DNA from: Deltaproteobacteria bacterium
GTDB lineage: Bacteria; Desulfobacterota; DSM-4660; Desulfatiglandales; Desulfatiglandaceae
NCBI GenBank assembly: GCA_021737785.1
Contig: JAIPDI010000057.1
Location: forward strand, 1-33,265
DNA length: 33,265 bases
Reading direction: 5' to 3'
Shown: piece by piece, positions 1 to 33,265 of the stretch
Numbering within the stretch: position 1 is the stretch's first letter
How the letters are laid out: each line of letters begins with the position of its first letter
The notes under the pieces: model-generated
The model's database searches: none
What the model was told of the DNA's origin: nothing
Seen by the model: the letters and a program-made list of their open reading frames with translations, nothing else
Position numbers and translations under genes: made by a program

Positions 1-18
1 GGGAAACAGTGTCCATAT

Positions 19-242
19 TTGGAAATGCTCTCCCCCAAGAGAATGACAACACTGTGCGGTTTAGAAACTCCTTCCACAACAGCACAAGAGATCGGGAATA
101 TCGTCGGACTTGGAAAGTTCTCTCCGACAGGAGCACAAATGAATGGTAACATCGTCGAGGCTTGGAAGCCTCTCCCACAAGAAGACAAGAGAAGGGTAAA
201 ATTGTCCGGGGCTGAAAGCCTCTCCCACAAGAGAATCGCCGG
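19..242. repeat. Degenerate tandem repeat, about 50-bp unit, five copies
   Basis: Units begin near 19, 61, 110, 162 and 212, so the spacing is 42, 49, 52 and 50 bp. Each unit opens with a TTGGAA-like word, followed by a CTCTCCcacaAGAGA-like core. Units 2 to 4 end in an AT(C)GTCGG/TTGTCCGG-like word. The core can form a short CTCT/AGAG hairpin. The last unit fades after about 30 bp. Open frames across it are by-products of the repetition and have no ribosome-binding site. Function is unknown. Confidence 0.65.
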
Positions 243-347
243 CCGGAGCGTCCTTCCCTGGGTCCTTCATCTCCCCGACCTGTGAACGCGAAGGAATCGA
301 ATCAGCCCAATCAGGGCGGGGCAGACGGCATCCGCGGGAATTGGCGC

Positions 348-377
348 TTGACAAGGGGATGGATAGAAAATTAATAT
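348..377 (+). promoter_or_regulatory. Sigma70-type promoter of the IclR gene
   Basis: TTGACA at 348-353 and TAATAT at 372-377 are separated by 18 bp, close to the bacterial housekeeping consensus. The predicted transcription start is near 384, about 33 nt before the chosen ATG of the IclR regulator. It probably drives the regulator and the acyl-CoA synthetase gene that overlaps it. Confidence 0.7.
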
Positions 378-395
378 CATCTGTAAACTTTGCGT

Positions 396-409
396 TACCA
401 TATATGGTA
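396..409. promoter_or_regulatory. Perfect 14-bp palindrome, candidate IclR operator
   Basis: TACCATATATGGTA is its own reverse complement. It lies just after the predicted transcription start and just before the IclR start codon. IclR-family proteins bind inverted repeats and often regulate their own gene. Autorepression by a roadblock is the simplest reading, but it is inferred from position only. Confidence 0.55.
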
Positions 410-416
410 TTTCAAA

Positions 417-1193
417 ATGGAGCAAAAAGGGTCAGCGCATGCCCCGGCCGTAAACCGGGCCCTCGATATCATCGAGCTGTTGGCAATCTGTGAGAGGGAG
501 GTCTCCCTTTCGGAGATCCTGACCCGGCTGACGATCCCCAGGCAGTCGCTCATCCGGATATTGAACACCCTGTGCGACCGGGGCATCGTGGACAAGGCCG
601 GCAAAAGGGGCGGTTACCGGCTGGGCATGAAGCTCCTCTATCTCGGAAACCGGCTTCAGGACAACATCCGGCTCCGGTCGGTGGCCAGGCCGTTCATGGA
701 GGGGCTGGCAGAGGCGACCCACAAGACCGTGGAACTTACCACCCTGGACCGGGATCAGCTCATCCTCATCGAGCAGATCGAAGGCTCCGAGGGGATCCGC
801 CTCTACACGCGCATCGGGAGCGCCTATCCCTATTTTCATGCGGTGGCCGTGGGAAAGGTCTATCTGGCGCACATGGCCGCGGACAAGCGGCACAAGGTCC
901 TCTCGGCCATCGGCCTCCCCCCGGTCACGGAACAGACCATTACCCGGACGGACCGGCTTGAAGAGGAGCTGAAAGGGATCATGGAAAAAGGGTATGCGTT
1001 GGAGGATCAGGAATTGCGAAAAGGAGTGAGGCGGGTCGTGGCCCCCATCTATGACCACCGGAAGCACCTGGCCGGCTGCATCGGGGTCGCAGCCACCATC
1101 TTCAGCCTCGAAAGAGACGATATCGCGGATCTGGGACAACAGGTCGTGGAAACGGCCCGGCAGATCTCGAACCATATGGGGAATCCGGGATGA
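417..1193 (+). CDS. IclR family transcriptional regulator
   Basis: A 258-residue protein with the standard IclR layout. An N-terminal winged helix-turn-helix (about residues 12-70, including the SEILTRLTIPRQSLIRIL stretch) is followed by a GAF-like effector domain (about 85-250). The frame can be extended to a TTG at 390, but the ATG at 417 gives the usual family N terminus and sits after the palindrome; neither start has a clear Shine-Dalgarno sequence. The stop codon overlaps the ATG of the next gene (ATGA), so the two are co-transcribed. IclR proteins commonly control catabolism of aromatic or other organic acids. Here the likely targets are the downstream acyl-CoA genes. The effector is unknown. 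Confidence 0.9.
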   Translation: MEQKGSAHAPAVNRALDIIELLAICEREVSLSEILTRLTIPRQSLIRILNTLCDRGIVDKAGKRGGYRLGMKLLYLGNRLQDNIRLRSVARPFMEGLAEATHKTVELTTLDRDQLILIEQIEGSEGIRLYTRIGSAYPYFHAVAVGKVYLAHMAADKRHKVLSAIGLPPVTEQTITRTDRLEEELKGIMEKGYALEDQELRKGVRRVVAPIYDHRKHLAGCIGVAATIFSLERDDIADLGQQVVETARQISNHMGNPG

Positions 1194-2566
1194 ACCGATT
1201 TTTCTATCCTTCCAGCATCGCCGTCTTCGGCGTGGCCGACCATTCCAGGAATCTGGCCAAGAATATCGTGGGCCAGTCCCTGGAATTCGGTTACAAGGGG
1301 GCGATCTATCCGGTGGGGCGCGAGTCGGGGACGGTGCACGGAAAGACCATCATCTCCGATCCCTGGGCCTTGCCCGGGGGGATCGATCTGGCGGTGATCC
1401 TGGTCCCTGCCCGGTTTGTGGCGGACACACTCCGTATCTGCGGTGAAAAGGGGATCGTCCGGGCCGTCATTTCCACCGGCGGATTCCGGGAACTGGGGGA
1501 AGCGGGGCGTCAGGCGGAAAGGGAGATGATCGATGCGGCCGGACGCTACAAGATCCGATTCATCGGGCCCAACTGCATCGGCGTCATCTGTCCCGGATCA
1601 GGTCTTTCCACGCCGTTCAATCCGATGCAGCCCGGGCGCTTCAAAAAGGGTCCGGTGGGCATCATCGTTCAGAGCGGGGGCGTCACCACCCAGTCGGCCT
1701 ACTGCTTTTCTGAAGAGTATATCGGATTTTCAAAGGTCATCAGTGTGGGCAACAAACTGGACCTGGATGAGATCGATTTTGTAAGATATCTCCTTCAGGA
1801 TGAAGAGACCGAACAGATCCACATGTACGTCGAGAGCATTCAGGATGGGAGGGAACTACTACGGCTGGCCAGGGAATCGTCGAAACCGTTTGTTGTCTTC
1901 AAGTCCAACGTGAGCAGGACCGCATCGGACATCGCCTATTCCCACACCGCGGCCCTTTCCAACAACGACGCCGTCGTGGACGGGGCCTTGAAACAGGGCG
2001 GGATCGTGCGGGTGGAGGACCTTCACCAGATGACCCTGGCCGCCAAGGTCCTCCGGCTTCCTCCGCTCAAAGGGGAACGGCTGGCGGTCATCTCCATGTC
2101 CGGCGGCTTTGCCGTCATCCTGGGGGATGCGTGCGAGCGATACGGCTTCACCTGTCCGCCGCTTCCGCCCGAACTCATGAAAAAGATCGAGGGATTCCGA
2201 AGGGCCGGGGTCATCCGCATGTCCAACCCGATGGATTTCGGCGACGTCCACGACATCCGGGCACTGGCATTCACCCTGGAGCACTGCCTGGCCCTGGAGG
2301 ATATTGACGGGCTCGTCCTCTCGTTCATGTACGAGCCTGAGATGGTGAAGATGTTCGGCGACGGGATCGGCACCCCCGAACAGATGTTGAATTTCGCCGC
2401 AAGACTCTCCCGGGAGCACAACAAACCGATCGCCCTCAGCTTTTTCGCTGAAAGGCGGCATATCGAGGACTTCAAGCGGCTGAACACATTCCCGGTTTTC
2501 AATGATCCGGTGGAGAGTGTCCGGGCCCTCCGCCTGCTGAGGGATTACTGGCGGGGAAGGGACTGA
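1190..2566 (+). CDS. ADP-forming acyl-CoA synthetase, alpha-type subunit (first copy)
   Basis: A 458-residue protein of the NDP-forming acyl-CoA synthetase family (acetate-CoA ligase, ADP-forming). These enzymes interconvert acyl-CoA + ADP + Pi with the free acid + CoA + ATP. It contains a CoA-binding Rossmann domain (about 1-130), a succinyl-CoA-ligase-like domain with IGPNCIGV at 125-132, and a ligase domain with SHTAALSNND, in which His252 is the expected phosphohistidine. The ATP-grasp beta domain is absent; a beta-type protein is encoded at 5931-6608. The start overlaps the IclR stop by 4 nt. A second alpha-type paralogue follows at 3712, so this locus has two alphas for one beta. The acyl substrate cannot be read from the sequence. 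Confidence 0.88.
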   Translation: MNRFFYPSSIAVFGVADHSRNLAKNIVGQSLEFGYKGAIYPVGRESGTVHGKTIISDPWALPGGIDLAVILVPARFVADTLRICGEKGIVRAVISTGGFRELGEAGRQAEREMIDAAGRYKIRFIGPNCIGVICPGSGLSTPFNPMQPGRFKKGPVGIIVQSGGVTTQSAYCFSEEYIGFSKVISVGNKLDLDEIDFVRYLLQDEETEQIHMYVESIQDGRELLRLARESSKPFVVFKSNVSRTASDIAYSHTAALSNNDAVVDGALKQGGIVRVEDLHQMTLAAKVLRLPPLKGERLAVISMSGGFAVILGDACERYGFTCPPLPPELMKKIEGFRRAGVIRMSNPMDFGDVHDIRALAFTLEHCLALEDIDGLVLSFMYEPEMVKMFGDGIGTPEQMLNFAARLSREHNKPIALSFFAERRHIEDFKRLNTFPVFNDPVESVRALRLLRDYWRGRD

Positions 2567-2664
2567 CAACCATTACTCGGGAGTCACGCCGTGGTCCCGT
2601 CTTTTCAATCGACGGGGAAGATCGTCGGCGTCCCTTGTCGGGTTCAACGGCAATCCGTCACCCT

Positions 2665-3591
2665 ATGAACACGATTATTCCCATAAGAAAAGACCTCTTC
2701 TTTATTCAGCGGGGATGGCTGAACGGCAACCATTTTGTGTTTGACGGCCACACCAAGGCCTTGATCGACACGGGGTATAAGGGCGATCTGGAAACCACCC
2801 TCCGGCTCATCGAACAGACCGGATTTAATATTGCGGACACCCGGATGATCATCGGCACCCACGGTCATTGCGACCATATCGGCGGCAATCGGACGATCCA
2901 GCAGGAGACCGGCTGCCGGATCATGATGCACCCTGTTGAGAAGTTTTTCATGGACCACCGGAACGACTGGTTCACATGGTGGCGGTATTATGACCAGGAG
3001 GCCGATTTCTACCACGTCACGGACACGCTCGAACACGGGGCCTGTTTCAGACTGGACGACCTTCAACTCCAGGTAATTCATACCCCGGGGCATGCCTCCG
3101 GCGGCATCGCCCTGTATGCCCCGGAAGAGGAATTCCTGATCTCCGGGGACGCCCTCTGGGACGGCGACATCGGCGCGCTGACACCTCGGATCGAGGGCAA
3201 CAACTGCCTCTTCCTGGCCCTTCAAAGCCTGGACAGGCTCTCCCCGCTCAAGGTCCGGAAGGTATTCCCGGGGCACGGGCCGGCGTTCACCGATTTCAGC
3301 GCGGCCCTGGCGCGAACCCGTGCCAGGCTGGAGAGATTCATCAAAGATCCCGCTCTCATGGGCCTCGATCAGATCAAAAAAATCCTCGTCTATATTCTGA
3401 TGATGAAGAAGGGATTTCGCCGGGACGGCTTTTTTGACTACCTCGTGCAGATGTCCTGGTTTCGGGAAACCGTGGACATCTTCTTTGATGGGGATTATAG
3501 AAGGACATACGACAGGATAATTACGGATTTTCTGGACAAGGGGATTGTGGTCATCGACCGGGAGACGTATCAAACCACGGTTCACCCGTAA
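2665..3591 (+). CDS. Metallo-beta-lactamase fold hydrolase
   Basis: A 308-residue protein with the metallo-beta-lactamase signature THGHCDH (residues 65-71), then TPGHASGG, ISGDALWDGD and FPGHGPAF, which supply the remaining metal ligands. About 100 helical residues follow, as in LACTB2 or glyoxalase II-like hydrolases. The frame is open back to a TTG at 2635. The ATG at 2665 begins the conserved fold, but neither start has a good ribosome-binding site. Its position between two acyl-CoA synthetase genes suggests a thioester or related ester substrate. That is inference; the family covers many activities. Confidence 0.85.
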   Translation: MNTIIPIRKDLFFIQRGWLNGNHFVFDGHTKALIDTGYKGDLETTLRLIEQTGFNIADTRMIIGTHGHCDHIGGNRTIQQETGCRIMMHPVEKFFMDHRNDWFTWWRYYDQEADFYHVTDTLEHGACFRLDDLQLQVIHTPGHASGGIALYAPEEEFLISGDALWDGDIGALTPRIEGNNCLFLALQSLDRLSPLKVRKVFPGHGPAFTDFSAALARTRARLERFIKDPALMGLDQIKKILVYILMMKKGFRRDGFFDYLVQMSWFRETVDIFFDGDYRRTYDRIITDFLDKGIVVIDRETYQTTVHP

Positions 3592-3711
3592 TCGGTTTCA
3601 TTCGCCGGGGCGTCTTTCCGCCGGTCTGATACACCGGCATCGCGCAGGCCGCCGCTCACCCCTCGGCCGCGGGTCATGGGTACAGAGATAGTATGATGAT
3701 ACTGCCAGGAC

Positions 3712-5115
3712 ATGGATGAGCATCAGAAACGGATAGCCCGACTGGACGGCATCTTCAAACCGGAATCCATCGCCATCGTGGGGCTGCCCCGGGGCATGAA
3801 GACGGGGAAGTTGTTTCTTATGGCCCTCAAGGATCAGGGCTACCCCGGCCCCATCTACCCGGTTCATCCCGAGGCCCGTGAAATCGACGGGCTCACGGCC
3901 TACCCCGCCCTTTCCGCCATCCCCGGTCCCGTGGATCTGGCCATTATCCTGGTCCCCCATTCCAGCGCCCTCCCGGTGGTCAGGGAGTGCGCTGCCAAGG
4001 GGGTCAAAGGGGCCGTGCTCTTTACGGCCGGGTACAAGGAGACCGGCACCGATGAAGGAAAGGCCCTGGAAGCGGAGCTGACCGCCATTGCCCGGGATTC
4101 GGGGATGCGGCTGTTCGGGCCGAACTGCATGGGGATCTATTGCCCCGAATCCCATCTCTCGTTTTTCCCTGAACTCTCCCGGCGCCCCGGGCCCGTGGGA
4201 TTCATCTCCCACAGCGGTTCCCTGGGAAATATCATCTGCCGCGTCGGCCCCCGGAAGGGGATATGCTTCAGCAAGGTGGTCAGCCTGGGAAATGAATGCG
4301 ACCTGACCGGAGCGGATCTCCTGGAGTATCTGGCGGACGATCCGGCGACCCGGGTCATCGGCGCCTATCTGGAGGGGATCAAGGACGGATCCCTGTTTTT
4401 AAAGGCCCTGAAAGGGGCTTCGAAGAAGAAGCCTGTCATCCTCTGGAAGGTGGGACTGACCCCGGAGGGAGAGAAGGCCGCCGCCTCCCACACCGGGGCC
4501 ATGGGGGGCGCCCGAAAAATATGGGAGGCCATTGTCCGGCAGGGAGGCGCCATCCCTGTCAAAGGGCTCGATGTCCTCCTGGATACGCTCATGGGGTTTT
4601 CACTCCTCCCCTCCTGTTCAGGGGACCGGATCGCCGTTATCTCAGGGCCGGGCGGACTGGCCGTGGCCGCTGCCGAGGCCTGTGGAAACACCGGGCTCAG
4701 GATCGCGGAGCTGTCTCCCGGCACCCGTTCCGCCCTGGCCGAATTCGTTCCGCCCACAGGCACGAGTCTGGCCAATCCCGTGGATGTGGGACTCACGGCC
4801 TCCCTGGAGATCGACATCTATACCCGGACCCTCAAGATTCTGGCGGCAGACCCGGGGGTGGATGCGATCGTGACGGTGGGGCGGGGAATGACCCCGGAGT
4901 TGAACGACCAATACGTTACCTCCGTGATCGAGACCCGGAGACGATCGGGGAAGCCTCTGCTTGCCGTGGATATCCCGGGATTCGATCTGGATTTCTCCCG
5001 GCCCCTGTGTCGGGCCGGGGTCCCGTTTTTCGACACGGTCGAGCGGGCCCTGAGTGTTTATGCGCAGGTCCGCCAACATCAGCGGGGGAGGAATCATCGC
5101 AACCACAGGGGGTGA
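3712..5115 (+). CDS. ADP-forming acyl-CoA synthetase, alpha-type subunit (second copy)
   Basis: A 467-residue paralogue of the protein at 1190-2566. A CoA-binding domain at about 15-140 ends in FGPNCMGIYCPE. A ligase domain follows with ASHTGAMGG, where His260 is the expected phosphohistidine, and then a second flavodoxin-like subdomain with ISGPGGLAV. It lacks its own ATP-grasp domain. A CAGGA upstream of the ATG can serve as ribosome-binding site. The stop codon is immediately followed by the start of the GNAT gene. The two alphas are clearly diverged along their length, so they probably differ in acyl specificity, or one is regulatory; both readings are inferred. Confidence 0.88.
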   Translation: MDEHQKRIARLDGIFKPESIAIVGLPRGMKTGKLFLMALKDQGYPGPIYPVHPEAREIDGLTAYPALSAIPGPVDLAIILVPHSSALPVVRECAAKGVKGAVLFTAGYKETGTDEGKALEAELTAIARDSGMRLFGPNCMGIYCPESHLSFFPELSRRPGPVGFISHSGSLGNIICRVGPRKGICFSKVVSLGNECDLTGADLLEYLADDPATRVIGAYLEGIKDGSLFLKALKGASKKKPVILWKVGLTPEGEKAAASHTGAMGGARKIWEAIVRQGGAIPVKGLDVLLDTLMGFSLLPSCSGDRIAVISGPGGLAVAAAEACGNTGLRIAELSPGTRSALAEFVPPTGTSLANPVDVGLTASLEIDIYTRTLKILAADPGVDAIVTVGRGMTPELNDQYVTSVIETRRRSGKPLLAVDIPGFDLDFSRPLCRAGVPFFDTVERALSVYAQVRQHQRGRNHRNHRG

Positions 5116-5625
5116 ATGGGGATCATGATGAAGACTTCAATAGACATTACCGGATATTTCCCGGGGGTGATCGGTCAGATAACGACCCTTCATGCGGTCT
5201 ATTACAAGAAACACTGGGGTCTAGATCACTCCTTCGAGGCCCAGGTGTCTCGTGAACTCTCCGATTTCATTTCCCATTTTGATGAGAAAAGGGACGGGTT
5301 GTGGAATGCCGTGTCAGGGGAAACGCTTGCCGGATGCATCGCCATTGCCGGGGACCGGGACCGGACCGGGGATGCCAGGCTGCGGTGGTATATCGTGGAT
5401 CCCCGTCGCCAGGGAGAGGGCATCGGGAGGACCCTGATTACAAAAGCCGTTGATTTCAGCAAGACAGCAGGGTACAAACGGATTTATCTCTGGACCTTTA
5501 AGGGGCTGAATCAGGCCCAGTCCATTTACGAACGCAACGGGTTCAGGAAGGCCGAGGTCCGGGATGTGGAACAGTGGGGGGGCGTTATAAAGGAACAGAT
5601 GTTTGAATTGGATTTGGGAATTTAG
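5116..5625 (+). CDS. GNAT family N-acetyltransferase
   Basis: A protein of up to 169 residues. The acetyl-CoA binding motif RRQGEGIG is at about 97-104, followed by the YERNGF motif typical of GNAT C termini. The N-terminal segment (LHAVYYKKHWGLDHSFE, then FISHFDEKRDGLW) resembles the GNAT half of MarR-GNAT fusions, but no MarR domain is present. In-frame ATGs at 5116, 5125 and 5128 all follow the G-rich end of the previous gene, so the exact start is open. Coupled to an acyl-CoA synthetase, it may acylate one of these enzymes, as GNAT enzymes do to some acyl-CoA synthetases. That link is inference from position. Confidence 0.85.
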   Translation: MGIMMKTSIDITGYFPGVIGQITTLHAVYYKKHWGLDHSFEAQVSRELSDFISHFDEKRDGLWNAVSGETLAGCIAIAGDRDRTGDARLRWYIVDPRRQGEGIGRTLITKAVDFSKTAGYKRIYLWTFKGLNQAQSIYERNGFRKAEVRDVEQWGGVIKEQMFELDLGI

Positions 5626-5698
5626 CACCTTATTTCCGATAACCCTGCAACAAAAAACAAGAAAATCTGTTTGTATCTCAGTACGCCTTATTTTATAG

Positions 5699-5785
5699 AC
5701 TCACACGGAGGCACAAAGAACACAGAGAAAAGGGCATGTTCCCGTTTCTTCACAAAAAAAATCCTTTGTGTGTCTCTGTGTGAGT
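5699..5785. repeat. Imperfect inverted repeat, arms about 20 bp
   Basis: The left arm ACTCACACGGAGGCACAAAG (5699-5718) pairs with the reverse complement of 5764-5785, which reads ACTCACACAGAGACAC then ACAAAG. The loop is about 45 bp and contains a run of A. It could be a palindromic repeat unit, or a terminator for the GNAT gene about 75 bp upstream. Confidence 0.5.
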
Positions 5786-5815
5786 CCTGGGCGGGATTGG
5801 TTGCGGGTATCCGCT

Positions 5816-5867
5816 TTAGGGATTTAGGGATTGGGAAATTGGGGAATTGGAGAATTCAGCAATTGGT
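5816..5867 (+). repeat. Short-period (8-10 bp) GGAATTGG-type repeat
   Basis: Words of the form GGGATTTAG, GGGAAATTG, GGGGAATTG and GAGAATTC follow one another. The same family occurs in reverse orientation at 25444-25497 after another gene. Confidence 0.5.
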
Positions 5868-5930
5868 ATCTGCGAAATCTACGAAATCTGTGGATGGGCA
5901 GCCGGTGACGTGATCATAAAGGAGAAGCGA

Positions 5931-6608
5931 ATGGAGATTATAGCAAAGGCGTTGGAACAAGGGCGAACCACACTCTCAGAATACGAATCCAAGCAGGTCC
6001 TCTCTGCCTACGGCATTCCGGTAACCCGGGAGGTGCTGGCAAGCGACCTCCAGGGACTCAAGAGTGCGGTCCTCGACATCGGTTTTCCGCTGGTGTTGAA
6101 GGGGTGCTCATCCGAGATCGCCCACAAGACGGAAAAAGGGCTCATAAAGGTGGATATCAGAAATGAGGCGGAGGCGGAGGCGGCCTTTGAGGAGATCACG
6201 GGCCACATGGGCGCCGGTGCTTCGGTCCTGGTCCAGGAGATGATCAAGGGCCAGAGGGAGCTGGTCATCGGTCTCACCCGCGATCCCCAGTTCGGTCCAT
6301 GCGTCATGTTCGGGCTGGGCGGCATATTTACCGAGATCCTGAAGGATATCTCTTTCCGTGTGGCCCCCCTGGAAAAGCGGGATGCACTGGAAATGATGCA
6401 CGATATCAAGGGGCACAAGATCCTGGAGGCGGTGCGCGGCATGGAGGCGGCCGACCTGGATATGTTCTCGAATATTCTGATCCAGGTGGGTCAGATCGGA
6501 CTCGAAAACAATGCGGTCAAGGAGATCGACATCAATCCGGTCATCATCTCGGGGAGCAAACCCGTGGCCGTGGACGCCCTGGTGATCCTGGAGCAGGACA
6601 AACCGTAG
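5931..6608 (+). CDS. ADP-forming acyl-CoA synthetase, beta-type (ATP-grasp) subunit
   Basis: A 225-residue ATP-grasp protein matching the separate beta subunit of ADP-forming acyl-CoA synthetases. It has LSEYESKQVLSAYGIPV at 15-31, KGCSSEIAHKTEKG at 57-70, QEMIKGQRELVIG at 102-114, the glycine-rich GLGGIFTEILKD at 128-139, and EIDINPVI near the C terminus. It should supply the nucleotide site while an alpha subunit carries CoA and the phosphohistidine. The start is set by AAGGAGA about 7 nt before the ATG. It probably partners one or both alpha proteins upstream. The 305-bp gap before it suggests possible independent transcription, but I see no clear promoter there. Confidence 0.88.
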   Translation: MEIIAKALEQGRTTLSEYESKQVLSAYGIPVTREVLASDLQGLKSAVLDIGFPLVLKGCSSEIAHKTEKGLIKVDIRNEAEAEAAFEEITGHMGAGASVLVQEMIKGQRELVIGLTRDPQFGPCVMFGLGGIFTEILKDISFRVAPLEKRDALEMMHDIKGHKILEAVRGMEAADLDMFSNILIQVGQIGLENNAVKEIDINPVIISGSKPVAVDALVILEQDKP

Positions 6609-6689
6609 ACTGCGGCCGATGCATATGGACGGGGGACCGTCAGGGGGACGGGATCCGGCAATGGCAGCAGTGATTGGAAGGGAATCTGA

Positions 6690-7544
6690 ATGGACATCAA
6701 AAAGGTATGCGTCCTCGGGATGGGAACCATGGGGAGCCAGATCGGGATTGTCTGCGCCGGGGCAGGTGTTGACACCGCCATGGTGGACACCTCTCCGGAT
6801 CTGGCAGAGAAAGGTTCCCGGCGTATTCAGGCCTTCCTGAACGGGCAGGAAAAAAAGGGTAAAATGGAGAGGGAAACCCGGGAAAAAATCCTGTCCCGGA
6901 TCACCACCGGCACAGACATGGCGGAGGCTGCAAGAGATGCAGACCTGGTCATCGAGGCGGTCTATGAAGACATTGAGGTCAAGAAAAGGATCTTCCGAAA
7001 CCTGGACGAGGCAACCCCTGATTCAGCCATTCTGGCCAGCAACACCTCCACCCTCTGGATTGCTGAAATCGCAGCGGCCACCCATCGCCGGGATCGATGC
7101 ATCGGGACCCATTTTCTGATTCCCGCCGCCCTGACCCCGCTGGTGGAGGTCGTTCGGGGGCCCGACACCTCAGACCGGACCCATGACACGGTCATCGATT
7201 TTCTCCACGCGTGCGGCAAAGAGACCGTTACGGTTTCAGACTCCCCCGGCTTTGTCATCAACCGCCTCTATCTTCCGATGGTCAACGAGGCCTTTTTCGT
7301 TCTTGAAACCGGCCTTGCCACCGCAGAGGAGATCGACCGGAGCTGCACCCGGGGGCTGGGCTATCCCATGGGCCCCCTAGCCGCGGCAGACGCCTTCGGC
7401 CTGGATATCATGCTGGCCTGCATGGAGACCCTTCACCGGGAACTGGGAGACAAATACCGGCCCTGCCCGCTGCTGGTCAGGCTGGTCAGGGCGGGTCATC
7501 TGGGGAGGAAAACCGGAAAAGGCGTGTACCCCTATCCCCCCTGA
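6690..7544 (+). CDS. 3-hydroxyacyl-CoA dehydrogenase, NAD-dependent
   Basis: A 284-residue protein with an NAD-binding Rossmann domain (GMGTMG at 10-15) and a C-terminal helical domain containing [17 protein letters not shown]. It would oxidise a (3S)-3-hydroxyacyl-CoA to the 3-ketoacyl-CoA. Aligned with the family, the catalytic pair His141 and Glu153, Ser120 in NTS, and Asn191 in GFVINR are all present. The usual HFxNP motif reads HFLIP here, so the motif asparagine is replaced by isoleucine. Length fits the stand-alone short form. It follows the acyl-CoA synthetase beta gene by 81 bp, with a purine-rich GGAAGGGA before the ATG. The pathway is probably a beta-oxidation-like sequence; the substrate is unknown. 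Confidence 0.88.
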
Positions 7545-7561
7545 CCGGACCAGAGGCGGGC

Positions 7562-7590
7562 TTGCATTTTTCCCGTTTTTCAAGTAATAA
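7562..7590 (+). promoter_or_regulatory. Promoter of the xseB-ispA-dxs-tlyA operon
   Basis: TTGCAT at 7562-7567 and TAATAA at 7585-7590 are separated by 17 bp. It starts 18 bp after the dehydrogenase stop codon and about 65 bp before the xseB ATG, and so marks the boundary between the acyl-CoA cluster and the isoprenoid operon. Confidence 0.6.
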
Positions 7591-7654
7591 GAGATCAGAT
7601 GGGATGGTTAATTTTGAACACGTTTGCATACTTCCGGTTTCAGACGAGGGATCA

Positions 7655-7888
7655 ATGGCCGAAAAAAAATTTGAACAGGCAATGCAGCGGTTGGAGGAGA
7701 TTGTTCAGGGGCTCGAGGGGGGGGATCTCTCCCTGAGCGATTCCCTGAAGGCCTTTGAAGAGGGGATGGACCTGGCCGGGTTCTGCTCCAGGGAACTTGA
7801 GGCGGCGGAAAAAAAGGTGACACTCCTGGTAAAGGAAAGCGGCGGGAAATTGAGTGAAGCGCCCTTTGATCTGAACGGAGAGTTATAA
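7655..7888 (+). CDS. xseB: Exodeoxyribonuclease VII small subunit
   Basis: A 77-residue protein with the XseB pattern: FEQAMQRLEEIVQGLEGGDLSL, then SLKAFEEGMDL and CSRELEAAEKKV, two helices that pair as a coiled coil on XseA. Exonuclease VII degrades single-stranded DNA from both ends. The frame is open back to 7562, but family length and the GAGG before the ATG favour 7655. The TAA stop shares its last base with the ispA ATG. No xseA is present in the window, so the large subunit must lie elsewhere. An xseB-ispA-dxs order is common in proteobacteria. Confidence 0.9.
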   Translation: MAEKKFEQAMQRLEEIVQGLEGGDLSLSDSLKAFEEGMDLAGFCSRELEAAEKKVTLLVKESGGKLSEAPFDLNGEL

Positions 7889-8796
7889 TGTCCTCTGAAG
7901 CGGGTTTTGATCTCAAGGCATATCTTACGGAAAAGAAGGGCCTGGTGGACGCCGCGCTGCAGGACTATTTTCCTGAATCAGAGGGGCTTACCTTCGACCT
8001 CATACAGGCCATGCGATACAGCCTCTTTGCAGGGGGCAAGCGGCTGAGGCCGATCCTCTGCATGGCCGGGGCCGAAGCGGTGGGGGGTTCCGGAAGGGAC
8101 ATCCTCCCTGTGGCCTGCGCCCTGGAATTGATCCATACCTATTCTCTGATCCATGACGACCTCCCTGTGATGGATGACGACGATCTCAGGCGGGGCAAAC
8201 CGACCAATCACAAGGTATTCGGGGAACCGATGGCACTTCTGGCAGGAGACGGACTGTTGACCGAGGCCTTCAGCTTCATGACGTCGCCGGAGATGTCGGA
8301 TCGGATCCCGCCCCGTACCCTGATTCAGGCGATCCGGATGATCGCCCGGGCCGCCGGGCACCAGGGGATGGTGGGTGGCCAGGCCGTTGACATTCAATGG
8401 GAAGGGAGGCCGGCCGACCTTGCGGTGGTAAACTTCATGCACTCCCACAAGACCGGCGCCTTGATCACCGCATCCGTGGCCTCCGGCGCTATACTGGCAG
8501 GCGCTGACGGCCCCCGGTTAGAGGCCGTCATCTCCTATGGGGAAAAAATCGGCCTCGCCTTTCAGATCTCGGACGATATCCTGGACATCGAAGGCGACAG
8601 CGAAACCATGGGCAAACAGGCCGGGGCCGATGCACAAAAGGGTAAGATGACCTATCCCGCAGTCCTCGGCCTGGATCAATCCAAGTTTATCCAGGGGGAA
8701 CTGGTACAGGGGGCCATAGACCAACTCCGGGAATTTGACGGCAGGGCAGACCCCCTTCGCCGGATTGCCCAATATATTATCGAGAGAAGAAAATGA
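7888..8796 (+). CDS. ispA: Short-chain polyprenyl (farnesyl/geranylgeranyl) diphosphate synthase
   Basis: A 302-residue trans-prenyltransferase that condenses isopentenyl diphosphate onto allylic diphosphates. It has GGKRLRP at 49-55, the first aspartate-rich motif [11 protein letters not shown] (89-99, with the four-residue spacing of bacterial short-chain enzymes), GGQAVD at 163-168, and the second motif QISDDILD at 226-233. Length and motif spacing fit IspA; C15 versus C20 product length is not settled by eye. It is translationally coupled, overlapping xseB by 1 nt and dxs by 4 nt (ATGA). Confidence 0.93.
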
Positions 8797-10682
8797 CCCT
8801 ATCTGAGTCGAAAGAGCGGCTGCTGGACACCGTCGACAGTCCTGCGGATCTGAAGCAGCTCTCCATTGAGGAACTCCAGCGGTTGGCAGGAGAAATCCGC
8901 CATCAGATCATCGAGACCACCTCCAAGACCGGGGGCCACCTGGCACCCAGTCTGGGGGCCGTCGAGCTGGCCCTTGCCCTCCACTACGTGTTCGACGCCC
9001 CGAAAGACAAGATCATCTGGGACGTGGGACATCAGGCCTATGCCCACAAGCTGATTACCGGCCGAAGAGACCGGTTTCACACCTTACGGACCTATGGAGG
9101 GATCAGCGGATTCCCCAAGAGATCTGAGAGCCCCTACGACACCTTTGATACCGGACACAGCAGCACCTCCATCTCGGCGGGTCTCGGGATCTCAACGGCC
9201 AAGGAACTCAAGGGGGAGAAGAGCAAGGTGATATCGGTGATCGGCGATGGTTCCATGACCGCTGGAATGGCCTTTGAAGGCCTTAACCAGGCCGGGGAAA
9301 CCGAAAAGGACCTGATCGTCGTCTTAAACGATAATGCCATGTCCATCGCCCCCAATGTCGGCGCCTTCTCCTCCTTCATCAGCCGCAAGATGACCGGCAG
9401 GCGGTTCGTCAATCTCAGGAAAGACCTGGAGAATTTCATCAAGTCCCTGCCGGGCGTGGGGGAGAATATCCTGAGTTTTGTCCGCAAGGGCGAGGACTCA
9501 TTCATTACCTTTTTTACACCGGGCATGATGTTCGAGGCCTTCAAGTTCAAATATATCGGCCCCATACAGGGCCACCGTCTCGACATGCTCATCGAGGCCT
9601 TCACCAATGCCGCCAACCTGGAGGGGCCTGTCCTGGTCCATGCCCTGACAGTGAAGGGGAAGGGCTATGCCTTTGCCGAAAAAGACCCGGCCTATTTCCA
9701 CGGCGTCGGCTCATTTGAGATCCCCACGGGCACGCCCCCCAAAAACAAGCCTGGAACGTCTCCCTCCTATACCTCCGTATTCGGAGCCACCATGGTGGAT
9801 CTGGCTCAAAAAGATGACAAGCTGTTTGCCGTTACCGCGGCCATGCCCGAGGGCACCGGTTTGTCTGCATTTTCCCAGGCCTTTCCCGAACGGTTTCTGG
9901 ATGTGGGCATTGCGGAACAGCACGCCGTGACCTTTGCCGCGGGACTTGCCACCGAGGGGTTCAAACCGGTGGTGGCCATCTATTCCACATTTCTCCAGAG
10001 GGCCTATGATCAGATTATCCACGATGTCTGCCTCACCAATCTGCCGGTGGTGTTCGCCCTTGACAGGGGGGGGCTCGTGGGAGAAGACGGACCCACCCAT
10101 CACGGCCATTTTGATATTACGTACCTGCGAAGCCTTCCCAATATGACCTTCATGGCGCCCAAGGACGAAAATGAATTGCGGCATATGCTCTACACGGCCC
10201 TGCAGCATCCCGGACCTGTGGCCATCCGATACCCCCGGGGGAAAGGGGTCGGCGCGGCCATAGATCCCGAGTACAAGCTGCTTCCGATCGGCCAAGCAGA
10301 GGTCCTCAAGGAGGGGAAGGACTTGCAGATCTTTGCCCTGGGGAGCATGGTCGCCCCCTCCCTGGAGGCGGCGGCGGTTTTGGAAAAAGAAGGGGTTTCT
10401 GCGGGCGTGGTCAACTGCCGGTTTGTCAAACCGCTGGACAGCAGTCTGGTGGACATCGCGGCCGCCTCGGGCCGGGTCCTGGCGGTGGAGGAAAACATCC
10501 GGCAGGGGGGACTCGGCGGGGCCTTGCTGGAGCTTTTCAATGATGCGGGATTGAGAGACGTGCGCGTCAGGAGGATCGGGCTTCCAGACAAATTCGTGGA
10601 GCACGGCCCCCAGGATATCCTGAGGGCGAAATACGGATTGGACAGCGCCGGCATCCTGAGGGAGGCAAAAAGCCTGCTGTGA
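8793..10682 (+). CDS. dxs: 1-deoxy-D-xylulose-5-phosphate synthase
   Basis: A 629-residue thiamine diphosphate enzyme that joins pyruvate and glyceraldehyde 3-phosphate in the first step of the MEP isoprenoid pathway. His49 lies in GGHLAPSLG. The thiamine diphosphate/metal motif is [15 protein letters not shown] (151-165) with ending N180. The transketolase-like central domain has [14 protein letters not shown], in which Glu375 is the expected cofactor-activating glutamate, and then [15 protein letters not shown]. The C-terminal domain is complete. It overlaps ispA upstream and tlyA downstream by 4 nt each, giving a direct supply line from MEP precursor to prenyl diphosphates. Confidence 0.96.
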
Positions 10683-11434
10683 GTGTCGAGCGCCCTGCAA
10701 AGGACCGGTGGAGACTGGACCGCCTTCTGGTGGACAGGGGCCTGGCCGGGAGCAGGGAAAAGGCAAAGGCCATGATCATGGCCGGTCTCGTTTTGGTGGA
10801 TGGTACGCGGGTTGACAAGCCCGGGCATCCTGTGCCGGATCAGGCAGCCGTCTCTCTCAAGGAGTCCCGCCCGCCGTTTGTCAGCCGGGGCGGCCAGAAA
10901 CTGGAGGCCGCGCTCGAACACTTTCGAGTAAGCGTCCAGGCGCTCACCCTGCTGGATGTGGGGGCATCCACCGGAGGGTTTACAGACTGTCTCCTCAAGC
11001 GCGGTGCCGGCAGGGTCACGGCAATCGATGTGGGCTACGGCCAGCTGGACTGGACGCTCCGGCAGGACCCGAGGGTGGAAGTCCTTGAAAAAACAAACAT
11101 CCGGTACCTGGAACCGGAACGTCTGAACATCCTTGCCCATGGGGCGGTCATTGACGTCTCGTTTATCTCGCTCAAACAGGTTGTCCCTCCTGTTTCCCGG
11201 CTCCTTCGGGAAAACGCCTTTATCATTGCGCTGATCAAGCCCCAATTCGAGGTGGGAAAGGGGAAGGTCGGCAAAGGGGGGGTCGTGCGGGACCCTCTCC
11301 TTCACCAGGGGGTCATTGAGGACCTGACCCGGTTTTTTGAACACTCGGGGTGGCGGGTTCACGGGCATATCCCCTCTCCCCTCCTGGGACCCAAGGGGAA
11401 CCGGGAGTTTCTTGTTTATATGACGAGGGATTAG
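10679..11434 (+). CDS. tlyA: TlyA family rRNA (cytidine-2'-O)-methyltransferase
   Basis: A 251-residue protein with an N-terminal S4 RNA-binding domain (about 12-60, [20 protein letters not shown]) and an FtsJ-like methyltransferase domain. The SAM-binding loop is [16 protein letters not shown] (91-106), and VIDVSFISL and ALIKPQFE follow. The family methylates 2'-OH of cytidines in 16S and/or 23S rRNA; many members are labelled hemolysin from an old assay. The GTG start overlaps the dxs stop (GTGA). Co-transcription with dxs is frequent in bacteria. A heptad repeat array begins 7 nt after the stop codon. Confidence 0.93.
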
Positions 11435-11441
11435 CGGGAAA

Positions 11442-11497
11442 CTGGATGCTGGATGCTGGATACTTGATACTTGATACTTGATGCTGGATACTGGATA
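11442..11497 (+). repeat. Heptad array, eight copies of CTGGATR
   Basis: Eight uninterrupted 7-bp units: CTGGATG twice, CTGGATA, CTTGATA twice, CTTGATG, CTGGATA twice. The array starts 7 nt after the tlyA stop codon on the same strand. Related arrays are at 16219-16316 (reverse orientation) and 33003-33072. Confidence 0.9.
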
Positions 11498-11580
11498 CGC
11501 TCATGGCTCATGACCGATAGCTGAATCCCGCTTTCCAGCGGGACTCAACAGCTATGCAGCTCAGCTCACTTCAGCCACTT
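11498..11580 (+). repeat. Tail of the composite repeat with TCCCGCT/AGCGGGA hairpin
   Basis: TGGCTCA, TGACCGA and TAGCTGA words follow the heptads. A perfect 7-bp stem with TTCC loop follows at 11526-11543, then AGCT-rich sequence and a run of eight T. The same order occurs at 16135-16218 in reverse and at 33073-33129. It may act as a terminator for the tlyA operon, but the T run is about 35 bp from the stem. Confidence 0.7.
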
Positions 11581-11600
11581 TTTTTTCCGGACGGTGAACA

Positions 11601-12374
11601 ATGTCTGTTGAACGGTTACTGGAGATCATCGAGGAGATCGCCGCGGGGAGATACTCCAACGACATCATGGAACTGACCCGGGAGGATCAGCCCGAGCCGG
11701 TGCGGGCCATTGCCGAGGCCATGGGCCTCATGATGGTGAAGGTGGAGGCCAGGGAGTACCGGTTGGAACTGATGGTGAAAGAGCTCGAGGAGTTGAACGA
11801 AAAAATCCGGCAGAGCACCATCAATTCGGTTTCCGCCATGGCCAATGCCCTGGCGGCCCGGGATGTCTACACCGAAGGCCATGCGGAAAGGGTCGCCGGC
11901 CTGGCCGTTCGGATCGCCCGTGAGTTGGGCATGGGAGAAGAGGACGTGGAATATGTCCGATTGGGGGGGATCCTGCACGATATCGGTAAAATCGGATTTT
12001 CAGACCGGCTCTTTAATCCCCATCCCGCCAGGAATCCCCCTGACGTGGTCAAGGAGATCATGAGTCATCCGGCCACCGGGGTCAAGATCCTCCAGGCCCT
12101 CGATTTCCTGGGACCGGCCCTCAGTTATGTCCACTCTCACCACGAACGGCCCGACGGCAAAGGCTATCCCTGCGGTCTCGCGGACAAAGAGATCCCGTTA
12201 GGCGCCAAGATACTGGCCGTGGCCGATGCCTTTGACGCCATGACCACCGATAGACCCTATCAAAAGGGCAAACCCCCGGATATGGCCCTCAACATTTTGA
12301 AAACTCATGCGGGGACAAAATGGGACAGGGACTGCGTGGCCGCCTTTGAGGCGGTCATGAATCCTTCCAGATAA
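11601..12374 (+). CDS. HD-GYP domain protein, predicted cyclic di-GMP phosphodiesterase
   Basis: A 257-residue soluble protein. The N-terminal helical part (about 1-70) resembles a HAMP-like linker or coiled coil without membrane segments. The HD-GYP domain covers about 75-255: EGHAERVAGLA, ILHDIGKIG with HD at 126-127, HSHHERPDGKGYP at 178-190 and VADAFDAMTTDRPY at 207-220. All family signature residues are present, so hydrolysis of cyclic di-GMP is likely, although some relatives act on cGAMP or only bind ligand. No receiver or sensory domain is fused. The ATG lies about 20 nt after the composite repeat with no clear Shine-Dalgarno sequence, so its promoter may be inside the repeat. Confidence 0.9.
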   Translation: MSVERLLEIIEEIAAGRYSNDIMELTREDQPEPVRAIAEAMGLMMVKVEAREYRLELMVKELEELNEKIRQSTINSVSAMANALAARDVYTEGHAERVAGLAVRIARELGMGEEDVEYVRLGGILHDIGKIGFSDRLFNPHPARNPPDVVKEIMSHPATGVKILQALDFLGPALSYVHSHHERPDGKGYPCGLADKEIPLGAKILAVADAFDAMTTDRPYQKGKPPDMALNILKTHAGTKWDRDCVAAFEAVMNPSR

Positions 12375-12395
12375 AACCCGGGAGTTCCTTTGTAT

Positions 12396-12414
12396 CTGTC
12401 CGTGGCCCGGACAG
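12396..12414. terminator. Possible bidirectional terminator between convergent genes
   Basis: CTGTCC (12396-12401) and GGACAG (12409-12414) form a 6-bp stem with a 7-nt loop in the 41-bp gap between the convergent HD-GYP and PxxKW genes. Only a TTT follows on the plus strand, so termination strength is uncertain. Confidence 0.4.
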
Positions 12415-12415
12415 T

Positions 12416-12694
12416 TTAGTGGGACGCGCGCTTGGATGCCTTGAGCGGGTTCACCTTTGCGGCGTCTTTTTTGGCAGATGCTTGAATATGGGTCGCCATG
12501 TTGCAGGCCCCCATACGCCACTTGGCGGCAGGATCAGGGGATACCGTACAATATTTGCCGGTGGGATATTCTGCGGCTTTCTGGCAGCCTTCGCACGCCT
12601 CAATAATGATATGGCAGCTGCCGCCATTGAATCCGCAGCCTTTCTTGGACATGAAGAAACACTCCTGACCTTCTTTTACAGTTGAACAAACCAT
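12416..12694 (-). CDS. PxxKW family cysteine-rich protein
   Basis: A 92-residue protein with eight cysteines (3, 12, 20, 27, 34, 37, 49, 64) and the motif PAAKW at 55-59, matching my memory of a small cysteine-rich family known mostly from sulfate-reducing and related deltaproteobacteria. KKGCGFNGGSCH and CEGCQKAAEYPTGKYC suggest a metal or Fe-S site. The lysine-rich tail ends in NPLKASKRA. The frame is open back to 13000, but the ATG at 12694 has AAAGGA about 10 nt upstream and gives the family N terminus. A promoter lies about 55-80 bp upstream. Function is unknown; no export signal is seen. Confidence 0.82.
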   Translation of the reverse strand: MVCSTVKEGQECFFMSKKGCGFNGGSCHIIIEACEGCQKAAEYPTGKYCTVSPDPAAKWRMGACNMATHIQASAKKDAAKVNPLKASKRASH

Positions 12695-12745
12695 TTTGAC
12701 CACATCCTTTCTGTATGCATTAATTAAAATTTTCTTAAGCGGAGT

Positions 12746-12774
12746 TTTATGCCTGATTGAAACCTGGGTGTCAA
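12746..12774 (-). promoter_or_regulatory. Promoter of the PxxKW gene
   Basis: On the minus strand, TTGACA (complement of 12769-12774) is followed after 17 bp by CATAAA (complement of 12746-12751). The predicted start is about 45 nt upstream of the ATG at 12694. Confidence 0.55.
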
Positions 12775-12885
12775 GCAAAATAGACATCGGATCTCCCTTT
12801 TCAAGGAAAAATCCGAAAGACCGGTAAAAAGTATTGAGCGCGTGGCAGGGTTTCCGCCTTAGACTCGTTGTCTGTAACTTCTCTG

Positions 12886-12917
12886 CAACGTGCGAAGAAG
12901 GGTTGCCCGTGGGCGTC
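12886..12917 (+). repeat. Dispersed repeat copy shared with 29806-29836
   Basis: CAACGTGCGAAGAAG followed by GGTTGCCCGTGGGCGTC matches the reverse complement of 29806-29836 with only about three differences by eye. Confidence 0.65.
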
Positions 12918-13001
12918 CGGAGTTGGCACTGGTTCCCGCGCTCTGTGTGGGGACCAGGGAGATGAAATACGCCCGCGATGAACCCAAAAAACCCGTACAC
13001 G

Positions 13002-14804
13002 TCAAGGCTTAGGGTCTTCAGCGTATAGGCCGAGCCCCAGTTCCTTCAGCTGTTGCGGGTCCACACCGGAGGGGGCATCCGTCATCAGACACGCTGCGCT
13101 GGTGGTTTTGGGAAAGGCGATGATCTCCCGGATCGATTGCACCCCGGTCATGAGGGCCACCAGCCGGTCGAATCCCAGGGCCATCCCGCCGTGGGGAGGG
13201 GCGCCATACCGAAGGGCCTCCAGCAGGAACCCGAATTTCATCCGGGCCTCTTCAGGAGGGATCCCCAGGGTATGGAAGATCCTTTCCTGAACCGCCATGG
13301 TGTGAATCCGGATGCTCCCCCCGCCGATCTCCGAGCCGTTTAAGACCAGATCGTAGGCCCTGGCCCTGACCCGTTCGGGCGTTTCCGCGAGGAGGTCCAG
13401 ATCCTCTTCCAGGGGGGAGGTAAAGGGGTGATGGACCGCGGCCAGCCTCCCTTCGGACTCATCATACTCAAACAGGGGGAACTGGGTGATCCATACAAAG
13501 GAATAGACCTCTTGCGGGATCAGATCCTGTTGCCGGGCCACCTGCAGCCGCAGGGCCCCCAATGCCTGATTCACGATTCCCGGCCGATCCGCCACCATGA
13601 GGATCAGGTCTTCCGGCCGGACGTCGAGCCTCTGGTTGAGGGCGTGTTGCGCCCCCTCCTGGAAGAACTTGGCCAGAGAGGACTGCCAGCCTTGCGGGCC
13701 GACCTTGATCCAGGAAAGACCCTTTGCCCCGGCGGTCTTCACCACCTTAGTGAGGTCGTCCAGCCCTTTCCGGGAATAGGAAGGCCCCCCCTTTTCCACC
13801 CGGATCGCCTTCACCGCGCCCCCCGAGGCGACCACCTCCCTGAAGACCCTGAAATCGGATTGCGCTGCCAAATCGCTGATATCCCGCAGCTCCATGCCGA
13901 AGCGCAGGTCCGGCCGGTCCGTACCGAACCGGTCCATGGCCTCCTGGTAGGTCAGACGCTGAATGGGCAGGGGGATCTCCCGGTCCAGGATCCTATGGAA
14001 CAGCTCGGCCATCATCCCTTCAAAAATGTCCATGACCCGGTCTTCGTCAACAAAGGCCATCTCCAGGTCCACCTGGGTAAATTCAGGCTGGCGGTCGGCC
14101 CTGAGGTCTTCGTCCCGAAAGCAGCGGACGATCTGGTAGTAGCGGTCGAACCCGGCCACCATGAGAAGCTGTTTGAAGAGCTGGGGCGATTGGGGGAGGG
14201 CATAAAACATCCCCTTGCTGACCCGGCTCGGGACCAGATAATCCCTGGCCCCCTCGGGTGTGCTCCTGGTGAGAATCGGCGTTTCCACCTCGATAAACCC
14301 TTTTTGGTCCAGGAATTGCCGGATGCAGGAGGCGATCTGGTGGCGTTTGCGGAAATTACGGAAGAGCTGCGGCCTTCTCAGTTCCAGATAGCGATACTTC
14401 AATCTCAGGGTCTCGGAGGCATCCACGGCCCCGTCCACCTGGAAGGGGGGCGTTTCGGTGAGGTTGAGGATCTTCATCCCGGTCACCATCACCTCGATGT
14501 CGCCGGTCGGCATCTGGCTGTTTTCCTGGCCCCGAAGCCGGGGCGTCACCTCTCCCTGGATGGCCACGACCCATTCATTTCTCAACACATGGGCCTTTTC
14601 ATGGGTTTGATGATTCACCTGGGGATCAAAGACCGCCTGGGTGATCCCCTCCCTGTCCCGAAGGTCAATAAAAATCAGATTTCCCAGGTCCCGCCTGCTG
14701 TTGACCCATCCCATGAGGGTCACTTCCCGGCCCGCGTCCGCTTTCCTCAAGGCCCCGCAATCGTGTGTGCGCAACCAGTTCCCTAACGAATCAATTTCCG
14801 GCAT
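13002..14804 (-). CDS. aspS: Aspartyl-tRNA synthetase
   Basis: A 600-residue bacterial-type class II synthetase that charges tRNA-Asp. An OB-fold anticodon-binding domain (MGWVNSRRDLGNLIFIDLRD, 31-50) is followed by the catalytic domain with motif 2 FRDEDLRADRQPEFTQVDLEM (about 229-249), a GAD insertion domain, and motif 3 GMALGFDRLVALMTG. The residue after RRD is leucine (Leu40), as in discriminating E. coli AspRS rather than the histidine of non-discriminating enzymes. A separate AsnRS is therefore likely (inference). The frame opens at 14819, but the ATG at 14804 gives the normal N terminus. The gene overlaps the 3' end of hisS, so the two are coupled. Confidence 0.95.
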   Translation of the reverse strand: MPEIDSLGNWLRTHDCGALRKADAGREVTLMGWVNSRRDLGNLIFIDLRDREGITQAVFDPQVNHQTHEKAHVLRNEWVVAIQGEVTPRLRGQENSQMPTGDIEVMVTGMKILNLTETPPFQVDGAVDASETLRLKYRYLELRRPQLFRNFRKRHQIASCIRQFLDQKGFIEVETPILTRSTPEGARDYLVPSRVSKGMFYALPQSPQLFKQLLMVAGFDRYYQIVRCFRDEDLRADRQPEFTQVDLEMAFVDEDRVMDIFEGMMAELFHRILDREIPLPIQRLTYQEAMDRFGTDRPDLRFGMELRDISDLAAQSDFRVFREVVASGGAVKAIRVEKGGPSYSRKGLDDLTKVVKTAGAKGLSWIKVGPQGWQSSLAKFFQEGAQHALNQRLDVRPEDLILMVADRPGIVNQALGALRLQVARQQDLIPQEVYSFVWITQFPLFEYDESEGRLAAVHHPFTSPLEEDLDLLAETPERVRARAYDLVLNGSEIGGGSIRIHTMAVQERIFHTLGIPPEEARMKFGFLLEALRYGAPPHGGMALGFDRLVALMTGVQSIREIIAFPKTTSAACLMTDAPSGVDPQQLKELGLGLYAEDPKP

Positions 14805-16074
14805 CCCGTTCTCTCTCATCCTTTAGAATTTCTTTTAAGACGTTTACGGCATCTTTTAATTCCACATCCCTTTGTTCTTTGGTGAGCATGTTTCTCAGTG
14901 CGCCCCTGCCGATCTCAAGTTCTTTTTCGCCCACCATCAGGACCTGTCCGGCCCCGAGCCGGTCCGCCTTTTTCATCTGGGATTTAAGCCCTGTCGACCC
15001 ATAATCGATTTCCACCCAGAGGCCGTTTCTCCGGAGGTCCACGGCCCATTTGAAGGCGAGCCTGGCAGCGGCCCCCCCCAACGCGGCGATAAAGAGATCG
15101 GGACGCCTCTCTTGAAGCGGATGGTCGTCTCCGATCAGGGCGACCACCCGTTCCATGCCCAGTGCAAATCCGATGGCAGGATGATCCGGCCCGCCCAGGA
15201 GTTTCACCAGACCGTCGTACCGGCCCCCGCCGGCAACGGCGTTCTGTGCGCCGAGGCGTTCTGTCTGGATTTCAAAGGTGGTCCGGTTGTAGTAATCAAG
15301 CCCCCTGACAAGCCGGTCATTCAAAACAAACGGGATCTCCAGGTCGCGGAGGGCATCCTGGAGAGATCCGAAATGTTCCCGGCACGCCTCGCAGAGAAAT
15401 CCGGCGATGGAGGGGGCGTCAGAGACCATCTCTTTACACGCGTCCACCTTGCAGTCAAAGACCCGGAGGGGGTTGACGTCGGCCCGTCGCTGACAGTCCT
15501 CACAGAGCCGGGGCCTCTTGTCCATCAGAAAATCCTTGAGCTCTTCCCGGAACCTGGGCCGGCACTCGGCACACCCGAGGGAGTTGAGGTTGAGGGTCAC
15601 ATCATCGAGCCCAATGGACCGAAACAGGAAAACGGCCATGGCGATCATGTCCGCATCACTCCTGGGGCCCGGGTCCCCGAACAATTCGGCGTTTATCTGA
15701 TGAAACTGCCTGAAGCGTCCCTTCTGGGGCCGCTCATGCCGGAACATCGGCCCGATGCTGTATAATTTTTGCACCGGGTAGGTCTGATAGGACCTGTTCT
15801 GGATATAGGCCCTCACCACTGAGGCGGTGGCCTCCGGCCGCAGGGTGAGGCTTCGCCCCTTGATGTCAAGGAAAGTGTACATCTCCTTGGATACGATATC
15901 GGTTTCCTGGCCGATGCCGCGGCTGAAGAGTTCTGTCTTCTCCAGTATGGGGGTCCTGATCTCCTGAAAGCCAAAGGTCTCAAAAACGCGTCTCGCCTCG
16001 CCCTCAATCCACTCCCAGACCCGTGTCTCGTCAGGAAGGATGTCTCTGAATCCCTTGATGGCGACAATTTCCAA
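14791..16074 (-). CDS. hisS: Histidyl-tRNA synthetase
   Basis: A 427-residue class II synthetase that charges tRNA-His. It begins with MEIVAIKGFRDILPDE, which includes the family KGxxDxLP motif. Motif 2 surrounds GPMFRHERPQKGRFRQFHQ. The histidine-specific motif is LVRGLDYYNRTTFE, followed by GGGRYDGL, motif 3 (AIGFALGMERV) and a C-terminal anticodon-binding domain. The only plausible start is a TTG at 16074 with GAGAGG about 11 nt upstream. It overlaps aspS by 14 nt; a hisS-aspS pair is common in bacteria. A composite heptad repeat lies about 60 bp upstream. Confidence 0.95.
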   Translation of the reverse strand: MEIVAIKGFRDILPDETRVWEWIEGEARRVFETFGFQEIRTPILEKTELFSRGIGQETDIVSKEMYTFLDIKGRSLTLRPEATASVVRAYIQNRSYQTYPVQKLYSIGPMFRHERPQKGRFRQFHQINAELFGDPGPRSDADMIAMAVFLFRSIGLDDVTLNLNSLGCAECRPRFREELKDFLMDKRPRLCEDCQRRADVNPLRVFDCKVDACKEMVSDAPSIAGFLCEACREHFGSLQDALRDLEIPFVLNDRLVRGLDYYNRTTFEIQTERLGAQNAVAGGGRYDGLVKLLGGPDHPAIGFALGMERVVALIGDDHPLQERRPDLFIAALGGAAARLAFKWAVDLRRNGLWVEIDYGSTGLKSQMKKADRLGAGQVLMVGEKELEIGRGALRNMLTKEQRDVELKDAVNVLKEILKDERERDAGN

Positions 16075-16134
16075 TGAATTTATAACCTCTCTTTCGTTGT
16101 GAATAGTTTTTAGGCGTAAGGCGCCAGGCCCAAG

Positions 16135-16218
16135 AACACGGGGTGAGCGGGTAAGCTGTTGAGCTGGTAAGTCCCGCTGGAAAGCGGGATTGCGCTACTC
16201 AGCCATCCGCCATCCGCC
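16135..16218 (-). repeat. Tail of the second composite repeat with hairpin
   Basis: Read on the minus strand, the order is GGCGGATGGCGGATGG, GGCTGAGTAGCGC, the hairpin TCCCGCTTTCCAGCGGGA (complement of 16172-16189), then CTTACCAGCTCAACAGC. The order and hairpin match 11498-11580. Confidence 0.7.
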
Positions 16219-16316
16219 CATCCAGTTTCAAGTATCCAGTATCCAGTATCCAGTATCCAGCATCCAGCATCCAGTATCAAGTATCCAGCATCCAGCAACC
16301 AGCAACCAGCATCCAG
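16219..16316 (-). repeat. Heptad array, fourteen copies of CTGGATR-type units
   Basis: On the plus strand it reads TATCCAG/CATCCAG/CAACCAG units in fourteen uninterrupted 7-bp steps, with TTTCAAG and TATCAAG variants. On the minus strand it begins about 10 nt after the stop codon of the small gene at 16327-16563. Confidence 0.9.
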
Positions 16317-16326
16317 CAACCCGCCC

Positions 16327-16563
16327 CTATTCCACCTTGATTCGGGTGGCCTTTTTTTGTCCCCGGGGAACGCCCTCCTTCTCCAGGTCTTCTATCTTTT
16401 CATCGATCAGGGATTTCACGGCCTTGAGGAACTCGATCCGTGACCGGGACAGATGTTCTGTAAATTTGGATTTCCTCCGGGATGCCTTTTCAAGTTTTGA
16501 AAAAAACCTGCCGATCGGGCATATCATCTGTTCGTTCAGAGTCTCATCTTTTGTTTTGACCAT
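16327..16563 (-). CDS. Small helical protein of unknown function, partner gene of the ArsA-Hsp20 ATPase
   Basis: A 78-residue protein with no family that I recognise. The predicted middle is a long charged helix (about 16-62), and the C terminus is basic (GQKKATRIKVE). A CP pair occurs in MICPIGRFF near the N terminus. No signal peptide or membrane segment is seen. The ATG at 16563 has a strong GGAGG 5 nt upstream; an earlier in-frame ATG at 16590 overlaps the arsA stop codon but lacks such a site. Tight coupling to the ATPase gene suggests a partner or cargo adaptor, which is inference. A heptad array starts right after its stop. Confidence 0.65.
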   Translation of the reverse strand: MVKTKDETLNEQMICPIGRFFSKLEKASRRKSKFTEHLSRSRIEFLKAVKSLIDEKIEDLEKEGVPRGQKKATRIKVE

Positions 16564-16589
16564 GGCTACCTCCAATTCAACCGCTTTCA

Positions 16590-17771
16590 TCAAGGTTCAA
16601 ACGCAATGGACAGATCCGCCCCGTCGAGTTTGGCGCTGACCGATGTCGAGGAGGCCACCTGTCTGGGGAGGAGGATGTGCCGCTTGAAGCCTCCGATACG
16701 GATAACCAGTTCATCCGACACCTTATTGAGGTCCACATCCTTCTTCTCTATAAAGGGGAGCTTGATCTTCAACTGGTACCTGCCGTTGACCTTGACCAGA
16801 GAATACGGCTGCCCGTCAAAAAACCGCTCCAGCGGGTCCCTGTCTCCGTATATCTGATCAGCCAGCAACGCGAGGCTTTCCTTCCCCAATATCTCTCCCC
16901 TGAAGAGATTTACCGGAAAAAGGGGAATCGGGCTGAAATACGCCTCTGCCTGCCGGATATATTCGCCCTGCCGCTCCCTCCAGTCCTCAAAATAGTCGTC
17001 ATGAATACTCTCCGGAAGAATACGATTCATGATAATGGCGTCTATGCTCATTTTGTAAAGAGAAAAATACATGAAGGCCCGCTGGGTTTCCTTGAGTACG
17101 ATCTTTTCAGGATTGGTGACGAGACGCACCGTTGTTGTCTTGGGATCCACCAGGATCTCGTCCACCCCCTGCAGGCGCTGGAACAGGAATTCAATGGCAT
17201 CAAAGTAGTCTTCGCCCGGAAGGGGAACATCGTACAGCCGTTTGGCGATGGGACGGGCATACCTGGCAATGGCCTTTTCCATCTTGAATATCTTTTTTAT
17301 GTACCATTCCAGGGTGGTTGGAATGCTGATGAACCTGAGCGATTCGCCCGTGGGTGCGCAATCCAGAAGAATGACATCGAATTTCTTTGTCCGGACATAC
17401 CGATTGATGTAGAGGAGGAGACTCACCTCCTCCATCCCCGGCAGGATGGCCAGTTCCTCGGCCAGGATCTCATCCAGCCCGGTGGTGTTGAGGAGGGTGG
17501 AGATGTATTTGTGGATATCCCCCCAGTTCTTTTCGATCTCTTCCTGAATATCCAGTTCCTGGATCCAGAGGGTATTTCCCACCTTGATCGGTTTCCCTCG
17601 GTTCTTGTCAATCAGGCCCCTGTCCAGGTCAAAAATATCGGCAAGGCTGTGGGCCACATCCAGAGACATGACCAGGGTCTTTTTGCCTGCACGGGCCGCC
17701 TTGATCCCTGTGGCGGCGGCCACACTGGTCTTCCCGACCCCGCCCTTCCCCGCAAAAAATATGATTCTCAT
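16590..17771 (-). CDS. ArsA/GET3-type ATPase with C-terminal Hsp20-like domain
   Basis: A 393-residue single-domain member of the ArsA/GET3 SIMIBI ATPases. The deviant P-loop is GKGGVGKT (8-15), the switch I region DVAHSLADIF (38-47) and the switch II DCAPTGES (137-144). After about residue 315 comes a beta-rich domain (LVKVNGRYQLKIKLPFIEKKDVDL, then GGFKRHILLP) that matches the Hsp20-like tail known from bacterial ArsA homologues. The GET3 CxxC zinc motif and the arsenite-binding cysteines of ArsA are not evident, so arsenite export is unlikely. A client-binding or targeting role fits better (inference). No arsenic genes are nearby. Confidence 0.85.
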   Translation of the reverse strand: MRIIFFAGKGGVGKTSVAAATGIKAARAGKKTLVMSLDVAHSLADIFDLDRGLIDKNRGKPIKVGNTLWIQELDIQEEIEKNWGDIHKYISTLLNTTGLDEILAEELAILPGMEEVSLLLYINRYVRTKKFDVILLDCAPTGESLRFISIPTTLEWYIKKIFKMEKAIARYARPIAKRLYDVPLPGEDYFDAIEFLFQRLQGVDEILVDPKTTTVRLVTNPEKIVLKETQRAFMYFSLYKMSIDAIIMNRILPESIHDDYFEDWRERQGEYIRQAEAYFSPIPLFPVNLFRGEILGKESLALLADQIYGDRDPLERFFDGQPYSLVKVNGRYQLKIKLPFIEKKDVDLNKVSDELVIRIGGFKRHILLPRQVASSTSVSAKLDGADLSIAFEP

Positions 17772-17968
17772 TTGATTTCGATTCAGATCGTGTTACTGTT
17801 TTGCATTCAGGACATTTTCCAACATGAGCCAAAAAGTTTACCACACTCTCCGCAATTTTAAAAGGAGTAACGATTCCGGGAGTAAGGATATGGCGTCCGC
17901 ACCAAAACCCGTCTATCCCGAGACGTCGTTACTGAATCCCTGACCACTGCCGGAAGGAGATGGCTTGT

Positions 17969-18895
17969 ATGGACTTGATATTCCTGGGAACCGGCGCGGC
18001 CTGGGGTCTCCCGGAACTGAACTGCGACTGCCTCATCTGCCGTGAGATGCGGCAAAAAGGGGAAAAGCGGGATCGCACCTCCCTCCTCCTGAAGAACCAG
18101 ACCACACTCCTGGTGGACTGCGGCCCGGATGCAAGGTCCCAGCTGACAAGACACAACATCGACAGGATCGATGGGGTGTTGATCACCCATGAACACAGCG
18201 ACCACTACATCGGTCTCGACGAGCTTTTTGCATTCAAAAGGAACAGGCCCCGGGGGGCATTCAAACCCATACCGGTCTATCTTACGTCCAGAAGTCACCA
18301 GGTGATACGAAAGCGGTTTGATTATCTGGAAGATATGGAGGTCATCCGGGTTTGCACTATCGAGCCGGGGCAATGGGTTAACGTCTGCGAGTTTGAGGTG
18401 TTTCCCTTCGACACCTATCACGGACCTTTTGCACAGGGGTCGGTGGGGTTCCTTTTCAAGGTCAAAGGCATTTCAGGGGAAACCGTACGGATCGTGTACA
18501 CCTCTGATTTCTCGGACATCCCCGATCCGCCATCGGATCTCTTTGAACCCGATTATCTGGTGATTCAATCCTTCTGGCTCAATGAACCTGTGCATAATCG
18601 GCCCCACCACATGAGTTTTCAAAGGGCCATCCGGTTCATTAAACGTCTCAGACCCAAAAAGGAGACCTTCCTCGTTCACATGGGCGATGCGGACAGGGTT
18701 GCCGGCGACCCGGCCAACAGCTTTCTCAAGAAATACGAACCCAAAGACCCGATGCGGCCCCCAGCCGGAGGGGATCCCTATCCCATCCCCCTCAACCAGG
18801 CCCAGTGGCAGGAAACCGTCAATCGCATCATCTCGGACAGGCAGGTCCCCTATCCGATTACCGTTGCCCATGACGACCTCTCCCTGAAAGCGTGA
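17969..18895 (+). CDS. PhnP-like metallo-beta-lactamase phosphodiesterase
   Basis: A 308-residue protein whose N terminus (FLGTGAAWGLPELNCDCLIC) matches the PhnP subgroup, with the structural zinc cysteines at 19, 21 and 24. The catalytic HxHxDH is HEHSDH at 74-79. Later ligands lie in YTSDFSD and HMSFQRAI. PhnP acts on cyclic phosphate esters; this protein has a longer C terminus and no phn genes nearby, so its substrate is unknown. The ATG at 17960 lies immediately against the GGAAGGAG ribosome-binding site, so the ATG at 17969 (9-nt spacing) is preferred. It is divergent from the ArsA gene. Confidence 0.85.
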   Translation: MDLIFLGTGAAWGLPELNCDCLICREMRQKGEKRDRTSLLLKNQTTLLVDCGPDARSQLTRHNIDRIDGVLITHEHSDHYIGLDELFAFKRNRPRGAFKPIPVYLTSRSHQVIRKRFDYLEDMEVIRVCTIEPGQWVNVCEFEVFPFDTYHGPFAQGSVGFLFKVKGISGETVRIVYTSDFSDIPDPPSDLFEPDYLVIQSFWLNEPVHNRPHHMSFQRAIRFIKRLRPKKETFLVHMGDADRVAGDPANSFLKKYEPKDPMRPPAGGDPYPIPLNQAQWQETVNRIISDRQVPYPITVAHDDLSLKA

Positions 18896-18951
18896 ATGGT
18901 TGGACAGACAAGGAAATTGATTTTCGTCCTCTTTGGCGGGAAGAGATTGTA

Positions 18952-18981
18952 TTGACACACCGTATCAATCTTCCTTATACT
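18952..18981 (+). promoter_or_regulatory. Strong sigma70-type promoter
   Basis: TTGACA (18952-18957), 18 bp, TATACT (18976-18981), followed by an AT-rich start region near 18988. The next gene on this strand begins over 500 bp downstream at 19516, with repeat elements between. It may once have been close to that gene, or it may drive an unrecognised RNA. Confidence 0.65.
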
Positions 18982-19027
18982 CATTAAGCTATATTAACCT
19001 GAAAAATGAACTTATATTATGATCTCC

Positions 19028-19226
19028 ACAGTCCAAAGTTCTCGTAATGTATTGATTTTATTGAATGCATAAATTCCAGGCCGTCATTCCGGCGAAGCTT
19101 GTCCCGGACTCCGATCCGGGAGCCGGAATCCAGTGTCTTTTTGATAACTTAAATGTCCTGGATGTCGGTCGAAGATCCCGTACTTGCGGGGATCACGTCC
19201 GGCATGACGTGAAATCTTTGGACTGT
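19028..19226. repeat. Element bounded by an 11-bp perfect inverted repeat
   Basis: ACAGTCCAAAG (19028-19038) and CTTTGGACTGT (19216-19226) are perfect inverted repeats. Between them lies a copy of the dispersed CATTCCGGCGAA...CCGGAATCCAG palindromic repeat (about 19083-19132). No open frame is present. Confidence 0.5.
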
Positions 19227-19236
19227 CAAGTTATGA

Positions 19237-19377
19237 TGGTCTCGTAAAAAGTCAGGAAATGTCATTTTTCGTCATTCCGGCGAAAGCCGGAATCCAGTCC
19301 CGCAACAGCGGGATTCAATCAGTTAAAAAACCTCTGGACCCCGTTTTTCAACGGGGTGACGACTTTTTACGAATGCA
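19237..19377. mobile_element. MITE-like element, 141 bp, with terminal inverted repeats
   Basis: TCGTAAAAAGTC (19242-19253) and GACTTTTTACGA (19361-19372) are perfect 12-bp inverted repeats near the ends, extended imperfectly outward by TGATG/CATCA. The 11-bp word TCAAGTTATGA is directly repeated on both sides (19226-19236 and 19378-19388), as expected for a target-site duplication, although part may belong to the element. Inside are a CATTCCGGCGAAAGCCGGAATCCAG-type palindrome and a CCCCGTT/AACGGGG hairpin. It has no coding capacity, so it would need a transposase supplied elsewhere. Confidence 0.6.
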
Positions 19378-19515
19378 TCAAGTTATGACGTGAAAAAATC
19401 TAATTTTCAGCCTTCTCTTTTTGGTTGTTTTTGCCAGGCAACATACTCACACCTAATTGAAATATCTTGGACCTTCAAGGGGACCTAAAAAAAACATGTC
19501 AGGAGGGAGGCAAGA

Positions 19516-21075
19516 ATGAAAACAGATCGATTTCGACAAATCCCGTACCTTGTGATCCTAATTGGGCTGGCCTTTGTTTATCAAGGCATCGATTCAGCCG
19601 AGGCAGCCACTTTTTGTGTGACCAACAGCAGTCAGCTCCATGCAGCGCTGGGCACTGCGGAAGACAACGGCGAGGCGGACGAGATACACATCGCACAGGG
19701 GGCCTATACCGGCAATTTCACGTATCAGTCCCAGGAAGCCCTTGCCGTCATGGGGGGATATACGGCTGACTGCTCCTCCAGGGTCCTAAACCCTTCGAAT
19801 ACCGTCCTGTCACGCAATTCTTCAGCGACGATCTTGAGAATCACTATCGAAGGGGACGCTGATTTTGAGTGTGACGGCATTACCTTCCAAAATGGTTCAG
19901 CCGAACGGGGGGGCGGGCTGCGCATAGACTCATGGAATGGGAATGTGACGGTCAGCAACAACATCGCCTATGGCAACCATGCCGCCGAGTTCGGCGGGGG
20001 AATGTATATTTCCTCAGGCGGAACCATCACGCTTTCCCATAACACGATCTATGGAAACGATAGCGATTACTACGGCGGCGGCGCCAGCATCCACGGCGAA
20101 GGCACCCTTGTTTTGACGGCCAATGTAATCAGGGACAACATCGCGGACGGTGCGGCCGGCGGCATACATGCATCCGGCGGCTCCGTATCCGTGATCAACA
20201 ATCTTTTTTATGGTAATTTCGCCACGTGGTATCACGGGGCCGTCCTTGTTGAAGGGGACTCCATCCGGGTCATCAACAATACCATCGCATCCAACTTATC
20301 AGAAGGGTTGGGTGCAGGTCTGACGGTCATGCTAGACCAAGATTCGGACAATGCCGAGATACACAACAACATTATCTACGCCAACAGCGGGTATTATGAG
20401 GGGAATGACCTTTGTATCTTTAACGATCAAAATGAAAACGGCGTTGCATCGCCGGTGAGCCTGCTCAACAACGACTTTGATCAAAGCGCGGCAGGAACCG
20501 ATATCGTCCTCCCGTTTTCCATTGACCCAAGTAACCTGGATAACAGAGACCCGCTGTTTGTCAGTACGGGGACAGGAGACTATCGTCTGACAAAAGGGTC
20601 TCCCTGCATTGACACGGGCACCTCCACGGATGCCCCGGCAACGGATATCAGAGGGACATCGCGGCCCCAGGGTCCGGGGTATGACATGGGCGCTTATGAG
20701 TATGCTGACCCTAAGCCGGACATCAAGGCGAACGGCCAGGATGGCACTTTAGTCGTTACGCAAAGCGATCCGGTCTCGATTACGGTGAGCATGAATCCGG
20801 GCGACATGGCCCAGAGCACCGCCGATTGGTGGATAGCCGTCCACACGCCCCTTGCCTCGCCGGCGAACTGGTATTCGTATGTGTTCCCGACCGGATGGCA
20901 ACCCGGGATCCATATGTGCATCCAGTATCCTCTATTTAGCCTCTCCACCCTGGCGCTGCCTCAAATGTCGTTCGTTTCAGGAGACTACACCTTTTATTTC
21001 GCCGTGGTTCCTCCGGGTGGCAACCCATTAGGGCCCTGGCTCGGGATGGATTTTGTGAAGGTCCAGGTCCAGTAG
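19516..21075 (+). CDS. Secreted parallel beta-helix (choice-of-anchor Q type) protein
   Basis: A 519-residue protein. The signal peptide is residues 1 to about 30 (hydrophobic YLVILIGLAFVY, cleavage near SAEA-A). From about 95 to 330 it has repeats of the pectate-lyase-like helix type (VTVSNNIAYGN, ITLSHNTIYGN, LVLTANVIRDN, VSVINNLFYGN). DYRLTKGSPCIDTG, then DIRGTSRPQG and DMGAYEY (about 355-396), matches the choice-of-anchor Q domain. Residues 402-518 are a C-terminal domain nearly identical to the end of the next protein. No catalytic lyase residues were recognised; a surface or extracellular binding role is likely. AGGAGGGAGG precedes the ATG. Confidence 0.85.
   Translation: MKTDRFRQIPYLVILIGLAFVYQGIDSAEAATFCVTNSSQLHAALGTAEDNGEADEIHIAQGAYTGNFTYQSQEALAVMGGYTADCSSRVLNPSNTVLSRNSSATILRITIEGDADFECDGITFQNGSAERGGGLRIDSWNGNVTVSNNIAYGNHAAEFGGGMYISSGGTITLSHNTIYGNDSDYYGGGASIHGEGTLVLTANVIRDNIADGAAGGIHASGGSVSVINNLFYGNFATWYHGAVLVEGDSIRVINNTIASNLSEGLGAGLTVMLDQDSDNAEIHNNIIYANSGYYEGNDLCIFNDQNENGVASPVSLLNNDFDQSAAGTDIVLPFSIDPSNLDNRDPLFVSTGTGDYRLTKGSPCIDTGTSTDAPATDIRGTSRPQGPGYDMGAYEYADPKPDIKANGQDGTLVVTQSDPVSITVSMNPGDMAQSTADWWIAVHTPLASPANWYSYVFPTGWQPGIHMCIQYPLFSLSTLALPQMSFVSGDYTFYFAVVPPGGNPLGPWLGMDFVKVQVQ
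20719..21075 (+). repeat. Duplicated C-terminal domain, copy A (357 bp)
   Basis: It encodes 118 residues starting DIKANGQDGTLVV and ending at the stop codon. Copy B at 22176-22532 has the same length and differs by eye at 11 of 118 residues. Most of the DNA is identical, including third codon positions. Confidence 0.92.
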
Positions 21076-21089
21076 GGATGCGATTTACA

Positions 21090-21124
21090 GAAGCCGGGTC
21101 GGCAGCCTTGCGGTGACCCGCTTC
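21090..21124. terminator. Hairpin after the beta-helix gene
   Basis: GAAGCcGGGT (21090-21099) pairs with ACCCGCTTC (21116-21124) with one bulged base. It begins 15 nt after the stop codon. There is no T run after it, so it may be a processing or attenuating structure, not a classical terminator. Confidence 0.35.
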
Positions 21125-21233
21125 CTGGAACCCGTCAAAACCGACAACCGTTAGCCGTATGTTTGACAATGGGGGGATCGGCGTTAACTGGATGCCGTGG
21201 CGTTCTTCACAGACAATGACAGGGGGATGGGAC

Positions 21234-22532
21234 ATGAAAGCAAGAGGCTTGATAGTGGCGGCGTTTATCACAGCGGCATTAACCTGGATCATCAGCCCGG
21301 GGATGTGTGCGGCAGACAGCACCCCCCCTGCATCTGTGGTGAAGTTGATCTTCATTCACCACTCCACCGGAGGGAACTGGCTCGCCGATCCCAATGAGGA
21401 GCAACCTTACGGCGGTCTCGGGTCTGCTCTGATGAACAACAACTATTTTGTGAGCGCCACCAACTACGGCTGGGGGCCTGACGGCATCGGCGACCGTACA
21501 GACATCCCCAACTGGCCCGAATGGTTCACCGGTTTGAACAGTACCACGATCCTTACGGCGCTGTATGCAGAAAACAATCAGAATATCGATGGATTCGGTT
21601 CCTGGTCGCGTCTGGCGACCGATCCGGGCGGGGAGAACCAGATCATCATGTTCAAGTCCTGTTTCCCCAATTCCGATCTTTTTGGAGATCCGGATGATCC
21701 AGCCGGGACAGAACCCAATGACCAGTATACGGTGAGCAATGCCAAGGCGGTCTACAACAACCTGTTGACCTACTTTCAGACCCGCCAGGACAAGCTGTTT
21801 GTGGTCATCACCGCCCCGCCCCAGACTCAAAATGCCTACGGGGAGGACTACCAGACGCCCGAGCACCGGGCGGCGAATGCCCGGGCGTTCAATAACTGGC
21901 TGGTCAATGACTGGTTATCGGGGTATCCATACCAGAATGTCTGCGTGTTTGACTATTTTAATGTCCTGACCGCCCAGGACAACCATCACCGGTATTACAA
22001 TGGGGCCATCCAGCATGTGACCAATACAGCCTATAATTTTTCCGCCTATCCCACTGATGAATGGGACAGCCATCCGAACACGGAGGGGCAACAAAAGGCC
22101 ACGGAGGAGTTCGTCCCCCTTCTCAACTACTATTACAATCTCTTTGCGGGCGGCTCCCCTTCAAATCCTGTCCCTGACATCAAGGCGAACGGCCAGGATG
22201 GCACTTTAGTCGTAACGCAAAGCGATCCGGTCTCCATTACGGTGAGCATGAATCCGGGCGGTCTGGCGGGACAGACTGCCGATTGGTGGATAGCCGTCCA
22301 CACGCCCCTTGCCTCGCCGGCCGACTGGTATTCATATGTGTACCCGACCGGATGGCAACCCGGGATCCATATGTGCATCCAGTATCCTCTATTTACCCTT
22401 TCCCCCCTGGCGCTGCCTCAAATGTCGTTCGTTTCAGGAGACTACACGTTTTATTTCGCGGTGGTTCCTCCGGGTGGCAACCCATTAGGGCCCTGGTTGG
22501 GGATGGATTGGGTCAATGTTCACGTCCAGTAG
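21234..22532 (+). CDS. Secreted SGNH/GDSL-like hydrolase with the shared C-terminal domain
   Basis: A 432-residue protein. The signal peptide is 1 to about 27 (LIVAAFITAALTWII, cleavage near MCAA). LIFIHHSTGGNWL (38-50) supplies a candidate nucleophile Ser44. FKSCFPNSDL (140-149) has a candidate oxyanion Asn146, and DEWDSHPNTEGQ (275-286) has the Asp278/His280 pair expected at the end of an SGNH fold. The assignment is by motif order, not by a known close family. Residues 315-431 repeat the C-terminal domain of the preceding protein. The chosen ATG has AGGGGG about 8 nt upstream; the longer frame from 21159 has no signal peptide. Likely substrate: an acetylated or esterified glycan (inference). 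Confidence 0.75.
   Translation: MKARGLIVAAFITAALTWIISPGMCAADSTPPASVVKLIFIHHSTGGNWLADPNEEQPYGGLGSALMNNNYFVSATNYGWGPDGIGDRTDIPNWPEWFTGLNSTTILTALYAENNQNIDGFGSWSRLATDPGGENQIIMFKSCFPNSDLFGDPDDPAGTEPNDQYTVSNAKAVYNNLLTYFQTRQDKLFVVITAPPQTQNAYGEDYQTPEHRAANARAFNNWLVNDWLSGYPYQNVCVFDYFNVLTAQDNHHRYYNGAIQHVTNTAYNFSAYPTDEWDSHPNTEGQQKATEEFVPLLNYYYNLFAGGSPSNPVPDIKANGQDGTLVVTQSDPVSITVSMNPGGLAGQTADWWIAVHTPLASPADWYSYVYPTGWQPGIHMCIQYPLFTLSPLALPQMSFVSGDYTFYFAVVPPGGNPLGPWLGMDWVNVHVQ
22176..22532 (+). repeat. Duplicated C-terminal domain, copy B (357 bp)
   Basis: Same-length partner of copy A at 20719-21075. Conserved words include TADWWIAVHTPLASPA, GWQPGIHMCIQYPLF and GDYTFYFAVVPPGGN. It resembles the all-beta domain with an ADWW signature that I recall from the ends of many extracellular proteins of sulfate reducers. 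Confidence 0.92.
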
Positions 22533-22628
22533 AGACGGGGGTTCAGGGTCGCCCGATCAAGGGTCACGGTTCATGCGGGCCCAAGTTTCAACGCACAAAA
22601 AAGGAGTAATAATATCGGAGGCTTGCAA

Positions 22629-23207
22629 ATGAGGCTGGGGATTTTTTCATGTGTGCTCGTTTTTTTCATCGGGGCTTTTGCAGGGGCGGGGCAGGCCTTG
22701 TCCGACAAACCCCGGGTCACCATCGAAACATCAAAGGGGACCATTGTGCTCGAACTGTATCCGGATGAAGCGCCTAAGACGGTGGCCAATTTCCTCAACT
22801 ATGCGCGATGGGGACATTACGACGGCACCATCTTCCATCGGGTCATTCCCGACTTCATGATCCAGGGCGGTGGGTTCACCCCGAAGATGAAAGAGAAGCT
22901 GACAGAGATGTCCATCGAGAACGAGGCCGATAACGGCCTCAGGAATGACCGGGGCACCGTGGCCATGGCGCGCACCCAGGACGCCCACAGTGCAACGGCC
23001 CAGTTTTTCATCAACACCAAGGACAACGCCTTCCTGAACCACAAGAGCAAGACGCCTGAGGGATGGGGATACACGGTTTTTGGAAAGGTAACCCAGGGGA
23101 TGGAGGTGGTGGATGCCATCTCCAAGGTTGAAACCGGGAACCGTGTGTCCATGGCAAACGTCCCGGTTGAGCCGGTGGTGATTACCAAGGTGACGGTCAA
23201 GGATTAG
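22629..23207 (+). CDS. Periplasmic cyclophilin-type peptidyl-prolyl cis-trans isomerase
   Basis: A 192-residue protein with an N-terminal signal peptide (1 to about 25, CVLVFFIGAFAGAG) and a PpiA-type cyclophilin domain. IFHRVIPDFMIQGGGFT (68-84) contains the catalytic arginine Arg71. The QFFIN and GYTVFGKVTQGMEVVD motifs follow. It should catalyse proline isomerisation in exported proteins. GGAGG lies 7 nt before the ATG; the frame extends 6 nt further to a TTG that is less likely. pyrK begins 14 nt after the stop, so the two are probably co-transcribed. Confidence 0.92.
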   Translation: MRLGIFSCVLVFFIGAFAGAGQALSDKPRVTIETSKGTIVLELYPDEAPKTVANFLNYARWGHYDGTIFHRVIPDFMIQGGGFTPKMKEKLTEMSIENEADNGLRNDRGTVAMARTQDAHSATAQFFINTKDNAFLNHKSKTPEGWGYTVFGKVTQGMEVVDAISKVETGNRVSMANVPVEPVVITKVTVKD

Positions 23208-23221
23208 ATGACAAGGACGGT

Positions 23222-24034
23222 GTGGCCGAAGGGAAGGCCTGCGAAATTGTGATTGAACAGGATACGGAAATTATATTCAACAAACAGGTCGCCGCGGGCG
23301 CCTTTTTGATGGGGGTGCGGTCCCCCGAGATTGCGGCGGAGGCCCGACCCGGGCAGTTCGTCATGCTCCGGGTGGGCCAGGGCATGGACCCGCTTTTAAG
23401 GAGGCCTTTTTCCATCTGTGATGCCGTGGACGACCTGGTACTTATCCTCTACCGGGTGGTGGGCCGTGGAACCCGGATCATGTCGGATGCGAGAAAAGGT
23501 GAACGGCTGCAGGTCCTGGGCCCTTTGGGAAGGGGGTTTGCACGTCCCCTCGCAGGACAAGGCACCATTCTGGTGGCCGGGGGCATTGGGATTGCCCCGC
23601 TCCTGTTCCTGTCTCGATGGATGCCGCCGGAAAGTTTTACTTTTTTTGCCGGGTTTGGTTCTGCTGATCAGATTGTCGGGGTCGATGAACTGGGCCTGTC
23701 GGGCATGGCGATATCGATCGCCACGGACGATGGCTCGGCCGGACATCACGGCCTTGTGACGGAGCTTCTGGAAAAGGCAATGACCGGTCTGAGCGGGGAT
23801 CCCGGGATGGTCTTTGCATGCGGTCCGCTCCCGATGTTGAAGGCGGTTATGGCAGTGACCCGTGACAGGAAAATCTCCTGCCAGGTCTCTTTGGAGGCAT
23901 TGATGGCCTGCGGGCTGGGGGCATGTCAGGGGTGTGCGGTGAAGGCGGCGCCCGGACAGGATCGGGCCTACCGGCATGTATGTCAGGATGGACCGGTGTT
24001 TGACGCCACTGATCTGGATTGGGGGGCGCTCTAA
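23222..24034 (+). CDS. pyrK: Dihydroorotate dehydrogenase electron transfer subunit
   Basis: A 270-residue FAD and [2Fe-2S] protein that passes electrons from the FMN of PyrD to NAD. RRPFSI (60-65) binds FAD, LVAGGIGIAPLLFL (117-130) is the NAD-binding start, and ACGPLPM (199-205) is the typical late motif. Four cysteines ligate the cluster: 230, 235, 238 (CGLGACQGC) and 254 (HVC). The GTG start has AAGGA about 5 nt upstream. The protein is complete, in contrast to its expected partner PyrD just downstream. Confidence 0.93.
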   Translation: MAEGKACEIVIEQDTEIIFNKQVAAGAFLMGVRSPEIAAEARPGQFVMLRVGQGMDPLLRRPFSICDAVDDLVLILYRVVGRGTRIMSDARKGERLQVLGPLGRGFARPLAGQGTILVAGGIGIAPLLFLSRWMPPESFTFFAGFGSADQIVGVDELGLSGMAISIATDDGSAGHHGLVTELLEKAMTGLSGDPGMVFACGPLPMLKAVMAVTRDRKISCQVSLEALMACGLGACQGCAVKAAPGQDRAYRHVCQDGPVFDATDLDWGAL

Positions 24035-24598
24035 ATGGAGATCCATCCTGATTTACGGGTCCGCATCGGGTCTCTGGAGTTAAAAAATCCTGTGCTGACC
24101 GCATCCGGGACCTTCGGGTACGGCCGGGAATTTTCCCCCCTGATGGATTTGAACCGGTTGGGCGGGATCGTGGTCAAAGGGGTTTCCCTCTCCCCCAGGG
24201 AGGGGAATCCGCCTCTGGCCGTGGAAGATGCGGGCGCGGATGCCCTGACCCTGATCAACACCCTTACCGGCATGGCCGTTGATATTGAAAAGCGCGTCCC
24301 CAGACTGGCCAACCTCTCCGGGGGGCTGTCCGGACCGGCTATCCGGCCGGTGGCCCTTTTTATGGTCCGCCAGGTGGTCAAGGCGGTCCGCATCCCTGTC
24401 ATCGGCGTGGGGGGGATCATGGACCATCGGGATGCCCTCGAGTTCCTCATCGCAGGGGCCCGGGCCATCCAGGTGGGAACTGCCAACTTCGTCCAGCCAC
24501 AGGCATCTGTCAATATCATCGAGGGATTAAGGGACTTCTGCCGGAGTCATGGAATATCGGGCATCGAGGAGATTATCGGCACCCTCAGGGAGGGATAA
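24035..24598 (+). pseudogene. pyrD: Class 1B dihydroorotate dehydrogenase with in-frame internal deletion
   Basis: Only 187 residues, against about 300 for the family. Residues 1-60 (LKNPVLTASGTFGYG through SPREGNPP) match the N terminus of class 1B PyrD. From residue 61 (LAVEDAGADALTLINTL) the sequence matches the normal C-terminal third, with GGLSGPAIRP, IGVGGI and VGTANFV intact. By recall of the Lactococcus PyrDB sequence, about 120 residues are missing at 24215. They include the AETASGMLNAIGLQN stretch, the active-site loop with the catalytic cysteine (NISCPN), and the FMN- and substrate-binding lysine region. The frame is preserved and there is no internal stop. A half TIM barrel should not catalyse oxidation of dihydroorotate. 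A real deletion or an assembly collapse would both explain it. Confidence 0.82.
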
Positions 24599-24650
24599 CA
24601 CCTCATCAGAAAGGGAAAAGAACGACTCAAGAGGGGATGGGAGGGCATGC

Positions 24651-25415
24651 ATGAAGGCGATCATTCTCGGCTCAGGGACCGCCATCCCACTTAACGACAG
24701 GGGCTCCCCCGCCATTGTGGTGGTGATCGATGGGAAACCGGTCCTGTTTGACTTGGGACCAGGAACCCTGCGTCAACTGACGAGGGCCGGCATCAACTAC
24801 GAACAGATCGAACATGTATTTGTGACACACTTTCATCCGGATCATACCGGAGACCTGGTCCATCTCCTTTTTGCATCAAGGAACCCCGCTGTGCTCCGGA
24901 GAAGACGGCCCTTCAAGGTTGCGGGGCCTCCCGGCATTGCAAGACTGATCGCCGATCTTCAGGCCGCCTACCCCGGCTGGCTGGACCTTCCCCCTGAGGT
25001 CATGGGAATTGAAGCGCTTGACACCGGGAGAAACAGCCGAAAAGGCTATGGAAACTTCACGGTGATCACATCGCCCACGGATCACACCCCCCACAGTCTG
25101 GCCTATCGGGTCCAGGATCGGACGGGAAAGGCCATGGTCTATTCAGGAGACACCGGGTTCTGCGACGCGGTGGTGGAACTGGCCCGAGGGGCTGATCTGT
25201 TGATCCTGGAATCTTCTTTCCCGGACAATGAGGGATGTGAAGGACATCTGACCCCTTCTCTGGCCGGACGCATGGCCACCCTGGCAGGTGTCGAGCGCCT
25301 GGTTCTGACTCACTTCTATCCGGAATGCCTGCGCACGGACGTGGCGGCCCAGTGCCGCAGGACCTACAAGGGAGAGTTAATACTGGGAGAAGACTTGTTG
25401 CCGCTCCGGGTGTAG
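24651..25415 (+). CDS. RNase Z-like metallo-beta-lactamase hydrolase
   Basis: A 254-residue protein of the RNase Z/arylsulfatase-like metallo-beta-lactamase group. It opens with ILGSGTAIPLNDRGSPA, then has FDLGPGTLRQL, THFHPDH at 59-65 (HxHxDH), SPTDHTPHSLAYRV, YSGDTG, LESSFPD and LTHFYPE. It lacks an obvious RNase Z exosite arm, so tRNA 3' processing is not certain and a general phosphodiesterase is possible. The frame opens at 24549 inside pyrD, but the ATG at 24651 starts the fold and follows GGAGGG. Confidence 0.8.
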   Translation: MKAIILGSGTAIPLNDRGSPAIVVVIDGKPVLFDLGPGTLRQLTRAGINYEQIEHVFVTHFHPDHTGDLVHLLFASRNPAVLRRRRPFKVAGPPGIARLIADLQAAYPGWLDLPPEVMGIEALDTGRNSRKGYGNFTVITSPTDHTPHSLAYRVQDRTGKAMVYSGDTGFCDAVVELARGADLLILESSFPDNEGCEGHLTPSLAGRMATLAGVERLVLTHFYPECLRTDVAAQCRRTYKGELILGEDLLPLRV

Positions 25416-25443
25416 ATCTGAGAACCTGCATAAACCGGGATAG

Positions 25444-25497
25444 CGAATTCTCCAATTCTCCAATTCCTCAATTCCTCGATTCCCGAATCCCTCAATG
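25444..25497 (-). repeat. Short-period CAATTCCTC-type repeat, second locus
   Basis: On the plus strand GAATTCTCC, AATTCTCC, AATTCCTC, AATTCCTCG and ATTCCCGAATCC follow each other. The reverse complement matches the family at 5816-5867. It lies between the convergent RNase Z-like and polyprenyl synthase genes. Confidence 0.55.
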
Positions 25498-26469
25498 CTC
25501 TCTGTCTATAATATGCTGACTTAGGCGTATCAACTCCCTCTTTGTCTCAGAATCAGGGAATATCTTGAGGCAGTCTGCAGCATGGTCCACAAATCCCTGG
25601 GCCTCTTGTTGGACACGATCCAGTGCCCCGTTTCTCCTCACCAGATCAATGATATCCTGGTAATCGTCATCGGTCGTTCCAGGGTTTGTGAGAAGGGCTT
25701 TAACCCGCTTCTTTTCACTTGCTTCGATCTGCGACAGGGTATAGATAAGCGGCAGGGTCATCTTCCCTTCCCGCAAGTCTTTTCCCACCGGCTTGCCAAA
25801 AACCCTTTCCGAAGAGGTGTAGTCCAGGAGATCGTCTATGAGTTGAAAGGCGATGCCTGCATTGAGCCCGAATTGTGCCAGGGATTCCTCCTTTTTTGTC
25901 TCAGCCACTGAAATGATGGCCCCGCAGGCGCAGGCCGCTGATATGAGGATGGCGGTCTTGGCGGTGATAATCTCCATGTATTGCTCTTTATTGAGGTTCC
26001 AATCATTGGTGTGCACAAATTCCAGGATCTGGCCTTCGGTCATACGCAGAGTAGTCTCTGTGAGTCTCGTCAGAAAGGGCATGTTGTTGACCCGGACGCC
26101 GATGGACAAGGCCTTGGAGTAGAGAAAATCCCCTTCCAGGACCGCGGCATGATTGCCCCAGACCTGGTTTGCCGAAGGCCTTTTTCTCCTGATCTCAGCG
26201 TTATCCAGCACATCATCATGGAGCAGGGAAGCAGTATGGATATATTCGAAAATCGTTGAGAGCCGGTAGATATCTTCTCGGTGATAATTGCAGAGATTGC
26301 ATGAAAGCACAAACATGAGGGGCCTGAGCCTCTTGCCGTCTCCCAGGAGCGTGTGTTTGCCCATATCTTCAATCAGGGGCACGCGGGACTTCAATACCTC
26401 ATACAATTCCCTGTTGATGATGTCAAAGTGACGCTTAAACGGTACTCCCTTTGGTGTATCCGACTGCAT
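25492..26469 (-). CDS. Long-chain polyprenyl diphosphate synthase
   Basis: A 325-residue trans-prenyltransferase, probably making the side chain of a respiratory quinone. GDGKRLRP is at 43-50. The first aspartate-rich motif is LLHDDVLD (82-89), with the two-residue spacing (DDxxD) of long-chain enzymes, and the second is QLIDDLLD (209-216). GKPVGKDLREGKMTLP follows. Product length cannot be read by eye. The frame extends to an ATG at 26568, but the ATG at 26469 gives a family-like N terminus; neither has a convincing ribosome-binding site. It is the second prenyl synthase in the window, besides ispA. Confidence 0.88.
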   Translation of the reverse strand: MQSDTPKGVPFKRHFDIINRELYEVLKSRVPLIEDMGKHTLLGDGKRLRPLMFVLSCNLCNYHREDIYRLSTIFEYIHTASLLHDDVLDNAEIRRKRPSANQVWGNHAAVLEGDFLYSKALSIGVRVNNMPFLTRLTETTLRMTEGQILEFVHTNDWNLNKEQYMEIITAKTAILISAACACGAIISVAETKKEESLAQFGLNAGIAFQLIDDLLDYTSSERVFGKPVGKDLREGKMTLPLIYTLSQIEASEKKRVKALLTNPGTTDDDYQDIIDLVRRNGALDRVQQEAQGFVDHAADCLKIFPDSETKRELIRLSQHIIDREH

Positions 26470-26701
26470 GATATTAAAAGAAATCTTCCTTTCTATAGGC
26501 CGGTCGTCTCGCAAATCAGCCGGGATGGTGAATCCGGAATCGGACAAACGCGCCCCCGAAAACCCCATGATCCCGGTCTCCCATCATGTCATTATTCCAA
26601 TGGGGGCGTCGGTTCTCTTCTCCCAGACGATAATGTACTAAAAAAAAATTTACAACCTAATTCAGGCCCTCCCGGACCTTCAGACCCGCACATCCCCGGG
26701 G

Positions 26702-26801
26702 CATACTTTTCCGACCTGTGCGGCGAGGCTTCCCCCATGCTGAATCTTCCTTCTGCATGGGAAGCGCAAAGGTCGCACTTTTTGCCGGGCGTTTTCGTAT
26801 G
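26702..26801 (-). ncRNA. Candidate structured RNA or leader between rimO and the polyprenyl synthase
   Basis: On the minus strand this 100-nt segment folds as one long interrupted hairpin. The outer stem is CATAC/GTATG, then comes an internal loop, GTGCG/CGCAC, GCG/CGC, and an apical stem CTTCCCATGC/GCATGGGGGAAG with a 14-nt loop. It starts 12 nt after the rimO stop and precedes the synthase start by over 200 nt. An AGGTCC/GGGCCT hairpin and a run of eight T follow it. It does not match SRP RNA or 6S RNA motifs that I know. Confidence 0.35.
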
Positions 26802-26812
26802 ATCTCGAAAAA

Positions 26813-28147
26813 TTAGAGGATTTTTCCCACGAGATCGTAGGTATGCGCTTCTGTAATCCGAACAGGCATGATCTCCCCGATGATACCCTCCCCTTCATTG
26901 ATAAGGACGCCTGTATCCACGTCCGGGGCCATTGTCTCCGTCCTTCCGGCCAGCAACAGGTCGGTTTCGGGGCTGGGGCCTTCAATCAGTACAGGAAAAA
27001 TCCCACCGACCTTTCGAGTGTTTAATTTTTTTGAAATTTCCGCCTGAATGTTCATGATCCGGGCCGCCCTTTTTTGAGCCGTATCACGGTCAACCGCCGG
27101 TTGAAGCCGGGTGGCGTGTGCCCCCTTCTCAGGGCTGAAGGCGAATACCCCCAAATAGTCCAGTTCGGCTGTTGTCACAAAACCACAGAGCTGATCGAAC
27201 ATCTCTTCTGTTTCGCCTGGAAACCCCACCATCAGGGTCGTTCGAATGCTGATGTCCCGCTTTCTACCCCTGATCCTTTCAATCAATTCTTCCGGTGTCT
27301 CCTTGTGAGGATCGCGTCCCATGGCTGCCAGGAGATGTTGATTCACATGCTGAAGCGGGATATCCAGGTAGGGACAGATGCTCTCCTCCCTATCCATGAT
27401 GTCCAGCAGGGACTCCGATACCCGATTCGGGTGAAGGTATAACAGCCGGATCCACCGGATGCCGTTTATCCGGACCAATCTCTCCAGTAATTCGTTAAGC
27501 CGGGGTTCGCCGTACAGATCTTTCCCGTATAGGCTGGTATCCTGCGCAATCAGATTGATCTCCTTGACGCCCCTGCCGGCCATCTCCTCGGCCTCCCGGA
27601 CCAGAGATGTCAGCTGTCGGCTCCTGAAAGGACCTCTCAATTTTGGGATGATGCAATATGTGCATCGGTGAGAGCATCCTTCTGCGATCTTGAGATAAGC
27701 GGTGTAAAAGGGGGTCGTCTGCACTCTGGGGACATGATGGTCGGCCAGGAAGGCGGGGCGGCAGATAAAAAACGGCTGGGACGCCATCGCCTCTCTGCCG
27801 AGGATCTCTGCCACACGGGAGATCTCTCCTGTTCCCAGCCACCCATCCACCTCAGGGATCTCCCTCGCCAATTTATAGCCGTAGCGTTGCACAAAGCAAC
27901 CGGCCACCACCAGTCTCCTTAGTCGCCCTTTTTTCTTGAGACGCGCAGTTTCCAGAATGGTGTCGATGGCCTCTTCCACGGCGGACTCCAGAAACCCGCA
28001 GGTATTGATGACCACAAATTCGGCCTCATCCACCCCGGATACCAGTGTAAACCCGTTTGCCTGGAGCATGCCGAGCATATGCTCGCTGTCGACCATGTTT
28101 TTGGCGCAACCGAGGCTGATGAGAGCTACTTTCCTGGATTTTTCCAT
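26813..28147 (-). CDS. rimO: Ribosomal protein S12 methylthiotransferase
   Basis: A 444-residue radical SAM enzyme that methylthiolates an aspartate of ribosomal protein S12. The N-terminal UPF0004 domain has cluster cysteines 14, 50 and 84 (SLGCAKN, VINTCGF, VVAGC). The radical SAM motif CSHRCTYC supplies 158, 162 and 165. A C-terminal TRAM domain of about 60 residues ends in THTYDLVGKIL-like sequence. KNMVDSE after the first cysteine is the RimO signature that separates it from MiaB. It is divergent from the M23 peptidase gene; the start has no clear Shine-Dalgarno sequence. Confidence 0.94.
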   Translation of the reverse strand: MEKSRKVALISLGCAKNMVDSEHMLGMLQANGFTLVSGVDEAEFVVINTCGFLESAVEEAIDTILETARLKKKGRLRRLVVAGCFVQRYGYKLAREIPEVDGWLGTGEISRVAEILGREAMASQPFFICRPAFLADHHVPRVQTTPFYTAYLKIAEGCSHRCTYCIIPKLRGPFRSRQLTSLVREAEEMAGRGVKEINLIAQDTSLYGKDLYGEPRLNELLERLVRINGIRWIRLLYLHPNRVSESLLDIMDREESICPYLDIPLQHVNQHLLAAMGRDPHKETPEELIERIRGRKRDISIRTTLMVGFPGETEEMFDQLCGFVTTAELDYLGVFAFSPEKGAHATRLQPAVDRDTAQKRAARIMNIQAEISKKLNTRKVGGIFPVLIEGPSPETDLLLAGRTETMAPDVDTGVLINEGEGIIGEIMPVRITEAHTYDLVGKIL

Positions 28148-28381
28148 GGAGACATCCGTGTAAGTGGTTCCAGGGCATCAAGAACCAAGCGTCCAAACTT
28201 ACGGTTTTCCTCAGGGTTTCCGGCTTTCGGGCTGGATGAAAGGGTAAACACCCCGGTAAACCGTTGGCGGTTGGATGCCATGTTATCAGCAAGCCGCCGC
28301 GATCTCAAGCCTTGCCTGCGGCAAAGCCGTTCAGCGCTATAGAAAAAAATTGTGATTTTATGGATTAAATTGCGTTGACAC

Positions 28382-29362
28382 ATGGAAGACCGTGTGTTAA
28401 CTGATATTCGTCATTTGGCTATTATCTTCTGTTCTTTCCTGGATCGAGCGATTTTGGCTTCAAAAAAGATCACACTATTCATGGTGCCTGACGGCGCAGG
28501 CAGGGTGAAACAGCTCAGGGTTTCCGGTCTTCTCCTGGTATGGCTGGTTATGCTTTTCAGCCTCTCTGTAATAGGGTTCTTCTTAACCCTCCACGCCTAT
28601 TCCAAAATCAGCCATAAGATCCCGCGCCTGGCGGAACTGCAGAAGGAAAATGCGCTTCAGAAGGAGCAGCTCCTTCATATGGCCCGTAAAATAGATCGGT
28701 TTACCCAGGAAATGGCCGAACTGAGAAAGGCTGACCATACGCTCAAGGAGATGGTGAACCTGGAAGCGGTCGAAGGGGATGAGCAATTCAGAGGCGTCGG
28801 AGGCTCGGATCCAAGTCTGCTTGATCCAAAGATTACCGTGACCAAGGTGAACCGGGATCTCGTGCGGGCCATGCATCGATCCCTGGACAATCTCGACAGC
28901 GATATCGAGTCGAGCAAGGAGGACAAGACCGGCCTTCTGAAGTTCCTGGAAAATCAGAAAATACTTCTGGCCTCTAAACCTTCCATCTGGCCCGTAAAGG
29001 GATGGTTGAGTTCCAGCTTCGGATACCGGAGTTCGCCATTTACCGGAGTGAAGGAATTTCACAAAGGGATTGACGTCTCGACACGGGCAGGATCTCCGAT
29101 AGTTGCCAGTGCTGACGGTGTTGTGTCTTTCACCGGCTGGGATCGGGGATACGGCCGGGTGGTCCTCATAAAGCACGGCCATGGCTTTGAGACCAGATAT
29201 GCCCACCTCAACAAGTCCATTGTAAAAAAAGGCCAGCGCGTGAAGCGGGGTGAAACCATAGGCCTGGTCGGCACCTCCGGCAAGACAACCGGACCCCATC
29301 TCCATTATGAGGTGCACCTGAATGGTGTTGCGGTGAATCCCATCCGTTATGTCCTCAGATAG
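28382..29362 (+). CDS. M23 family (LytM-type) metallopeptidase, membrane-anchored
   Basis: Up to 326 residues. One transmembrane segment (about 49-70, LLLVWLVMLFSLSVIGFFLTL) is followed by a coiled coil (about 82-125), a linker and a C-terminal M23 domain. The zinc ligands are in HKGIDVS (His227, Asp231) and HLHYE (His308), with His306 also catalytic. It should act in the periplasm on peptidoglycan cross-bridges, or regulate amidases. A TTGACA at 28375-28380 with TAACTG 17 bp later would put transcription start inside the reading frame. A TTG at 28454 or ATG at 28481, just before the conserved VPDGAGRVKQL, may therefore be the true start. Confidence 0.87.
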   Translation: MEDRVLTDIRHLAIIFCSFLDRAILASKKITLFMVPDGAGRVKQLRVSGLLLVWLVMLFSLSVIGFFLTLHAYSKISHKIPRLAELQKENALQKEQLLHMARKIDRFTQEMAELRKADHTLKEMVNLEAVEGDEQFRGVGGSDPSLLDPKITVTKVNRDLVRAMHRSLDNLDSDIESSKEDKTGLLKFLENQKILLASKPSIWPVKGWLSSSFGYRSSPFTGVKEFHKGIDVSTRAGSPIVASADGVVSFTGWDRGYGRVVLIKHGHGFETRYAHLNKSIVKKGQRVKRGETIGLVGTSGKTTGPHLHYEVHLNGVAVNPIRYVLR

Positions 29363-29507
29363 ACCGCCGGAATCTCCATCCTTTTCTGAATCGTCAGTAT
29401 TTCCCGCAAAATCAGATCCGTGGCGAAACCGAACTCCTTGATTTTTTTGTTACAAAGTTTTTTAATGCATAACCGGGCATTCATGAGGATTGCACGGCGG
29501 ATGGCTG

Positions 29508-29670
29508 TTATTCAATCTCTGAATTCGTAAGGTGGCCTAACAGCCGCAACCCAACAGGTTTCACCCAAGTCCCGGAAGCGTTCTGGACGCCCGTGGGGGT
29601 CTCTGCCCAAGAGCTGCAATAAAATGCGGTCGTATCGTTCGGCGGCCGCCCCCGGGCTCCGAATAATGTT
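29508..29670. other. Possible structured RNA with nested stems
   Basis: Nested complementary segments are TTATTC/GAATAA (ends), GGTGGCC/GGCCGCC, GCCGCA/TGCGGT, and an inner GTCC/GGAC hairpin and CTCT/AGAG hairpin. The pattern could fit a regulatory RNA on either strand. No promoter or known motif supports it, so confidence is low. Confidence 0.22.
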
Positions 29671-29818
29671 TACGGAAAGGCAGCAAGGACATACCGTCCC
29701 ATGAAACGCTGTATTTGGGGCTGGAACAGACTGTATTGTAAAGCCCTGCTGCCGTCCCCAGGAGCTGTATTCGGTTTTTGTCCCGCCTCCTGGGCGGGAA
29801 GCAGAGACCCCCACGGGC
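29589..29818. repeat. Perfect 18-bp inverted repeat, arms 194 bp apart
   Basis: GCCCGTGGGGGTCTCTGC (29589-29606) is the exact reverse complement of 29801-29818. The right arm is contained in a dispersed repeat (29806-29836) also found at 12886-12917. Confidence 0.8.
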
Positions 29819-29836
29819 AAACTTCTTCGCACGTTG
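29806..29836 (-). repeat. Dispersed repeat copy shared with 12886-12917
   Basis: The reverse complement reads CAACGTGCGAAGAAG, then TTTGCCCGTGGGGGTC, nearly the same as 12886-12917 in another intergenic region. A TCCCGCAAGGCGGGA hairpin follows directly on the plus strand (29837-29851). Confidence 0.65.
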
Positions 29837-29982
29837 TCCCGCAAGGCGGGATTACAGACAAAGACTCTAATCCCCGGGGTTATCCGCCATAGGCAGGTCC
29901 TTATATAATGTTGATTAAATAGCCTCTTGGAAACCAGAAGACGCATACCCGGACCGGAACGACGATCTATAGGCCATCTTTT

Positions 29983-30010
29983 TTGATTGTCATGAAAAAG
30001 GTCTTATATT
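29983..30010 (+). promoter_or_regulatory. Candidate secA promoter
   Basis: TTGATT (29983-29988), 16 bp, TATATT (30005-30010). It would give a leader of about 120 nt before the secA start. Confidence 0.4.
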
Positions 30011-30055
30011 TTGAAATTAAGCTTCGAATTTTCGGTTCCATCGGTTATCCGGGAC

Positions 30056-30100
30056 AGGTGTTACGAATTGTCCTAACACCTCAGCGCAGACGGTAGCGCT
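30056..30100 (+). promoter_or_regulatory. Two tandem hairpins in the secA leader
   Basis: AGGTGTTA (30056-30063) pairs perfectly with TAACACCT (30074-30081), loop 10 nt. AGCGC (30083-30087) pairs with GCGCT (30096-30100), loop 8 nt. Both lie between the candidate promoter and the start codon, and no T run follows. They may control secA expression; no secM-like leader peptide was found. Confidence 0.45.
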
Positions 30101-30138
30101 CAGAATTTCAACTTTCCCACTTTCTTAATGAGATGATC

Positions 30139-33000
30139 ATGCTTGGAAAAATCATAAAGAATATTTTCGGCAGTAAAAATGAACGGGAACTCAAAAAACT
30201 GACCCCGATGGTGGATCAGATCAATCAACTGGAAGCGGATTTTCAGGCCCTGTCCGACGAACAGTTTCCTCAAAAAACAGCTGAATTCAAGGAGCGGCTT
30301 TTGCGGGGGGAAGCCCTGGACGACATCCTTCCTGAAGCATTTTCCGCTGTGAGAGAGGCCTCTGTAAGGACCCTCGGGATGAGACACTTTGATGTGCAAC
30401 TCATCGGCGGGATTGTGTTGCACCAGGGTAAGATCGCCGAAATGAAGACCGGCGAGGGCAAAACCCTGGCTGCGACGCTTCCCCTCTACCTCAATGCCCT
30501 GACAGGAAAGGGCGCCCATCTGGTGACCGTTAATGATTACCTGGCCCAACGAGATGCAGAGTGGATGGGGGCCATCTACAAGGCCCTGGGGCTTTCAGTG
30601 GGGGTGGTTGTCCATGGCATGGATGACAGGGAGCGGAAAGCGGCCTATGCCTGCGATATCACCTATGGCACCAATAATGAATTCGGATTCGACTACCTCC
30701 GTGACAACATGAAGTTTGATTATGCGGATTTTGTCCAGAGAGGGTTCCATTATGCCATTGTGGATGAGGTGGACAGCATCCTGATTGATGAGGCCCGGAC
30801 CCCTTTGATCATCAGCGGGCCGGTCGAACACAGCGAAAACAGGATCTACGAGGAAGTCAAACCCCTGACCATCAATCTGAGAAAGAAGCAGAACACGATC
30901 ATCCGCTCTCTTCTGAATGACGTGCGCCAGTCTCTGGATGCGGGGGACGCAGGAGAGAAGACGATCGAAACCCTCCTGCAGATCAAGAGGGGGGATCCCA
31001 AGAATCCCGTATTCCTGGACATCGTGGCCAAGAACCAGGCGCTGAAAAAACAGATCGACAGGACTGAGAGCATGCTGAGATCCCAGAAGGTGCTGCCCGA
31101 CCTGGATCAGGATCTCTACTGCACCATCGACGAGCGAAGCAACGCAGTGGAACTCACTGAAAAGGGGCTGGACCTCCTCTCAAAAGGCGGGCTGGGCGAG
31201 TTTATGCTCCCTGATCTGGACGACGAAAGCCACAATGTCCGGAATGATCCCCAACTGAGCAAGGCTGATAAGGAGGAGCGTCTGAGGGCACTTGAAGAGC
31301 AGTACATGAAGACGTCCGAGCTGATCCACGCCACGCAGCAGCTGATCAAGGCCTACTGGCTGTTTGAGAAGGATGTGCATTACGTCATCAAAGACGGTGA
31401 GATCATGATCGTCGATGAATTTACCGGCCGTCTCATGCCGGGTAGACGCTGGAGCGACGGTCTGCACCAGGCCGTGGAGGCCAAAGAGGGCGTCAAGGTG
31501 GCCGGGGAAAACCAGACCCTGGCGACGGTGACCTTCCAGAATTTCTTCCGCATGTATGAAAAACTGGCCGGGATGACCGGGACGGCGGATACCGAGGCGG
31601 CTGAATTCAACAATATCTACAAGCTGGATGTGGTGGTCATCCCGACCAACAAGAAGATGATCCGCATCGATTTCCCGGATGTAATCTACAAGACCGAGCG
31701 GGAAAAATTCAGGGCCGCTGCGGACGAGATCCGGGCGCTTTATGAAAAGGGACAGCCGGTCCTGGTGGGCACGATCTCCGTGGAAAAGTCCGAGATGCTG
31801 AGCAAGATGCTCAAGCGGACCGATGTCCCGCATTCCGTGCTGAATGCCAAACATCATCAGAAGGAGGCTGAGATTATCGCAAACGCGGGTCAGCAGAAGA
31901 CCGTAACCATCTCCACCAACATGGCCGGCCGGGGGACCGATATTGTTCTGGGAGAGGGCGTTCGCGAATTGGGCGGACTTCACATCCTGGGGACCGAACG
32001 GCATGAGAGCCGGCGGGTGGACAACCAGCTCAGGGGCCGATCAGGGAGGCAGGGAGATCCCGGCACCTCCCGGTTCTACCTTTCCCTCGAAGATGATCTC
32101 CTCAGGATCTTCGGGTCTGACAGGATTTCCTCTATCATGGAACGACTGGGGATGGAAGAAGGCGAGCCGATTGAACACAGTCTGATCTCCCGCGGAATTG
32201 AAAACGCCCAGAAAAAGGTGGAAGCCCGTAATTTTGACATGCGGAAACATCTCCTTGAGTATGACGACGTGATGAACAAACACCGGGAGATCATCTATTC
32301 CTTAAGAAGAGATATCCTGGAGGGGAGTCGGATCGGTGAAATCATCCAGGATATGATCGATGAGAAGGTGGATGGGCTGGTGGATCAGTGGATCGATCCC
32401 GAAGCCCACCCCGAGGATTGGAACATCAAGGAACTCAAAGGGGTTGTCTCGCGGTTGTTCGGTTTCCAATTAAAGGCAGGACCCGAAGATATCGGAGAGG
32501 AGGCCTTTGATGCGCTCAAGGCGGATGATCTCCCCGACATGGTCCGCGAGCAGGTCAGAACCGTCTATGAGGAGAGGGAAAAACTGTTCGGAAAAGAAGA
32601 ATTGGAGCAGCTTGAACGCTATATCATCCTCCAGATCATCGACGATAAGTGGGTGGCCCACTTGCAGGCCATGGATCATATGAAAGAGGGTGTCGGTCTC
32701 CGGGGATACGGGCAGCTCGACCCGCTCAAGGAATACCAGAAAGAGGGGTTTGCCCTGTTCGGAGAGCTGATGGATCAGATCCGGGAAGAGACCCTCAGCA
32801 TGCTCTTCAGGGTGCAGATTGTGAGACAGAGACCTGAACAGGTGCCCAGGCCGAAAAAAAGGCCATTGAACCTGAGTCATGGAGATGAGGGTGCAGGTCC
32901 GGTCACTATCCGGCGCAGCGAAAAAAAGGTCGGGCGGAACGACCCCTGTCCCTGCGGGAGCGGCAAAAAATACAAGAAGTGTTGCGGGGCGGGCAAGTAG
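30139..33000 (+). CDS. secA: Preprotein translocase ATPase subunit SecA
   Basis: A 953-residue motor that drives exported proteins through SecYEG. It starts [21 protein letters not shown]. Walker A is MKTGEGKT (102-109), and the DEAD-like box is [67 protein letters not shown] and [13 protein letters not shown] mark the second nucleotide-binding domain. The C-terminal SEC-C zinc site [13 protein letters not shown] is complete. Between VKPLTIN and CTIDERS there are about 60 more residues than in E. coli SecA, mostly charged helix in the preprotein-binding region. In-frame ATGs at 30133 and 30139 are both possible; the latter gives the canonical N terminus. No strong Shine-Dalgarno sequence. Confidence 0.96.
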
Positions 33001-33002
33001 GT

Positions 33003-33072
33003 CTGGATGCTGGATACTGGATACTGGATGCTGGATGGTGGATACTGGATACTGGATGCTGGATGGTGGATG
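33003..33072 (+). repeat. Heptad array, ten copies of CTGGATR
   Basis: Ten uninterrupted 7-bp units, CTGGATG or CTGGATA with two GTGGAT variants, starting 2 nt after the secA stop codon on the same strand. Same family as 11442-11497 and 16219-16316. Confidence 0.92.
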
Positions 33073-33129
33073 GGCGGATAGCTGATAGCTGATAGCTGAT
33101 GGCTCAGTAGCTTAATCCCGCTTTCCAGC
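33073..33129 (+). repeat. Tail of the third composite repeat, truncated hairpin
   Basis: TAGCTGA three times, TGGCTCA, TAGCTTA, then AATCCCGCTTTCCAGC. The hairpin stops after AGC and continues as unrelated CCCCTG, so this copy lacks most of its right hairpin arm. Confidence 0.7.
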
Positions 33130-33173
33130 CCCCTGTGTCAGAGTAGTTGTCGGATGAAGCAGGAGAGAAGTGG

Positions 33174-33216
33174 CGACACCCCCGTAGGTGAGCGTAGCGA
33201 ACCGGAGGGGGTGTCG
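33174..33216. repeat. Inverted repeat, 10-bp perfect arms
   Basis: CGACACCCCC (33174-33183) and GGGGGTGTCG (33207-33216) flank GTAGGTGAGCGTAGCGAACC. No T run follows. It may be an unrelated dispersed palindrome that truncated the composite repeat, or part of an element running off the window. No gene is seen from 33001 to the window end. Confidence 0.5.
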
Positions 33217-33265
33217 GAGGCGACCCGCCATCCCCATTTCTCCTCAATACGAACATGAAGCGGGG

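Follow-up and report, generated by a model that had tools for sequence, protein, structure and literature searches.

Heptad-repeat arrays at gene edges in a deltaproteobacterial genome: placement, strand rule, and turnover

Tandem heptads have been described in several groups of bacteria, and the STRR heptamers of cyanobacteria are known to have small dispersed repeats inserted in them. The heptads GGGAATC of Xanthomonas and GGGGA(C/T)T of Nostoc PCC 7120 lie in sense orientation within 50 bp past stop codons and in antisense orientation within 50 bp ahead of start codons, and in any orientation they are closer to the 5' neighboring ORF; convergent inverted pairs occur in Xanthomonas, with few in Nostoc, where arrays are mostly single, and no function was found (Rehm et al., 2015; PMC4692102). 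TAACTGA heptamers are found near start codons in Beggiatoaceae, Cyanobacteria, and Bacteroidetes (MacGregor, 2015; PMC4679880), and Geobacter metallireducens has four tandem GGGACCG heptads at 49 sites (PMC2700814).

The window considered here is one whole contig (C57; 33,265 bp) from a source genome, G000, of 5.33 Mb in 96 contigs. It contains three CTGGATR arrays, each followed by a small module, at the places and on the strands claimed for them in a first-pass annotation:

11442..11498, plus strand: CTGGATR array, copy 1; 8 units, 5 CTGGATR and 3 CTTGATR
11499..11575, plus strand: small module after copy 1, with TRGCTSA words, a hairpin, and TCAGCT-type words
16219..16318, minus strand: CTGGATR array, copy 2; 14 units, 10 exact
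16140..16218, minus strand: module after copy 2, with TRGCTSA-like words and a hairpin (16172-16190)
33003..33072, plus strand: CTGGATR array, copy 3; 10 units, 8 exact
33073..33129, plus strand: module after copy 3, with TRGCTSA words and the 5' half of a hairpin, cut at ~33128
33128..33265, no strand assigned: 138-bp repeat that interrupts the copy 3 module and ends contigs C57 and C67

Each array starts shortly after a same-strand stop codon, as had been claimed: copy 1 begins 7 nt past the stop of tlyA (S4+FtsJ; TAG 11432-11434), copy 2 ~8 nt past the TAG of a small gene after arsA (16327-16593(-); no match in Pfam), and copy 3 2 nt past the stop of secA (32998-33000). The next genes downstream are an HD-domain gene for copy 1 and hisS for copy 2. 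The annotation's figure of 8 to 14 exact units overstates the count, as exact CTGGATR units number 5, 10, and 8 among the 8, 14, and 10; the remainder, counted on the printed sequence, are CTTGATR and similar. TlyA of the window is 82% identical to that of a WHONDRS river-set MAG of the Thermodesulfobacteriota (L059), and an Rfam search of the window gave no match. Tandem Repeats Finder reports a 50-bp unit (CCACAAGAACACAAGAGAACGG...) repeated 3.2 times at 74-232.

The survey of G000 covered 1.80 Mb of stretches, about a third of the genome and partly chosen, with genes, including gene starts, called by our own codon-usage caller. It contains 57 CTGGATR arrays, compared with 0 in the reversed-sequence control, and the backward pattern has no match across the whole genome, which excludes arrays by chance. 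Because the first 0.8 Mb was partly picked where arrays had already been listed, array density in the sample is not unbiased; values per 100 kb are 0 for contigs C6 and C9 and reach 15 for the C38 stretch. This unevenness across contigs (C6 and C9 versus C38, C57, and C32) tends to go with GC content, array-poor contigs being lower in GC, and these are perhaps acquired DNA. For the genomes besides G000 and G005, sampling was centered on CTGGATR matches or orthologous loci. The backward control pattern, RTAGGTC, reaches up to 49 matches in one genome among G129, G094, and G056 (family f14), where it is apparently a separate heptad family.

The composite order of array, TRGCTSA words, and hairpin is present in the three window copies but is not typical of the genome. 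A CCCGCT/AGCGGG hairpin lies ≤160 nt behind 5 of the 57 arrays of the sample, two or more TRGCTSA words lie ≤70 nt behind 10, and hairpin and words occur together behind only 3. The copy 1 module has its hairpin, ATCCCGCTTTCCAGCGGGA, at 11525-11543; across G000 as a whole, the exact hairpin has 10 matches when up to 2 mismatches are allowed. Copies of the hairpin module (copies 1-3, C67, and C5:125102) are ~73-86% identical, with copy 1 at ~80% to the others, and that at C5:125102 is away from any detected array; the module is a separate small repeat, not part of the array unit. The hairpin of the third copy is cut short, as had been noted, and a 138-bp sequence (starting CCCCCTGTGTCAGAG) begins at the cut. 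This sequence, which follows heptad-module sequence in both contigs, is the exact end of C67 too, so copy 3 is cut because the assembly broke at another repeat. Probably it is the terminal part of a longer mobile element; a comparison of the 138-bp repeat with plasmids gave no match.

Placement was counted on the 53 CTGGATR arrays for which both neighboring genes were called. In 32 the 5' end lies at a same-strand stop codon (median distance 2 bp; ≤20 bp in 28), and in the other 21 the array is antisense to an opposite-strand gene whose start codon its 5' end adjoins (median 18 bp); the 5' edge is the one nearer to a gene in 48 of 53, as in Rehm-type repeats. Scatter without orientation or distance preference, the outcome named beforehand as contrary to constant placement, was not found. 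Both preferences exist, but for any gene edge and not for stop codons in particular. Period-7 arrays in the sample are intergenic in 145 cases and genic in 10. Arrays are 17 to 100 bp long, with ~3 to 14 units, and do not share the four-unit preference of Rehm-type repeats. Array and stop codon share a register in 13 of 28 cases (4 expected), TGA standing where the unit has GGA.

A strand rule governs these positions. For period-7/8 arrays ≤40 bp from a gene edge, G was compared with C on the strand running outward from the gene, and G exceeds C in 185 of 207 edge arrays pooled from six genomes with no skew cut-off (22 against). The rule spans unit families, both types of edge, and all six genomes (G005, 34/37; G054, 9/9; G092, 14/14; G381, 9/10; G024, 9/9); codirectional gene pairs of G000 follow it 23:0 at starts and 59:7 at stops, its convergent spacers 11:2 at stops, and its divergent spacers 8:2 at starts. 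Neighboring arrays within one G000 spacer read G-then-C on the top strand 41 times and C-then-G 4 times, and beyond 40 bp from a gene edge G000 arrays no longer follow the rule. A against T gave nothing at edge arrays, and purine or A/T skew was weaker or absent compared with G/C. General spacer composition was rejected as the cause, array-free spacers having no G excess after stops; before starts, array-free spacers have the opposite skew, as expected from Shine-Dalgarno sequences. In varied bacteria, 80 loci around tlyA gave 5 of 7 near-edge period arrays, too few to test the rule. Within the window, an 8-bp AATTCCTC array lies in a convergent spacer at 25446-25496; it obeys the rule, since its G-rich strand points outward at the stop of gene 25492(-).

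Distribution among relatives is patchy. Among 46 genomes of the family, 19 have CTGGATR arrays, as do 24 of the 395 in the phylum sample; within the genus, G005 has many and G004 none, and exact CTGGATR units recur across the phylum in distant families. Orthologous spacers differ by whole units and in the unit itself. In G005, 3 of 8 are short (11-26 bp) and array-free: that of copy 1 is 17 bp with a single unit-like stretch (GTGGTGGATGCTGA), that of C5:89466 is 26 bp, and that of C2:71367 is ~11-17 bp. Past the same stop codon, the copy 2 site has 14 units in G000 versus ~2.5 in G005, and in G024 it has a different heptad of GCAGATT type. For C22:60792 and the C38 locus L159:15482, the orthologous spacer holds another array of the CTGGATR unit, while at L159:15841-15873 (C38) a CTGGATR array lies within N-terminal codons, where G005 has another heptad family. 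Orthologs that are short and empty, or that have shorter or different heptads, indicate that the arrays lengthen, shorten, and give way to others at the same site, changes that a fixed mobile composite leaves unexplained. The spacer of copy 2 in G004 (L239:5200-5540) contains an unrelated element that has GTAACCGTTCACGG ... GTGAACGGTTAC as its terminal inverted repeats.

The reading that we prefer, with a probability of roughly 0.55, is that these are intergenic 7-bp simple-sequence arrays grown by slippage and bounded by gene signals. Arrays would arise and change length in place by strand slippage or unequal recombination, from or beside short unit-like stretches at a gene edge, and would occupy the spacer as far as the function of its neighbors permits, to the stop codon on one side and the Shine-Dalgarno/start region on the other. 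Near-confinement to spacers, whole-unit differences and changes of unit between orthologs, the register with the stop codon, and the lack of excess RNA structure count in support of this reading. For the strand rule we infer selection at gene edges: loss of the rule beyond 40 bp is expected if gene-edge signals impose it, and at start edges selection against G-rich, Shine-Dalgarno-like sense RNA is a plausible reason. Slippage alone gives no reason for an outward G-rich strand at stop edges, and this counts against the reading. Because the rule also holds in convergent stop-stop and divergent start-start spacers, no one reason based on expression stands out; the presence of the unit at dozens of sites in the genome and in distant families suggests some dispersal besides local slippage. 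The three window copies are part of a genome-wide, fast-changing set of intergenic heptads and are no special end-of-gene signal.

It is unlikely, but conceivable, that the arrays derive instead from a small mobile element, a MITE- or REP-like hairpin with heptad arms that inserts in short operon spacers, lone arrays being one-armed or decayed. Such a form exists in G054 and G092, which belong to another family: their CTGGATR arrays serve as both arms of hairpins (arms ~25 bp in G054, a little more in G092), and 17 of 27 have a convergent partner and none a divergent one. G000 itself has ~110-bp hairpins with arms of tandem TGGAATRN octamers, a second repeat family (C1:189175, C5:42478, C5:141640, C22:2820, and others). 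The three short, array-free spacers of G005 are in part consistent with an insertion at gene ends, which had been proposed earlier; growth, shrinkage, and unit replacement in place at the other sites do not. A partner arm was found for 0 of 100 arrays in G000, G005, G024, and G381, and a convergent partner, the inverted-arm form of REP and MITE elements, for 0 of 57 in G000. A palindromic origin of the G000 array spacers was rejected, as their own halves match less than halves of different spacers, and no constant right end was found for G000 arrays. Y1 transposases were rejected as the agent; every genome tested has them, the array-free G004 included, and their numbers are low.

Much less probable is that a regulator, protein or RNA, binds the arrays, for instance a CsrA-like protein at GGA or a DNA-binding protein on either strand. 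Sense RNA after stops does have GGA every 7 nt, and post-transcriptional regulators have been proposed for TAACTGA heptads (MacGregor, 2015; PMC4679880); before starts, however, the sense RNA has UCC instead of GGA, the unit differs between relatives at one site, and many unrelated units follow the same strand rule.

Lower again we place the earlier view of an element for 3'-end formation, mRNA stability, or termination after stop codons. The 32 arrays at same-strand stops suit it; the 21 antisense at start codons do not fit 3'-end formation or mRNA stability, and neither do the scarcity of hairpins behind arrays nor the orthologs that have no array or other sequence. Folding of array spacers is not in excess of that of dinucleotide shuffles (mean z -0.27), and the arrays do not form intrinsic terminators, in which a stable hairpin is directly followed by a U tract; in copy 1, a T8 occurs only ~35 nt beyond its hairpin. 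The arrays have no dedicated 3'-end signal.

After telomere-like healing, interstitial (G-rich)n arrays remain, or (G-rich)n-(C-rich)n fusions that lie head to head. By analogy, polar growth, in which short G-rich repeats would be added to both 3' ends of a broken spacer before the ends are joined, might be imagined, and we consider it very improbable. If true, it would lead G outward from both genes irrespective of their orientation, give single arrays or convergent hairpins by lineage, and let the unit change by lineage.

Least probable of all is that G-quadruplex biology sets the placement, as considered for the GGGAATC and GGGGAYT repeats: placement equals that in Rehm et al. (2015; PMC4692102), but four or more GGG tracts, a capacity judged by sequence only, are present in 25 of 212 edge arrays, the rule still stands at 160:22 in arrays having neither four GGG nor four CCC tracts, and the CTGGATR unit has GG only, short of the three Gs per tract of Rehm-type repeats, so that with most units not capable of three-tetrad G-quadruplexes these are not the common cause of placement.

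Among described systems, the Rehm repeats come close in having 7-bp units at many, mostly intergenic loci, with length variable at the same gene pair, and in forming convergent pairs in one lineage (here G054 and G092) and single arrays in another. They differ in phylum and in G4 capacity, which most units here lack; moreover, a single genome here has many unit families that follow the rule, and it applies at both spacer ends. TAACTGA repeats are likewise intergenic heptads close to gene edges and patchy in distant lineages, but they are mostly forward and just upstream of starts, with few units per set and a unit with a single G. The STRR repeats resemble the present arrays in having a separate small hairpin element adjoining or inside the heptads, with different units. 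The Geobacter GGGACCG heptads are also dispersed in a genome of the former Deltaproteobacteria; their copies, unlike these, are fixed at four, lie partly within genes, and align as one element. REP/REPIN and MITE elements are matched by the hairpins in spacers of G054 and G092 but not by the G000 arrays, for which neither a partner arm nor a constant right end was found.

The G000 arrays are the same kind of repeat as the Rehm and MacGregor heptads, with different units that are mostly not G4-capable. The earlier reports from Xanthomonas, Nostoc, and Beggiatoaceae stood separately and were explained by G-quadruplexes or local regulators. One strand rule, followed by many unrelated units at both gene edges in six genomes of one phylum and mostly without G4 capacity, turns these scattered reports into a single testable regularity of how bacterial spacers are filled, and makes the cause of the rule, selection versus polar DNA synthesis, a direct question.

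Follow-up and report, generated by a model that had tools for sequence, protein, structure and literature searches.

The window, by which we mean the whole 33,265-nt stretch of DNA that was analysed, contains two adjacent genes on the same strand whose products, of 519 and about 432 residues (the latter counted from the ATG at 21234), are exported proteins ending in the same domain (Table 1). The reading frame of protein 2 is open from an ATG at 21159, and the ATG at 21234 is likely its start, based on the signal peptide and the preceding purine-rich stretch, both assessed by eye.

Table 1. Positions of the two genes and of the parts of their products within the window.
Feature	Position	Strand	Description
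Exported protein 1	19516..21075	+	519 aa; signal peptide, beta-helix-like part, choice_anch_Q domain, shared domain
choice_anch_Q domain (NF041518)	20572..20703	+	Residues 353-396 of protein 1; directly upstream of the shared domain
Shared Ig-like domain, copy 1	20716..21072	+	119 aa; AlphaFold pLDDT 96.6
Exported protein 2	21234..22532	+	Signal peptide, GDSL/SGNH-like part, shared domain; start by eye
GDSL/SGNH-like catalytic part of protein 2	21315..22172	+	Homologues in 10 of 148 genomes; PF00657 below cut-off in homologues
Shared Ig-like domain, copy 2	22173..22529	+	119 aa; 91% identical to copy 1

A preliminary description of this DNA had named the products a beta-helix protein and an SGNH-like hydrolase with unrelated N-terminal parts. 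The parts before the domain are indeed unrelated, with no blastp match between proteins 1 and 2 at E ≤ 10, and both names proved less secure. In protein 1 the above-cut-off match was to choice_anch_Q (NF041518, E 1.4e-15), a domain that in NCBI's description precedes various anchors, and a beta-helix repeat was found below the cut-off. Protein 2 itself had no Pfam match at E ≤ 10, and in its homologues GDSL (PF00657) was matched only below the cut-off (L122, E 4.8e-4; L088, E 0.013). Homologues of this GDSL-like part occur in 10 of 148 genomes, the window's own genome counted. Its structure model was poor (pLDDT 42.9, from three sequences) and the Foldseek comparison of that model meaningless, and a profile search of the PDB gave no credible match.

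The two copies of the domain in the window

The near-identity of the two C-terminal domains reported in the preliminary description was reproduced, including its count of 11 residue differences, although the domain is 119 rather than 118 residues long owing to one extra shared proline. Identical codons make up 95 of the 119, silent differences account for 13 and residue changes for 11, with 31 nucleotide differences in all. Each copy is 357 nt long and has a stop codon directly 3' of it, and blastn aligned the pair at 92% over 364 nt, from the exact start of the domain to 3 nt past the stop. The flanks of the two copies are unrelated; in a 20-nt scan on both sides similarity fell to chance level at once.

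Since the genes are adjacent and have the same direction, a tandem gene duplication followed by divergence of the N-terminal parts might be invoked instead of movement of the domain. We regard this as very unlikely, because the N-terminal parts have no similarity and each has separate homologues, the 92% identity of the domain contrasts with unrelated flanks, and both the GDSL-like part and the beta-helix part recur with other C-termini. Duplication of the whole protein was rejected based on the unrelated N-terminal parts.

The recurrence with other C-termini was seen on both proteins. The closest orthologue of the GDSL-like part (L119 of genome G003, 77% identity) ends in an unrelated two-repeat module, and in L121, whose enzyme part is 61-62% identical to the GDSL-like part, a CBM_11 (31.4 bits against a cut-off of 27) stands in the place of the domain. 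The nearest relative of the beta-helix part within the window's genome ends in yet another module, found at 9 places in that genome, each 0-17 residues from the protein end. The G003 module occurs at 4 places on one contig of the window's genome, three of them intact and C-terminal and one broken by a stop. Counting the domain as well, the C-terminal cassettes of this genome form no fewer than three sets unrelated to one another.

The divergence of the two copies is low (dN 0.059, dS 0.21, NG86). For the neighbouring gene at 23222-24031, dS was 0.87 against G001 and 1.13 against G002 (both of the same genus) and 1.59 against G003 (same family). Where the residue is the same, 0.88 of the codons are identical in the domain pair, compared with 0.605 (G001), 0.595 (G002) and 0.492 (G003) in the neighbouring gene, which bears out the earlier remark that most of the DNA is identical even at silent sites. 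As the dS of the pair is well below that of the neighbouring gene, the copying of the domain is younger than the splits from G001, G002 and G003, but it is not a very recent event. Gene order was compared in the stretches obtained from G001 and G003, as the G002 stretch ends inside the cyclophilin gene. In both, the downstream cyclophilin and dihydroorotate genes have kept their order, and neither window protein was found beside them.

The differences between the copies are clustered, with 11 of the 31 falling in codons 30-35; 14 of 5000 codon shuffles brought 11 differences together within 8 codons. This clustering fits mosaic conversion, but local selection would fit it too.

Occurrence, position and partners of the domain family

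The window's genome has matches to the domain at 11 places with E 1e-13 or better, the best outside the window being 52% identical, and a profile count gave 12 distinct copies there, 10 of them C-terminal. The domain is present in 9 of 61 genomes (the window's own counted), all in one family, and in at least 19 of 395 genomes across the phylum, in a search that scored at most 11 candidates per genome. A scan of named genomes yielded 99 relatives, of which the best 80 were kept, corresponding to 79 named loci gathered via one pattern, GxY[TVI]FYF[AG][VIL]D. The contigs of the kept loci are labelled as Desulfobacteraceae/Deltaproteobacteria, Nitrospirae, Nitrospinae, Phycisphaerae, Lentisphaerae, Verrucomicrobia, Kiritimatiellaeota, Gamma- and Betaproteobacteria, one Patescibacteria MAG and one archaeal MAG. 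Before counting, L048 (its frame is broken inside the domain) and L001-L004, L118 and L128 (repeats of the window) were left out, and the removal of hits shorter than 90 residues and of duplicate domain sequences reduced 155 hits to 116 copies, which are not independent of one another. A phage origin was considered and set aside, as one scan of viral contigs found no relative of the domain and a viral structure library held no match to its model at E ≤ 1e-3. A stretch of a neighbouring gene, the one stretch searched against plasmids, had no match there.

The partners of the domain are exported and mostly unrelated to one another. An N-terminal hydrophobic stretch of 12 residues, a crude stand-in for a signal-peptide predictor, was found in 96 of 103 closed frames, compared with 8 of 94 stretches taken as controls from within these proteins. 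After omission of 6 of 78 partner parts with fewer than 60 residues, the remaining 72 matched 75 Pfam families, none of them in more than 5 members. Glyco_hydro_12 and Sde0182_C were each matched by 2 of the 72, and most other partners were not CAZymes.

Ninety-one of the 116 copies are C-terminal, counting one that lies at an open end of its contig; another 16 are N-terminal, starting within the first 90 residues of the frame, and 9 are internal. In G159 a frame of 1704 residues contains the domain four times, in alternation with another domain, and the fourth copy is C-terminal. In L088 and L094 the GDSL-like part of the window is followed by the domain internally and then by a further domain. 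An Lcl_C protein of the window's genome has the domain at its end, and similar Lcl_C proteins, judged by eye, have it at the start (L090 and L103).

These positions bear on the possibility that the domain acts from the C-terminus in sorting or surface attachment, being recognised by a secretion or anchoring machinery of its own. The C-terminal domains of type IX secretion have an Ig-like fold and lie at the C-terminus of diverse exported proteins. A comparable role here would agree with the very diverse exported partners, with the adjoining choice_anch_Q domain in protein 1 and with the C-terminal copies ending 0-20 residues, mostly 0-3, before the protein end. We consider it unlikely, however, because 25 copies lie elsewhere in proteins, one protein has tandem copies and no membrane tail is present, all of which speaks against a sorting signal at the C-terminus. 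The 25 copies also depart from the type IX arrangement. No type IX C-terminal model was among the Pfam/NCBIfam hits of 80 members at E ≤ 0.1; a search for SprA, which had no match in the window's genome, had none in the control genomes either and so carries no weight here. Like PEP-CTERM, MYXO-CTERM and LPXTG tails, the domain is C-terminal on many exported proteins per genome, but it is a folded domain of about 115 residues and not a motif with a membrane helix and basic tail. No membrane segment, basic tail or PEP-CTERM/LPXTG-type motif follows the domain in the C-terminal copies, and in the six copies with a tail of at least 8 residues that tail is polar; a cleavable C-terminal tail was ruled out by the absent membrane helix and basic tail. 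Of the 9 genomes with the domain 6 have exosortase, as do 17 of the 52 without it, and G002 lacks exosortase despite ten domain matches. A link between exosortase and the domain was therefore discarded, as the two do not strictly co-occur.

Fold and proposed ligand of the domain

AlphaFold modelled the domain with high confidence as a ten-strand beta-sandwich (Table 1; pTM 0.90), a discrete, non-catalytic folded module of the kind found among carbohydrate-binding modules, and the solved folds nearest to it were RbmA FnIII and a porphyran-binding module. In Foldseek the best match was the porphyran-binding module (8wae, E 2e-4; TM 0.47-0.49 by query), and Calx calcium domains, GbpA and RbmA were also among the best. 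VIA-align placed RbmA FnIII first (Z 9.4, rmsd 2.7, 98 residues), followed by a mastigoneme protein, a dextranase and CARDB; the next unrelated rows had Z of about 8.

RbmA, of the Vibrio cholerae biofilm matrix (PDB 4kkr, 4be6; PF22021), is thus the best structural match, and it has weak profile similarity to the domain (E 0.011). Only one of 80 domain members matches PF22021, at E 0.05, and RbmA differs in being built of two FnIII domains rather than being a module appended to enzymes. The common fold says nothing on function. The porphyran-binding module is, like the domain, a single beta-sandwich of similar size, but its Z was just 7.7 (rmsd 3.6) and PDB searches gave no sequence match to it. 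CARDB (PDB 3idu, 2kl6) is likewise a small beta-sandwich (Z 7.9), but Pfam scans gave no CARDB match (33 members; 80 members at E ≤ 0.1).

In scans of 33 and of 80 members the domain reached the cut-off of no model in Pfam or NCBIfam (best E 0.0036 and 0.073). A match to the KIAA0319L PKD profile weakened from E 2.7e-5 with 33 rows to 0.0027 with 80, and antibody VH matches went from several with a single sequence to one with the 33-row profile (E 1.9) and none with the 80-row profile; both were dismissed as fold-level noise that weakens or vanishes with a larger profile. In the open-licence PMC literature, where a motif search is not possible, we recognised no paper describing the domain. The domain is an uncatalogued member, of about 115 residues, of the Ig/FnIII-like accessory domains of exported proteins. 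A single genome can have it on as many as twelve exported proteins, and it is found in contigs assigned to several phyla, PVC-type ones included, without a Pfam or NCBIfam model. Once defined, it would allow many hypothetical exported proteins to be approached together.

In the 33-row alignment, which is free of the search pattern, W42, G92 and F96 are invariant and D40, W64, Q73, Y94, Y97, F98 and D101 are at least 90% conserved (model numbering, +3); in the 80-row alignment conservation at the pattern residues is partly built in. On one strand Y97 is flanked by F96 and F98, and on another W41 is next to W42, so that, based on strand geometry, at least one aromatic on each of these two strands should face outward.

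The Ig-like fold, the tandem copies alternating with another domain and the absence of a single partner class would also suit a neutral spacer or a protein-protein docking domain with no glycan ligand, copied as a stable and recombination-prone segment. This is a doubtful explanation, though one that deserves consideration. Some of the near-invariant aromatics and the Asp are probably beyond the needs of the core (with the 80-row ascertainment partly pattern-driven), a CBM takes the place of the domain on a homologous enzyme, and a terminal position is unusual for a spacer.

We favor, with moderate confidence, a different explanation, in which the domain is an accessory Ig/FnIII-like module that holds unrelated exported proteins to a common glycan and whose copies spread by domain-bounded recombination. 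Such a module, usually last but also first, internal or repeated in exported proteins of many bacteria, would hold unrelated enzymes and repeat proteins to one glycan, either the cell's own exopolysaccharide or a surface polymer. The CBM_11 in the seat of the domain on a homologous enzyme favors glycan binding. FnIII-2 of RbmA binds exopolysaccharide (PMC5605196), and this combines with the CBM substitution and the position at either end of proteins to suggest an adhesive and probably glycan-binding module. By such analogies the domain probably binds a glycan, with a ligand common to its partners. The preliminary description had offered sorting, anchoring and glycan binding as roles. An accessory module is upheld, sorting on the ground of a terminal position is not (25 of 116 copies lie elsewhere, one protein has four, and no tail follows), and glycan binding would be the best of the three by analogy. 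Retention at the surface would fit the adhesive and the sorting readings alike.

Several observations run against a glycan ligand. Similarity of the Ig/FnIII type is common, with antibodies and transglutaminase among the VIA-align matches at Z 7-8. The sequence likeness to RbmA is weak and few partners are clear carbohydrate-active enzymes. In addition, the C-terminal preference (91 of 116) is expected of a sorting tag as well.

Likeness of copies within genomes

Of the 84 copies that share their genome with at least one other, 37 have their nearest neighbour, by BLAST score, in the same genome, and 28 do so when pairs with related partners are set aside. Shuffles of the genome labels, which treat genomes without regard to kinship, gave a mean of 3.6 and maxima of 13 and 17 (17 for the test excluding related partners). 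In the one-contig genome G121 the six fetched copies have a median identity of 71% and no related partners, and in Nitrospirae JdFR-81 seven copies reach 91%, with related partners in 1 of 21 pairs. In both genomes the DNA similarity of most pairs with unrelated partners ends no more than about 15-20 nt from the domain edges, and in some pairs it spans part of the domain alone. Exceptions to these sharp edges are pairs with related partners and the pair L163/L166 of G121, in which similarity runs 86-89 nt upstream. This likeness of copies on unrelated partners in one genome is the more unusual aspect of the domain.

The suggestion in the preliminary description of a recent duplication or gene conversion of a domain cassette agrees with the sharp edges and low silent divergence of the window pair and with their recurrence in two or more further genomes. 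In the window, one copy would have been laid over the other, or freshly inserted, by recombination limited to the domain, after the species split from the sampled congeners. We infer gene conversion, with fresh insertion of the domain as the alternative; as resident copies have only the domain in common, sharp edges are expected under conversion between them.

A more speculative extension, which we consider rather doubtful, is that each genome has its own dialect of the domain, serving as a common address tag by which unrelated exported proteins bind one strain-specific extracellular polymer, with domain-bounded conversion keeping the copies in step while the polymer changes. Such a dialect predicts that the copy most like a given one is often found on an unrelated protein of the same genome, and the other C-terminal cassettes of a genome may then be parallel addresses. 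If the copies do bind one polymer and are homogenised for it, the system would be a testable bacterial example of an address domain evolving in concert across unrelated proteins.

In the window's genome the other copies have a median likeness of 42%, so that the pair in the window is an exception among them. Of the 80 rows, the two from the window are the only ones with Val in place of Asp101, and the Asp101 loop is missing from them too. This shared derived state agrees with a common recent source, and the function of the two copies, which are without this near-invariant residue and its loop, may differ from that of other members.

Divergence and distribution of the Ig-like domain

In the BH30 paralogues at loci L046 and L047, the partner part was 97% identical but the Ig-like domain, the C-terminal domain shared by proteins 1 and 2, was only 86% identical. 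In this pair, then, change has been faster in the domain than in its partner. A C-terminal copy of the Ig-like domain with 58% identity to a deltaproteobacterial copy was identified in a record labelled as archaeal (L063, Methanomassiliicoccales MAG bin396), and represents either a mis-binned contig or a transfer. A relative of the GDSL-like protein that lacks the domain (L122, G116:C30) directly adjoins a gene which, by eye, resembles an exosortase gene.

Other C-terminal modules in the same genome

Two further C-terminal modules were identified. The second module, carried by the nearest own-genome relative of the beta-helix part, is about 85-100 residues long with the motifs PC..IQ.AI and GGWD..F. 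In this genome it ends nine exported proteins of differing types, three of which are clustered on C52 beside a protein with the Ig-like domain. The third module, found in L119, the closest relative of the GDSL-like part, consists of two Cys-containing repeats with SGLYWKMD-type motifs at the end. Its four copies on C39 lie near one another, one being interrupted by TAG.

Locations of the repeat element and the two further modules
Feature	Location	Remarks
147-bp element	window 19234-19380	upstream of protein 1; 20-nt imperfect inverted ends
Second C-terminal module	L133:1909-2214; own-genome contigs C15, C52, C4, C12, C27, C2, C67	unannotated
Third C-terminal module	L119:2350-2664; own-genome contig C39:21731-32820	

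A repeat element near protein 1

The 147-bp element, which resembles a miniature transposable element or a REP-like one, had 43 matches in its own genome, approximately 20 of them near full length. Near-full copies also precede a gene with the Ig-like domain on C49 and, at a distance of about 3.4 kb, the genes with this domain on C4.
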